Assembly (NCBI RefSeq): GCF_033473495.1
Contig: NC_088936.1
Coordinates: 1,054,001-1,118,000 of the forward strand
Reading direction: 5' to 3'
Length of the DNA: 64,000 nucleotides
From: Cercospora beticola
Lineage: Eukaryota > Ascomycota > Dothideomycetes > Mycosphaerellales > Mycosphaerellaceae
The stretch's first letter is position 1. Each line of letters starts with the position of its first letter. The translations under genes and the position numbers were made by a program. Below, piece after piece: positions 1-64,000 of the stretch. The notes under the pieces were generated by a model. The model had not been told where the DNA came from and made no database searches. It worked only from the letters and a program-made list of their open reading frames with translations.

Positions 1-1463
1 TCCAGCGCCGTAATTGGACTGGTATGCCAAGCCATCGTAGATATATTGGTTGTGGTCGATGCTGCGGACGCCGCTCTTGTAAAATCCGGTATTCACCGGT
101 TTCTCAAGTGATTCGATATTGAAGATATAAGTGACTGGGAAGCCATCGAGCGCTGGGGACTCTGGGCTGGCACGGTCTGGGCGGAGACCCTCGTCAAGTT
201 CGTCGTCCATGATCAAGTGAGTCTGCCAGTTGGGGTCGATGACCCAGCCTAAAAAGCAACGTATCAGCCATGTGTGCTCATGAAGATCTTGCATATGCGG
301 CAAATCTGACCTTGGTGAGTGTAGCTCGCGCCCTTGTATGGCGTCCTTGAAATGACTGTGCTGGCATTGCCGCCGTTCTTGTTTTCGACTAAGTATATCG
401 TGAGCGTATCTTCCTGTAGAAGTTATTAGAAGGCATTCAGGTCTCAGGGAATAGGGAATACTCAAATTATAACCGTAACAAACGTCTTTTCCGTTGTATT
501 TCTTGTCTGGACCGCGGTAGACAATGCATTGAGCGTCGTGGATGTACTGGGGACAAAAATTAGTGATCACGTGACTTGACGAGATTCCAGAGTAGAAGAC
601 TTACACCATCCTGAGGCGCGCAGCCAGTCTTCTTTGGGTTCTTTGGGTCCTTCACATCGATGAAGATCAAGCCGGCCGCACAAGAATCGTTTCTTGGCTG
701 AGCACCGACGGCAACGACATAGTTCAGCTCCTCGTTGACGACAACATTGTGCGATCGACCAGCTGGGAGCTCGTTGAACCATCCAGTGAGGTCTGTACGG
801 GTGTCGAAGGTCTTTGGCCGACGGGGGCTCAGAGTGAGCAGCTTGCGCATATCGAAGAATTGCACTCCATGGTTCACAGCCTCGGATCCGACAACCAAGT
901 AGTTGCCATTGGTCTTCAGCTCACGCCATTGCGATGGAAGAGCAGTGTGTTGCTGGGGCAGGCGTCCAAGATATTCCAGCTTGCCATCTCTGGTGACTTC
1001 AGCGAAAGCCACACCATCTGATTGTCCAATAGCGGCGAACTCGCGACGACCAAAGGTCCAACCCCAAGAGCCAGAACCGGAGCTGTCGTTGCCACCAAGC
1101 TCGGCGTGTGACTTGAAGTCGTACAGATCCGTGTCCTTGCAGCGGAATGTCTGGAGTGGGTCACCCTCCTTGGCGACTGCCAGCCCGTTGCGGCACTTCA
1201 CTGACTTTCCCTTGCCGCTGGACCATTTATCGAAGCCAGACCACTTTGCACTCTGGTAGTCGCCGGCAACCTCGTGTTCGTGCCACTGCCTCATCTTCTC
1301 CTTGAAGGTTGTCAGTAAACGAACCGTTGATGTCGCCAAGCCGAACACATACCTCCATAATGTCGCTGTGCACTTTACCCGAGACATAGTCTTCCTTGGT
1401 GTAGAAAGCGTTGGCAACGCCAGCGAGCGCCGGAATGGCGGCAGCAACGGCAGAGAACTTCAT
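1..1463 (-). CDS. LVIVD-repeat / choice-of-anchor-B type secreted protein (5' part, runs off the window)
   Basis: The gene starts at 1463 with a signal-peptide-like N-terminus (MKFSAVAAAIPALAGVANA). Exons read as 1353-1463, 605-1300, 462-546, 311-409 and 1-248; the 3' end lies outside the window. Visible family motifs are GRSHNVVVNEE, YIHDAQCIVYRGPD and GWVIDPNW, typical of fungal beta-propeller-like proteins annotated as LVIVD, choice-of-anchor B or 'regulatory P domain' proteins. The biochemical role is unknown; export from the cell is inferred from the signal peptide. At the exon 3/4 junction the expected donor after GYN reads TTGAGT instead of GTGAGT. A canonical GT-AG pair a few bases inward (donor at 461, acceptor at 410) keeps the frame and changes only two residues. 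That junction is the least certain part of the model. Confidence 0.8.
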
Positions 1464-3172
1464 CTTGCCTGAGAATTGAACGTGATTTCCAGGAAAAGTA
1501 TCAGTTGGCTGTGATCAATGGTCCTGGGGAGCAAGGCAAATTTTATACAACTATCAGACCCGCAGATCTCTGCCTAGAAGGCATTGGGGGTGCATTCCAC
1601 ACGCCTTCGCTTGCATAGTACGAACCATTTCCACGAGGTGGATAGCGGGACAACGATGATACCTTCCTGTCGTAGTAAGTTGCCCTTCCAAGAGTTTGGC
1701 AGCACATGCGCTCAAGCTGGAGAAGTGCTTGAGGCGTCTTGGTATGGATGCAGCAAGCATATGAGCCAAGCCAGTGAGAGCTTCTCGGTGTGCTGTGGTT
1801 GGTGTACTATAAGCTCGCCAAGGCTGCACACATTAGTGCCAAGATAATGGAAGTGGCGTACGCCGGACTCCATCTTTGATATGCAATTTGACCTGTCGAC
1901 TGAGAGCCTGTGACCGTGTGTGAACACTTTGGAAGAAGATAGAGCTGCATTTGTCCGGTCCCGATCGCCAATGTGAGAGAGGTCATTCAACCTGGCAGTA
2001 CGCTGCATGGAAGTCGACTGTCATGTCCACAGGAGCTCGTGTGCCTTGAGGGCGTAGCTCTTCGTGACGCATAAAGCCGAAGCTATTAAACCGGCAAGCG
2101 CAGGCTTTGAATGCGCATCATTGCTGCAATCGCAGTTCGTCTTGCCCGTTGAGTGCTAACCTGGTCCGAAGGATGCTCTTGCGTGTCCGGAACCATGTCC
2201 CAAAGAGGAAGGTAGTGTGGCTAGCCAAGAGCATTTGCGATACGAGTGGAGAAGCGTCAACTTTCCAGCTGTGCCAAGGGAACGAGTACCAGAGGCATAC
2301 CACATGACATGCTTCAGTGCAATCGTTGCGTGACAGAAGGATTTTCCCAGATGTGGCAACCATCACAAGGTTTTGATCCGTCAACCAGCAACGGCCAGCT
2401 CGATGTCCTTTGGTGGGATTTCCTTTCATGCTTCAGCACGTTGTGCTCTGCACAAGTGGATTGTGCATCATCTGTTCCCGCGGACTGTGGGGCTCTGGTA
2501 TTCCTATGCAGAGAGCACTCGCCGCATAGTTCAGTTCGAGCTCGGCAAGCCGTCCAGGATACAGCACCAGATGCTTCGTTCCAGCGAACAGTTCTTCGTT
2601 ATTGTATCGGGTATCGATCGCATCTGCCAACTCGATATGGATTGCACATCCGGAACCTCTAAAGATTTTCTCAGCGATCTCGCAAGAGTCCCTCAATCCG
2701 CATGTTGAAGCCCTTCGGCTTGGGAAAACAAAATCTTCCGGAGACAAATGTACCCCATTTTGTGCCTCAACAAGCACTCAGGTAGTCGGAGATGCGCCAC
2801 CATAGTTGATGGGTCTGATCGAAGCAGGTGATCCAGATTTCGTCCAATGATGATGTGAGGCTTGGCAGTGTGTTCCCATGGCGGCCAGAGTCGTGAAAGC
2901 TATCGGTAGGTAGCGTTTCAGGAACGCAGAGGAGAGGGTACTCGCAGGTATTTAATCCACTGGAGCCTGATGAGCATGTTTGCGCATCCATGTGAGCTAG
3001 AGCAGTGCGCTTGCTTGGATGCCGAGTGACTAGCGCATCTTTTGAGCAGATATATGCTCAGACGAGCTTGGCCATGAGCAGCTGAATCTCATCTAGGGTC
3101 TCTGCAAATTGGACCTCTCCGCAACAGTGTTTCGAGCGATTCCCGATCAACGGATGTGAACGCTATGGGCGC
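1464..3172. other. Intergenic stretch with weak minus-strand open frames, no supported gene
   Basis: No recognised gene is present. A minus-strand frame at 2118-2777 is open for about 220 codons except for one TGA at 2433-2435. A second minus frame at 2767-2991 (starting MDAQTCSSG) overlaps it in another phase. Codon third positions look random, unlike neighbouring genes. This could be a decayed gene or chance. Confidence 0.4.
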
Positions 3173-4648
3173 TCAATGATGCTCGTCTGGAGGAACAGGT
3201 ACGTTTGCCTTCCGATCACCCTCTTTGTACTCATCTGGCAACATAACTCAGTCCATATCGAAAGCACAACACGTTGAGCAGCAACTCACCTTTGTCTTCG
3301 TCCATGCCAGGCATCATGATCTGCTTCTGCAAAACTGCTCGAATGTGCATGATGAACACGAATATCCACATTATTACGAGCAAGATCGTCATCAAGCTTG
3401 CTACCCATAGGATGCCTTCGCTCTTCAGCTGCTGTCCGATCCTGGTTGTAGCAACAGTGAAGCCCACGTTTGGGAAAACAAACTAAGCTCAATGTCAGCG
3501 CAATCGGAGAACCTGCGGTAGTGGCACAGAAATGGTCTCCTGCTAGTACTTACAGCCCACCAAACAAGGTGAAACGACATCCTACTCGCTCCAGCTAGCA
3601 CACTCAGCAGCGTGATGCAGAAGAACCAGAAACTCAGTGACCACAGAAACATGGCCACGAAATCTGCCATCGTTTGAAGGACCACGACCACGCCAGGTCT
3701 CTCCAGGAAGTATGCGTCTTGATTAGGCAACGCCTGGCTCATTCCAAGAAGCGCAAGCCCAGTGAAAGAAGGCGGCCCCACAGAAATGAACATTCCCGGT
3801 CTCAGGTTCGGTGCTGGCAGACCGAACTGCATGAGTCGATGAATATAGATCGCATAAACCATGATGCTGACCATCCAACCTAGTCCTTGCATCGTCAATC
3901 CTGCGAGAATAATTGAAAGACGGTGATGCACAGGCTGGTCACTGGCAATGGCGCTAGCAAGAGTTCCAGATAGCATAACAGGAAAGATTGGTAAGATCCA
4001 AGCTGGCGTCATACTTTGAATCGTCAGGCGATGAGGTTTGGCGGAGAACAGGTAAAGATATTGAAGGACTGCGACGAGGAACGTCACGGCAAGGTAGGTC
4101 CAAAACAAAACTCGGAGTGTCGTGATCAACCATTCTCCACCCTTGCCATCGCCACCTCGCCGCAATGTTTCCACACCATAAACCTGCATCCCAGTGACGA
4201 TGTTTACGGCGGCAAGCCAGAATGTTGGGAAGAAGAGCGCCTCGGTGGGATGCATAAGAGACTTCCTTAATGTGCCCGGGTGTAAGATGAATCGTGCTGC
4301 GATTCCGGAGCAGAGTAGCAGGAAAATTACAATGTCGAATACATAAACGACTTTGCCAATCGTGATGAGGCCTGCAAACTGATGTGGAGTCGCGCGCAAA
4401 AGCAGAGCGATGCCGCCTGTGCTCATGGGAAGTGTAAACCAAGCCCAGGTGAAATGCTGAAGGCGAATGCGAAAAGGCACACTTTTTCGGGTTGCCATAC
4501 TGTCGATCTCGTTGTTTGCGCCCTCGTGGTGGGATTTCTGGCCGGCAAGTGGTGATTGTGCTCTGGGCTGGGCTCGCGAGTTGCTGTGCAAGTCCAGCCG
4601 CGATGACTTCCATTTCCGCCACCACAGGGATTGCTCGTGGTGACCCAT
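3173..4648 (-). CDS. TDT/SLAC1-family anion or dicarboxylate transporter
   Basis: Three exons: 3554-4648, 3290-3482 and 3173-3234, with introns of 71 and 55 bp and consensus GT-AG ends. The protein is highly hydrophobic with about ten membrane segments. It begins its conserved part with RLQHFTWAWFTLPMSTGG, the signature of the voltage-dependent anion channel / tellurite-resistance-dicarboxylate transporter family, which includes the malate permease Mae1 and sulfite exporter Ssu1. It should sit in the plasma membrane and export or import small anions; the substrate cannot be read from sequence. The first ATG is at 4648, but an ATG at 4498 (MATRKSVPF) directly before the conserved core is equally plausible. 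The C-terminal tail is charged (DEDKDEYKEGDRK) and cytosolic in this family. Confidence 0.87.
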
Positions 4649-5524
4649 GGCCGCGTCTTATCGAAAGTATTGGCTAGCAAGTGCAAATTCTCATGCTGGT
4701 ATTTTGTATACGACCATTCTTGTTTGTTTTTTCGAGGCTGATAAGAAGAATTGGTGGCTGACTGAAAATGGTCATCGAGCCATGCTGTATCAAGACAACC
4801 TGAGAACTTGTGCCTTCGGGATGACTTTTGTATCCAGTTTTCGCAAGTCTCCCAGACGGCGATGCCAGTGAGTGCCAGAGCTTCGTTGTGAGATATGAAA
4901 CAAGGTTCCCGGTCCAGTGGTAGAACGATGCGGAGGATCCCGGAACCTACACGTGCCTACCCTTTCGACCAATGACGATTATTGTTCGCGCCTGCGAATC
5001 TGGAGTGAGTCTCTCCGACCAGCTTGGAGAAAAGCCAACATTGATGAGGATGGAAGTGATGGTAAGAAGCAGTTTCGACACCAGCTTGATTATGCAAAGT
5101 TCGTGAAATGGTTATGACTAGTCCCAGCTATGGTCGTCCGTATTCTTTCGTCCCACTGCTTTCTCCATCCGCCGTCAACCCCTATCCTCATCGACTTGTG
5201 CCTTTCTTGCTGCTGACGCGCTGTAGATGCCAAACATTGCTCGTGCAATTGAGTGTGCTCTCCGGGATAGCTGTTTGACTGCAGCTCAAGCAAGACTCGA
5301 CCCTCCACGGCGTGGCATTATTGGAGATACCTAAAGCTGTCGAGCACGTCCGTTGCAGGCTTGCAGCTTATGGTGAGCTTTGCGTACAGACACGCTGCTT
5401 TGCTTCGATGTGATGCAAGCTGTGAGCTCAAATGGCAGCACGAGTCCTGCATCAGCGTTACAGTAGAGACTGCACCCTCAGACTCGGATGTGCAGACCAT
5501 TGAAAATGCCGGCACTACACCTCT
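4649..5524. other. Intergenic stretch
   Basis: It contains the 5' flank of the anion transporter and the 3' flank of the four-exon gene to the right. Only short unsupported open frames are seen. Confidence 0.5.
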
Positions 5525-6612
5525 TCAAGTCGGACAAGTCCTATACAAATCTCTGACGGGATCGAAGTAGCGAGAAGCACGTATCGCTTGCGTGGTTTCG
5601 GGATTGGACTGCGTTCGGCTCAGTGCTGGCTCCACACAAGTATGCTCACGCTCTTCCGTCTGATCGTCGAGGTCCATATCGGGTTCGGTGTGCTGGGGTT
5701 CGGGTGAGGCATCAGAATGGGAGTCAAGCTCTCCACTCCTTCGCATGCGACATCTGTGGGAAGAGTGCACATTTCGGCCATCACGATAGCGGAAGACGTG
5801 CCACACTACCACAGTGTCAGTTCACGATTGGCTCTCTTTCGATCCTTGCGAAGTGGAGCTGTCACTGACACAACCAGCGAATGATCCAGTTGTCCGAAGT
5901 CTCGTCATCGGAGTCCTGACCGAGAGCATAAATCATCTTCGTATCGGAGCGGGCCCGGTGGTATATGCGCGCTACCTCTCTATTCAGGACATCTTCGTCT
6001 ATGTGCTTGTAGGCGTATGGCGCCTCCACCGACGGATCGCCTCTCAAGTGCGCAGCGAGACCATTGCGATCTGCGGACAATCGATTCCAGCCCTCAACAG
6101 CTTCAGTCTGTCGGAATGCTATGAGCATGCCATGAAGCACCGACTATTCTGAGTTCCCGTACCTTCATGTTGGAATAGAGCCGCCGGTGAAGCTTGTTCC
6201 CATCGCTCAGACCTAGTCGCTCGAAGAAGCGCTTCTTTGGCTCAGATTGTGCCAGAGACTTCGCCATGGGAGCCATGACACGTGCCTGACACAGACCACA
6301 AGTAGGGACAACCGCTACGTCGTGGATGCTCGGGGGGCCACTGAAACGATATGATCGAAATACATAGGCTCGAAGTTAGGCCTATCCGGTGCGTTGCATT
6401 CATTCAGCGCACACCTACCAGACCACTCTCGATCTACCGCTACAGGAAGCCCCGAGGCTATGTTTATAGCATGGAACTCCAGACCACCCCTTGAATGTCG
6501 AGATTTGGCCCCGACGAGAGTACCGATCGAATTTTCCGAAACCCCGATCTAACTCGCGCAGCAAGTCTGAAAGAGTTGGGTGACAACATGGTTTCTCTTC
6601 GTGCTTGCACAT
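5525..6612 (-). CDS. Uncharacterised four-exon protein of about 296 aa
   Basis: No single open frame covers this gene. It is assembled from four frames joined by clean introns: exons 6419-6612, 6163-6340, 5870-6107 and 5525-5805; introns of 78, 55 and 64 bp. The first intron contains a CCTAAC branch site and a TTTCAG acceptor. All phases agree, and codon use resembles the confirmed genes. The product starts MCKHEEKPCCHP (an ATG at 6663 is the alternative). It carries a cysteine pair, PTCGLCQ, then a basic segment KKRFFERLGLS, an acidic patch SDDETSDNW, a Trp-rich stretch around WLLWHVFRYRDGRN, and a hydrophilic tail with an acidic run MDLDDQTEERE. No membrane segment or signal peptide is evident. 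I do not recognise the family and assign no function. Confidence 0.62.
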
Positions 6613-7755
6613 GCCCTCTCTGTGTGTGCGAGCTTGTTCACTGATCAATAACGCACAGGTCATTGGACTCCTTCATCAAGTTGGCGACCAAAGCTGGGCC
6701 AATAGCAGTGGAGTATCGCACTTGTGACCCGAACTGGCATAGCGCAAGTGTACGTGAATAATTCACCCTGTAGGGTTTCAGTTCAGCGGACGCTGCCAGG
6801 ATTCACAAGCATAGCCAAGACAACATCTGCACGCGAGAATCTATCGCTCGATCAGCATCCGCTATTCAGTGCTAGTCCGAGGATTGATCTCTGTACGCTA
6901 TCAAGGCTTGAAGGCGCCTTTGCATGATGCTCTTTACTTCAAGTAACGACAGATCATATATGTCTGCTGTGCAAGTGGGCACTTTTTTGTCGATTTAGCA
7001 GCCTCACCTCACTGTCAGTCTATGACAGGAAGGTCATGGATACGGACTGCGGATGGCATCTGCGTTCAATGTTCAACGGAATAGCACAACGATACTGTTT
7101 GCATCGAGCGACTCCATGATCGACTTACCACGGAGCCTGACCTTCAAGCAGTACAGTCCGGCCGTTCTTTTGCCAGGTTCAGTCGACATTCTGGCCTGTG
7201 CGGGTCTGTCCAGTTTCATCAGGCCGAGTCAACAGACGACCACATTCGCAGAGTAACATATCACTTTCAAATATGTCAATAATCCAATATCTGCTTGCTG
7301 CTCAAAGCAGCCTAGCAGCACAACGACACAGCCTATAAACCCAACGCGAACTTTCTCGTGCTCTATCCGGTGACAGAGGTAGCTTTCAGTTCTCCCGCCT
7401 CCGTGGAGGAAACATCTCATGCGCTACCCGCGATTATAGCCTGAAAGAAGCTAGCGTGAAGAAAAACTTTTGAGCGTCGTTCGACCACTCCGTGCATCCC
7501 ATGGACCGAAGCCGCGGATTCCTGAAGTCAGATCAGATCAACCTTGAGGTGCTAGAACGTGATAGGGTCGTTTTTCTGATTCGGGTTCAAACGCTGTCCT
7601 TGATAGCATGATCACAGGAGTTCTTGTAGTCGAGGATTGTCGAGCCAGCCTGGGCCACACAGGAATTGCGTAACTCTGAGGAGTTTTTGTTCAACGAGCG
7701 ATTTCGCACCTGGAGTGGTCTATGACTTGTGGTCCAACAGCGGCGAGGGCTGACC
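6613..7755. other. Intergenic stretch
   Basis: No coding pattern, repeat or RNA gene recognised. It lies between the start of the unknown gene and the 3' end of the zinc-cluster regulator, both on the minus strand. Confidence 0.5.
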
Positions 7756-9282
7756 TCAGCTTCCCCTTAGGATCCTGTTCGCATTCGATTTCATCTGAGT
7801 GCTGGCCTTTGGAGAGTGCGCAATAGCCATCAGAGGCCAAGTTAAGAAGAAAACACTCAGAGCTCTGCTTGGTCCATTTGCAGGTTCGCTTCTCCCGTCC
7901 CCAATATCAATGGCTGCAGTGACTTGTTCCCAGAGCTGGTTGATGCAACGAAAGACTGCCGCTCCACTGCACAGATTCGTCAATTCTTCGGATCTTCCAG
8001 TGCCGGTCGTCAGCTCGAAGAGTAGCTGTAGGAGGTGTAGCCCGACTGTGAGGTATAGACTCTTTGCGATAGCTACTGACTTCGCGGAAGTCAACCCTAT
8101 CAGTCCATTGAATGCTGTCCGTCGGGATGCGCAGCTACCGTTCCAGTGAATGCATGAAGTGGCGCAGATGAGTTCGTCAAACACGCCGAATGTTTCACTG
8201 CCCAGACGTGCGACATTCTCGGAACTCTCGTTGCGAGAACGACTGGCTGAACGTAGCTGGCCCATGACTACAATCGCCCTTCCTATCGATGAATCCAAAG
8301 CGGCATGGTATGTCCACGTATTCCATTTGGCACCGAACTCCGTGAGAAAGCAACCAGGATCCATGGGATTTTCTGAGCTGAAAAACACGATCAGCTACGA
8401 ATGGTGAGTACACGCTCTGCAGGCAAGTCTTGAATCGATGAGACTCACCCCAATGTGCCGGCAAAAGACGAACAGTTCGCGATCGATCTCGTTGTCGAGT
8501 CCTGTCTGTACTCGGTACTGAATCAGTGATTGAGCGCCCGCGGCATGGGGGCATAATCCTCCAATTGTACGCATTTCGGCTCCGGGTAAGCTTCGCAGAG
8601 TGAACTGAATGGTTGTCAGTACAGTCAGCGGGCTGATGAACGTGGCACACACCGTAAAGAAGCCCGTGAGGAATACAGCCATGAGTACAGAGTCGTCTCT
8701 AAGCTCTCCGGGCGATTCCATCGCCTGTCGCAGACTGGAGATACATGTTTTATATGCTCGCCTCGCATCTGTCAGAAGTCCCGGCTGGCGACTCTCGATT
8801 GCCGCATTGGCAAGTGCAGCAGCCTTGAGCGCATGGGAAAAGCAAGCGGCGGGATGGCCAGCGTGGAGCTGCGGAAGTACATCGAAAACCATGATACCGG
8901 AGCTGTCCGAAAAGGAACCAAAAAGCGCAGAGATACAGTACACCTCAGCTTCAACATCGATGCGATACATCATCGTGCGAAGGAGCTGCGACTCCATCTT
9001 CTCTGCCCTGCGTTTATCTCGTCGTTCAGCCTTAATTCTCCTGACTCTTTCTGCTACCTGCGATGCTGCACGCGAGTTCTGCTCTCGGTGGAGCACGTCC
9101 CAAGGATCTGGATAGCCTGGGCAGTCTAGCTGGAGACGTACGCAACGCAGACACGCAGGCTGCTGCATATCATACTATTCCGAATGTCAGCTAGTGAATT
9201 CTCGACTTTCCCATTTGCTGTGCATCTGTACCTTCACTTTCGAGTCCCTGCAAGTTGAGCATCCCAATGGAGGTCTATCCAT
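7756..9282 (-). CDS. Zn2Cys6 fungal transcription factor with a damaged zinc cluster
   Basis: Four exons: 9232-9282, 8653-9174, 8449-8604 and 7756-8394; introns of 57, 48 and 54 bp, all phase 0; about 455 aa. Exon 1 encodes MDRPPLGCSTCRDSKVK and exon 2 begins YDMQQPACLRC, followed by VRLQLDC. This is the CX2CX6CX6CX2CX6C binuclear cluster, but the third cysteine, the first codon of exon 2, reads TAT (Tyr) instead of TGT. A basic segment (KAERRDKRRAEK) follows. The remainder is a helical 'fungal-specific' regulatory region with GGLCPHAAGAQSLIQYR. Family members bind CGG-type sites in the nucleus. With one ligand missing, DNA binding is doubtful, so this may be a pseudogene or a regulator acting without DNA contact. 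Its targets are not evident from the neighbours. Confidence 0.72.
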
Positions 9283-10133
9283 TTCCGGCAACCCACTCAG
9301 GCGAAAAGCCAGAAACAGTAAGAAAGCTCAAGATCATCCGTGACAGCATGTCTTTGATTGTGAAGGTGACGGCCGAATGTCCACGGGTTCAGCAACGAAG
9401 ACCCATGCTGATAGAAATGGTAAATAAGCCTTCCAACGCGAGTCAAGCAATATAGGCTTCATCGGACAAACCCTACAGACAGCGGGCTTCCTAGTAGACG
9501 TAGTTCCTGGTGGTCTGAATCTTAATTTAACGCACACATCCGCCCTCCGACGCTTCGGGAATATGTACTGCAAGCTCGGTCTGGTCACTTCTCGTGGGGC
9601 TCACTGTCGACTGCTTGGTCTTTGCTCTGACGAGCAAGCAAGTGAGCAGGAACTGCAGGGCCTTGAACTTTTCGGGATCTCTCCCTGGTTGTCGGTATGC
9701 GACTTTGGAACACGAACGGCGAACGGATAGGGGAGCCGCTTGTACGTCGTGCAATATCAACAAGTATCGTGACTCAGGAGTCTCGGCAGCAGGGATCTGG
9801 TGCTGGGTTGGGGTCTAGCTGTCGGTACGTGCACTAGGCTCAGTTGTCAGATGAAGTCATGTCAGTAGCACCACGTAGAAATTACCCATCTTAAATAGCT
9901 CGTTACGCCAGCGAGGCGCTTCTCGTTACTACCACAGAATGGGCGTGTCTTCTTCCGTCGCGTTTTGGAAATAGCGGCTCGTGAACCAGGCGATGGTCCC
10001 TTGGTTGCTCATAAGCCAGTGCACAGGAGACATGTTGGTTCAACGGCTTGGCTGCCATAACCCACGTACTTGAAAGGTGAGTGATGACCCTAGATCAATG
10101 GAGCTCTTCTCCGCGGATCTTGACGCGCTTCCC
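9283..10133. other. Intergenic stretch with possible gene remnant
   Basis: No confident gene. On the minus strand near 9928-10031 a short frame (MSPVHWLMSNQG to TPILW) looks protein-like and may belong with the remnant described at 10134-10545. Confidence 0.35.
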
Positions 10134-10545
10134 TCAGTTCTTCACACTCACCAGAGGCACAAAACCAAACGAAGAACCCCCTCTGCGAAGCTCAAACTGT
10201 AAGCGAGGCTTCGAAGACAGTGAACGGAAAGCGTCCCGAGATTTCTGGATGTGGCGAAGCCAGTCTCTAAGCAAGCCTGAGATGTGCTCGGAACTCAGCG
10301 CACTAAGCAGGATGTCAGTTCGCAAAGAGGCTATGAAGAAGATTGTGTCTGGCAAGTCCAACATACAATGGATTTCAGTTGCGTCCGCCAAGCAGATGAT
10401 CAATCGCGTGGTGCCAGAAATCGTGACCAAAACATCCATATGCTTGCACGGTGTCAAAATTGGGGATAGGCTCCATCAGTGCAAAACTCGAAGGCACCTG
10501 GAGACTAGCAGCACTGCTGCCTAGATCTTGGACAGGGTTTGACAT
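10134..10545 (-). pseudogene. Possible decayed gene of unknown family
   Basis: Two overlapping minus-strand frames have reasonable codon use: MSNPVQDLGSSAASL to DHLLGGRN, and, shifted, ATEIHCMLDLPDTIFF to RGGSSFGFVPL. The second ends at a good donor (GTGAGT, just after the FVPL codons). Joining the two frames needs a frameshift near 10385, because no intron fits. The family is not recognised. Chance open frames cannot be excluded, so confidence is low. Confidence 0.25.
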
Positions 10546-10626
10546 CGATAAATGCTTCCCTGGCCGACACACATCGATAATGGGGCTTTTTGTATGTTGC
10601 AGTGCTTCACTTGACCCGACTCTGCA

Positions 10627-10995
10627 ATGGCCTCTCTCAATCTGCTCCTCGCCAGACTTCTGGCACTATACCAGCTCACTCTCGGCCTCAGCTCAGTCAT
10701 ATGTCCTCGCTGGACAGCAATCAACATTTTCAACCTTTCACCAGCTCGAGTGAACCCTATCGCGACTCGGATCGGAGGCTCCAGAGACCTGGTTTTCGGA
10801 ATGGCCCTTCTCCTGTACATGCATGACCTTCGCGTCCGAAAGTTGCTCTCTCGATGCGCAGCATTGATTAACGTTGTGGATGCTGGCAGTATGGCCGCAA
10901 CTTATTGCGAAGGAAGCTTGGAACGGGAAACCGCCTTTGCAGGTGGGCTGGCAAGTGCGATTGTGGCGATGGTAGCGTTCTTGAGCGCCGCATGA
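10627..10995 (+). CDS. Small DUF4267-like membrane protein
   Basis: A single 122-aa frame begins MASLNLLLARLLALYQ. It has about four hydrophobic segments and the GGSRDLVFGMALLLYMHDLR stretch characteristic of fungal DUF4267-type proteins, which carry a G-x-RD loop between helices. It ends FAGGLASAIVAMVAFLSAA. Such proteins are small integral membrane proteins of unknown function. It stands alone on the plus strand, convergent with the ArsH gene, whose 3' end is about 310 bp away. No regulatory feature was identified. Confidence 0.68.
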   Translation: MASLNLLLARLLALYQLTLGLSSVICPRWTAINIFNLSPARVNPIATRIGGSRDLVFGMALLLYMHDLRVRKLLSRCAALINVVDAGSMAATYCEGSLERETAFAGGLASAIVAMVAFLSAA

Positions 10996-11307
10996 CCAGT
11001 CGCACGAAGAGTTGAGACTTAAAAAGGTAGGCCAGGAAGTGCACTATTCGCATGCCCTGGGCGTTGCTGACCTACCCCAAGGCAAGTTTGGGTGTACGTA
11101 GAATTGCTGTACGCAGAAGAAGGGCGTGCATGCGGGCAGGCGATGCTCGTTTGCCTTGGAACGACCCCAGAATATTGACAGTGAGCGGCACCCACGTGAG
11201 CTGAGCAACAATATCGATAAGCAAGACCTCGCGAGATGCACCAGCTATCCTGCACGACGATACTCCATTGCGACGACGGCGATGCTAGTCGAGGGAGAGC
11301 TCTTGAC
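10996..11307. other. Convergent intergenic spacer
   Basis: This is the 3' flank between the DUF4267-like gene and the ArsH gene. No gene or repeat is recognised. Confidence 0.5.
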
Positions 11308-12372
11308 TCAGATATCACCTGTGTTGACGCCATTGACAACGCCGTCTGCCGGTGCCTGGCTGCTCTTCTGCTCTGCATCAATTTTCGATTGTCGTTCAGC
11401 CCTTTCGCTGAATCTGTCGGAAAACAGGTCGAAGTGCTGTCGCATGACAAGGGTATATTTCACAAACTCCTCCATGCAGTCTACGACTCTGTCCCGGTTG
11501 CCAGATGGCATGAGACGACTGCCGCCTTCTGCCTCGAGGAACGCCGCCTCATCTGAAGGATCGACCGCATCGGTGAACTGCGTGTAGGCCTTTGGAATCG
11601 AAGACTGGTTGGGTATCGCGAACATGCGCATCCAGCGTCCCAATATGCGAAGACTGTTGACAGAATTGAAGGATTGAGAGCCACCAGAGACTTGAAGGAC
11701 TGACAAGGTGCGACCTTGAGTTGGGCGAACGGAACCAGCGCTAAGAGGCACCCAATCGATCTGATTCTTGAACACAGCAGTGAGATTTCCGTGTTGCTCT
11801 GGCGAGACCCAGACGTGGCCATCACTCCATTTGCTCAGGTTTCTCAATTCCTGGACTTTCTCGTGCTGGTGTTGCACATCATCTTTGACGGGCAGGCCGG
11901 CGGGCTCGTAGAAGCGAACATCGCAGCCTAAGCGGAAGAGGATGCGGGAGCACTCGTAGGCGAGTAGTCTTGAATATGACCGGGCTCGGAGGCTGCCGAC
12001 GAGGACGAGGACGCGGAGTCTTTGGCCGTGGTTCTGCGCCAGATCGGCCTCGACCAGCTTGAGCGCTGTGCTGAGTTCTAGTTTCGAGATCCAATCGCTG
12101 TGAGTCAGGTCTTCACGCAAGAGGAAGGGCCGGTATTTCTCGCGTATGGCCGGGTGGTCTTCTTCGTCGGAAATGGCAAGAGTCCGCTGGTGGTACGCCG
12201 GATCTGGAGGAGGCACGATGGTCTGCCGAAGGACCTCGGTGTTGTTGAGGTCGCCGTTGATTCGGACAGTCGGCGCCACGGACATGGCTGGTCTTGCGTA
12301 GTGCGAGAAGCGATAAGCGGCTGTTGTTATCGGCGGTTTGGGAGAACGGAAGATCAGAAGGCGGTTCAACAT
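11308..12372 (-). CDS. arsH: ArsH-type NADPH-dependent FMN reductase
   Basis: A single exon encodes 354 aa. The flavodoxin-like fold is marked by [19 protein letters not shown] (FMN phosphate loop), the [20 protein letters not shown] motif and [18 protein letters not shown], all diagnostic of ArsH. ArsH enzymes are soluble flavoproteins using NADPH. Known members oxidise trivalent organoarsenicals or reduce quinones, giving resistance to arsenicals and oxidative stress. Bacterial ArsH is about 230-240 aa; here there is an N-terminal extension starting [14 protein letters not shown], rich in Arg and Ser with no acidic residues, which could be a mitochondrial presequence (inference). An internal ATG at 12285 (MSVAPTVRI) could give a shorter cytosolic form. 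No other ars gene is adjacent. Confidence 0.93.
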
Positions 12373-13115
12373 GGAGGAAGCGACAGCCAGTCAGGTGGAT
12401 CGACAGAGAGATGGTCTCCAAGCACCTTCCACTCCGAGTCTCTGTAGCGAAATTTTGTTCGTAGTGCCATGGTGTCTGGTGGCAAGGAAGACGCCACTTG
12501 CAGAATGTCACTAGACGACATGTCGCCAGCCAGGAAGCTGGGCAAGCCGAGATTTCATGCGCCAAGAGAAGCTCGGATGTTTCATCAGGTCTTCGTCTTT
12601 GGCAGACACCCCATGGATACATGTGCATCTTGGGAGGTTGCCAGGTTGAGCAATCTGAAAGATAACGAATAGACGACACCACTCTTCATTATTTGTATAA
12701 TATTGTACAATCCCGGGTATCATGCCAAACAAAACGCCAATGTAGCCAAATGCCAGCAAGCCACGTCACCAGTAAGCAGCAAGCAGCAGCAAAAGGCCAT
12801 GTTCCCTTCAACGCTCATCGCTTCATATGCTCCCATGACTCGTATACTGCGAGCCATTCATTAATTTGCGTTGCGGCACTTCTTCTTCTCCCTTCCTTCC
12901 CTATGTTGCGCACATGCAGGCATGTGATAGAATGTTGATGTAGCTTCCTTTCTCTCCCGTCTCCCCCAAAAGCAAACGCCTCGGCCATGCTCGAAAATAT
13001 ATCCTTTTCCCTTCCTAGTATTATCGTACAGGTGATGCAATGCGAAATATTCGACAATCGAAGCCTTTGCCGGTAGCTGGCTCGTGAGCTGTTGGCGTAA
13101 GTGAAATTGTTGGCT
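12373..13115. other. Intergenic stretch between Sec2 (3') and ArsH (5')
   Basis: Both flanking genes are on the minus strand, so this holds the ArsH promoter and the Sec2 3' region. The part near 12880-12970 is pyrimidine-rich. No gene is seen. Confidence 0.5.
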
Positions 13116-15263
13116 TTACTGTGAGCTCGCCTCCATGGCTTTCACTCTTGCCAGGACCGAAGAGCCTTTGCGCTCAGGACTGCCTCGCTGCGCGACGTCC
13201 TGAGACTTGCGTGTCGGAGACAACTGTACAGACGCCTGCAATGAACCGGTACTCGTCCTGATCTTGGAATCTTGCTTTTCAGAATCTTCTTCTATTTTGC
13301 TGTCTGGAACAGTCGTTGGGGTAGTGGGCCTCGCAGGATCCGTGGCTGGCTCCGCGGTCTCCTCAGTTGGCTTCTCTGGCGCTTCGTTTGACTCTGTGCT
13401 CTGCTTTGTGGCCGCGGCAACATCTTCGGTTGGCTCTGTAGTGGTCTCGTCGGCTTTGGCAATCTCCTCTTTGGCATCCTCGAATGGAGTAGGCGGAAGT
13501 TCTTTCTCTGCCCCATCCTGCGCTTGCGAGTCCACTAACGCTTGCCTGGCAAAATCATTCTCCTCGATCGCGTTCTGCTCGATCTCCTTTTTCTCGTCAT
13601 TCGCATCAGTAATGGCAGATGTCGAAACCCGCACACTCGGCGTTGGTCTCTCCTGGAACACATCGTTCTCGGACTGTGGTGCATCCTTGTCAGCGCCTTC
13701 TGGAATGTCATCAAGACTTTGACGACCGCTTGTGGATCCTCGCGTTGACCCTGGCGCGGATCCATGGGCTGAGATAGGCGAAGGAAGCCCACTTCGCGGC
13801 AGAGAGGCGAAACATGGTACAACGCCTCCGCCAAGTCGTGCCCAGAACATGCGTTCACGCAAGCGAACACTCTCCTCCCATGCGGCCTTTTGGTCGTCTT
13901 CGCTGTCGCACTTCCAGTGTCCGTCGCGCACCATGCGCAAGAAGCCAACGAAATCGCAAGTAGTCCGGACTCGAGAGGTGCAAAAGTCGCAGAGCGGCTT
14001 GGAGACGTTGTCCTCCTCGGACGTTAAGAAACGATGTCTGCGCACGTATTGTTCTTGCCGTTTGCTCTCACCACATAAGGTGCAGGCGAAATAATGTTTG
14101 TTCTGCGGGTATGGCTCGACGTTCAACGTGCCTGTCACCAGTGATGCAAGTACGGTCCTTCGGCTCAAGAAAGAGAGACCTGGCGCTAGGTCGAGCCTCA
14201 GTGTCGGTTCGATATCCTCCGTCAAAACCCGCTTATAGAATTTGCTGTCCTTCAAAGGTGGTATCGTGGCAGCCGCGTTGTGATATGCCGTAGTCGGGCT
14301 GGTCTGACCGAAGGAGAAGGCGCCTGGCAAATTTGGCGAAGAGGACACAGAGCCGTACGCAGAGTATAGCTGGGTCGAATTCGTCGCTGCACCCGTCTGA
14401 TTGCTGTTATTACGAGAATGAGCACCAAGACGGCGGGCGAGAAGCAGCAAATCCTGGAAGTCTTCGAAGGCCTTGGTGTCGTTTCTCAGCACCGGGTTGA
14501 TGAGCGAAGAGAAGTGGAGTGGGTGCTCAGGCGACTGATCAGCCACGCTTTGCAGAGAGGGAGACAGCTGCAGCGGCTCGAGCATGGCGTGTTGCGTGGT
14601 AACGGGCGTGGAAGGGACGCTCGGTTCTCGGGTTCCTGGCTGATCACTTTCCAGCTTCTCCATGGAGCCCTTGAGATCGGTCAACTGTTCACGCTGCGCA
14701 GCCATGAGCTGCTCATATTCTTCCAACTGGCCTCGGAGCTGCGCGTTTCTCTTCTCTACAGCTTCCGTGTCTTTGCGCGCAGCAGCCACCATGGTGTTCG
14801 CCTCTTCGAACAGGGCAGTCGTCAGATTCTCCAATTCGCCCTCCACCTGCTTCTTGCCCTTTTCCGCTTCAGCTCGCGCTATTCGCTCGGCGCTCAGCTC
14901 CTTACGCAGGCCGGCGATAATCTTCTGCATGTCGGCCTGGCGGACTAGCACTCCGCTGCTCACCAAGGCCTTGTGTCGGTGGTTCTCTTCTTCCAGCTGT
15001 GCCACCTTCTTCTTCGCCTGTTCCAGCTCATGTCGCGTCTGCTGCAGTGAATCATCGAGGTTGGTTTGATAGTTGATCGCGTTGACCAGTTTCGTGCTCA
15101 GCATGGCCACCTCGGCGCTGAGATCCGGATTGTAGGAGGAGTCATTGTCGTTCGTCGCGGGCGGGGTCTGCACGGCGTGCACGGGCGAGGGTGTTCGCGT
15201 GTCCATGACGGCGTCGTCTCGCATTGCGGGCATCGGGGCGTGCGGACTGGCTACCGCGGCCAT
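13116..15263 (-). CDS. SEC2: Sec2-type Rab guanine nucleotide exchange factor
   Basis: A single exon encodes 715 aa. Residues about 48-205 form a continuous coiled coil. It contains LFEEANTMVAAAR (about 151-163), the conserved catalytic core of Sec2 that opens the nucleotide site of the Rab GTPase Sec4/Rab8 on secretory vesicles. A middle region (about 340-480) has FYKRVLTEDIEPTLRLD and two cysteine pairs, CTLC (394/397) and CDFC (425/428), conserved in filamentous fungal Sec2. The C-terminal third is low-complexity, rich in Glu, Thr, Ser and Pro, and probably disordered. The protein should act at the vesicle and hyphal tip in polarised exocytosis. The start is the first ATG of the frame (MAAVASPHAPM). 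No upstream exon was needed. Confidence 0.92.
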   Translation of the reverse strand: MAAVASPHAPMPAMRDDAVMDTRTPSPVHAVQTPPATNDNDSSYNPDLSAEVAMLSTKLVNAINYQTNLDDSLQQTRHELEQAKKKVAQLEEENHRHKALVSSGVLVRQADMQKIIAGLRKELSAERIARAEAEKGKKQVEGELENLTTALFEEANTMVAAARKDTEAVEKRNAQLRGQLEEYEQLMAAQREQLTDLKGSMEKLESDQPGTREPSVPSTPVTTQHAMLEPLQLSPSLQSVADQSPEHPLHFSSLINPVLRNDTKAFEDFQDLLLLARRLGAHSRNNSNQTGAATNSTQLYSAYGSVSSSPNLPGAFSFGQTSPTTAYHNAAATIPPLKDSKFYKRVLTEDIEPTLRLDLAPGLSFLSRRTVLASLVTGTLNVEPYPQNKHYFACTLCGESKRQEQYVRRHRFLTSEEDNVSKPLCDFCTSRVRTTCDFVGFLRMVRDGHWKCDSEDDQKAAWEESVRLRERMFWARLGGGVVPCFASLPRSGLPSPISAHGSAPGSTRGSTSGRQSLDDIPEGADKDAPQSENDVFQERPTPSVRVSTSAITDANDEKKEIEQNAIEENDFARQALVDSQAQDGAEKELPPTPFEDAKEEIAKADETTTEPTEDVAAATKQSTESNEAPEKPTEETAEPATDPARPTTPTTVPDSKIEEDSEKQDSKIRTSTGSLQASVQLSPTRKSQDVAQRGSPERKGSSVLARVKAMEASSQ

Positions 15264-16457
15264 CCTCGTGTCATGGAAGTTGGGCGTCGAGTGTGTCTTC
15301 GTCAGGCGATTGGCGAAGAGACGTGAGCGGAGGGTGGAGACGGTGGAGGTCGTGGGCGGTGGGTTGGGCGTGGCGGAGCGCTGCAGTTGCGAGGTTGGTC
15401 TCAGGAACTGCGCGGCAGAGCCATGACCGGAACTCAGTAGGAAGCTGTCGGGTTCTGGGGTCAGATGTCTGCGGACGCAGCGGGTCGGAGGTGCAACTCA
15501 CTCCAGCTTGGCGGCGACGCGGAGACAGCGGGTGAGAGGTGGGCACCGTTGCGGTGTTGCAGACGGTATGGCCTAGCGCTCGCTCGTCGGGCGTCGGTCT
15601 CGTCGTCGTGGGCGTCGCAGCAGAAGGGGCAGTTCGGCCTGGAACACCGCCACACACAGCACGTGTTCAGGTGGTGCGCCGCTTGCAGCGTGTACGCCTT
15701 CGTCTCGTCGCTTTCACCTCGCGTCTGGCCCACCGGACATGCCGCCGTATTTGAAGGGTCGAGAGGATTGAAATTGGAGTCGCCGTACAATGATGAGCTG
15801 CCACTGCCTTACGCGCGCATGGACAGGTCCGCCGTTTCCAGAGGCTGGGCGCCACCGGATCATCCCCGCCACCACCTCCCCTGCCCCGACCCGAGACTCA
15901 CTGAGCCGCATCAAAATAGGCTGACGAGATGAGAACGTGTGTCATCTGAATCGCCGCCCATTCCCGACTGCTGTCTACCGTGTCATCTCGAGCAATGCTG
16001 CCCATGTTCAGGCGTATACAACTCTCGTCTTCTGCTGGCATCTCATTTACGCCGTTGCGACGTTCATCTCTCTGCCAATAACAACGCCCACAACAAATTT
16101 CACCGCACTGCACACTCTACCAGCAGTATCCCATTTGTCACACTTTTGCAGACGAGCAGTTTGGCGGTATGCTCTTGGCATCGCTAGGTTTCAGTAATCA
16201 CTTCATCGAGAACTTGAGGGCAGTAGTACAGAGCAGGCGGGGTTGCAGTATGTCTTCCTGCCGGCGAGTTGACTGTGAGAACAGGCCGCTCACGCTCGGC
16301 TTAACGAGCACCACGGAAAGTGCATCTCTCATACTTTACGCTTCACCTTACGTACAGTGCATGTGAAAAAGACACCCGGCCCGGCGTCGAAGCCACCGAA
16401 CAAAATCTTTAGCTAAAGCAGGCCCGGCCGGCATAACACCGTCAGCAGGCGACCAAC
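15264..16457. other. Divergent promoter region between Sec2 and TatD genes
   Basis: About 1.2 kb lies between two head-to-head genes. A minus-strand frame at 15461-15790 is open but GC-biased and not protein-like; it is probably 5' leader of the Sec2 transcript. No other feature is recognised. Confidence 0.5.
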
Positions 16458-17466
16458 ATGTCTTCCAACACTGCCACAGCGTTCCGCTTCGCCGATGTAA
16501 GTCAAGCACTTCTGTAGACTAAATGATTTGCCTGACAAGCCCCAGGTCGCAGTCACCCCAACCGCCGCCGAATACAAGGGCATCTACCGCAACAAGCAGC
16601 AACACGAGCCCGACTTTGACGCAGTGCTGGACAGGGCGAGTCAATCATGCGTCAAACACGTTCTTCTGACTGGAATGTCTTTGCGGGATGTGGACTTCAT
16701 CCTGGACATCTGCAAGCGACGACCGGAGATCTGTACGATGACAGTCGGCGTCCATCCATACCACGCATCCGAGCCCTGGGACGAGGCACCAAACTATTTC
16801 GGTGTGCTTAAAGGTCGCATACGCGAGCTCATTGCGCTCGGCCCAAGCGCCCCACTGAAGGCTTTTGGTGAGCTTGGTCTTGATTTCGACAGGACCGAGA
16901 AGGCTTCCAAGGAGGTTCAGATCTGGGTGTTTAAGGCACAGCTCGACCTGATTGTGGAAGAGAAATGGGACCTGCCACTCTTTCTTCATTGCCGCAACTC
17001 TGCGTCGGAGTTCATCGAGGTCATCACGCCTTACATATCCAAACTGCCACGAAGCGGCCTTGTGCATTCGTTTGTTGGAACCGCGGATGAGATGCAGCAG
17101 CTTGTCTCACTGGGTCTGGACATCAGCGTCAATGGATTTTCGTTCCAGGATCCAGCTTCGATAGAAATGGTCAAAGCCCTGCCTCTCGACAAGCTACAGA
17201 TTGAGACCGACTCCCCATGGGGATACATCAATCCCAATGGCGAACTTGCGAAGAAGTTCCCAGCACCAAGTGAGGTCGTCGCGCATCCGAGTAAGAAGCG
17301 CGACAAATTCGAAGCGGGCAAAATGATCAAAGAGCGTAATGAGAGCTGTCTCATTGCGCAAGTCGCCTCAATCGTGGCCGGTCTCAAAGGCATCGAGATA
17401 GATGAGGTCGTCAATGCGGCATACGGGAACAGCACCCGCATGTTTCGACTGAACAATGACTCCTAG
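16458..17466 (+). CDS. TatD-family metal-dependent DNase / hydrolase
   Basis: Two exons: 16458-16496 (MSSNTATAFRFAD) and 16546-17466, separated by a 49-bp intron with GTAAGT and CCCCAG ends. The product is about 319 aa. Metal-binding motifs of the TIM-barrel TatD family are present: GELGLDFDR, LFLHCRNSASEF, GLVHSFVG and QIETDSPWGY. The first HxH pair of bacterial TatD is absent (here DVAVT), as is usual in the eukaryotic TATDN1 branch. The family removes nucleotides from DNA ends and is linked to DNA repair and apoptotic DNA breakdown; an intracellular location is expected. Length matches the family. The next gene follows on the same strand after 180 bp. Confidence 0.92.
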
Positions 17467-17646
17467 GCGGAACTGGCTCCGCGCGACCGACATTCAGGCA
17501 GCAACCTACCAAAACGGACACCGATTGTGCATCCACTCACTGACTCGCGCTGCACTTGCTCACTTCAAACAGCACTTTCCGACTGCGCAGCATTTGACTT
17601 CATCTACCACCTTTTCTGGCACCTGCTGCCTCGCAACTACCTCAAC

Positions 17647-18765
17647 ATGGCCAAAGTCAAACCTACCTTCACGTCCTTGCCAGAGGACATCCTGGTCATG
17701 CTTCCAAATTATTTACGCAACATCGAGGACTACACCAACTTGTCTTCAACATGTCGCAAATTGCGCTCATGCATGGCAACAGCACTTCCAAACACCATTC
17801 TCCGCCTCGCTGCAGCGCAAAGCACTACCTTCTTCCGTCCTTCGCCACATTTCCTCGTCATGGCGACGGCTCGCGAGTTAGGGAACTGGGCTCGTCAGTC
17901 CGATGACAACGAGGCATCTTTCGTGTCTCACTGTCAACTGCAAGGCATTGACGGCATGCTCGAACTGGCTCTGACTCACTGCGGCCTGACAGTCCAGCGC
18001 ATCCGCGAGCTCCACGAAATGCGCATGTCCATCATCAACCCAGTCACGGACATCATTGATAAGTGTGTGGGAAAGCAATGGTACAGCAATCCAGGGTTCT
18101 GGGATGGAGGCGTCAGCGATGCCTATACGATCTACTCGGAGCCAGCCATCAATTTCTTCCACCTGGCCATCTACGGAGAACTGTTTGCTCCAGAATTTGA
18201 TCCCGCCTTAACTGGTGCACCTGGAAGGCGATTGAGCGTGGACACAAGATTGACGTTCGTGCGATACTGCATCCCAGAGCCTTCCGCGGGCAACGGTTCA
18301 AACACTGGTCCTTACGCAAAAGATGAGAAGGGAAGCTTCCTCAACATGCCAAGCCAGAACAATCTTGCAGTCACCTGGACGATCAACTCTTCACGCTGGC
18401 GTCCACACTGGAAGAAGTTCCGCACGGAAGTTGCGGGTTGCGAGGAATTCAAGGACAACTTCGATGATGGGTGGTGGTACGTTCCCAACCTGGGCGCAGA
18501 CGAGGAAGGCGGGGTTGATGCCCACTGGAGACAGAGAATGTATGAGAACATTCTGATCTGCCAAGGACTGGAAGGTATGGGGATGATTCGGCCTGGTTTG
18601 CAAGACGCTTGGGTCGAGAAGTGCAAAGAGTGGAGGAGGCAGATTGCGGAGCTGAAGGAGGAGCCGGTCATGGTGCACTATGGGCGACAGGCGACGCAGG
18701 AGTATCCATTCCTGCTGGGTGACTTGAGGATTTGCATGAAAGGATACGTTCCGGGAACTGATTGA
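17647..18765 (+). CDS. F-box domain protein
   Basis: One exon encodes 372 aa from the ATG at 17647. Residues about 5-45 (TFTSLPEDILVMLPNYLRN, then STCRKLRS) form an F-box-like motif, which recruits Skp1 in SCF ubiquitin ligases. The remainder has no recognised repeat. It includes a tryptophan-rich segment (NSSRWRPHWKKFRTE, DDGWWYVPN) seen in uncharacterised fungal F-box proteins. The substrate is unknown. The frame is open another 40 codons upstream of the chosen ATG, but the F-box at the N-terminus argues for the internal start. Confidence 0.78.
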   Translation: MAKVKPTFTSLPEDILVMLPNYLRNIEDYTNLSSTCRKLRSCMATALPNTILRLAAAQSTTFFRPSPHFLVMATARELGNWARQSDDNEASFVSHCQLQGIDGMLELALTHCGLTVQRIRELHEMRMSIINPVTDIIDKCVGKQWYSNPGFWDGGVSDAYTIYSEPAINFFHLAIYGELFAPEFDPALTGAPGRRLSVDTRLTFVRYCIPEPSAGNGSNTGPYAKDEKGSFLNMPSQNNLAVTWTINSSRWRPHWKKFRTEVAGCEEFKDNFDDGWWYVPNLGADEEGGVDAHWRQRMYENILICQGLEGMGMIRPGLQDAWVEKCKEWRRQIAELKEEPVMVHYGRQATQEYPFLLGDLRICMKGYVPGTD

Positions 18766-19142
18766 GTGAGTGGCAATGGCGGGGACGTACGAACAGGCAG
18801 AGACAGGAGTACGAATGCGGTACAGTGTATCACTCAGAAGATCACCAGTGCTCGATGGAGAAGTCAGCAAAGGGACACGGCGCGACAGAGGCGATGGCGT
18901 TGGTTCTTGGGCACATCCCCAATCCTTCCACACAGAATCGCAGGACCTCAGAGCCACTGAAGCGGCGATGCAGTGAGGGTTCCATGAAACTTCACCAGTT
19001 CTCCATAGTAGAAATTACGGCAAATCAGTTCTCACTGCTCCTCTCACGAATTCATAATGCTGGTGTATATCTTGGCTCATCACATTCGTCCTGTAAATCC
19101 GATTTTGCATCTTTCAATCATCTCCCTCTCTCTGCCTGCCTC
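18766..19142. other. Convergent intergenic spacer
   Basis: 3' flank between the F-box gene and the PAN-domain gene. Low-complexity pyrimidine-rich sequence near 19110-19180. No gene is seen. Confidence 0.5.
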
Positions 19143-20208
19143 TCAAACATTCTCCCCCCAACAAGTCTCATTCAAACAACTCATATACGCACTCGCCGTA
19201 TGCCCCCAATCGACAGGATCCGTCTGAAACCCATTCCCCCGATCATTCTTCAAAAAGCAATTCCCGCCCCACAATTGAATCGGTTTCGTCAAATTCGCAT
19301 AATATGTGACAGCTCGACAAGGAGGATTTGTCCCTGCTTCATTGCGCTCATCGCATTTATCGAGGCAGTCTTGGAAGGTGTAGACTGTGAGTTTTCCGCC
19401 GAGGTTGGAGAGGGTGGTGTTGGAGGGGTTGTAGAAGGAGGGGCGGTTGACTTGGTATTGGGTGTAGCATTCTTGGATGTAAGGTGTGCCGGATTCGGAG
19501 GTGGTGGTTTCGGTGCTGTTGCAGGAGAATTGGGCGAGGCCGGTGGAGCCGGATGTTACGGCGGAGGAGGTGGGGGTTGAGGTTGCGGAGGTTGGTGTTA
19601 TGGTTGTTGTTGGGAGGTCGGTTTGGGTGCTGTGTGGTTGTTAGTCTTGTGAAGTTTGTGGGGAGGCGGGTTGGTCGCTTACGCTTCCTGGCTGTCTCCA
19701 GTTTCTGCGTTCTGGTCTTCGTCGTTGCTGTTTTGTGACAGACCGACTCCGAGTCCGACGCCCAGTCCGATGGCCAGCGCGAGTAAAATCGCGCCGATGA
19801 CAATCCATATTAATCTTTTGCGCTTGTTTGGTCGGGCCTGCGCAAGGCCAGATTCTGCAGCTGTGACATTCGCGAGCTTCTCGTCCTGGGTGCCGTATGC
19901 TGATGAGTATGCCTGATCATCCTTGTGACCAGGTGGGTACGAGTAGGCAGGCGAAGTGTTCTCGTGCAGGCTCTGAGGAGCTTCCACTGCCCGGTCTGGT
20001 GCTGGTATCAGGCCATCTGCGCCGCTGCCCGGCACCACTTCTGGAGCGTGACTTCCGTCGTTGTGCATGTTTGTGAGCGGGCTGTACCCGCCGCGAGAGG
20101 CCAGATTGAAGACTTTGTAGGAGTTTGGTAGCAACTAGCGTCGCCACCAGATATGTATGTTGGATGCAAAGAGAGGAGAGCTGAGGAAGGATGCCTACCT
20201 GATGACAT
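19143..20208 (-). CDS. Single-pass membrane protein with extracellular PAN/Apple-like domain
   Basis: Three exons: 20199-20208 (only MSS plus one base), 19683-20112 and 19143-19629; introns of 86 and 53 bp; about 308 aa. The cytosolic N-terminus contains APEVVPG and SYPPG motifs common to fungal proteins of this layout, then a basic stop (RPNKRKR) and one membrane helix with a glycine-rich face (LAIGLGVGLGVGL). A Thr/Ser-rich stalk follows. The C-terminal exon has cysteines spaced as in PAN/Apple folds: QECYTQY, FQDCLDKCDER, PPCRAVTYY, GGNCFLKN, YMSCLNETC. PAN domains bind protein or carbohydrate, and a cell-surface sensor or adhesion role is inference. The ten-base first exon was chosen because it completes the frame to the conserved ATGTCATCAG start. 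Confidence 0.78.
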
Positions 20209-21160
20209 GTTCTTGCAGCATATTAGCTCCTGTTGTCGCACAGGCGAAAGGCGGGTTGCAGTGTGGCCAAGCATCTAGAGGGCAAGAATAGATCCTTCGT
20301 TGATCAACACCGCCTGTCGCGACCAATCTCCGCTGCGGACTAGTCACATCCAACAACGCCAATGCGGTAGCACTGCCAGGCTGGGCCGAGATCGGTATGG
20401 AAGTGGTATGCTTCGCTCGTCGTTCGTTCTTTCATGGTGATTTGCAGCTCAGGTGGCTGGTGGGTCATGCCGACTTCGAGACTCTCTAGCTGATGCTGTG
20501 AGCAATATATGTAGAACGCTTCTTGTGGACTTCTCAGTACGTCTCCGGATGTGCTTCGGTGCTCCCACGTGCTGCGTCGTTAGCGCGGAGCGGCTGAGGA
20601 TCCTACGAATCCTTCAGCTCATCGTGCAAGGGCAAAGTTCTGGAGGTGAGTGGATCCTGAGGCAGGAATCTTGACCACACACGGCTTCCTCTCTTGTGCA
20701 GAGGTTGCGACCGAGAGGGCACATCAAGACGGTATCCACGATCGCGTCTCCAAAGCAGTGCTGGAGATAGCCAGACAGACAGGCCGTTGATTCTGGCTGG
20801 TCCGGGATCGAAGAGTGGTCTGGAAAGCTCACAGGACACGAAGTGCATGGCCGTCTCGTCATGATTGCAGCTACAAGTACGGAGGACCATACGGGTCATA
20901 TGAAAAAATGACCAGGATGCCCATCGAAAGGGGATCATTCCGCCGAACGCCGAGTGAAGATACGAAACGCGTAGGCGTGGCGAACGTTTCACATTGCCTC
21001 GCATTAATACAAAGCAATCTTCCGCCTCGTACAACACCACAATGGACTCAACAGATCTCCCGCGCGTCGACGACATTTCTCCGTCCACTGGGCTATATCT
21101 ACTGAAAATGCTGTTCCTGCATCCTCCCTCACTGCTTGTTGTTGTCCAAGCTTTTCCAAG
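20209..21160. other. Intergenic stretch, divergent promoters
   Basis: It lies between the head-to-head PAN-domain and rhamnogalacturonan lyase genes. A 161-codon minus-strand frame (20603-21088) has no family signature and is treated as chance. Confidence 0.5.
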
Positions 21161-22864
21161 ATGAGAGCTTCGCAGACATTGTCTTACTTTCTGGGCCTGG
21201 CGCCCACTGTGCTGGCACAGTTTGGATTCACTGAGGAGAGCGACACTTTCATTGTTAATTCGGGCGGCGACAATTCCCTGGTCACGACTATTCGCAAGTC
21301 CGACTGCGATGTGCGGTCGCTAGTGTATCAAGGAACAGAGCTTCAAGGTCCCCAGGATCAAGGCACACATATCGGATCGGGGCTTGGCAGCGCAAATGTC
21401 ACTGTTGAAGCCGTAGGCGGTAGGCATCCGCTGTTCAGTTTTGCTGTATGATACAGTAATCTGACCTTTTCGCAGACAAATATGTCAAAGTCACATGCAA
21501 TGCCGGTACCTTGACACAATACATTGTGGTCGTCTCGGGTCAGAGCAATCTGTACATGGCAACACACATCACAGCAGAACCACAAATTGGCGAACTTCGT
21601 TACCTGGCGCGTCTCGACAGCGCCAAATTGCCTGACGAGTACCCGTTCGGCAACCACTCGCACACGGCTGGAAGCACCGAAACGATCGAAGGTTCCGATG
21701 TCTTCATCGTAGATGGCGAGACTCGAAGCAAATTCTACTCTTCTCAACGCTTCATCGATGACCACGTCCATTGTGTTGCTGGGCCAGATGCGCATGCCTG
21801 TTTCGTCAAGCCTCAGTACGAATCATCCTCTGGTGGACCTTTCTTCCGCGACATCAATTCAAACAATGGCGGCGTGTACACTTCGCTGTCCTTCTATATG
21901 AACAGTAATCATGCTCAAACGGAGAAATACCGCATGGGACTGCATGGACCTTATGCACTCACCTTCACAGCAAGCGAAATCCCGAAATTGGAGGACTTTG
22001 ACTTTTCTTTCTTCGCTGATTTGGACATTGAAGGCTACGTCCCAGAATCTGGCCGCGGCTATGTCGCTGGCGCTGTCAGCGGGATTGCTGATGATGACCA
22101 GGCCGTAGTGCACTGGTTCAACACGGAGGCGCAATATTGGACTTATGCCGCCGACGGTAACTTCACCTCCCCAGCAATGAAGCCTGGTACATACACCATG
22201 AAGCTCTATCAAACAGAACTGGAAGCCGCCTCACAGAATGTAACCGTCACAGCGGGCTCGGAGACATCCAGCGATATTGCGAGCGGATTGAAAGAACCTG
22301 CAACGCGGCTGTGGACGATCGGAAAATGTGATGGCCAGCCTACCGGATTCCGCAATGCGGACAAACAGCTTCGCATGCATCCTTCTGACCTACGTATGGA
22401 ATCCTGGGGTCCGCTCACGTACACAGTGGGCTCATCGTCAGACAACGACATGGCTATGGCACTCTTCAAAGCCGTTGGCAGCCCTCAGACCATCGCCTTC
22501 GATCTAGAGGATGCAGGAGCAGCCACACTTCGCATTCGCACCACGCTCGCTTTTGCTTCGGGAAGACCACAGGTCAAGGTCAATGAGTGGAATGCTCCCG
22601 CGCCTGCGGCTCCAGTGAAGATCGACAGCCGTGGTGTCACTAGAGGGGCTTATCGCGGCTTTGGAGAAGCGTACGAATTCGAGATTCCAGAAGGGACACT
22701 TGCTGGTGGTAATAACACCATCGAAATTAGTGTTGCTTCAGGCAGCTCTGGGGCAGAATTCTTGTCGCCAAACTTCGTAAGTTGTCTCGCATTTCATCGA
22801 TTTTCTCCTAGCATCAACACTGACCTTCAAACAGATTTTGGACTGCATCGAGCTGTACCGCTAG
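21161..22864 (+). CDS. PL4 rhamnogalacturonan lyase (EC 4.2.2.23)
   Basis: Three exons: 21161-21419, 21476-22776 and 22835-22864; introns of 56 and 58 bp; 529 aa, matching the roughly 528 aa of Aspergillus RglA-type enzymes. A signal peptide is followed by mature [16 protein letters not shown]. The lyase domain contains [21 protein letters not shown] and [11 protein letters not shown] fibronectin-III-like domain includes [10 protein letters not shown] and [13 protein letters not shown]-terminal carbohydrate-binding-like domain ends [15 protein letters not shown], with the last nine residues in exon 3. The secreted enzyme cleaves the rhamnogalacturonan-I backbone of pectin by beta-elimination. 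Its unsaturated products are substrates for GH105 enzymes such as the one at 45044-46356. Confidence 0.94.
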
Positions 22865-23214
22865 ACTCTACTTGCGATCATCTGTTAGAACCCATAATAT
22901 ATTTTCCCTGTTGTGTCAGCTTGCTTGCTTACCATCCAGTGGAGCTTACTACCACATGTGCGTGGCGCAAAATAGCCGATTCCTGCATCGACCAGGGTAT
23001 ACATATCCCAGCTGAGCTTGTACGTCACTATCAGTCACTGTCATGAAAATGATCACATGCCGTGCATACTACAATTTCTACATATCAGCAATAGCAAAAT
23101 TATTCCTTCATCGTGCCCCCAAAAATTGTGCTGTTGCTGCCGCCGCACCTGTTTTTTCTGCGCAAAGTGTACCAAGCCTCCCGCCCCACCCAGCCAGATG
23201 ATCCTGCCACGACA
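22865..23214. other. Intergenic spacer
   Basis: 3' flank of the lyase and upstream region of the small membrane protein gene. No other feature is recognised. Confidence 0.5.
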
Positions 23215-23727
23215 ATGGGCATCCCATATAGTAAACAGATAAATGCCGCTTTCGAGGTGCGCTCTCCTTCATTGCTGGCACCGACTTCCACAGATTGGCT
23301 GAAGTAGTAGTAGGAAGTCACACCCCTCGTAGCAGAAGGCTTTGAAGTCCTACAAACAACACGCAACATCACTTTCCTCTTGGCAGAAATTCAAGTCATC
23401 ACAGTTTTTATGCTCTTTTTCATCCTCATTGCTCTTTGCATGTTACTCATCACATGTAATCCCGATTTGGAGCGTGAGAGACAAGCAATTGTGACGCCAG
23501 TTCTGAGATGGTCTGCTGGGTGGATCATGAGTAGTGAAGGGAAATTAAGGATTGGGCTTGTGATTGTTTTCGGGTTGTTGATTGGTGGTGGGATTGGGTA
23601 TGGGCATTATTGGGCGTATTTTCTGGAGAAGAAGAAGGGTGGTGAGGGTACGGAGGAGGGAGAGAGGGTTGAGGAGGCGGGTGGAAAAGATGTTGAGAGG
23701 ATTAAGGAGGGCAAGGCGGATCAGTGA
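23215..23727 (+). CDS. Small conserved fungal membrane protein
   Basis: Two exons: 23215-23256 (MGIPYSKQINAAFE) and 23314-23727, with a 57-bp intron; about 151 aa. The N-terminus resembles a myristoylation-type start (MGxxxS). Then come EVTPLVAEGFEVLQTTRN, a hydrophobic helix (ITVFMLFFILIALCMLLI), the motif NPDLERERQAIVTPVLRW and a second hydrophobic helix (IGLVIVFGLLIGGGIGYG). The tail is highly charged. This arrangement occurs in an uncharacterised family found across ascomycetes. A membrane location is supported by sequence; no function is known. Confidence 0.7.
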
Positions 23728-26455
23728 AGGACCGATGTGGCGAGACGTGGAGCGTAGTGATGATCGTTGGCAATAGATGGAACGTGGGCTCAGAATAGAT
23801 TGGAGATGGTGTTTAGCGACTTGTCAGCTTCAGGATCTTGATCATCGGTGCATTTCCACCAATCTCGCCCCTGATATTCTTACATGCGCGGGGATGATTT
23901 CATCTGCAAGAAGTAGGTGAGCCATCGCTTGGGGTGCTTTCAATCAGCCTCTGCTTCCGACATGGCTTGCAGAAGGGTCAGAGAGAAGACATAGGGCATG
24001 GCGCAGTGCATCTAGGTAGGAGTCACGGAAGGGTCTGAACAGGCGAGTTGCCTAGAACCAAGGCCGTGAAAGCAATGACCTTGCGATGCCCTTGGCCAGC
24101 GTGGAGCAGCTGCTTACTGGTATACTTCCACCAATCATACACCTGATGTTTTCGCTGTTGCTATACATGCATTTGTAGATGCTCGCCTCCAGCGCCATCA
24201 GGGGAGTCTTAATTTCGGTACGGCTTCGACAAGGACAGAGGAGATGGACGTGGTACGGCCAGGCATAGGAGCTCGGACAGAGCGATATATCATATATCAC
24301 TTACCAGTCAATCTTCTCAGAGCCACGATCGAACGTGCAATGATCTGCTATTGAACCTGCGACGCCGAGCCTCTTGGGAGTATCAGCGTCGACCTTGTGG
24401 AACGCGGAGCAGAGTGGCGATGGAACATCGAGTGCAAAAGCAGCCTCCATTATTCACGTTGACAAATTAGCAATGGATGAGGCTCGCAGAAGAGGCCAAC
24501 GCATCGAAAAGTCGAGTGCACTGCACTGAGTGAGCGATGCGTCCAAAATTCATCGTCTGACGATGGAGCTGAGCCCTGAGTGCCATAACGTACGCTCAAA
24601 GACGGTGGTCAATGCTGTGGTCGGTAGAAGAGCGGTGTCAGCGGCACCGAGATATTGCTGCAAATACCGCCACCCTTAGTAGCAGTAAGGCCAAGTGAAT
24701 AGATTGACGGTGGAGAATCTGCCACATGGTTGCACTTGCTCGCCGTATTCCTCGTATCTCGTTAAACAATGTGAGAAGCATGAAGCTGGTCCGTGCCTTG
24801 AACCGCGAGGTCGAACGTATTTCGCGTCCATAGAGGCGACGTGTGAGCGCACACTATGCTCACTTGGCACCGTCTCATCCATGCATCATTCACCATCTGG
24901 CAGTGTTGGCATCACCACAGGCGCGAAAATAGTTTCACCGCGTCGGCGTCCTTTGTGTCTTCTTAGAAGTATTGAAGGATGCCCTCAGGGTGCCCCCACG
25001 GATCATGCTGAATGCTGGTCCAGCGATTACGCTAGCAGTGAGGAGTAAGAGCTTACCGTCGACCATGTGGTTTGCCAGAAGCTCATGCACGTCAACGAAT
25101 TGAGGAGCTCGAAGGTAGGTGAGTGAAGATGTAACCGGAAGGGGGCTGAAACGACCGAGGCGCAGCATGCTGTACGTAATGAATGCACCGGTAGGCCGTC
25201 GCAGCGAAGAATGTGAACACATTCAAGTAGGCTGCATTCGTCCCAGGAATTTCATGCTGTGCGACAAGCGCTTGCATAGAAATTTCAGCCTCGGAGCCAC
25301 TAAGCTTCATGCACCCCAACAGTATAGTTTGCGGAGGCGATGCACCCCAGTCTGATATATAGCGCTGCGAACTTGTAACAGCAACTTTCGGCGTCGAAAG
25401 CCCCGAGCAACCGGGGCAATGTTGATCTTTTGACACTTCGGCTACGGCGACGCTATGTTGGTGTCGGTGGTAGAACTTTAGCCCAGGCGAGCTCGGTTAC
25501 AGCAAAAGCGACGATACCAACAGCCAGAAGCGATCGATAGCGGAGGTGCAGGCTTGTTGTACAGTAGCCAGTGCGGTGTTTCAAGAACGAGAAGCTTTAT
25601 CTTTTCTGCAATTCACTCTGTCACTTCTCATACCACGTGTTGTGGTTGAATGGAAAGCGACAGCGTTATCGGAGTGTCGATCTTTTTTGCTTGGCATATC
25701 CTACCGTCCGGTTGGTGTGCCCGATGTAGAAGGTGTGGAGTCTGACTGACGAGTGACAACACAACTAGACTTTTCGGATACACCGCCAAGCGTCTTGCCA
25801 TCGGACCGTTTCAGCTAGATGCATTTATATGCGTTCCGAGGAATTTTCTCGTCGAGCGCATACCACGCGGTGGGACAGATAGATGGACGACGCCTTGAAC
25901 ATGGCACCGGTAAGCGGTCAAGGCTCTTCGATATGAGGGCATGACACTCGGTGACACCATCGTCGGGCCTGGCCAGGTAGCAGATCTGGCGATGATTCGT
26001 GGAAGAAGCGTCCCTTTTTGTTGTCGCCCTGAGGAAGTCATGCGCACGTCCAGATACACTTTGCTCCACAAAGCTTTGTGCTGTAGGTCAACGCTGGCGC
26101 GGACCAAATCTAGTTACCGTGCCGTTTCGATGTGCAAGCAACGACATGAAGGACCCTCCAATACTGGTTAGCGACAGATAATGGTTGCATTGTCACATTC
26201 TTGGCTGTTTCGTGCGAAGTCGCCACGAGAGTTTTCCGTCGTTGAAGTTACTCCGTCAGCAATATGTGATGCTTTTGGCGGCAGCTGAATCGATGTCGTT
26301 GCGGAGGTATGGCAGATGGGGGTCATTGTCCGTGTGAGGAAGAGGAGTATAAGACTGCGATGTTCGCGACACTCTGCTCGTTCATCAGTCAAGAGAACAA
26401 CACAGTAACATCACCACCAAGCAATCGCACCGAGTAACTGCCTCAAGCAATCAAC
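23728..26455. other. Long intergenic stretch
   Basis: About 2.7 kb without a supported gene. Two overlapping minus-strand frames at 24935-25436 look mildly protein-like (MKLSGSEAEIS to SSSSIR, and RLGRFSPLPVTSS to LLANHMVDG, the latter ending at a GTAAGC donor), but no family is recognised. The last 200 bp hold the pectate lyase promoter. Confidence 0.4.
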
Positions 26456-27360
26456 ATGAAGTTCTCCAGCACTCTTCCTTTGGCGTTCGCCGCCCTCAGC
26501 GCTGCTCAGACGCTCAACATTCCTACCCGCGTTGGCAGCATCGTCTCCCTCAGCTCTCCATCGGTCATCTCTGGAAGCAAGGACTTTGGCAACAAAGAGT
26601 ACGACCGTGGTCGGGACTGCGATACCGATGACGACACTGGCAGCGAAAGCGCTGTCTTCATCCTAGAGAACGGAGCTACTCTGAGCAACGTGAGTTCATG
26701 TCCTGCCCGCGAGGGACAAAAGGTGTCGACGAGAAAATCGCTGTTGACATGTTTGCTTGCAGGTCATCATCGGTGCCCGCCAGCTCGAGGGTGTCCACTG
26801 CAAGGGAGCTTGCACGCTCAAGAACGTCTGGTTCCGCGACGTCTGCGAGGGTGAGTTGAACGCAGTCTCTCGATGAACGCTCGTGCTGATGAGTACTAGA
26901 CGCCGTGTCCGCGCTCGGAACTGGTAACGTCCTCATCGAAGGCGGTGGTGCTCAGTCCGCCCCCGACAAGGTCGTGCAGCACAATGGCCGTGGCACTGTC
27001 ACCATTCGCGGCGGTACCTACGTCAACATCGGCAAGCTGTACCGCGCCTGCGGCAACTGCTCCAACAACGGAGGTCCTCGCAAGGTCATCATTGAGAATG
27101 TCAAGGTCAACGGCGTCTCCAGCGATCTTGCTGGCGTAAGTCTTATTCCGAGGTTGCTTCATTTCAGAATTCTAACCCAATCCCAGATCAACGCCAACTA
27201 CGGCGACACTGCCACCATCTCGGGCTCTTGCGGCAAGTCGAAGAAGACGTGCCAGCAGTACATCGGCGTCGAGAAGGGCAACGGCGAGAGCCCCAAGGAT
27301 GCCGGAACTGGCAGCTGCCTCGGTGCCCAGGGCAAGCTCAGCAGCCTGCCTGCTTGTTAG
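26456..27360 (+). CDS. PL3 pectate lyase (EC 4.2.2.2)
   Basis: Four exons: 26456-26689, 26763-26850, 26900-27135 and 27187-27360; introns of 73, 49 and 51 bp; 243 aa, the usual size for family PL3. A signal peptide ([19 protein letters not shown]) precedes the parallel beta-helix. Family signatures are [58 protein letters not shown] and [19 protein letters not shown]3 enzymes cleave unmethylated polygalacturonate by calcium-dependent beta-elimination at alkaline pH and act outside the cell in plant tissue maceration. The carboxy end, [14 protein letters not shown], fits the family. It is one of three pectin-active genes in the window. Confidence 0.95.
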
Positions 27361-28457
27361 ACGAGCACTCTGCAGGACCAGAGTAAGAGAGAGTCCTGGA
27401 GACTCCGACCGTAGTATCGCCAGAAGAGATCCGTAGCATAGCAAGTACACGAAGGCTGTGTCAGCAGGATGTCCATGTGCATGAGGTCTCCTGAACCTGC
27501 CCCACGCGCTGGCTGATGCCAAGCCGTCAGTTATCTGATTGGTTCGGCTCAGGGGAAAATGGTTGCCGAGCCGACCACATGTTCCGTGCTCCACACTCCT
27601 TCTTTACAACTTCATCCCATACTTGCACTCGTGGTGTTATATTCCGCTAAATCAAGCTTACTCTCCTACTGTAGCATCAGCCCCAGTATATCGAAAATCC
27701 AAGCAGAGATGCGAATCGACAACACGGTATATCGTTCCACGCAACGGCGCTCTCCGCACACAAGGCTCGCATATGGGATCGCCATCGCTTCACTGCATTC
27801 GCCGCCCCACTGGCCGCCCCCGATACTCGGAAGTAATTTGGACATAGGCGAACCACGTGGAATATTGAGGAGAAGCGCAAGCGAGGCATTGCTTAACTTG
27901 ATCACACCATTATCAGCGAGGGCCCTCAGGTGTCGTCTTCGTCTCTTATCATCAACTGCGTCCCGAAGTCTCAACAAACTTGCCTGGCCCACTTCAAGAC
28001 TCCAAGCACTTGCAGATCGACGATTTCAACAGAGGTGCATGAGAGCCCAATTGCGATAGAAGTCCGGAGAGGGGCCGGACTTCATTCGTGTGCGTGGCCG
28101 TTGCGGATCGTAGCGGAGCCTAAACGAATGTCCTGTCCACACCATACCGTTCTGTGAAGTACGTTTGACGGGCTCAAACCGCTCGAATCATGGCTATGGC
28201 GATCAGAGCGCGATATTAAGCACGAGGAGAAAATTACACTCACGGGTTTCCTTGTACAACGCACGGCCAAAAGCGACTCTGCGCCACGAGAGGACCTGTA
28301 GTTTCCGTGCTCTGAGGAGATTGTGTGCTATGATCTCGGCCCTCCGGAGAACGATGAAGCCGAAGGACCATATTCTGATCTTTCTTCGCTTCGTCGCACT
28401 GCCGACACGACCTCTCCATGACTCTAGCCCGTCGAAAGCTCATCGGAGGTGTTGTCG
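27361..28457. other. Intergenic stretch
   Basis: No supported gene. A minus-strand frame at 27666-27992 and fragments up to 28443 could be downstream parts of the broken gene at 28458-28955, but no splice path was found. Confidence 0.4.
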
Positions 28458-28955
28458 TCAGCGACTTCGTCGATCAAGGAGGGCAACAGCCTCCAAAGCA
28501 TCCGTCGAAGTCAATTTTCTTTCACCACCCGTCAGGTCTTCCACGTGGCTAATTCCTCTACGAATGAGCGGAAGGTCATATGCATGATCTGCGATCTCCG
28601 TTACCTGCAAAGACCAATCCATCGCAATGGCAACAAACGTACGAAGCCAGAAAAGAATAAAATCGTAGCCCTCGCTGAAGATCCAGCTGCGAAGCATTTT
28701 GGCGGCGGTCCATCAATACTCCAGAAAGACCAGGTCAATATGTTCAAGTGACGAAGTTATATTGTGCCGCCGCTGAAGCCGCGGCCTATGCGCAAGACCG
28801 TCTGTTTCTTCGAGACTGACCGGCTCCGATAGGTGCATCGACAGTTGTCTCCCATCCTTAGCAACTCGGGCCAAGGTTCCGCCAAACACATATTTGATAT
28901 TGACACAGACGGCGAAGAGCATTGTCGAGTGATCACAGTTCTTCTCTGGTGACAA
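28458..28955 (-). pseudogene. Uncharacterised gene with in-frame stop codon
   Basis: One minus-strand reading frame runs from 28955 to 28458 with good codon use, interrupted only by TGA at 28713-28715. Before the stop it reads DGRQLSMHLSEP and TSSLEHIDLVFLEY. After it, WTAAKMLRSWIFSEGYDFI, TEIADHAYDLP and RRGISHVEDLTG. A single TGG-to-TGA change would explain the stop, since a Trp-Trp pair fits the context. It has several aromatic-rich helices. I do not recognise the family. The 5' start and any further exons are undetermined, so it may be a decayed copy of a longer gene. Confidence 0.45.
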
Positions 28956-29208
28956 GGCTGAAGTAGATGCGCATCGTTGTCTTGGTTCCTTAAGCTGTTG
29001 AGAACTTGCAGTATCTGACGTAAGCAGCCATTGTGTTCACTTGTTTGCTAAAAGTGGGTCCTCCAAGCCGTCCGTCCCAGAAATAAAGTAGAGAAAACAC
29101 TTCTGTTGCACAACTAATATCATCCACACACTTGACTCGGAAGCATCACTTGTTCATCTCAGATACCTTTGCTGCAACTTGGACGACTGAACTGGAGAGG
29201 CGAAAAAC

Positions 29209-31409
29209 ATGACGGCGTTGTTGGCTCTACTGTTGGGCGCCGCTATTGCGCAGGCGAACATTGTATTTCACTATGTCCAGCCTACCTGTGACTCTTCGAG
29301 TCTCTCCACCACCGGCTGCCTTCGAGGCCAAGTCTGCCTCTTAAACAACACGTAAGTGAAGCAAACCTTGGTTGAGTAACTTTTAGTTAACACCATCGCA
29401 GCTGCGTTCCGGCTTCACTCTCGACTCGAGCTAACGCTCCTCCTCACGAAGACGGCCGGTGCGGCAAAGACTTCGATGATGCCACTTGCGATCCAAAAGG
29501 CGACTACGGTGGCTGCTGCAGCTCACACGGATACTGTGGCAAGACTGACACCCACTGTCTGCCCAAGAATGGCTGCCAGAATGGCTGCGAGTCGCCAACT
29601 ACCTCAGACCCGCCTCAGACAACAGATCATGAGCCCACGCTCGGTCGTCCCACGGAGACTCCAACCACCGACGGTACATGCGGGGCAGAAAATGGCGGTA
29701 GTGTTTGCGGCGACTGGGTGTACGGCAGCTGTTGCTCTATGATGGGCTTCTGCGGCAACTCTTCCGCTCACTGCGGCGAAGGTTGTCAGTCCGGACCTTG
29801 CGACCAAGCACCTGTTTCTCCGGCGCCGGGCCCCGTTCCTGCTCCTCCACATCCAACTCCTGGTTCTTTCAAGATTGTCGGCGATTCTGGCGTCCCAGCT
29901 ATGCACGCTGCTTTGATGCCAAATGGCAGAGTGATGTTCTTGGACAAGGTGGAGAATTACACTCAACTGAACTTGCCAGATGGCAGACTTGCGTACTCGG
30001 CAGAGTATGATCCGGCTACAAACGAGGTCGTTCCACTGGGCTACAAGACGAATGCGTTCTGTGCTGGCGGTACCTTCATGGCAAATGGTACTCTGCTGTC
30101 TGTTGGAGGCAATGGAAATCTCTCATGGCTTGATCCTGGAGTTGAAGATGGCTGGAAAGGCTTGCGATACCTGACAAGATCTGCATCAGACGACGTTCGT
30201 GATGGCGAAGATTGGATCGAGCCTGGAAATCAACTCGACACTGCTCGGTGGTACCCTACTGTGCAGACCATGCCGGACGGAACGATCTTCGTAGCATCTG
30301 GCAGCTTGAACGGCCTGGATCCGGCGAAGAACGAGAACAACAATCCAACCTACGAGATCCTGGATAGAGATGGTGTAAGCAAGGGCAAGTCGCTACCCAT
30401 GGAGCTGCTTGTCAAAGCCCAGCCATACTACATGTATCCTTTCATCCACCTCCTCCCGGACGGAAATCTCTTCGTCTTCACCTCGAAGTCCTCAGAGATC
30501 TTCAAAGTCGGCGAAGATCGCACAGTCAAGTCATTGCCAGACCTACCAGGCGACTATCGCACATATCCCAATACTGGCGGTTCTGTCCTACTGCCACTTT
30601 CTTCTGCCAACGACTGGAATTCAGACATCGTCATCTGCGGAGGAGGCGCCTACCAAGATATCACCTCGCCGACAGATGCTTCTTGTGGCCGCATTGCTCC
30701 ATTGGCCGAAGATGCAGACTGGGAGATGGACAGCATGCCAGAAGGCCGAGGAATGGTAGAAGGTACGCTCCTCCCAGATGGCACAGTCCTCTGGCTTAAC
30801 GGCGGGAACAAAGGTGCCCAAGGCTTTGGTCTTGCGGAAGAACCTACTCTCGAGGCATTGATCTATGATCCTGCAGCAAAACTCGGCGAGCGGTGGTCGA
30901 CAGGAGCAAAGAGCGAGATCCCGAGACTGTATCACTCCGTCGCGTTGCTCCTACTTGATGGTACTGTGCTTGTCGCAGGAAGTAATCCGGTCGACATGCC
31001 TGTCATGGAGAAGAGCAAGGAAACTCCTTTTCCGACAGAGTTCCGCGTCGAAATCTATACTCCACCATACCTTTCTGGGGATAACGCGAAGAAGAGACCG
31101 GAGAATGTTGTCCTCGAGAGTAAGGAGCTCAAGGCGGATGGCACGAAATTCGAAGTGCTTTTTGACGCTCCAAAGGAAGCGAAGGAAGTCAAGATCGTGT
31201 TGTATCACGGAGGCTTTGTGACGCATTCGCTACACATGGGACATCGGATACTGTATCTGGATACCGAGGGATTCGAGGCAGGAAAGGCTGAGCAGAAGCT
31301 GGAAGCGGCCATGCCTCCGAACAGCAATGTCGCGCCACCTGGACCGTACGTGGTTTACGTCGTGGTTGATGGAGTTCCGGGCATCGGACAGTTTGTCATG
31401 GTTGGGTAG
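29209..31409 (+). CDS. Copper radical oxidase (AA5) with two N-terminal chitin-binding (CBM18) modules
   Basis: Two exons: 29209-29351 and 29402-31409; 50-bp intron; 716 aa. A signal peptide (MTALLALLLGAAIAQA) is followed by two hevein-type modules, CGKDFDDATCDP to GGCCSSHGYCG (about 68-110) and CGAENGGSVCGDW to GSCCSMMGFCG (about 138-180). A Pro-rich linker precedes the catalytic domain from about 200. Copper and cofactor residues of glyoxal/galactose oxidases are visible: Cys268 (NAFCAGG) and Tyr332 (RWYPTVQ), the expected Cys-Tyr pair; Tyr558-His559 (RLYHS); and His656 (VTHSLHMG). The secreted enzyme would oxidise aldehydes or alcohols to acids while making hydrogen peroxide, tethered to chitin by the modules. 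Substrate specificity (glyoxal-type or alcohol-type) cannot be fixed from sequence. Confidence 0.93.
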
Positions 31410-31614
31410 GCTCGAGCACTTGGATGTTGGAAGTTGGATAGCGAAAATGTCTCTGGAAATCGAGAGCTGTCCAAGGTCATCTGTACGCTGGCATGACCTC
31501 CAAATGAGTGACGGCCAAGCGGAGCGACACTCAGAATACAAGGATAGACTCTAAATCAGGCGGAACTCCGAGCTGAATGAACTGCTGTTCCATGTGGCCT
31601 GCATCGTGGCTCGA

Positions 31615-32538
31615 TCAAGTGTCCTTCAAACGTCCCCACTCAGGTCGCTGCTCGACATGATCTCCCTCCAACACCTTCCCTCTATCCCACTCTCTTTCGC
31701 CTTTTTTATTCCATTTCACATCATCGATACTCTTCTCTCCGTTATCTTTTGTACCGTTTTGCCAATTATCTACCTCTGCTTCCGTGAACCCTGCTGCACG
31801 AAGTCTTTCTGCTCCGGACTGTTTCCACTTTGCTCGATCTCGCAACGCTTCGAGAGCCATATCCCAATCGTTGCGATCTTCCTCCAGAGCAACATCGGCT
31901 TTGGGATCGTATGAGGCGTTGAAATGTGTGTCTATGCTCGTCGGATTCTGCGCGCCTCTGCCTCGCGCTTTAGTTTTCGATAGCGGCTGAGGTCCAATTG
32001 GGTCATCGAGAGGGTCAGAGTCGGAGTGAGTCGCGGCGCATTTTTCTCGAGAACGCGATCGTCGTTTATGTCGTTCGCGATTCCTTGATCTGTGCTCTGG
32101 AGACTGGGACCTGGACCTGGCTCTCTTGTGTCTACTACTGCCAGGCGCATACCTTTCCAGACTCCTCCTGCGACGTCTGTCACCATCCCTCTGCCGGGGT
32201 GATCGGGATCGCGACCTGCGCTTCTCCGTTGACTTGCTACTCTCGTGCCTCGATTTGCGATCGAGTCCATGCGATTCTGTCTCGCTCTTTCTCTTTCCTC
32301 GCTGCAGATCCCACATGCGATGTCTTGCTTCTCGCTCTTCCTTTTGCTTCAAAGCAGTATTATGGCTGTCAATATCCCGAACCAGGTTCTTCAAGAAGCG
32401 TGCATTTGGTCGCACGCCTTGGCCGCGTGGTCGTGATCGTCCACCAATAGTCGCATTTCCAGAGCTGATGGCCGCAGCATCGCGCTTCAACAGCTCAACG
32501 ACATAGTCGTCATCGAGGGATACATCGTTGTTAGACAT
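31615..32538 (-). CDS. SR-rich nuclear protein, 'pre-mRNA-splicing factor 38B'-like
   Basis: One exon encodes 307 aa from ATG 32538 (MSNNDVSLDDDYVVELLKRDA). The N-terminal motif RPNARFLKNLVRDIDSHNTALKQKE is conserved in a fungal family usually labelled splicing factor 38B. The middle is a long Arg/Ser-rich region (RSRSRSPRQRDGDRRRRR and similar) typical of SR-like splicing or nuclear-speckle proteins. The C-terminus (DWDMALEALRDRAKWKQSG, TEAEVDNWQNG, GEREWDRGKV) is also conserved. A role in mRNA processing is inferred from composition and naming only. It is divergent to the Sos7 gene, with about 330 bp between starts. Confidence 0.75.
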   Translation of the reverse strand: MSNNDVSLDDDYVVELLKRDAAAISSGNATIGGRSRPRGQGVRPNARFLKNLVRDIDSHNTALKQKEEREARHRMWDLQRGKRKSETESHGLDRKSRHESSKSTEKRRSRSRSPRQRDGDRRRRRSLERYAPGSSRHKRARSRSQSPEHRSRNRERHKRRSRSREKCAATHSDSDPLDDPIGPQPLSKTKARGRGAQNPTSIDTHFNASYDPKADVALEEDRNDWDMALEALRDRAKWKQSGAERLRAAGFTEAEVDNWQNGTKDNGEKSIDDVKWNKKGEREWDRGKVLEGDHVEQRPEWGRLKDT

Positions 32539-32866
32539 GCTGAGGCGTCCAACGTGAATGCAAAGAGAGTGCAATACGATGGTCGTCGGTTCCTGACCAT
32601 GACCATGTCAGAGATAAGAGAGCTTATCGGCGCACGGGCACGGGCCGCCATAGCGCGTCACTTCCGAAACTGGAAGTGAAACCAAAACAACGAAATCGCG
32701 TCTTCGCGAACAACTCCAAGAACCAACAAGGACTTTCCCTTCGAGTTGTCGCATTGTGATAGGGTTGACTACCTGTTGAAGATTCTTCTTTCTACACCAA
32801 TCGAGACGCGGTCCTGCGAAGTAACATTGCACACAGTTGCATCACAGCAAGGACATCAGAACAACA
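32539..32866. promoter_or_regulatory. Bidirectional promoter region
   Basis: 328 bp separate the divergent starts of the SR-rich protein gene and Sos7, so this segment must hold both promoters and leaders. No specific binding site can be named. Confidence 0.45.
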
Positions 32867-33676
32867 ATGGAAGCCTCATCGGCTCTCGCCCAACTGCAGC
32901 AACCACAAACTCTGTCAATTCTCCATATTTCCGAGCAAGTGATCACGCCTAGTAGCGACTCACAACCAGGGAACACATCGTACACACAACTCGGGAGCAG
33001 CCCTTCTGCTTTGGCAGCAGATCTGGTACACTACAAAGAACTGTTCTCCAAACTCCGATTCAGCTATGTCGAGCAGGTCACAAAGGAGCGCTTCCTGCGC
33101 GCAGTCGTCGCTTCGCAGCCCGAATTTGTGTCTGCCGAAGAAAACGCCGAATTGGAAGAAGCATTGAAAGCCGACAAGGAGGATTTGAAGGCCAAGAAGG
33201 AAGAGGTGACAGTCTTGATTGGCGATCTGGAAGCTCAAGGCCGCTCGCTTGCGCAGCGGTATGAGCAGGTACAACTCCAGACTGCTCAGTTGGAGAGTCT
33301 GCCCAAGCAGATCGAGGAGCTGGAGCAGACTATACAAAGGTTGAAGGAGAACCAAGAACCCAAACCTGAAGATGCCGAGATGGCGCTGCCTCTTCACCCC
33401 ACTCTGGACCTGTTACGACAACGAGAGCAAGAGTCGCAAAGTCTAGATCTTGAGATTGCGAGGCTGCAGGCTGCTCTTCCAGCGAAGAAGGCCGAGGTGC
33501 AGAGATTGCAAGATGAATTGGCACCTATACAAATGAGGAAGATCAAGGCTGTGGAGGAAGCCAAAGATGCGAGGAGTCGACGGGAAGGTGGTGGTGGAGG
33601 AGCTGATGATTTGGAAGAGAAGGGACGGTGGTTGCGAGGAGTTGAGAGCAGCTTGAAAGCCATGCTGGAGGTTTGA
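32867..33676 (+). CDS. sos7: Kinetochore protein Sos7
   Basis: A single exon encodes 269 aa from ATG 32867 (MEASSALAQLQQPQTLSILHI). The diagnostic segment is ADLVHYKELFSKLRFSYVEQ, followed by VTKERFLRAVVASQPEFVSA; this is the Sos7 coiled-coil signature. A nearly continuous coiled coil runs from about residue 100 to 255, broken by PKPEDAEMALPLHPTLDLLRQRE. In fission yeast Sos7 partners Spc7/KNL1 at the kinetochore in chromosome segregation. The role here is inferred from homology. The upstream TTG-initiated extension of the frame is not used. Confidence 0.87.
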   Translation: MEASSALAQLQQPQTLSILHISEQVITPSSDSQPGNTSYTQLGSSPSALAADLVHYKELFSKLRFSYVEQVTKERFLRAVVASQPEFVSAEENAELEEALKADKEDLKAKKEEVTVLIGDLEAQGRSLAQRYEQVQLQTAQLESLPKQIEELEQTIQRLKENQEPKPEDAEMALPLHPTLDLLRQREQESQSLDLEIARLQAALPAKKAEVQRLQDELAPIQMRKIKAVEEAKDARSRREGGGGGADDLEEKGRWLRGVESSLKAMLEV

Positions 33677-34273
33677 GGAGCGTCTCCAGCGAAGAACAGT
33701 CACGAAGAGTTGCGATTTTAGGAGTTCGGAGTCGACAGGACGATACCCTTACAATTACCAGAAAATGTTTGCATTATACTGAAGTCGGATTGCTTTGCAA
33801 CCTCGATACTCTTCAAAAGCAACCTTTATACCTGACGAACGGTTCGACAAATCGAGAAAGCCGAAGGATAGTTTGTACGAGGCGGACAGTACACCTCTGT
33901 TCGTACAAAACGACCATCCCGCATTGGCCGTCCAGCAACGCACGTATCATCGACGCATCTCGATCACAGCTGCTACTCGTCATCAAACATGACGCTGTGG
34001 CTCTATGCCATGAGCAGCACTGTACACGTCCAGACCTAACATCTGACGTTTGCTTACGTTCGGCGAAATCCCAAATTGTGCACCGCAGTTCAGGCGACTG
34101 GTTCCAAGCTCCAAGCTCTCCAGAGTCTCCACCAACCTCCACATTCGGGGTCAGCTTAGCCTAAGCCGACAACACATCTAGACAACCCAGCGGCAAACTT
34201 CATCAGCACAAATTCTTCCACTCTGCTGAAGCTTCAACAATGACTTCCTAAACTCATCCACCCTCTGCAGCTC
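33677..34273. other. Intergenic stretch
   Basis: Tandem plus-strand spacing between Sos7 and the dehydrogenase. The last 100 bp upstream of the dehydrogenase are C- and A-rich, typical of a fungal 5' leader. No gene is seen. Confidence 0.5.
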
Positions 34274-35203
34274 ATGGCCACCGAACCCGACCCCTCAGCC
34301 CCAGAAATCCACATAACAAGACCATCCATCATCTCCAAACCCCTCCAAATCGCCAAAGAAGTCATGGCAACTCCCGACCCCACCACAAGCACAACAAAAC
34401 AAGGCAACCCACACGCCAAATACGCCCAATACCCTTCCCTTCGCAATAAAACAGTCCTCATCACAGGCGGAGCCGAAGGCATCGGCGCATCCGCAACCTC
34501 CCAATTCTCCCACCAAGGCTCCCGCGTCCTAATCCTCGACATTTCGGAATCCTCCGCCATAAAACTCATCGAAACGCTCAAATCCCAAGGCGCTTCTCCT
34601 CTTCCAGCATTCTACCAATGTGATGTCTCCGATTTGAAAGCTTTGAAATCAACCTGCGATGAAATTTTGAAGAAATATGGAACGGTAGATATTCTGGTTA
34701 ATAATGCTGCTTCGGCAGGAGGTGCAGCTCGAGCAGGAACTTTCGAAGTCACAGAAGAATCGTGGCAATTCGGCGTAGACGTAAATCTTCGTCATCAATT
34801 CTTTCTAACACAATACCTCGTCCCCGCGATGAAAACTTCTGGTCGAGGAGGGAGTATCATAAATATGGGCTCCATTACCTGGCGCATCCCAGCTACAGGA
34901 CTGCCAGTTTATACAGCTTGTAAAGCCGCTATTCTCGGTCTCACTCGCACGCACGCGAAAGAATTTGGGAAGGATGGGATTCGAGTCAATTCGATTATGC
35001 CGGGGAGTATTGCGACGGAGAGACAGAGGAGGGAGGTTTTGACGGAGGACTATGAGAGGTTGACGTTGGAGAGTCAGAGTATCAAGAGGGTTTTAGAGCC
35101 GGATGAGGTGGGGAGGTTAATTTTGTGGTTGGGGAGTGAGGATTCGAGTGCGGTGACGGGGAGTAGTTATGTGGTTGATGGAGGGTGGGTTGGGGATACG
35201 TGA
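34274..35203 (+). CDS. Short-chain dehydrogenase/reductase (SDR)
   Basis: One exon encodes 309 aa. A Rossmann nucleotide-binding loop, TGGAEGIG, sits at about residues 64-71 after a 55-residue N-terminal extension. The NNA motif is at about 142-144. The catalytic Ser200 and the YTACK motif (Tyr213, Lys217) are intact. C-terminal VNSIMPGSIATERQR and SYVVDGGWV complete the classical SDR fold. Acidic Asp in LILDIS at the end of the second strand favours NAD(H) over NADP(H) (inference). The substrate cannot be assigned; sugar or polyol oxidation is common for close families. Codon use shifts from C-rich in the first half to G/T-rich near the 3' end. Confidence 0.88.
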   Translation: MATEPDPSAPEIHITRPSIISKPLQIAKEVMATPDPTTSTTKQGNPHAKYAQYPSLRNKTVLITGGAEGIGASATSQFSHQGSRVLILDISESSAIKLIETLKSQGASPLPAFYQCDVSDLKALKSTCDEILKKYGTVDILVNNAASAGGAARAGTFEVTEESWQFGVDVNLRHQFFLTQYLVPAMKTSGRGGSIINMGSITWRIPATGLPVYTACKAAILGLTRTHAKEFGKDGIRVNSIMPGSIATERQRREVLTEDYERLTLESQSIKRVLEPDEVGRLILWLGSEDSSAVTGSSYVVDGGWVGDT

Positions 35204-35622
35204 GTGTGCAGGGTGGGTGGGATGTTGTTAGGAGTGTGTCGAACACTTGCGAGAATTGCCTGAATATGGTAGTTTACTTGTATGTTGCATGCCCTTTCAC
35301 AAGCTTCTCTCATTGTTTCCAAAGGCTACACCCGCCAGCATTTCGACGCAGGTTGCCACTGCTATTGTCTTGAATTGGAGTATTGAATTCGCCGCCGTCA
35401 GCGTCGTGATGTTGATTTTATTGATGGAGTTGCACTAACTACTGTACCCTGCAGTCAAATGGCAAATATGTTTCCATTGAGAACTAAATATCCTTCCCAA
35501 AATTCGTGTCAAGATCATTCTATCATTATCGTCAAAACAGGTTTCTAAACCCACGCACCGCGCTATGCCAATGCAAAATCGCTTCAACAGATCTCTCCTT
35601 TCCCAAAAGCCAGTTTCTAAGA
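35204..35622. other. Convergent intergenic spacer
   Basis: 3' flanks of the SDR and MFS genes. No feature is recognised. Confidence 0.5.
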
Positions 35623-37743
35623 TCAAAACTTCTCCATAAAATTCTTCTTCACAGTCCACATTCTCGCCCTCTTGCCATAGATGTACATGGGAATCGTCGT
35701 CAGCATACACGCCAGTTGTATACCTCCAATCGAAACGAAAACGTCCTTGCTCCCCTCGCTTTCCAGCCAATGATTGAAGAACAAACTGAACACCAACCCG
35801 TGGAAGATATTTTTGCTAAAATTCAGCGTCACGAGAGCCTCGCCAGCGTATTGTCGGTAAGAGTCCACGGCAAAAGTGATACTCGTTGTTGATCCCAGTG
35901 AGCAGCCAAAGGAGATGAAGCCGAAGAAGATGGTGGGAACGATCCAAGCGTCCTTCTCATGAGCCGACCAGCCATAACCCATAAGACCAATGGTAGTGGT
36001 AATGGCGATTGGAATGGCCATGACAAGTCGGAACTCGGGCTCGTAGACACCACCATTGCGACGTGCCATCCAGCGGACAATGATATCGGAGACTTTTCCA
36101 GCCACAGCTGTGCCAAGAATGCCGCCAACAAAAGGTGAGATGTAGACGAGGCCCGCCTGGAGTGCAGTAAAATTGTAAGTTTCTCTAGTCATGTAGATCT
36201 TGCTGATAGATTCGGACAGAACAATAAGCCAGCCAATGGAGAGCGCGTACACCAAGGCAGACCATAGGATGCTCGGATAGGCGAAGAGAATAAAAGGCCG
36301 GATCATCACTCGTAGCCAGGAGGAGTCTGACAATCTGCCAGAGTACGGGCTGAGCGACTGTACCCAAGTCTTTGGCGGTTGAGCAGCGTTTTGCTTTGTG
36401 TATTCGTTTCGAGGGTCTGGAACATCCGCAAAATCTTTTGCCTTTGGTGTGAAGACCTGAGCTTCGGCAGCGGCAGGGTCGGCAGGAGGAAGGCTGAAGT
36501 AGTCATCGTGCGGGACATGTACTGGCTGTGGCGGCGATGGAGTGGTGCGCCCAGCTTTGGTCTCATCAGACGCAGCCTTCTCTTGTGATATTCCATTTCT
36601 GTCTTGCTCGTTGTTCAATACATCATTTTCAAAGTGTGCTGCACGTCTCTTCTCACCGTCGCCTGGGATTTCCGTTGCCTTTGCAGCAGGTCGTTCGGTA
36701 CGGGACAATTCCGGGCTGGGAGGGCTCGATCGGATGATGGAGCGCGAAATGCTGCGAACGCTTCTCAAAGGATGCCTGTGCTTGTGTGGAACTGGAGTGC
36801 GATCCCAGAAAGTCTCGGGGACAAAGAAAAAGAGTAGAAACCAGGCGAAAGCGACAATGATAGCGACCATCCAGAACACCCACCTCCAGCCCAAGCTTTG
36901 GATGATGGCAGCGCTAACCAAAGGCACCAAATTCTTGCCACCAAGTAAGAGAAGAGTGTAGATGCCCAGTCGGTAGGCTTTTTCGTGCAAGAAGTAGATC
37001 TCTGCAACAGTGGCAGACGGCAAGCACTCGACGGAACTCACCGCGATACCCTGAAAGATACGTGCGGCAACCAAACTGCCAAAGTTGGGCGACTTGGCAC
37101 ACCAGATGGAGCTGAGGATGAAGCAGATGGCAGCAGCGAGGTAGACGGGGCGCTTGCCAAACAAGATAGCCGTCGGACTGAGCACGACTGATCCAAGACC
37201 CAATCCCATCATGTACAGACCCGTGGTCAGGGCGACTCGAGGCTCGGAGACGTTGTACTCCTCCGATACGTCGTGAAAGCCAGCAGCCAGGATTGGTGTC
37301 ATTCCTCCTCCAACCATGCAATAGAAGCCGAGCGAGAGCAAGGCGGCGTCTCGTCGCCACATTGCCCAGTTCAGCGGGTCATTCAGGCTTTCATCAGGCT
37401 GTGGCTCCAGCACAATCTTGCCGTCTGGCGTCTTTTTCTTTTCCGGCACGTTCCATCGAACCCTGGCCACAGAGCTCGATCTCGAGTGCGAACCGGGGCG
37501 CGGGGATTGGGGAAAGGAGGAGGCGGAGGTGCGAGCGGGAGCATTCTTCATGCCCAGCGGCGCGTTGTATTCCGAGGCTTTGCTCAGGAGCAGGATGGAG
37601 CCGGGGACTTCTTCTGTGTCGGCGTCCAATATGCCCATTGTCCATTTGCGGCGAGTGCTAGCACGGTCGGGTGTGCTGCTGTTCTGTCTGCTCGCCGAGC
37701 GCGCCTTCTCCACGTCGGTGGACGCATCGTGCCCGTCTGCCAT
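35623..37743 (-). CDS. MFS transporter, DHA1-like, with long central loop
   Basis: One exon encodes 706 aa from ATG 37743 (MADGHDASTDVEKARS); the frame extends 50 low-complexity codons upstream without family support. A disordered cytosolic N-terminus leads to NDPLNWAMWRRDAAL, the typical entry to helix 1 of fungal drug:H+ antiporter-1 members. Further motifs are PTAILFGKRPVYLAAA (motif A region), ARIFQGIAVSSVECLPSAT and a long hydrophilic loop of about 150 residues between helices 6 and 7. The second half holds six helices and VAGKVSDIIVRWMARRNGG. It is expected in the plasma membrane, exporting small molecules; the substrate is unknown. Confidence 0.87.
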   Translation of the reverse strand: MADGHDASTDVEKARSASRQNSSTPDRASTRRKWTMGILDADTEEVPGSILLLSKASEYNAPLGMKNAPARTSASSFPQSPRPGSHSRSSSVARVRWNVPEKKKTPDGKIVLEPQPDESLNDPLNWAMWRRDAALLSLGFYCMVGGGMTPILAAGFHDVSEEYNVSEPRVALTTGLYMMGLGLGSVVLSPTAILFGKRPVYLAAAICFILSSIWCAKSPNFGSLVAARIFQGIAVSSVECLPSATVAEIYFLHEKAYRLGIYTLLLLGGKNLVPLVSAAIIQSLGWRWVFWMVAIIVAFAWFLLFFFVPETFWDRTPVPHKHRHPLRSVRSISRSIIRSSPPSPELSRTERPAAKATEIPGDGEKRRAAHFENDVLNNEQDRNGISQEKAASDETKAGRTTPSPPQPVHVPHDDYFSLPPADPAAAEAQVFTPKAKDFADVPDPRNEYTKQNAAQPPKTWVQSLSPYSGRLSDSSWLRVMIRPFILFAYPSILWSALVYALSIGWLIVLSESISKIYMTRETYNFTALQAGLVYISPFVGGILGTAVAGKVSDIIVRWMARRNGGVYEPEFRLVMAIPIAITTTIGLMGYGWSAHEKDAWIVPTIFFGFISFGCSLGSTTSITFAVDSYRQYAGEALVTLNFSKNIFHGLVFSLFFNHWLESEGSKDVFVSIGGIQLACMLTTIPMYIYGKRARMWTVKKNFMEKF

Positions 37744-40339
37744 GGCGTGTCGAGCGGGGCAGCGGTGAGAGGAGGAGGAGGAAGAGGAGGGGTGTAGATC
37801 TATGTCAGTGGGAGGAAAGCAGCAGCAGTGAGAGAGGAGCAGGGCATGGTGTAGATGATATACGAAACGGTGAAATGCTTGGGAGCACGCCAAAGTGGCC
37901 TCGTGAGGACGTGACCAAGGGAATCCTTCTCACCGCACGTCGCAGGGAGCGCGCAGCAACGACGTCTGGTTGCCCGAAGAAGCTGTCGCTCGCGCTGCGG
38001 CATGTCGTATCGCGGCGGGATTGGATTGGCGCGAGATACAGTGCGTGCACACGCTTCGTGAGTCGCGCGCTGCTGATGCGGTCGGTGTCTCTGCACATGC
38101 TGCCAGATGACGATCGCAGACCGGGATTCCGTCGACGACCCGCAGCTCTTCCGCGTGCCGATTTATCACCACCCACAAACCACACCCTCTCCGCCAACAC
38201 CCCCCATCCTGATGATCGACGTCTCGTGAGCTTGTGCAGCTGCAGCTCACCCATCCTGGCCTTCCTTCCTGGGCGACCACGCCATTATCAACCATGTCCG
38301 CAGCTGTCACAAGACGAAGCGTTCCCTCGTCAGGCGCTGCAGAATGACGACAAGCAACGCCCGTCTTATCACTCATCGTGTGTGCCGGGCGAGCATGCGA
38401 CACTATGTACTCACGAACTCCATGTGCAGACCATCTATCGTGCACATGTCTACAAAGTACGTACCGTCTCGGAAACCACTCCGCCCAGCATCTGAAACAA
38501 TGACCCGAAATCGTGGTAATAACCCGCACTCCGAACATCTATACTCATACTGCTCCAACTCCCTGCGACAAATCGCAAAGCAAATTGATGCAGCACGCAA
38601 GGACAGAACCCTGAAACGCACCGGACCTCGCCAGATCTATCGAATGATATCTACACATGTGTTCACCACGTCAGTAGTACAAATAACCCTCACTCCTACC
38701 ATACGTTTACGAGAGAAAGTCCTACTTCCTCACTTCCTCAAAGAGAATCAGACTCGCGGATCGAACCGGACCGATGGGCTATCTGCCCTATGCAACTGCA
38801 GAAAGAAGAAGGTAGGTGTCAGTACCGCACACGATTCCGGGGATTTTCGATGTCCATCGTTCCGCTCCTCTTCCTCTCTTTGGTAGGTGGTTTTTCCTTC
38901 CTATCACTCTAGATTTCCAGGATTAGCTGTTCTCAACAATTTTGGTTTTCCGGGACTTACCGTTTCCTTGCATTGGCTGCGCTGCTGAGCAGAAACCTAT
39001 TGTGGGATGGCGCAAAAGAAAGAAGTCAGCATAGTTGGCAGTGGGGAATGGGGCCTACCTGTATATGCATTGTCCTATAAGGTGAAGCGGATGCATCATT
39101 GGGTGCCTGGGAATTTGGTGTGTCAGTTGGAAGCTCAGCAGTGGAGTTGGGGGTTACCTGGGGAATCCGAGGAGTGGAGGCTGCGAGGCCTAGTATGCGT
39201 GTTGTTGTAGATGACTGGCGAGCGTCTTGGGGAGAGGAGGAAGTTGGTGTTGAGAGAAAGTCGTGGGTTAAGTATTGCGATGGTGAGGTGAGACAATGGC
39301 TATCTGCTGGTGCTAATTGGGGATAGACAAAGCGACGTGAGACAAGAATGCTGTATTATCTGCTTCGCAAGACAAAAGAGACCGACACGTTTGCTTTGTG
39401 TCTGGGTTGAAACGATGTTGTAGACAAAGCATAACTGGTACGTGTCTCAAGCACCTACAGAAGACAATCTCGCTTTCGCAGCAGTAGAGCTCGACAGACA
39501 GGGCGATTGTCTTTGAAACAAAGTACCGGCAGTCTTCGAGCGAGCGTAACGTCAAGCGGACTGGTAGAGACGACTGTCAGACACTTTGATTGCCTTCGAG
39601 GCTGAGGAGTCCTCAACAGACACTTACGAGGAGAGCACAACGCAAGTGAGCTCCAGAAATTTGCCCGTGGATTGAGCTATCACAGCTTGTTACGATACTG
39701 ACAACAAAGCACCGAAGATAGTTGATGCCCATAAAATTTGGAATTACCATCTTGACGACAGCAAGCTGTTTTTTCAAGGCGAGTGAATGCATCAACAGCA
39801 AATCACGCTTTCTCCAAAGATGCAGCAGCTTCTCAGCTCCCGATATGGGCCACAGCCATGAACATGGTTTCACGATGACTAGAAGCCTAAGAAGAGGCTG
39901 ATAAGAGTCAGCATGTGAGCTTTCACGAGTAACAGGTGTTGGGAGGCACACACGTTAGGCTTCCCACAGTAGCAAGGATGCGAGGTATGGAGGGAGTCTA
40001 TAATGTTGATCGGAGAAGTGGCAGGTTTTAGAAGTGGCACCATCGTCTTTTGCTGCTGAAAGGATATTCTGCAGGCTACGTGGAGCAGCCTTGAAGATTT
40101 CGCCACCAAGCAGAGCTCGGAGGATATCTTCGATACACCGCCCCAGTTCTTGTCCAGTTAAGCTCCTAGACTGGGCCACCAGGAAACCGGTTTGTTACGA
40201 TTCTTCGTAAGGGATTTCCAGCTCTCAACGGGAACATTTTCGCCGCCCGAGTGCTGGGCAAGTTCTCCCGTCAACATGTCCATCGTCAACCTCCAAGCTC
40301 TCCTTCACCCTCGAAACATGCTGCAGCGAATCTCCTCCA
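37744..40339. other. Long intergenic stretch
   Basis: About 2.6 kb. The first 150 bp upstream of the MFS gene are purine-rich (GGA repeats on the plus strand). Several open frames of up to 180 codons occur but lack coding bias or family motifs. No RNA gene or repeat is recognised. Confidence 0.45.
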
Positions 40340-41545
40340 TCACTCTTCATCCTCAGCATCACCCATCTCCTCGTCCTGATTCTCCTCATCCTCCTTCTTG
40401 GCATTCTCCCACGCAAACTTCGCCTCCGTATCTTCACAGACAATCACAGATCCCAGCCCCGTAATCTGCTGCAACGATTCGCGCACTGTCTTCTCAGCCG
40501 ATAGCGTACCGCGAGTATTCCACATTTCGAAATTGGCAAGGTGCAGTTTCTCAAGACTCGGTTGCTTGGCAACCATCTGCACGAGATCTTGCGCTTCCAT
40601 GCGGCCATCATCGAGAATCAGCCTACGCAACGAGGGCATAAGACGAGCCGAGAGCAGGGTTCGCGCGAACAGATCCGTTGGCAGAGTGCGCTCTACATCC
40701 TTTGTAGGTCCGTCGATGAGATGGATTGTTTGAAGATATGGTGCTCGGGAAATGACTCCGACTGCCATGCTGACCGACGGGTTAACGCGATCGGATCCAT
40801 TAGACTCGAAAGTAAAAGGAGGTTCGAGTCGGATACTCAGACCGAGGTGGCGGACACTCTGAAGCACCATCTCGAAATTGCGCAAGTGATAATCTCCGGC
40901 ACCGATCAGCTTTGCCATGCAATACTGAGAGTCGACAAGGTAGAGTCCCTGAAGCTGGATGCCGCTAAGACTCAATGCTTCGAGAAGGATGTAGGTGTTG
41001 TCTTCGGGGTGAGAACTGTCCCGGAAGAATTGCTTGGTCATCTTTTGGTGTTTTCGATAAGTTGAGCCGAGCACCGGTTTGGGTCCATAATCCGCGTTGC
41101 TCGTGTCAACCAGAAATACGCTGTCGATATTGCAATCTCGACGCAGCGTGGAGAAGAGCGCCGTCAACAAGAGGTAGGGCCTCTTTGAAACGCGAAACTC
41201 TTGTTGTTTGTCCTGAAGGGATTTGCCGCCGTTGAAGGCACGGGTACTGTAGTGCGAAGCCAAGTTGAGTTCATCTGTGTACAGGCATAGTTTGCGAATG
41301 GCAGTTCCGAACTCGCGGGTTTTGGCGATCGTGATTGCTTCTTGCAGCCCCTCTTCGTCGTTCAAATTGAATCCGATGGTCTGGAATGTGTGAGCGATGA
41401 AAGTTCGTTTGGTCTTTGCGAGCATATTGTAGTTCGTGGCGCGAAGATGACCAAGGTCTTCGCAGCAGAGGTTGTCAGCGGCCATCTCGAAGATCTCTTG
41501 TGGAAGAGAGTCGAGGGTGGGAGGGTCCGCCACGGGTGTCGCCAT
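40340..41545 (-). CDS. F-box protein, intact member of a tandem pair
   Basis: One exon encodes 401 aa. The N-terminus TLDSLPQEIFEMAADNL with CCEDLGHLRATN is an F-box. Conserved with its neighbour are KTKRTFIAHTFQTIGFNLNDEEGLQEA, LFARTLLSARLMPSLRRLILDDGRM and EKLHLANFEMWNTRG, a leucine-rich-repeat-like C-terminal half. It ends in an acidic tail (KKEDEENQDEEMGDAEDEE). It probably works as a substrate adaptor in SCF ubiquitin ligases; the target is unknown. The related gene at 41864-43182 lies 318 bp upstream in the same orientation, so the pair looks like a tandem duplication with strong divergence. Confidence 0.8.
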   Translation of the reverse strand: MATPVADPPTLDSLPQEIFEMAADNLCCEDLGHLRATNYNMLAKTKRTFIAHTFQTIGFNLNDEEGLQEAITIAKTREFGTAIRKLCLYTDELNLASHYSTRAFNGGKSLQDKQQEFRVSKRPYLLLTALFSTLRRDCNIDSVFLVDTSNADYGPKPVLGSTYRKHQKMTKQFFRDSSHPEDNTYILLEALSLSGIQLQGLYLVDSQYCMAKLIGAGDYHLRNFEMVLQSVRHLGLSIRLEPPFTFESNGSDRVNPSVSMAVGVISRAPYLQTIHLIDGPTKDVERTLPTDLFARTLLSARLMPSLRRLILDDGRMEAQDLVQMVAKQPSLEKLHLANFEMWNTRGTLSAEKTVRESLQQITGLGSVIVCEDTEAKFAWENAKKEDEENQDEEMGDAEDEE

Positions 41546-41863
41546 TTTGGCTGGACTCGAGTTGCTGTAATTCAGTGAGATGTGTTACTCGATGTGAATT
41601 GAAGCAGTAGGATTGGTCGAAGTGATGTTGATAATGAGCAGAAGAGACTTGGAGCTTTGTACGTGTGGTGGCCGGAGATGATAGCGAATCCATGTGTCGC
41701 GGCGAGTGAAGCGCGACGGTTTAAGTCCCGAGTAGTGAACTACTCATGTGTAAAGTCCCGTGACCTGCCGCTCCAATCACTAAAGTCAAGCTGTGGGCAT
41801 CCGCAACGCTGCAGGTATTATCTTTGAAGATCTTGCGCGCTGAGAGCGAATTGTCTCAGGGCA
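41546..41863. other. Spacer between tandem F-box genes
   Basis: Promoter region of the downstream F-box gene. No other feature is recognised. Confidence 0.5.
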
Positions 41864-43182
41864 TCAATCCACCAGCCAGGTGAGCTGCTGATCTGCACAT
41901 CGAAGCAATATTTCATCTTCCGAATCAAACAGCTGGTCTTCAGTAGCTTGGTCGGTCGTGATATGTATTAGGCTTGGAAACAATCTACCCAGGGCTGCCT
42001 TTTTGCTTTCCCCCTCCATGATGAGCCCTTTCCTGTCGAGAAAGTACCAAGAGTGGAGCTCCAAGGTACGAAGATTGGATTGCAACTTCAATATGGCTGC
42101 AAGGTCAGTGATGTCCATTTGACCTTTCTCAAGAATGAGGTTTTTGAGCTTGGGAGCTTGTTCAGGAGCAGAGTCCCAACAAACCACTGTACGGGCTTTC
42201 TGTAGCAAGGGGTCCATGCATCAACATGAAGGCACTCCAGTTGCAGTGCGGTGCCCAAGATAGTTACGACATCGTGCATGTTCCATTGAGGTCGTCCCCA
42301 TCTCGACGCTTCCCTGGCAGCATCGATGCGAAGCTTGGGCAGAGTCTCCAGCAATTTCTTGAACAAAGGAAAGATGGTCTGTACCGTGAGGATCTCGCCT
42401 CGCAGGGGGCCAAGCAGGCCAAGCTCAGCAACCTCAAAGACTTTACTACCAAGGAGAGCTCGAAGAGTGACTCCGATGCACCACAGTGGCCCTTGCTCGG
42501 TAGTGCTCCCTCGATAGCATTGACGACTGTTGAAGACACTCTCATCTGTGGGGTTGGTTCCTGCGAATTCGCTTCCGAGGATGGGACGTGGGCGTGTGGT
42601 GAACGATTCCGTCCTAACGGTGATGCTTTTTAGCTTGCCTCGCACCTTGAGGAGCGAGAGCAATTTGGTCAGGAGTTCCAAATCCACACCTGAGCTTCGC
42701 ATATTCTGTTGTCGTAGGCAACGCTCGAACTGTGCGGGATCAGGTAGCACAGGACCTGTCAGTGCCGGTTTCAACGGAATCGAGTCAGGTTCGCATTCGC
42801 AGCATTGGTCCATGTAGATCGATACATGGTGGATCGCGTCACGGTACACAGGATGGCTTGCCACATTGCATGCCATTTGGAGTCCTTCTTCGTCGCATAC
42901 GAGGACGCCCATGTTGTTGAAGGCGCGTCTCACAAACGTGCGCTGAGTCCTCTGGAATAGTTCCTGGTCGACGGACCGGAGACCGCATAAGTCGTTCACA
43001 CTGATGTGTTCAATGATGAGCTCAATCAGTTCTTGCGGAAGTGGTGAGAATGGCGATGAAGACCGTGCTTGCTCGAAATGTTCGTGGCTCATGCTCGCGC
43101 CTGCGTCTGCATGTATCGTTCCTCCTTCTGTTCTGAAACTCATCGTTGAGGGCAGGAAGTCCCGGAGAAACTTGGTAGTCAT
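41864..43182 (-). pseudogene. Frameshifted F-box paralogue
   Basis: The frame starts at 43182 (MTTKFLRDFLPST; alternative ATG at 43143) and encodes an F-box (FSPLPQELIELIIEHISV) and the RTFVRRAFNNMGVLVCDEEGLQMA block shared with the gene at 40340-41545. After VGTLLLNKLP the match continues in another frame as KLKNLILEKGQMDI and RTLELHSWYFLDRKG, down to the stop at 41864. Comparison with the neighbour (TLLSARLMPSLRRLILDDGRM) places a one-base loss at the CCC run near 42152-42154. Without correction the protein stops at 42088 after SLTLQPY. It is either a recent pseudogene, an assembly error, or a protein with an altered tail. Confidence 0.72.
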
Positions 43183-43828
43183 TGCGAACCCAAGTGCCGC
43201 GTAGTGGTCTCTACTATACTGCTTCGATATTTGGCGGCGTGGAGTGGCGTGATAGTAATAGCTTAGAGCTGTCAAAAGAGTAATCGAGCTGGAATGATGT
43301 TGACGATTTTTTGGCAGTGACGGTGGTACGCAACTGCACATGGAAGCGACCTCCACCGACACGCCTGGGAAGGAAGCAAGGAAAACCCCATGTACCTCGC
43401 TAATTCAGATGCACAGCATACTGTGTGATGCGGGTGTCGTCTTGTCATACCAACATAGCGTCGAGCACACAAGCAGTAAGCAGGTAAAGAATCTATGGCA
43501 GTACAGGCATGGCTTGCATAATCAGCGAAAGGGGGTTGAAGTCTTGCATGTAGAGTGCGAGAGCCGAAAGTAGCCGGCGGATGCATCTGCCCGAGTGAGT
43601 GTATTTCCTTGTCGCAGGTCCAGCGAGCGAGATCTTAGGCTCCAGTGTTCCCTTTAGGACATTTGTGGCTTTGGTTGAGGCCCTATAAGAACCAAAGTTG
43701 GAATTTGCTTCTTGCTACCATCAAAATTCGATCTCACGTATATATTCTTCCCCGCCCGCGCTGTCCGGACTTCTCTCTCCACACAACTTCTAGCGACCTC
43801 TTTCGACGGCACAACGATACTGCCAACC
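43183..43828. other. Divergent promoter region
   Basis: Between the F-box paralogue (minus) and the small secreted protein gene (plus). A TATATATTC-like element lies about 90 bp upstream of the secreted protein ATG. No other gene is seen. Confidence 0.45.
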
Positions 43829-44330
43829 ATGAAGCTCACGAAACTCTTCGGCCTAATGCTTGCTATGCTAGTGGGACCATCACTAGCTACAAGGAAGCAA
43901 GTATGGTCTGCAAAATCTCACGGCGCCGCCAACACAACAGAACTCTCACAATGTGTCATAGAAATGGGAGAATTCCTATTAGAAGAACCTAACGGTATGA
44001 CCTCTCCATTGAGGCTGTTATGACCTATACTAACAGCTGCTCACAGACCGCCGCTGGCAGGGTTACCGCTGCGGGAACGAGTGGTTCCAGTACGGGAGTA
44101 ACAGAATATCTTCAGGCCGGTCGAATCTCTTCATCTTTGAGAAGTGCCAGGACGATGTTATGAACGCTGCGTACTCTGGCAAGGACTGGTTTCAGTGCTA
44201 CCTGCATGGTATGTGGGGCGGCGGCATTGTCGCATACTCGCCACTGGGCTACAAAGCGTGCTTTGGGAAAGGTCACAAGCCATGCCAGAAGATCCCCAAT
44301 GTCGGCGTCTGGGGCGAGGAAGTGTCTTGA
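43829..44330 (+). CDS. Small secreted cysteine-containing protein, effector candidate
   Basis: Two exons: 43829-43994 and 44047-44330; 52-bp intron; 149 aa. A clear signal peptide, MKLTKLFGLMLAMLVGPSLA, is followed by a mature chain of about 129 residues with six cysteines (SQCVIEMG, GYRCGNEW, FEKCQDD, WFQCYLHG, YKACFGKG, KPCQKIP) and many Trp, Tyr and Gly residues. An even cysteine number and small size fit an extracellular, disulfide-stabilised protein. No family is recognised. Secreted proteins of this kind in plant-associated fungi are often host-interaction effectors, but that role is inference. It stands alone in a gene-sparse stretch. Confidence 0.68.
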
Positions 44331-45043
44331 GCGATGTCAAGAGGCACGGTTGCGGATATAGGTGTCTCTGAAGACATAGCGACTTCGAAGCCCACGAGGG
44401 TGGCTGTGGCTAAAACAAGTGGCTCAGAGGTTGCTAAGAGACATGACCACGGGTCCGTTTCCCTCGGGGTATCGACGAGCTTATATGCCCACCGAGTTGA
44501 GAACGGCCAAAAAGGGCCCCAAACCTTGTGGAGAGATATGGTTGAGGTATATAGCTCTCTCTGAATATCAAGGGCCCTCTCTGCCACTCAGTCTAGCCCA
44601 GACACAGACTCATGCCGCCGTGTTGCAGTGCAGCGGTTGGTACCTTCCATGTGCAGAGCAAAAGTGAAGGCCTCTGCAACGCCAGACCCGGAGGGTTTGA
44701 GAGCTTAGAATCTGCATTTGGGAGCTTCTTGCAGCTGACTCACACTCGATGCTTTCCGCGATGTAGAGGAGGTCATCTGGCGCAGTGTCTTCGGAGCAAG
44801 GTCGGATGGATGACTTGCTTGTGCTGTCTGGTCAAATGTTACAGGAAAGGCCCCGTGTCAGTTGCGCTTTTTGTGGAGTGTAGTTATACCGGTGAGAGAA
44901 CTAGCTTCATTGAGAGGAATGTAGGGGTCTAATGTATTTCCCAGAGCTACTGCTACGATTGTCGTGACGGGCAGCCTGGTCGTCTCCATGGCCATGGTTC
45001 AGGTAGTGCATGCCGCAGTACTTACTGCTGTGAGTCGTCGAAC
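44331..45043. other. Convergent intergenic spacer
   Basis: 3' flanks of the secreted protein and GH105 genes. Only unsupported open frames are seen. Confidence 0.5.
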
Positions 45044-46356
45044 TCACGGTCTGCCGTTTCCCCTCTTACCCTCACGGTACAACTCGTATTCGTACGACGA
45101 GAACAAGAAGGGAGCCACACCTTTGAGGTCATTCTCGAAGAGAGGCATGCTGGCGTAGTACTACGGACGTTAGTCAATAATCAAGACCTTCTGCGTGCTG
45201 GTGTACTTACCTCGAATGTTCCATTCGAGCTCAGACTCCCTGTCTGTGCCGTCCACTCCCAGAACAGAGCACCATCCTCTTTTCTCGGCTGCGCGAACGT
45301 CTCGGTCATAAGCTCATAGCCATCGAGAGCAGCTTTGAGATATTTCCGGCCACTCAAGTACCCGAGACGGACACCCTTGAGCAGGCCGTAGACGAACATG
45401 GCAGATCCAGAACTTTCGATGTAGTTGCCGGATTTCTTCTCGAGGCCAGGATCCATCACATTGTACCACCCCTTGTAGACTGGATCTTGAGCTGCTACGA
45501 CAGCATCGGCAACCGATTGGAAGTACGCAAGCAGTCTTGCGCGACCCTCGTGACTCTCAGGAAAGTAATCGAGTGTGTCAACAAGAGCCATGATGTACCA
45601 CCCGACAGCTCTGCCCCATACGTGAGGCGCAGCACCAGTCTCTGGATCCGCCCAGATAGAGTTCTTGCTCACATCGAAGCCGTGGACCGGAAGCCCATTG
45701 GTCCGTTCCCTGTCAACCAACGTTCCAGCATCGATGAGATCGAACTGCAAAGCAATGTCATCCCAAGCAGTGTTGTTCTCAGGTTGGAACTCGTGAGTCC
45801 ATCGAGCATAGAACACATCGAGCATGTAGATACCATCCAACCACATCTGATCGATGTAGACAGGATATCTATGGTAGAAACCACCATCTGGCGTCCGGAA
45901 CGAACGATCAATCTGGTCCTTCAGGCTGTCCGCGGCGATTTTGTAGATCTCCTCGCCCCCGGTGAGATTGTACATGTCCAAGAAAGAGTGGCCAAAGCGG
46001 ATGTCATCGATCGAGTTGCTGTTGTTGTGTAGCAGGATCTCGCCGTTCCATGCTGGATAGAGGACAGTGTCGACATGTCGCTTGACATAGTCCCGGTACC
46101 TATCATTACCAGTCCTTGAATATGCGAGTAGAACTCCCGAGAGGTATGCCGATACCGTGTAAGCGTAGGTTGGTTCTACACCGTGTTTGATCTGGGAGTC
46201 GGCCATCCAGGTGAGATAGCGAGGCTTGCCATGAAACCTCCCTGGATCAATCTTCTCACCAGGAGGGATCCTGAACCATCCGTTAGGAAGTTCAATCTTG
46301 GCTGAGGCGACAGCGGCACTCGCGCCAGCTAAAGCAAAAGTGGCGATGAATCTCAT
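45044..46356 (-). CDS. GH105 unsaturated rhamnogalacturonyl hydrolase (EC 3.2.1.172)
   Basis: Two exons: 45211-46356 and 45044-45160; 50-bp intron; 420 aa. A signal peptide (MRFIATFALAGASAAVASA) precedes an alpha/alpha six-barrel domain. Family motifs are DDIRFGHSFLDMYNLTG, YIDQMWLDGIYMLDVFYARW, HVWGRAVGWYIMALVDTLDY, GNYIESSGSAMFVYGLLKG and the C-terminal YYASMPLFENDLKGVAPFLF in exon 2. GH105 enzymes remove the unsaturated galacturonyl residue left on rhamnogalacturonan oligomers by PL4 or PL11 lyases. This enzyme would therefore act after the PL4 lyase at 21161-22864. Secretion is supported by the signal peptide. Confidence 0.93.
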
Positions 46357-46817
46357 GTTGGCTGAGGGCTGAAGATGTTGATTTCTGTGCCACCAACGAC
46401 CTTATCGTCTCATATATAGTGGCTCCGAGAGTGGACTGAAGCTCTCATAGCCTCGGAATATTATCAGAAGCCATGTTGGCCAAGACGACTTCCAAGGTCT
46501 TGAGTGAAGCTGCAGGCGTGGATACGGTGCGCCACTACTGGGAAGAACATATCCCTCATTACGCGTGAGTGAAGAGAATGTCTGTGGCCAGTGATGTAGC
46601 AGGCTTCCCCGCATACGCTTTGCATATCAGATGCGATCAGACGCAGCGCTGTGACTTGGTTTGGGGGCACAATACAGAACGTTTGAGCTGTATGTGCGGA
46701 GATGGTGCTTGGCAACAGACGGTCTCCACTAGCGGGACAGATGTGGCCGAGCGAACGTCTCCCGGCCTGATATGTCTTTGAGAGACTAAGGCATATGAGC
46801 TCTTCAGCTTCGTGAAG
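46357..46817. other. Intergenic stretch
   Basis: 5' flank of GH105 and 3' flank of the kinase remnant. No feature is recognised. Confidence 0.5.
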
Positions 46818-47397
46818 TCAGAAATCTCTGAACCATTCGTGCTCTAAAGCCTGGGGCGCCGTCAATCTTTCCTCCGGGTCGAAATTTGTGAGCCCAAGAA
46901 CGAGATCTTTGAATGAATCTGCCTGTTCCACGTCGATTCCTTCCCAGAGCCGGAATGGCCTTCTGGGCTGACCTTCTGCAAATGCGCTTGCGACTGCTGT
47001 GAAGATTTGGACCCATTCAGAGTTGTCGCCGAGGTATCGAAGAAATGCGTTTAGATCTTTCTCCTCCTAGACCAAAGGAGAACATATCCGAAGGCTTGCG
47101 AACTGGCCCCATCGCGTGAGCTTCGGGACTCCGCCACATCATGTTGCCGACTTGTGCACCCATAACGGCTGAGTCTGGATAGTGGAGATAAGCTGCGTCT
47201 TCCAGATCTACCAGTCGGACTCTCTCAACCTTGAATCCACATTCCGAGGATGCCACATCGATCATAGTGTTGTTAGGCTTAACATCTGCCCAAGCCTTAG
47301 CACGGCATTTCAAAATGGACTGATGCGCGCCATGGCTGGCGACTAAGTCAGCGCGTTGTTCCGCCGATGCCGACAGATCATGCACCTTGCACGGCAA
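46818..47397 (-). pseudogene. Protein kinase catalytic-domain remnant
   Basis: Minus-strand sequence still reads as kinase: ADVKPNNTMID (the catalytic HxDxKxxN loop with its His changed), RVRLVDLEDAAYL (DFG equivalent DLE), GNMMWRSPEAHAMGPVRKPSDMFSFGL (activation segment and helix F). Then, in another frame starting near 47055, EKDLNAFLRYLGDNSEW, LTNFDPEERLTAPQALEHEWF, and a stop at 46818-46820. The junction lacks roughly 40 residues expected between helices F and G and changes frame. The N-lobe with its Lys and glycine loop is not found. It resembles a fungal family of small kinases that is often duplicated. No active kinase can be made from this locus. Confidence 0.7.
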
Positions 47398-48672
47398 ACG
47401 CGTGTCAGCGGATGTCCCTTGTCTTGGATGGTCTCATGTATTGTATAGACGCGTTCAGAGTCCCCGGTCACACTTTCGGGAATGGTGAGAATCCTTTGCA
47501 TGAAAGGGGCCAATTTCTGGCGAACGCATGGCTAGTGACACGGCGGATGTGCTGATTGTGGTGCTTGATGAACGACTTGGCCTGAGAGGCGCAGAGCCAG
47601 CGCATGTGGTCGGTTGAGTGGTGGCAGCGAGAGCGAACAGAATTGCGAGGTCGTCAGAAGCTGCTGGGTGACCATAAGTCGTGGCAGTGGACAAAAGTCG
47701 CGACATCGAATCTCCTACTCCACGCCTTGAGTTCGTGGCTCATCTCCATCCAAACAATCTCGCTTCGCATCACTTCCCACAGCTCGACGAAGGATTTCAA
47801 GTGCAGCAGAATGCAGCTCTGGTGCGTCAAGGAGGCGAGCTGCCGGTTCTCGCGAGGGCATGCATCAATGCGCGTTTCCAATGCAATATGTGCATGGCAG
47901 CATACAAGACACGCACATGAACGAGGAAGATGATTACTGCGAAGATGCAGAGAAATGCCGCCAGCACTATCAGGCTGATGAGTACCATCTATGTACGTGG
48001 CAGAGATGATGGTATACCTGGGACATGAACATCTCGAGCCTGCGGTTGTGGCCTGTCGTGTACCGCAACAGGCGTGGTCGAGATCCAGAAACGAGCTGGT
48101 ACTGGTTTCTCTACCTGTTTCGGCCAGCCAAGATGTCGTGCAAGCCTTGAGTTCGCCTACATGCATTTCCGGATAGGATATGCAGAGCGGAAGCTGCGGA
48201 GAAATATCCGACCTTGCAGCAGTTTTCCTCTCAATACCACACATTTGACTGCAAGAGTTGCACGTATTTGGGGGTCACCGTCACACGGACAGTTGCGTGC
48301 TTGCCCGAAGCGCCCGGATTGTTCTCCGGAGCGAATTGTCTGACTCTAATAAAGCCCACAATGCTGGGGACACTTCAAAGGAAGCGGAGAGACATGACTT
48401 CAGACCTATCTTGGAGTAAACGAGGATAGCCACGCAGCTGCAGATGCACGCTTCTCCGCAGCAAAGCTACCTAGCCAAGCCGGAAGAACTACTCGCTACA
48501 GGCTTGGTTGTTTCCAAGACCTGGGGTGCCCATGGGGTAGCTCGACTGACTCCACACACGGTCAGCTTCACAACTCTACTTATGTCGATCATGTCGCCGG
48601 GCCACAGTCATCTCTCTGCCTTTAACGTATCTGCAAGCTCGTAAACTTGCCGCAGTTGTCCCTTTCGCCGCC
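47398..48672. other. Intergenic stretch
   Basis: Upstream of the kinase remnant and of the MFS gene. A 196-codon minus-strand frame (47654-48244) has no family signature. Nothing else is recognised. Confidence 0.45.
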
Positions 48673-50266
48673 ATGGCTCATATTGAGAAAGATGGAAAGC
48701 ACGAGGTGGAAATGCACGAAATCATGCCCGAGAAAGGCATAGATGGAGTCGCCGTGGAGAAAGACGCGTTCGGTGCGCGCAAGAAGATCGATCCCAAAGA
48801 GATCAAGCTCGTGAGAAAGCTCGACACATACATCATGGTCAGTCAACAACTGTGATCGTGGTGTCAGATCTAATACTTCGCAGCCTACCCTCTGGATCAT
48901 GTACTTCTTCAATTTCTTGGACCGCAATGCCATGATCAACGGCAAGCTAAACGGTTTGGACAAGGACCTTGGCCTCACTGGAACGCAATACAACACATGT
49001 GTTTCGATCCTCTTTGTCGGGTATCTCCTGGGACAAGGTGAGTTCCGAAACTCCTGTACCTTTGGCCAAAGCTAATATCCCCCTTGTGCCTAGCAACATG
49101 CTTCTGAACAGAGTCCGGCCATCTATATTCATGTCCGGCTTCATGATGGCGTGGTCAATCGTCAGTCTCTTGACCTACCTATGCCACGACTTCGGCACGA
49201 TGCTGGCCTGTCGATTCTTGCTCGGAATTACAGAGGCTCCGTTCTATCCTGGAGCATTGTATATGATCAGCATGTTCTACACTAAGAAAGAGTTGGCAAC
49301 CAGAATGTCCATCATGTACACTGGCAACATGCTTGCAAGCTCCTTCTCTGGACTCATCGCAGCACCAATCTTCTCTGAACTGGATGGCGTCAACAGCCTT
49401 TCTGGATGGCAGTGGCTGTGAGTTCACTCTTCTAGGCCATGGTACGACAGAAACTGACTGCGTGCAGATTCATTATCCAAGGAGCATTTTCCATCGCCGT
49501 CGCTATAGTTGCGATATTCGTGCTGCCAGACAGCCCGCTCAAAACTCGTTGGTTGACTCACGAAGAGAGACAGCTCGCTCATCATCGCATTTTCGATGAC
49601 ACCACTGGCCGAAGATCGGAAGACTCCAGCGTGTGGAAAGGCCTGCGTGAAGCAGTCATGGATCCCAAGACATGGCTGTTCTGCCTCATGGACAATCTCC
49701 ACCTCTCTGCGAACGGTTTCAAGAACTTTCTTCCATCTGTGGTCAAGACATTGGGCTTCAACACGACTATCAGCCTTGCTTTGACCTGCCCGCCATATCT
49801 TGTTTCCGGCTTCATCAGTATTTGGGTGTCCTGGAGCTCGGGCCGCTACAACGAGAGGACCTGGCATACCACCATCTCGAAGCTTGTCGCCTGTGTCGGG
49901 TTCGCCGTTGCCGCTGGAACAACTAGCGTCGCAGGCCGTTACGTTGGCATCATGTTGTTCGTAGGAGCGACATACGGCGTCAACAATATCGTGCTATCCT
50001 GGGCCGCATCAACACTCGGGGAGACTGATGAGAAGAAAGCTGTCGCCATCGCCATGACCAACACTTTTGGCAATCTGGCATCTGTCTACACACCCTACCT
50101 CTGGCCGGATTCCGACTCCCCTCGCTTTATCAAGGCTTTCTCGGCCAGCATTGCTTTCTCGCTCGGCGTTTGTATCTGCGCGTGGGCCATGCGGATTATT
50201 CTGATGCGGAAGAACAAGAAGCTGCTGAGAGAGAACCCAGGGGCTGTCAAGTTGTGGGTGTACTAA
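48673..50266 (+). CDS. MFS permease, allantoate/anion:cation symporter type (Dal5-like)
   Basis: Exons 48673-48837, 48884-49037, 49087-49417 and 49468-50266; 482 aa if intron 2 is removed as drawn. Motifs of the ACS family: MYFFNFLDRNAMINGKLNGL, then QYNTCVSILFVGY, RFLLGITEAPFYPGALYMIS and SIMYTGNMLASSFSGLIAAPI. Twelve membrane helices are expected. Intron 2 has donor GTGAGT and branch GCTAAT. The position that restores the conserved GQ-VPSNMLLNRVRPS motif ends in TTG rather than AG. The next usable in-phase AG would delete eight conserved residues. The gene may therefore be impaired. It opens the putative metabolite cluster; substrates of relatives include ureides, vitamins and carboxylates. 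Confidence 0.8.
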
Positions 50267-50644
50267 GTGCTTGCGGCTGACCAGGAGTCGATGCTCGGAC
50301 GAACGATGTCACTGGCAAATGCGACCTTGTGTGGGTATAGCTGACGCTTCAACCCTATTCTACGCACTGAGTCTCAAAAATTTGCTCTATCCTCAATGCT
50401 CTCACGATTGGAACCCACGATGCCTGTTTGCTTACACTGTCTTCGGAGACAAATTGGTGCCGTGGACGCCCTTGCGCCGATGATAATGGCTTTTGTGGGG
50501 TTTATCGTTCTTCAGCGAAATCGAGCAGGGCGTCGTTGACAGCTAGATGAACCGGACAATGATTTCGAACCATGCCGAATCTGCCAACGACGCACCTCTC
50601 TATGTCTATAGATACTAATCTTTCTCTCTCGATGCTGAGTGCCA
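50267..50644. other. Convergent intergenic spacer
   Basis: 3' flanks of the MFS permease and NRPS-like genes. No feature is recognised. Confidence 0.5.
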
Positions 50645-53600
50645 CTATCCGAACACTGCTGCTCTCAAATCCTCCAAGGAGAGCTCTTGCAGTTTGGAAT
50701 TATTCTCCGCCACGAATCGAAGTGCCTTGATACAGATTTCAACCAATTCGACCTTGCATCCATTGCTCCTCTGTTCATCTAGCCACTTCTCATGAAAGCC
50801 GATTGCCACAGTGGCTCCATCTTCTCCATGGCGATTGGCATTTACGAAACACATGTGGAAGGCGCGCATGGACATTGCTTCTGCCTTGACACCGGCGATG
50901 AGGGGGCCGTCGTTGTCCGCGGAAGACGATTCATCTTCCACGTCGTTGTGAAACCTCCAGGTGAACGCAGCAGTATGGCAAGCGAGTCGATCCATCTCGT
51001 TGAGGCAAATCTTGCGCTCGCGGATCTGTGTCATAGCCTTGAAGTGAAGCAAATATGTCCTATTCACCGGGCTCATTAGCATGTTCATTGACATTCCTTT
51101 TTTCTTTCACAAAGCTCAACCCGGCGTGGACTCACCATAAATCTCTCGCTGCCAAATCCAAAACCAACGGCTGGGGCTGATAACTCCCAGTCACCGCTCT
51201 CACGCTATCCAGCCGCTCTCCGTCTCCTATCGTCCTCAATGACACTGCGCGGTCGTACACCACACTGCCGCTCGTGAATACAGAATCCCTCTGAGATAGC
51301 CACAAGGCCAGACTCAACGAAAATACCGCCTCCACGACAAGCGGAAGAGTCATATCTAGCACAACAGTCAGGTCACGGAATGGCGCATTGACCGACTGCA
51401 TGTCACCAAGAGGCACCAATTGGTCCTTCGTCCAGGCTTCCGGATTGACGTACGCAGGAGCTTTGATTTCACTCCACTTCTCTTCCCTTTTCATCGAAGC
51501 AACTTCCTTTTCCCAAAACTCCAACGCCGATGCCGGATCGTGTCCGATTGGGAAGCGAGACACGTAAGCAGAATAAGGAGTATAGTGGTCCAGCTCTTCG
51601 TTCTGATAAGCTTTGGAAATCGTGTCGAGTATCAACCGCCGTCCCTGCCCTTCTGTGAACAGATGCGATTCGATGAAAGCAAGTTCCAGCTCCAGACTAT
51701 CTCCTTCGCCGATCGAAACAATGTACAAGACAAGCGTTCGAGTTCCGACCCGATGGCGATACGTGGAAAGTTCTTCATCCATGAGCTTTGTAGCTTCCTC
51801 TTCCGCTGCACAGGAGAACTCCCGGATCCGCGGGGAATCTGGGTTCGAGTATTCCGGCTTCTCCTGTAGGATGATCCAGCTGGAAGCAGAGTCATCGTAG
51901 CCCAGCTTCCAACGAAAGGACTCCTCGTGCTGCCGGACTTTACCTAAAGTCTGCAGCAAGCGAGCTTTGTCAGTGCCGTTTGCTAGACGATAGCGGTTCA
52001 TTTGCCACACGTCGTTATTGTCGAGATGTTCCTTCTTGGTAGAGCCTCGTAAAACTTTGAGATACATGTTCTGATTCGCAGAGAGAGGGATGGCGTCTTC
52101 GAGATCATCGATCTTGATGCCCGCTGAGTTGCAAATCTGCTCGAGCTGATCCTTGGACGATCCTAGCAACGAGAAAGGTGCCACTTTTGTCGGAGCGTCA
52201 AAGCCACCTTGAGATTTGGTTGTGCCTTGCTGAACCAGATCGACAACCTCCTCGACTGTCGGGTAAGCGAAGAGCGCTGCTACGCCAAGTCGTACGCCAG
52301 TCTGCCTTTCGACTGCAGAGGAGATTTTGGACAGGCCCATGGAGTCGGCTCCCAATGCAAGCAAGGTAGTGCTCTGTGATTCTTTTGCTTGACCCGACTT
52401 GATGCCTAGGGCCCTGTCGATAATAGCATAGACATCATCTTCACTTGACTTTTGCTTTCCATCGCCTGCTTCAGCTGAATTATCCTGTCCAAATAGCTGA
52501 GAAAGGACCTTTCTCTGGATCTTGCCCGTTGGACCCTTGGGTATCTTGTCCTCGCAAAAGTGTATCTTTTTGGGAATTTTGAACGCCGCAAGCCTTTTTT
52601 CCAGCAATTGTTGCAGTTTCGCCTCGTCCAAACTGGTATTCGGCTTAAGAACCACTGCGGCCTCCACCTCCTGCCCGTAAAAGTCATCAGATACAGAGAA
52701 GCTCGCCGCTTCCTTCACCTCATCACTGGCCAGCATGATAGCCTCATCGACCTCTACAGGCGAGATCTTCTCTCCACCCCGATTGATCATCTCAGACAGC
52801 CGCCCGATGAGTGTCAACCTTCTTCTATCATCGGTAGACAATACACCACGATCACCTGTACGAAACCATCTCGCCTCGTTGCCTCGCTCATCTGTGCCCT
52901 GCCAAAACGCCTTTTGATTGACCTCGTCGCTAACACCATCGTACCCACCCATTACATTGTCTCCACTCACACAGACTTCGCCTTCCTCTCCAAGTGCAAC
53001 CGCCGTATTGCCTTCGCTCCATATGCAGATCTTCGTTGCACCAGATTCTGGCCCTACACTTCCCGAGCCAAAGTCGTCCAGTCGGTTACTGCACATCTGA
53101 TGACTCGCTTCAGTCATCGCATATGCTTCGATAACAGGGCAATCGAATCGTTTTCGGAGGGCCTCAAATACGGTTGGAAGCAGAGGACTGGAGCACGATC
53201 GAATGAACTGAATATCCAGAGTACCGCTTTTCGGGTCAGGTGCGGCCAGAAGTGTTTGCAAGATTGAGGGTGTTCCCGTCACCCAGTTGCAGTCATTCTC
53301 TTGGAAGTCGGACCATGCTCGAGAAGCATCGATGGCTCCACCGGGAGGTATGACGATGCTGCCGCCTGTTACGAGCGGCGCGAGAAGTGCGGCTACGATG
53401 CCATGAATGTGAAAGAGCACTTGTAGGAGGTATGTTCGATGAGTTGAGTCGAGCTGGTAGGTTTCGGCTACGTTGCGTGCCCCACGAAGGAGATTAGAGT
53501 GCTTGAGGGGAACGGCCTTGGGCTTGCCGGTTGTGCCTGATGTGTGCAGGTATAGTGCTGTGTTGTCGTCTAGATTAGGAGGCGATGATTTTCCTCGGGT

Positions 53601-54075
53601 GTCGCCTTCTCTAAGCCCGTCGAGACTGATTTCGATGATCTTCTGGTTGGCAGAGGTTTCTTGCAAGGTGGCTTTGGTCTTGTCATCACCTCCTAGCACT
53701 ACGACTTTTTTTATGCTCAGGTCTTTGAATAGAGGCTAGAAGCAGACCATGTTAGTTGCAATTCTGATCAGCAGTCTCAGCACTAACCTCGAACTCAGCT
53801 GCTGTATATGCTGGATTGAGCGGTACAGCGGCGGCTCCATCTGCCCAGAGAGCCAGTAGTCCGACAATCAACTCAGGACTGTTTGGCATCACAAGAGCCA
53901 CATTCTCTTTGGACTGGAAGTTTGCCACAGATCTGAGAAAATCAACGTTTCCCTTGAGACTGTTATAAGTCGTCTTTGCAGCGCTTCCTCTAAGAGTCCG
54001 AATGGCCTCGTTTTCGGGCGATTGTCCATCATTTCGTCTGAAAACTGCATCGTACAAATTCGTCGATGTACCCAT
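50645..54075 (-). CDS. NRPS-like enzyme: adenylation, carrier and degenerate condensation domain
   Basis: Three exons: 53788-54075, 51136-53735 and 50645-51059; introns of 52 and 76 bp; 1100 aa. The adenylation domain (about 1-510) resembles Pcs60-type acyl-CoA/oxalyl-CoA ligases, with LHTSGTTGKPKAV (about 160), AYAMTEASHQM, RWFRTGDRG, GRLSEMINRGGEKISP and the catalytic Lys in GPTGKIQRK (about 501). A carrier domain carries LGADSMG, with the phosphopantetheine serine near 561. From about 645 a condensation-like domain begins AIPLSANQNMYL. Its HHxxxDG motif reads SHLFTEG (about 786): the second, catalytic His and the Gly remain, while the first His and the Asp changed. The protein should load an acid and pass it to an unknown partner. 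It shares a short divergent promoter with the asparagine-synthetase-like gene. Confidence 0.85.
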
Positions 54076-54359
54076 TATTGAAGAGTCTGGTGTACAGTTG
54101 TGCTCAAAACGATTGACGATAATGCGTACGGTTGGTCAGATGCGACTGACAACGGTCGTCTCGTAGTAGTGCCTGAGGCTATGCAGTCAGTCTTGTCACG
54201 CTGGCATCAAGCCTACCAATCCATTGCGGTTGAGTTGCGCAATCGTCATGTGGCTTGATTCTGTTTGGCAGTTTCGTGCTGGCCCGAATAGGGCTAACGT
54301 CAATCTGCTTTGCCTTAATAGAGAAATATTACTCGACGATCGATTACGTTGACGTATGA
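54076..54359. promoter_or_regulatory. Divergent promoter between NRPS-like and asparagine-synthetase-like genes
   Basis: Only 284 bp separate the NRPS-like ATG (54075) from the first in-frame codon of the asparagine-synthetase-like sequence. CGATCGATTACG and GATCGATCGGCG near 54340-54370 are small partly repeated CGATCG-rich motifs; their role is unknown. The space is too short to encode the missing glutaminase domain. Confidence 0.4.
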
Positions 54360-55991
54360 TCGATCGGCGAGTTCAACGGCAAGCTTTTGGTTTCAACCCA
54401 GTGCAAGGGCATTACGAGTTTCCTGGATAAGCAGCAATTGAAGTGGGACGCACAGTGTATGGCCGAAGGGTGTGGGCACTATGGTAATCGCTCGCTATTC
54501 GAAGGGATCCACAGAGTCCCAGCAGGCCATATGTTAGTGGCATATCAAGGTGCACCCCAGTCTATCCAATTCAGACCTTATTGGGAATTGCAGTATCCTT
54601 CTAATGAAGGCCGTTCGGACAAGCGCACAGAAGACGAGCTCATCATAGAATTGCGAGAACGTTTAGTGGAAGCAGTGCGGATGCGACTGGTCTCAAGCGA
54701 CGTTCCTGTGGGATTGTTGCTTAGTGGCGGTGTCGACAGTAGTGCGGTCGCAGGAATCGCCGCGCATCTGAGCCATCAGCAAGAAACACCTCCAGAGAAG
54801 TTGCCAACATGCTTCACGATTGCGTTCCCAGACGACAGCGATCTGGATGAATCGGCCATTGCTGTTCGGTCGGCAGAACATATCGGCCTACCGATCGAGA
54901 AGATTGTAGTCGATGAACAGGTTTTGGCCGATCAATTCGAAGAATCTTGCTGGCTCGGCGAGGCCCTCATGTGGGACCTGCAGCATATCGCTAAGAAGGC
55001 AATGAGTAAGCATATTCGCTCGCGTGGGCTGAAAGTTGTATTGAACGGCGACGGATCCGATGAATTATTCGGCGGATACAGCTTTTTCGTCGATAGCCGC
55101 CTTCAGGCTGAAGATCGACGTCGCGACCCCAACATGAAGGAGCCCGACAGTTTGGATGACTTGAACCAAATACGAGAAAAACAAGCTGATGCCTCGCGGT
55201 GGTTCGGTGGCGAGCAAAATACCAATGCAGAGCAGGACCCCGCTGCTCAGTCAAACAACATACCTGCGCCTTTTTGCAACCTGGCAGTGTTGGATCCTGC
55301 CGATTGGCTTCTGCCCGAGCTCCGCGACATAAGCACTCCCTTGACTGCAGTGGCTAACACCTTCACCGAGAAGGAGGCTGCGAATATGAAGGATCTCCAT
55401 CCTCTACACCGCAGCATGACAGCTTGGAACAAAACAATTCTCCCAAACATGGTTATTGCTGCAATCAGTGACGGCGCAAAGATGTCGCACTCGGTAGAAT
55501 CACGACCTCCGTTCCTAGACCATGTCCTCTCCGAGTGGGCACAAAAGCTCCCTATTGATGTGCTTGTCCACGTGGAAGAAGGCGGTGGAGTCACTGAAAA
55601 ATGGCTTTTCCGTCAAGCTGTCCGGCCGTTTGTCACAGAAGAAGTTTATCAACGACGGAAACACCCCTTCTCAGCACCATTTCGGTGGAAACCCGGAGGA
55701 CCGCTGCAGAAGAAGCTGGCATCTTTGATCACGAAAGAGAACGTTGCGAAGCTAGGCTTCGTAGACTGGGATCGATGTGAAGATCTTGTCGACAAGGTTT
55801 TCCATGACAAGGACGAGGGAAAGTTTCGTAGTGCCATTTGGCTGGCGCAGATCATATCGATTGGATCTCAATTCGGGGTGCAGACATGGCAGAGGTCAAC
55901 AAATGGTGGGCCTTCAGAGGTGAAAACCAATGGCGAGCACACGAACGGAGACGAAACACACGGGACTGTCAACGGCCACGTCGAGACTTGA
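54360..55991 (+). CDS. Asparagine-synthetase-like protein lacking the N-terminal glutaminase domain
   Basis: The frame opens after a TGA at 54357-54359. The first ATG with good context is 54459 (MAEGCGHYGNRSLF), giving 510 aa. Homology begins earlier, at GKLLVSTQCKGITSFLDK, which is the end of the class-II glutamine amidotransferase domain. About 190 upstream residues, including the catalytic N-terminal Cys, are absent. The synthetase domain is well kept: PVGLLLSGGVDSSAVAGIA (ATP pyrophosphate loop), VVLNGDGSDELFGGYSFF, KMSHSVESRPPFLD, EKWLFRQAVRPFV and RKHPFSAPFRW. Family enzymes activate a carboxylate with ATP and form an amide. Without the glutaminase domain it could use free ammonia or an amine substrate, as beta-lactam synthetase-like proteins do, or it may be a truncated pseudogene. 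Neighbours suggest a biosynthetic role. Confidence 0.78.
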   Translation, partial: SIGEFNGKLLVSTQCKGITSFLDKQQLKWDAQCMAEGCGHYGNRSLFEGIHRVPAGHMLVAYQGAPQSIQFRPYWELQYPSNEGRSDKRTEDELIIELRERLVEAVRMRLVSSDVPVGLLLSGGVDSSAVAGIAAHLSHQQETPPEKLPTCFTIAFPDDSDLDESAIAVRSAEHIGLPIEKIVVDEQVLADQFEESCWLGEALMWDLQHIAKKAMSKHIRSRGLKVVLNGDGSDELFGGYSFFVDSRLQAEDRRRDPNMKEPDSLDDLNQIREKQADASRWFGGEQNTNAEQDPAAQSNNIPAPFCNLAVLDPADWLLPELRDISTPLTAVANTFTEKEAANMKDLHPLHRSMTAWNKTILPNMVIAAISDGAKMSHSVESRPPFLDHVLSEWAQKLPIDVLVHVEEGGGVTEKWLFRQAVRPFVTEEVYQRRKHPFSAPFRWKPGGPLQKKLASLITKENVAKLGFVDWDRCEDLVDKVFHDKDEGKFRSAIWLAQIISIGSQFGVQTWQRSTNGGPSEVKTNGEHTNGDETHGTVNGHVET

Positions 55992-56075
55992 CGGGTTCTA
56001 TTGAGACTCGAACCATAAATCCGTAATTAGTTCCGACTCGTTTCTCATTCTGGCTCTAGCCATACATCTTTCCGT

Positions 56076-57724
56076 TCATAGCTCGATATGGAATGGAGCA
56101 AATTCCAGCAGCTTCTGCTCGTGAGCGTCTGTTGCAAGCGAAGCGATCTTCTTACCATCTTTCTTGCCCGAAATGAGTCGAGGGACGACACCGAGAGGGA
56201 AGTAGGCCGAAGGTTGCTGATGAACAAGTCAGTCGGTCTTAAATCATCAACAGCAGGTGAAAAGGAGCGGAACCGCGCTCGCAGCAGCACATACCTGATA
56301 CTCCGGCAGCTCATTCGCCAATCGCTGCCTCAAATCCTGCTCATATCGATCCGTTGCTTGTTGGTATTCTTCTTTGCTCAGTAATTCGCCCTTGAACTGC
56401 ATCGATGAGGCATGGTAAGCCAATACTAGGGCTGGCGTTTCTCCTTCCGCGAATTCATGCACGAATAGATGTGCAAAGTCGATGTCCGGGACACCAAATG
56501 CAGCATCCTCAGTATCGGCTGGCTCAATGCGAAGCGAGAATATAGACAAGCGATTGTCGGTCCGGCCTTCGAAGTGATATAGGCCGTATTCGTCTACCTT
56601 TGCGACATCTCCTGTCCTCATGGCATAGTATTCTTTCGATAACATATTCGGCGGTGGAAGAAACTCAGGCGACGAGCTCGGACCCATGTAACTTTCTGTG
56701 ATCTGGGGCCCGGAAAGCACAATCTCTGAAGTCTCCGGATCGATCATGGCGAGATTCTCCCCGAATGGTTTGCCAATCGGAGGGATCACCAAGTCCTCAA
56801 TGGGAGACCTGACATCGAACAACATGTTGAGAATGCCAGTCTCGGTCAAGCCATATGCGTTAACAATGCGTGTGTTCGGACATTGCGCAACCCACCGTGG
56901 GAACTGGCTTGGTCGGGGTGATTCGCCGGCACAGACGAGAATTCGCAGTCTGGCAAGAGCGTCCATTGGTATAGCGCCTAGCAAAGACGGAGGTAAAAGC
57001 ACATATGTGCAATTATGTCGGCAGATCAGATCACTTCGGCAATGTCTTCCGGTGAGCCTTGATGACAGTAGACCACCGCACCACCATGAAGAAGCGGACC
57101 GAACAGATCGAGGTTACCGCCGTCCCAGATCCACGGAATCACATTGCAAACCCTTTCTTTGTCTGAGAATCCGAGAGCCGATGTGCATGCCATCAGCGAC
57201 GTAGAGAGTTGCTTATGTTTGTATGGAGTTGCTTTGGGAGGACCAGTCGACCCGCTGGTGAAAAAGACAAGTGCCAGGTCTTCAGGTGAACTCTCATCTG
57301 TCGTGGCGTCGATTCCAGTCGACTTCAGCCATAGCGACGAGCAAGCTGTAGTTCCCAAGGCCTTGGCCAGTGCATCAGCACTCTTTGCATCGTCTTCGGT
57401 AGTTCCAGATACGATAATTTTGGGAGTTCGACCAAGGCTTGTAGCTTGTTTATGCAGACGCTGCACAGGTGATGAAGGGTCGAGGGGAACATGTATTCCT
57501 CCTAAGCGGAGAACAGCCAAGGCGAGCGCTGCACCTTCAACAGACTTTTTGCCAAAGAGAGGTATGATAAAATCACCCTTTTGGACGCCAGCATCTTTCA
57601 AACCCGAGACGTAGCGGCTGATCAGGGTGTCAAGTTGTCGATATGTCGTTCCATCGATGGCTTCGTTATCAGGAAAAGCTTCAATGCTGCGCTTCACCAG
57701 ACGGGGGAGAGTTTCTGCGACCAT
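56076..57724 (-). pseudogene. Stand-alone AMP-forming adenylating enzyme with 5-bp duplication
   Basis: The frame from 57724 (MVAETLPRLVKRSIEAFPDN) encodes the N-half of an NRPS-type adenylation domain: FFTSGSTGPPKATPYKH, VIPWIWDGGNLDLFGPL, PEDIAEVI, then a TGA. The match resumes in another frame as RHNCTYVLLPPSLLGAIP, AGESPRPSQFP, VNAYGLTETGILN, MRTGDVAKVDEYGLYHFEGRTDNR, to RLANELPEYQ. It ends in a last exon (56076-56216, after a 78-bp intron) reading QPSAYFPLGVVPRLISGKKDGKKIAS. At the break the bases ATCTG occur twice in tandem (57023-57033 on the plus strand). Removing one copy restores a continuous domain of about 520 aa. It would activate an amino or carboxylic acid as adenylate. As written it is truncated at about 232 residues. 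Confidence 0.78.
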
Positions 57725-58048
57725 TATTGCTGTGAATAGGACTTCATCAACGACTATAACTTTGTTGATGTTGTAGCATGGTTCAATCCCGCAGGAGGGC
57801 CTACTCTGGAGGAATGTCTAAAATAAACTTCGAGCCCAAAAGCTCCGCGCTGGCGTTGAGGTGGACCCTCTGCAGCCACGATCAGCGTCGTACCAAAACA
57901 TCCAGCGGTGATAACGTACGAGGATCAACACAGCGTCGATGTGCTGATCGAGCCGCATGGTATAGCAACCACTGTGGCATGCTCCTGATCTGCTCAGTAT
58001 TGTGCAACATTCCCAATTTGATCTCCGTCGATCTTCGGTTCCACGAGG
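57725..58048. promoter_or_regulatory. Divergent promoter region
   Basis: 324 bp between the adenylating-enzyme gene (minus) and the second MFS transporter (plus). No specific site is recognised. Confidence 0.4.
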
Positions 58049-59512
58049 ATGCCACTTGATGAAGAGAAAGTCGAAGCAGATTCAGAACACCAAAAGTCTT
58101 CGTCTATCGATCCGCAACAATGGTCTTCTCGAATCAGACTGCGGGCGTCGGTCATCATGGGACTTTTTGCATTTCTCGAGCCATTTGCATCGTCAATCAT
58201 CGCTCCGGCACTGCCACTGGTTGCTGATGAGTTCAATATCACTTCTTCCGTTGAGCGAAATGTATGTTGAGCAAACTCATCATCCGTTCAAGGTCCAAAG
58301 ACTGACGCCTGCAGCTCGTGTTGTCCGCATTTGTGTTACCATATGCCCTCGGCGGCATACTGCTAGCACCCATGTCCGAGAACTTTGGTCGAAAACCCGT
58401 ACTCTTAATATCGGCAGTGCTCTTCCTTGCCTTCACCATCGCTTGTGGCGTTGCTCAAAGTAGCGCTCAGCTCATTACGTTCCGTGTGTTCGCTGGCTTG
58501 GGAGGTTGTGCACCTCTGGCAGTAGGAGCAGCTATGATAAGCGACCTGTATACGCCTCGAGAACGAGGCTCACCTATGGCCATTTACATGGCATTGCAGC
58601 TCGCTGGTCCTTCCGTAGGTCGTATTTGCTATATCTTTGCATCAGTGACTAACATCTCGACAATAGTTGGGGCCCATAGTCGGTGGCTGGGTAGCACAAA
58701 CGATCAACTCGTGGCGTTGGTCGTTCTACATTTGCGCCATTGCCACCGCTGTAGTCTTGCCCTTTGGAGTTTTTGGCTTACCAGAAACATATGCGCCACG
58801 CCTGAACCGCACGACCAAACAGCCAGTGTCTCATTATTTGCGCTCCATATATCGCCCGGTTGTGTTGCTTGGAACGCAGCCCATCATCCAGGTCCTTGCA
58901 GCTTATGCGGCCGTGATATTTGGTGTCTACTACCTGTTCCTCACGACCATCGCCAGCGTCTTTGAGAACACGTACGGACAGTCAGTCGGCGTTGCCTCGC
59001 TGCACTATCTTGCGCTCCTCGCCGGTTTTGCATGCAGTGTCTTAGCAAGCGGCAAAGTCATGGACATCATCTACAAGAAGCTGGCGTCGAACGGTCCTCG
59101 GCCTGAAGCTCGGATTCCATATCTTGCTGCGAGTGGCACTCTACTGCCTGCCGGCTTGCTTGTCTACGGGTGGAGTGCTCAGAAGCAAGTTTTCTGGTTC
59201 GTGCCGGACATAGGATTATTCCTCGTGGGACTAGGCATCCTGGCTCCTCTGGCAGCCATTCAGCATTACGTCCTCGACTGCTATGCCAAAGGAGGCTATG
59301 CTGCTTCAGCAATAGCCGGTATGAATGTCGCAAGGTTTCTGGCAGGTTTCGGGTTTCCGCTGTTCGCGGATGTTCTGTTTGATGCGTTGGGATTAGGCTG
59401 GGGAAATTCAGTTCTGGCTCTGATAGCGTTCATTGTTGGGACACTTTCCGTGTCACTATGGGTCATCGGACCACGTCTGCGGGAGAAGAGCTCCGTTGTA
59501 GCGTGCGCATAA
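58049..59512 (+). CDS. MFS drug:H+ antiporter (DHA1 type)
   Basis: Three exons: 58049-58261, 58315-58614 and 58667-59512; introns of 53 and 52 bp, all phase 0; 452 aa. Twelve hydrophobic helices. Hallmarks are FLEPFASSIIAPALPLVADEF (helix 1), YALGGILLAPMSENFGRKPV (motif A), FRVFAGLGGCAPLAVGAAMI, LAGPS-LGPIVGGWV (motif C, antiporter signature, across intron 2) and WRWSFYICAIATAV. Such transporters export metabolites or drugs across the plasma membrane, and cluster-linked members usually export the product. This is one of the few undamaged members of the cluster. It is convergent with the DUF6536 gene. Confidence 0.9.
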
Positions 59513-59672
59513 GGCTTCCAAAACCAAACGCTGCCCTCCTTGGGCATCTCGGATTAGCCAAAATTCACGCTGCCAGCGTTTAAAAGGCATGTCCAAGGCA
59601 TGTTCTTGAATTTCTTTTGGAAAAGGCCAAGTTTTGAACAGTTCTAGCTCCGATCCAGAGGAAATCGACAGA

Positions 59673-61781
59673 TTAAGCAGTCAGGCCCTGCCGACAACCA
59701 GCATATTTTCTGTTCGGCTCCAGCTCGACGACTTCTTCACTCGTGAATGAGCAATGACCAAGTTCTTGTGTTCCCATGCGAGGGATCTCTCCCCACATGA
59801 GGGGCAGTGTTGAAGCTTTCTCATCCTCCTGCGGCCTGTGGACCGCGGTCGCAAGTGCAAACGAGCAGCTTCCCGCAATCGGCATATTGCTCGCAAGCTT
59901 TCTGAAACCCAGTCCGACAACAATTAGTAGCAGGCAAAACGCCAGCACGACGGCTACCAGCATAGGTACAAGACTGATACCTACGCCAGATTCGTCGGCT
60001 ACGAGTGGTTCGATTGTCTGCGCTCCGAAACCAGCACGATAAGGCACGACTCGAACAAGAAACAGCGACTGCGAAATCAGCCAGTGCAACAACGCCGTCG
60101 TCACCAGTAAAGGCAAGCTGTATTTAAATGGCAGCTGCAGCCAGTATGTAGTGCGTTGCGTTCCTCGAGGCTCGGTGACCCGAAGGCCCTTGCGTACGAT
60201 CGCATAGCCGCTGAATTCATAGGCCAGGTGCATACTCGTGAGGAGTCCATTGAACCCCAAATAGCAACACGAGAGGACGATCTGGGGGGTTTTGACCAGT
60301 AAGACCGAAGCGATGAAGCCTTTCGTGCCATTCGTCGGCAACTTCGTTTCGAGCGTCGATGTCGTGTCTTCGACGAAGAATTTGCCGGCAGCAATTGCCT
60401 CCTGGATACTGAGTCGCTCAGGATCACGAGTTGCCCTTATGAGGAAAAAGGCAGCGGCACAGAGGGACACGATGCAAATCGCGAGACTAGGCACCCATTG
60501 CTCAATGTCAACGGCAGCAGCCCATCGCCGCTTCTTGGTAGGCTTACGCGCTTTCTGTCCCAGGGCAGATGGCTGCAGATATCCTCTTCGTACTAAGCTC
60601 CGTTTTTGAGGTTGGGTAGCAAGCTGATCAAAGCGATCCTCCCTCTCGTCCCTGACAGATGACTTGTCAATGAGACAGTTTCCCATCGTGTTATCGTCGA
60701 CATCTTGAAGCCAGCTAGCCAGTGCATCCCCGAATGTAACTAGAGATCCACTTCGCTGGTGCCAGAGATGCCAGACCATCACGGACATCTTGATAAAATT
60801 GCAAACGATGATGCCAACAAGAATGTACGTCGAAAATTGTACCTTGCAGTGCCCTGGTTCTCTTTTGGCCATGCAATACTCAAGATACTTCCCTGACAAC
60901 AGCCAGCTATGACTATGGCTGTCACGCTGGGTCTCGTGGACAAGATCGCTAATACTACTCGGCCTATACAAGCTCAGTAATTGTGCGCACTCGCGCTGCT
61001 TGAATGATTCGGCCCGTGAGCTCTCGAAAGAGAGGCGAGCGCTTCGGTGACGTGATGACCGAGCCACTTACCAGTACATTGGCGTATTCTCGGCTGCAGC
61101 TCCTGATATGCCCAGATCAGCCCAGTTGAGAACATCCGAATACTCACCGCTACGATCGCTGTCTGTTTCGTTAACCTTCACGCTTGGATCGACAATCGCA
61201 AAAACGTGAGAGTGTTCCGTGAGTAGATCACTGCCGTAGACATCGAGGCACTGCTGAGCCTCAAGACGAACGAAAGCGGCCTCGTCTGCAAGGTGCATAG
61301 ACCGCAGTCGAGTGGCGAGGGAGCTGTTGTAAGCAAACAGATCTGAGCTGTCCTCCAGTCCAGCTGAGAGCTGCTTCGAAAAGGCCTCGAAGTCGATCTT
61401 ATCAGATCTTAGAATCCCAGCTGTTGCCGTAACCAGCTGTGCGTTCTCGATAGAATACAATTGCTTGAAAATTTGCAGAATTGTATAGAAAGTGGATCGG
61501 TACACTGCTGAGCGCCAGAAGCGCCCAGGCGATGCGACGTCGCCACGAGATTCGAGTAGAATAAGGATGCGGTGGCTTGACCCAGAATTCAATAGCAGGA
61601 CTTGTGCATACACTTTGCACATGTACATTCGGACCCAACCCCACGCAGGAGAATGCACTCCGCCATGGGGAGCCTTCCTTTCAGCGTCTAGAACTGCTTT
61701 CTGCAGAGGGACCTGCACAGCGTGGCGAGCTACACCTGAGGCACAAGTTGCTGCCAAGTCCCCAAGGCGGCATCGGAGCAC
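59673..61781 (-). pseudogene. DUF6536-type membrane protein, probably disrupted
   Basis: The C-terminal two thirds are clean: exon up to about 61013, with EYCMAKREPGHCKVQFSTYI, NFIKMSVMVWHLW, PQIVLSCCYLGFNGLLTSM and PLLVTTALLHWLISQSLFLV. It joins across a probable 51-bp intron (donor GTAAGT just after the PMY codons near 61066) to a frame with EAQQCLDVYGSDLLTEHSH. Further 5' the conserved family segment RRRIAWALLALSSVPIHFLYNS lies in a different frame (61402-61644). The still earlier part, with the AVQVPLQKAVLDAERK segment, is back in the first frame. Two frame jumps, near 61450 and between about 61580 and 61690, are therefore implied, and the first membrane helix was not found. The family is fungal-specific and multi-spanning, of unknown function. 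Confidence 0.62.
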
Positions 61782-62299
61782 GTTCGCCGACGTCCGCCCC
61801 CGATCTCGGCGTGGTGTTCAGCTTGTGGCTTGTTCCTACCTCCTATTGTTGCGTATCGACAGTTTCCCACAATCTTGACCACTTGCTATACAGGGTTGAT
61901 CGAATTGCACCTTGTTCGCGATGGTGTACTTCTCTCCATCAGCTAATATGAGACCAGTGCAGGCGTGGGCATTTCGACCCGTATTCGAACAAGACGTTGC
62001 AGAATCACCAACGTTCCTATCCCTTCATGGGCAGAACACACCATGCTCTTAGGAATGACTCAGGTCGCCGTCTACAACGCGAACGGTTCGAGCTTCTTCA
62101 TGGATAATAAGTGTTCAACAAGAATATGCAAGCAAAGATAAGCACTCGCGACTGTGGACCCGAATCCAAGGCACACCATGAGCTAGCATGGTGGCGCAAT
62201 AGCTGCCTCGATCAGATATCATCTCTAAGCTCGCACAACGCCTCACATCCTCGCAGACGTGCACAAGCAGACAGCCAAAGCTTCAGCTCCAAGCATTCA
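61782..62299. other. Divergent intergenic region
   Basis: Between the DUF6536 gene and the monooxygenase. It may include the degraded 5' end of the former and the promoter of the latter. No other feature is recognised. Confidence 0.4.
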
Positions 62300-63658
62300 A
62301 TGGCCATCGATCCCGAATACCCTCTGCTAAGAGTAGCCATAGTGGGCGCAGGCCCAGGCGGCCTCGCAACGGCAATAGCTTTGCAACAGATCCCCAATGT
62401 TGAAGTGACGATTTATGAGCAGGCCAAGGTGCTCCGAGAAGTTGGCGCTGGTATCAGCATAGGCCAAAATACGTGGAACGTCTTGGAATTGCTGGGCGTC
62501 GCGGATGACTTGACCAGTGGGCATCCTACTGTGACAGTGCTGAACCTGTGAGGGTGTCCAATGTTCCGACCTGGCTCGCTCGTGCTGACTGGGATCGCAG
62601 AAATGGTGCTACCGGTGAAGAGCTTTCGAGGTTCGAGAAGCAGACTGACACCAAGCGACTACCAATACGAACCCAAAGAACCAAGCTGCAATCTGCCCTG
62701 CGATCTCATGTGTCTGAGGAGAGACTCAGACTAGGCACCAAAGTTGCCAGCATCGAAGACCTCGGGCAGGGCGGAGTGCTCCTGAGATTTGCAGATGGCT
62801 CAGAAACCGCTGCTGATCTCGTAGTTGGTGCTGATGGTATTCGTTCTGTCGTTCGAGACGCTGCGTGGAGAGATTATGAGCTCAAGTTCACTGGCACCAC
62901 TATCTGGCGAACTCTACTACCTTGGGACGCTGTGAAAGATCTTGACCCGAGATTCGCAACGACGGCATGGTGGCACACACCTACCACGCACGTCTACTTC
63001 TCACCAGTGGGTGAAGGCTTGTGGGAAATTGCAGCTCGAGCATACCAAGATCCTGCGATCCATGCTGCTGACAAGCACAGCTGGGGCGTACCTGTGACAA
63101 ATGAGGTCGTGGAATCTCATTTTGGCGTGAGCATTGTAGGCAACGAAAACAGAGACGAGAGCTGACAACAAATCTGAACAGGCTTATCTACCACAGGTCC
63201 GCGAAGCTTTGCAGAGAGTGCCAGAAGGAGGTTGGAAAGAATTTGCAGCTTTCGCCGGCCCAGAGCTCGACGACTTGACAAACTGGAACGACAAGATAGT
63301 GCTCGTTGGAGACTCATCACATGCACTTTCCGGAGCATTTGGATCTGGTGCAGGATTTGCCATGGAGGACGGCTGGGTGTTGGCTCAAGCGTTGAAAGCG
63401 AGTCGTAACGACATTCATCAAGCGCTTCCCATTTTCAACAGGATACGCCTGCCGTACTATTCCCGAATGTACGCGCATCTCGCTGAAGTGGCCGAGCGGA
63501 GAAGCCAGAATTTGCAGAAAGTTGTCAACCCAACTGCGGAAGATTTGGTCCGCAATAAAGTCATCCAGCCGGGAGGACGTGACATGCAGTGGATTTACGG
63601 TAACCATATCGGTAGGGTGTGGGAACAGTCCACTGCTGGCATAGAAGCACAGCTCTGA
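62300..63658 (+). CDS. FAD-dependent monooxygenase (salicylate-hydroxylase type)
   Basis: Three exons: 62300-62547, 62601-63126 and 63182-63658; introns of 53 and 55 bp; 416 aa. Start MAIDPEYPLLRVAIVGAG is the FAD dinucleotide-binding GxGxxG loop (VGAGPGGLATAIAL). Further group-A flavin hydroxylase motifs are EVGAGISIGQNTWNVLELLG, RTQRTKLQSALRSHV, ADLVVGADGIRSVVRD (DG motif) and VLVGDSSHALSGAFGSGAGFAMEDGWVLA (second FAD motif GD). It would hydroxylate an aromatic or related ring using NAD(P)H and oxygen in the cytosol. As the last cluster gene seen, it could tailor the product. Length and spacing match the family and no lesion is visible. Confidence 0.92.
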
Positions 63659-63690
63659 AAAGACACGTCATTACTTGCTAATCTAGATCA

Positions 63691-64000
63691 TCACAATATA
63701 CCATCAGTCACCGATGCGAAGCCATCGCAGGAATCATACGCTAAGAACCCAGTCGTGTCGTAACAACCAATATATTCGACCTCCAGGTCTTTACTCTTCA
63801 AGATGCCCAGCTCGACCCACAGCAACAGATCTCCATGAGACATGGGCCCATCAGGACCATACGCCTCCATGAAATCTTGTCGCAGCTTCACATGGGTCTT
63901 GTCACGCCTTCCCACAGCTTCCATGTGCCTGAGCTCTTGTAAGTAGAATATCTCGATCTTTCTGTTCGTCTCCAAAGCTGGGAAGATGTCCGGATCGTCC
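63691..64000 (-). CDS. 3' part of an unidentified gene, cut by the window edge
   Basis: A minus-strand frame is open from the window end to a stop at 63691-63693, about 102 codons. It reads DPDIFPALETNRKIEIFYLQ, then RRDKTHVKLRQDFMEAYGPDGPM, LLLWVELGILKSKDLEVEYIG, ending GFASVTDGIL. It is hydrophilic with no signal or membrane segment in the visible part. The family is not recognised. The stop lies only 33 bp from the stop of the convergent monooxygenase gene. Confidence 0.45.
   Translation of the reverse strand, partial: DDPDIFPALETNRKIEIFYLQELRHMEAVGRRDKTHVKLRQDFMEAYGPDGPMSHGDLLLWVELGILKSKDLEVEYIGCYDTTGFLAYDSCDGFASVTDGIL

What the first reader, a model, noticed from the sequence alone, without database searches (positions are those of the whole stretch)
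48673..63658. Putative secondary-metabolite cluster that appears to be decaying
Seven adjacent genes make a coherent biosynthetic set: two MFS transporters, an A-PCP-C enzyme, an asparagine-synthetase-like amide former, a stand-alone adenylating enzyme, a DUF6536 membrane protein and an FAD hydroxylase. Two activating enzymes plus an amide-forming ATPase, with no full NRPS or PKS, is an unusual combination and could make a small amide-linked product. Four genes carry independent lesions, suggesting loss of the pathway in this strain.
Basis: partly seen in the sequence, partly recalled or inferred. Interest (0 to 1): 0.8.

Follow-up and report, generated by a model that had tools for sequence, protein, structure and literature searches.

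The report
Decaying small-molecule gene cluster in fungus
In the sugar beet leaf-spot fungus a group of neighbouring genes that probably once made and exported an unknown small molecule now carries three clear defects and one probable one, while relatives keep some of the same genes whole; gene loss of this sort is known in related fungi, but the enzyme set may be undescribed.

Summary
The window is from Cercospora beticola, and seven genes of the stated kinds lie together. Most frame breaks are ordinary introns: three genes (A-PCP-C, second MFS, FAD mono-oxygenase) look intact, and the A-PCP-C model equals a deposited 1100-aa protein. Three genes are clearly damaged: the asparagine-synthetase-like gene lacks its N-terminal glutaminase domain (about 165-175 codons); the stand-alone adenylating enzyme changes frame in its core and no intron explains it; DUF6536 lacks a recognisable N-terminal half and changes frame. 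The first MFS is probably damaged at one splice site. C. zeae-maydis has longer versions of the first two, on contigs of identical length; further hits on equal-length contigs suggest that the AsnS, A and A-PCP-C genes form a conserved core. An identical downstream fragment of the adenylating enzyme is annotated in what appears to be a second C. beticola assembly, so the loss is probably not confined to one strain. Surviving parts show no faster evolution, so the lesions look young. The A-PCP-C loading domain is closest to oxalate-CoA ligases, suggesting an oxalyl-type acyl unit and an amide product; that is inference. Right of the cluster lie genes for an aldoxime-type dehydratase and a nitrilase.

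The parts
48673..50266 (+). MFS transporter 1; introns 48838-48883 and 49418-49467 normal; second intron (5' site 49038) has no ordinary in-frame 3' site: probable splice lesion
   Evidence: Pfam MFS_1 on pieces; intron enumeration; of seven paralogue loci scanned three show the motif at this place and two of them (L009, L013) read through it without a break
50645..54075 (-). A-PCP-C NRPS-like enzyme, three exons (54075-53788, 53735-51136, 51059-50645), intact, 1100 aa
   Evidence: equals deposited P0121; Pfam AMP-binding, AMP-binding_C, PP-binding; structure matches
54366..55991 (+). asparagine-synthetase-like gene, 5' truncated: synthetase domain whole, glutaminase (GATase) domain absent
   Evidence: three relatives align only from window 54366 on; no trace of the missing part; Pfam PF00733 only
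56076..57724 (-). stand-alone adenylating enzyme; frame change between about 57011 and 57035; intron 56294-56217 and last exon normal
   Evidence: C. zeae-maydis P0242 and P0245 match in two frames; no bridging intron; P0241 shows downstream fragment and last exon
58049..59512 (+). MFS transporter 2, three exons (introns 58262-58314 and 58615-58666), open throughout
   Evidence: Pfam MFS_1; intron enumeration
59673..61680 (-). DUF6536 membrane protein; C-terminal part open after intron 61071-60964; DUF6536 remnant 61548-61459 in another frame; N-terminal half not recognisable
   Evidence: alignment to paralogue L001; Pfam DUF6536 positions 107-139 of 154 only; other copies in the genome
62300..63658 (+). 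FAD-dependent mono-oxygenase, three exons (introns 62548-62600 and 63127-63181), open throughout
   Evidence: PDB matches tropone 2-monooxygenase, 6-hydroxynicotinate 3-monooxygenase, salicylate hydroxylase; FAD_binding_3; intron enumeration

Best explanation
A small secondary-metabolite gene cluster of Cercospora beticola that is turning into pseudogenes, probably beyond this one strain. In relatives the core is an A-PCP-C enzyme, an asparagine-synthetase-like amide former and a stand-alone amino-acid-type adenylating enzyme. Proposed chemistry (inferred): the A-PCP-C enzyme, whose A domain is an oxalate-CoA-ligase relative, loads oxalate or a similar small acid on its carrier; the stand-alone A enzyme activates an amino acid; the C-like domain joins them; the AsnS-like enzyme turns a carboxylate into an amide with ammonia from glutamine; the FAD enzyme hydroxylates and the MFS proteins export. 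In this genome the AsnS-like enzyme has lost its ammonia-supplying domain, the stand-alone A enzyme is split by a frame change, DUF6536 is decayed and one MFS probably mis-splices, so the route should not run. Shown: gene content, lesions, longer relatives, signs of co-location of the core. Inferred: substrates, order of steps, loss of product.
For: A-PCP-C model equals P0121, 1100 aa, named C. beticola. AsnS: P0002 (C. zeae-maydis), P0003 and P0007 align from their residues 175, 164 and 97, all starting at window 54366; of the 41 rows P0002-P0042 all 21 with 600 aa or more list the glutaminase domains, and the 5 rows without them (P0014, P0017, P0029, P0032, P0033) have under 460 aa. Stand-alone A: P0242 residues 1-251 in one frame and 229-482 in another; no intron bridges it. 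DUF6536 remnant only. Core co-location: 4 of 9 strong non-beticola A hits (P0242-P0250) share an exact contig length with an AsnS hit (359586, 20270, 49531, 14201); A-PCP-C hits share 49531 and 10863 with AsnS hits, besides the window's own contig; 0 coincidences in the other 77 of the AsnS rows 43-120. Oxalate-CoA ligases are the best PDB sequence matches of the loading domain, E 1.7e-87, 1.5e-80 and 2.6e-79. P0241, with another longest contig (4,891,443), is identical over 224 residues and in the last exon. No branch acceleration.
Against: No expression data. The A-PCP-C enzyme, second MFS and FAD gene are open, and the AsnS-like synthetase domain is open over its whole length and not evolving faster, so part of the set may still be used. 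No C. zeae-maydis A-PCP-C was among the 120 listed hits, so the unit may differ there. Co-location rests on equal contig lengths, not on reading those contigs, and 5 of the 9 strong A hits share none. The MFS1 lesion could be a very short intron. Oxalate as substrate rests on similarity only.
Confidence: 0.78

Rival explanations
1. Remodelled, still working locus: the AsnS-like protein without its glutaminase domain uses free ammonia or another amine, the A-PCP-C, FAD enzyme and second MFS still act, and only dispensable members were lost.
For: AsnS-like ORF open for 543 codons with a whole PF00733 domain; in-frame ATGs at 54459, 54531 and 54681; a database protein of 486 aa, identical to the window, starts at the second of these (P0001); no faster evolution.
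Against: The partner stand-alone A enzyme is broken, DUF6536 and probably MFS1 as well; 21 of 21 relatives of 600 aa or more among rows P0002-P0042 keep the glutaminase domain.
Confidence: 0.15
2. Assembly or sequencing errors: the lesions are not in the organism.
For: A frame change and a splice-site change could each be base errors; the reads of the assembly were not available here.
Against: P0241, from a contig of another length, has the same downstream A fragment; loss of about 165-175 codons and of the DUF6536 N-terminal half is not a base error; the other three genes of the set show no such breaks.
Confidence: 0.05
3. Not one cluster: unrelated neighbours (transporters, DUF6536, FAD enzyme) beside a two- or three-gene core, with unrelated decay. 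This overlaps with the best explanation, since the core would still be a decaying unit.
For: Only AsnS, A and A-PCP-C showed signs of co-occurrence in relatives; MFS-type matches are many in this genome (72 with one MFS1 exon).
Against: All seven are contiguous, and transport and tailoring enzymes are typical of such clusters (recalled).
Confidence: 0.3

Closest known systems
Pseudogenised secondary-metabolite genes of Cladosporium fulvum, including the dothistromin-type cluster (PMC3895014, passages seen)
   Same: A related plant pathogen (relationship recalled); some genes of a cluster disrupted while others stay whole; a relative keeps the working set.
   Different: There polyketide synthases and multi-domain NRPSs; here an A-PCP-C enzyme, an AsnS-like amide former and a stand-alone A enzyme, without a full NRPS or PKS.
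Oxalate-CoA ligase (Pcs60 / AAE3) family
   Same: A domain of the A-PCP-C enzyme is nearest by sequence and at the top, nearly tied with others, by fold; peroxisomal-CoA-synthetase-like fungal proteins with 43-49% identity over the A domain fill much of the list.
   Different: Fused to a carrier and a C-like domain, so the acyl group should go to the carrier, not to CoA (inferred).
Glutamine-dependent asparagine synthetase (AsnB) and amide-forming relatives such as hydroxyamidotransferase 7ylz
   Same: PF00733 synthetase domain; the motif SGGVDSS stands in the window's protein.
   Different: Glutaminase domain missing in this genome; relatives of full length have it.

Membership tests
Fungal biosynthetic gene cluster | biosynthetic, tailoring and transport genes contiguous | tested here: met
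Fungal biosynthetic gene cluster | co-location kept in relatives | tested here: inconclusive
   signs for AsnS, A and A-PCP-C by equal contig lengths; contigs not read; not shown for MFS, DUF6536, FAD
Fungal biosynthetic gene cluster | co-expression and a product | not testable with these tools
   no expression or metabolite data
Pseudogene (stand-alone A enzyme, AsnS-like, DUF6536) | coding lesion against longer relatives | tested here: met
   for DUF6536 against paralogues only
Pseudogene (MFS1) | coding or splice lesion against relatives | tested here: inconclusive
   only a 34-nt intron without branch-point match keeps the frame
NRPS condensation domain | Pfam PF00668 over its cut-off | tested here: not met
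   no hit for P0121; 18.3 and 25.7 bits against a cut-off of 30.6 for relatives P0124 and P0123; P0123 carries PF00668 in the precomputed list
NRPS condensation domain | HHxxxDG active-site motif (motif recalled) | tested here: not met
   C. beticola reads ESHLFTEG; one His (H787) nearly invariant in the 21-row alignment A1
NRPS condensation domain | fold | tested here: inconclusive
   whole-protein model pLDDT 67.1, pTM 0.44; best Foldseek match the A-PCP-C fragment 5u89 but rmsd 23.7; the second look tests mainly residues 1-517
Oxalate-CoA ligase family (A domain) | closest by sequence | tested here: met
Oxalate-CoA ligase family (A domain) | uses oxalate | not testable with these tools
   no assay; oxalate-contact residues not checked
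Glutamine-dependent asparagine synthetase | N-terminal glutaminase domain | tested here: not met
   absent in the window, present in full-length relatives
Glutamine-dependent asparagine synthetase | C-terminal synthetase domain PF00733 | tested here: met
   E 3.5e-71

The most novel reading that the evidence does not exclude
An undescribed fungal amide pathway: an oxalate-ligase-type A-PCP-C enzyme with a one-histidine C-like domain, a dedicated amino-acid-type A enzyme and an asparagine-synthetase relative make an oxalyl- or similar acyl-amino-acid amide in Cercospora and its relatives, and the sugar beet pathogen has recently lost it.
Probability: 0.3. Interest if true: 0.6.

Novelty: new member of a known kind. 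Interest (0 to 1): 0.4.

Why it matters
Clusters caught while decaying show which metabolites a pathogen no longer needs. Here the loss could be dated and mapped, because population genomes of C. beticola from wild and farmed beet exist (326 genomes, PMC12034460, passages), and relatives keep genes that could reveal the product. The enzyme set itself, an oxalate-ligase-like A-PCP-C plus an AsnS-like amide former, may point to a compound class not yet known from fungi.

Tried and rejected
Introns read as lesions: rejected as lesions in three genes, since GT-AG introns of 52-76 nt with a branch-point match restore every frame in A-PCP-C, MFS2 and the FAD gene. Missing AsnS N-terminus hidden nearby: not found; tblastn of the first 165-200 residues of five relatives gave no match better than E 0.25. 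Faster evolution of the broken genes: not seen. Continuation of the cluster to a second AsnS-like gene to the right (C2:1136132, 37% identical): not supported, a U3 snoRNA-associated protein gene lies between. A structural test of the C domain alone: not done; the whole-protein model is of middling confidence, so the C part is inconclusive by fold. Papers: searches listed nothing and one search listed two papers that I did not open; some searches gave listings only, apart from passages of PMC12034460; led to passages of PMC3895014. C. berteroae P0122 shows the A-PCP-C enzyme at 90% identity, but no C. berteroae row was named for AsnS or A, so its state there is unknown.

Full report
What it is. 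The window lies on contig C2 (5,229,751 bases) of a 36.07-Mb, 10-contig genome. A protein equal to the window's A-PCP-C enzyme is deposited as 'Peroxisomal-coenzyme A synthetase [Cercospora beticola]' (P0121), and its longest contig has the same length. So this is a fungus, and broken reading frames must first be tested against introns.

Gene by gene. I enumerated GT/GC-AG introns of at least 30 nt that keep the frame in six of the seven genes. A-PCP-C (54075-50645, -): introns of 52 and 76 nt give P0121, 1100 aa; intact. MFS2 (58049-59512, +): introns of 53 and 52 nt; open throughout. FAD mono-oxygenase (62300-63658, +): introns of 53 and 55 nt; open throughout; the PDB matches include tropone 2-monooxygenase (best, E 1.7e-15), 6-hydroxynicotinate 3-monooxygenase and salicylate hydroxylase. 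For MFS2 and FAD I had no orthologues to compare. MFS1 (48673-50266, +): first and third introns are normal (46 and 50 nt), but at the second the only in-frame intron is 34 nt and has no branch-point match; of seven paralogue loci scanned, three show the motif at this place and two (L009, L013) read through it. I call this a probable splice lesion.

Firm lesions. The AsnS-like gene aligns with three relatives only from window 54366 on; the first 174 residues of C. zeae-maydis P0002, 163 of P0003 and 96 of P0007 have no counterpart, and five relatives' N-termini leave no trace nearby (best E 0.25). This removes the glutaminase domain: in rows P0002-P0042 all 21 proteins of 600 aa or more list PF13522 and PF13537, and the 5 without them are under 460 aa. 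The stand-alone A enzyme matches P0245 in one frame down to 57029 and in another from 57011 on; C. zeae-maydis P0242 does the same with overlapping ends (57724-56927 and 57035-56274), and no intron bridges the change. Its last exon is sound and equals the end of P0241. DUF6536: the C-terminal part aligns with paralogue L001 over 60920-59793 at 31% identity, but of the 154-position Pfam domain only positions 107-139 are found, in another frame, while the three best other copies in the genome cover positions 1-144, 36-153 and 41-152; a fourth place (20-135) holds two stops.

How old and how wide. P0241, named C. beticola and with a longest contig of 4,891,443 bases, is a 270-aa fragment that starts just after the frame change; 224 residues and the last exon are identical to the window. 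The own genome has only one such copy, so I take P0241 to be from a second assembly; it fits the same lesion there, though I saw only its protein. In a relative-rate count with two agreeing outgroups, AsnS changed at 9 sites in C. beticola only and 10 in C. zeae-maydis only (12 and 12 with other outgroups), the two A pieces at 7 against 6 and 8 against 14 (6 against 6 and 4 against 10 with other outgroups); no test was significant, the smallest p being 0.18. The lesions are therefore recent against the split of the two species, or the remaining parts are still constrained.

Is it a unit? Protein hits come without context, but rows give the longest contig. Comparing all 120 listed AsnS rows, 15 of 16 A rows (one has no contig) and all 120 listed A-PCP-C rows, AsnS and A share 359586 (C. 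zeae-maydis), 49531, 20270 and 14201; AsnS and A-PCP-C share 49531 and 10863 besides the window's contig; all three share 49531. Of the nine strong A hits outside C. beticola (P0242-P0250), four share a contig length with AsnS; the other five contigs are 2.6, 2.6, 7.0, 8.7 and 73.9 kb. Among AsnS rows 43-120, P0086 (the 10863 contig) set aside, 77 rows gave no coincidence. The A enzyme has few relatives: 16 hits in all, ten above 200 bits, the window's own species included. No C. zeae-maydis A-PCP-C was among the 120 listed.

Known context. In Cladosporium fulvum seven of 23 core secondary-metabolism genes appear to be pseudogenes or truncated, and two pseudogenes make its dothistromin-type pathway non-functional (PMC3895014, passages). 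So the phenomenon is known; the gene set was not met in the listings of the paper searches, which cover only an open-licence library.

Verdict. A real, decaying small cluster, probably lost beyond this one strain; interest moderate. What would raise it is the product.

Noticed in passing
L023:94-2834 (window coordinates about 63694 to 66434): Directly right of the cluster lie a haem-containing dehydratase (PF13816, E 1.6e-80; aldoxime dehydratase type, name recalled) and a CN_hydrolase (PF00795, nitrilase type), followed by a Zn2Cys6 transcription factor: perhaps an aldoxime-to-nitrile-to-acid pair.
   Followed up: partly
L025:802-2775 (C2:1135802-1137775): A second, full-length AsnS-like gene with glutaminase and synthetase domains, 37% identical, lies some 26 kb to the right on the same contig, near an MFS gene.
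   Followed up: partly
window 51135-53735 and relatives P0123-P0126: Outside Cercospora the best named relatives of the A-PCP-C enzyme are Xylariales-type fungi (56% whole, 72% over 48% of the query) and none is a C. zeae-maydis protein: patchy distribution, possible horizontal transfer.
   Followed up: no
P0129-P0172: A-PCP-C enzymes with the same unusual one-histidine C-like region occur in Cytospora, Diaporthe and several Mycena species; their function is unknown to me.
   Followed up: no
window 45184-46401 and 47020-47433: Left flank: a GH88 family hydrolase gene and a protein kinase fragment, not obviously part of the cluster.
   Followed up: no
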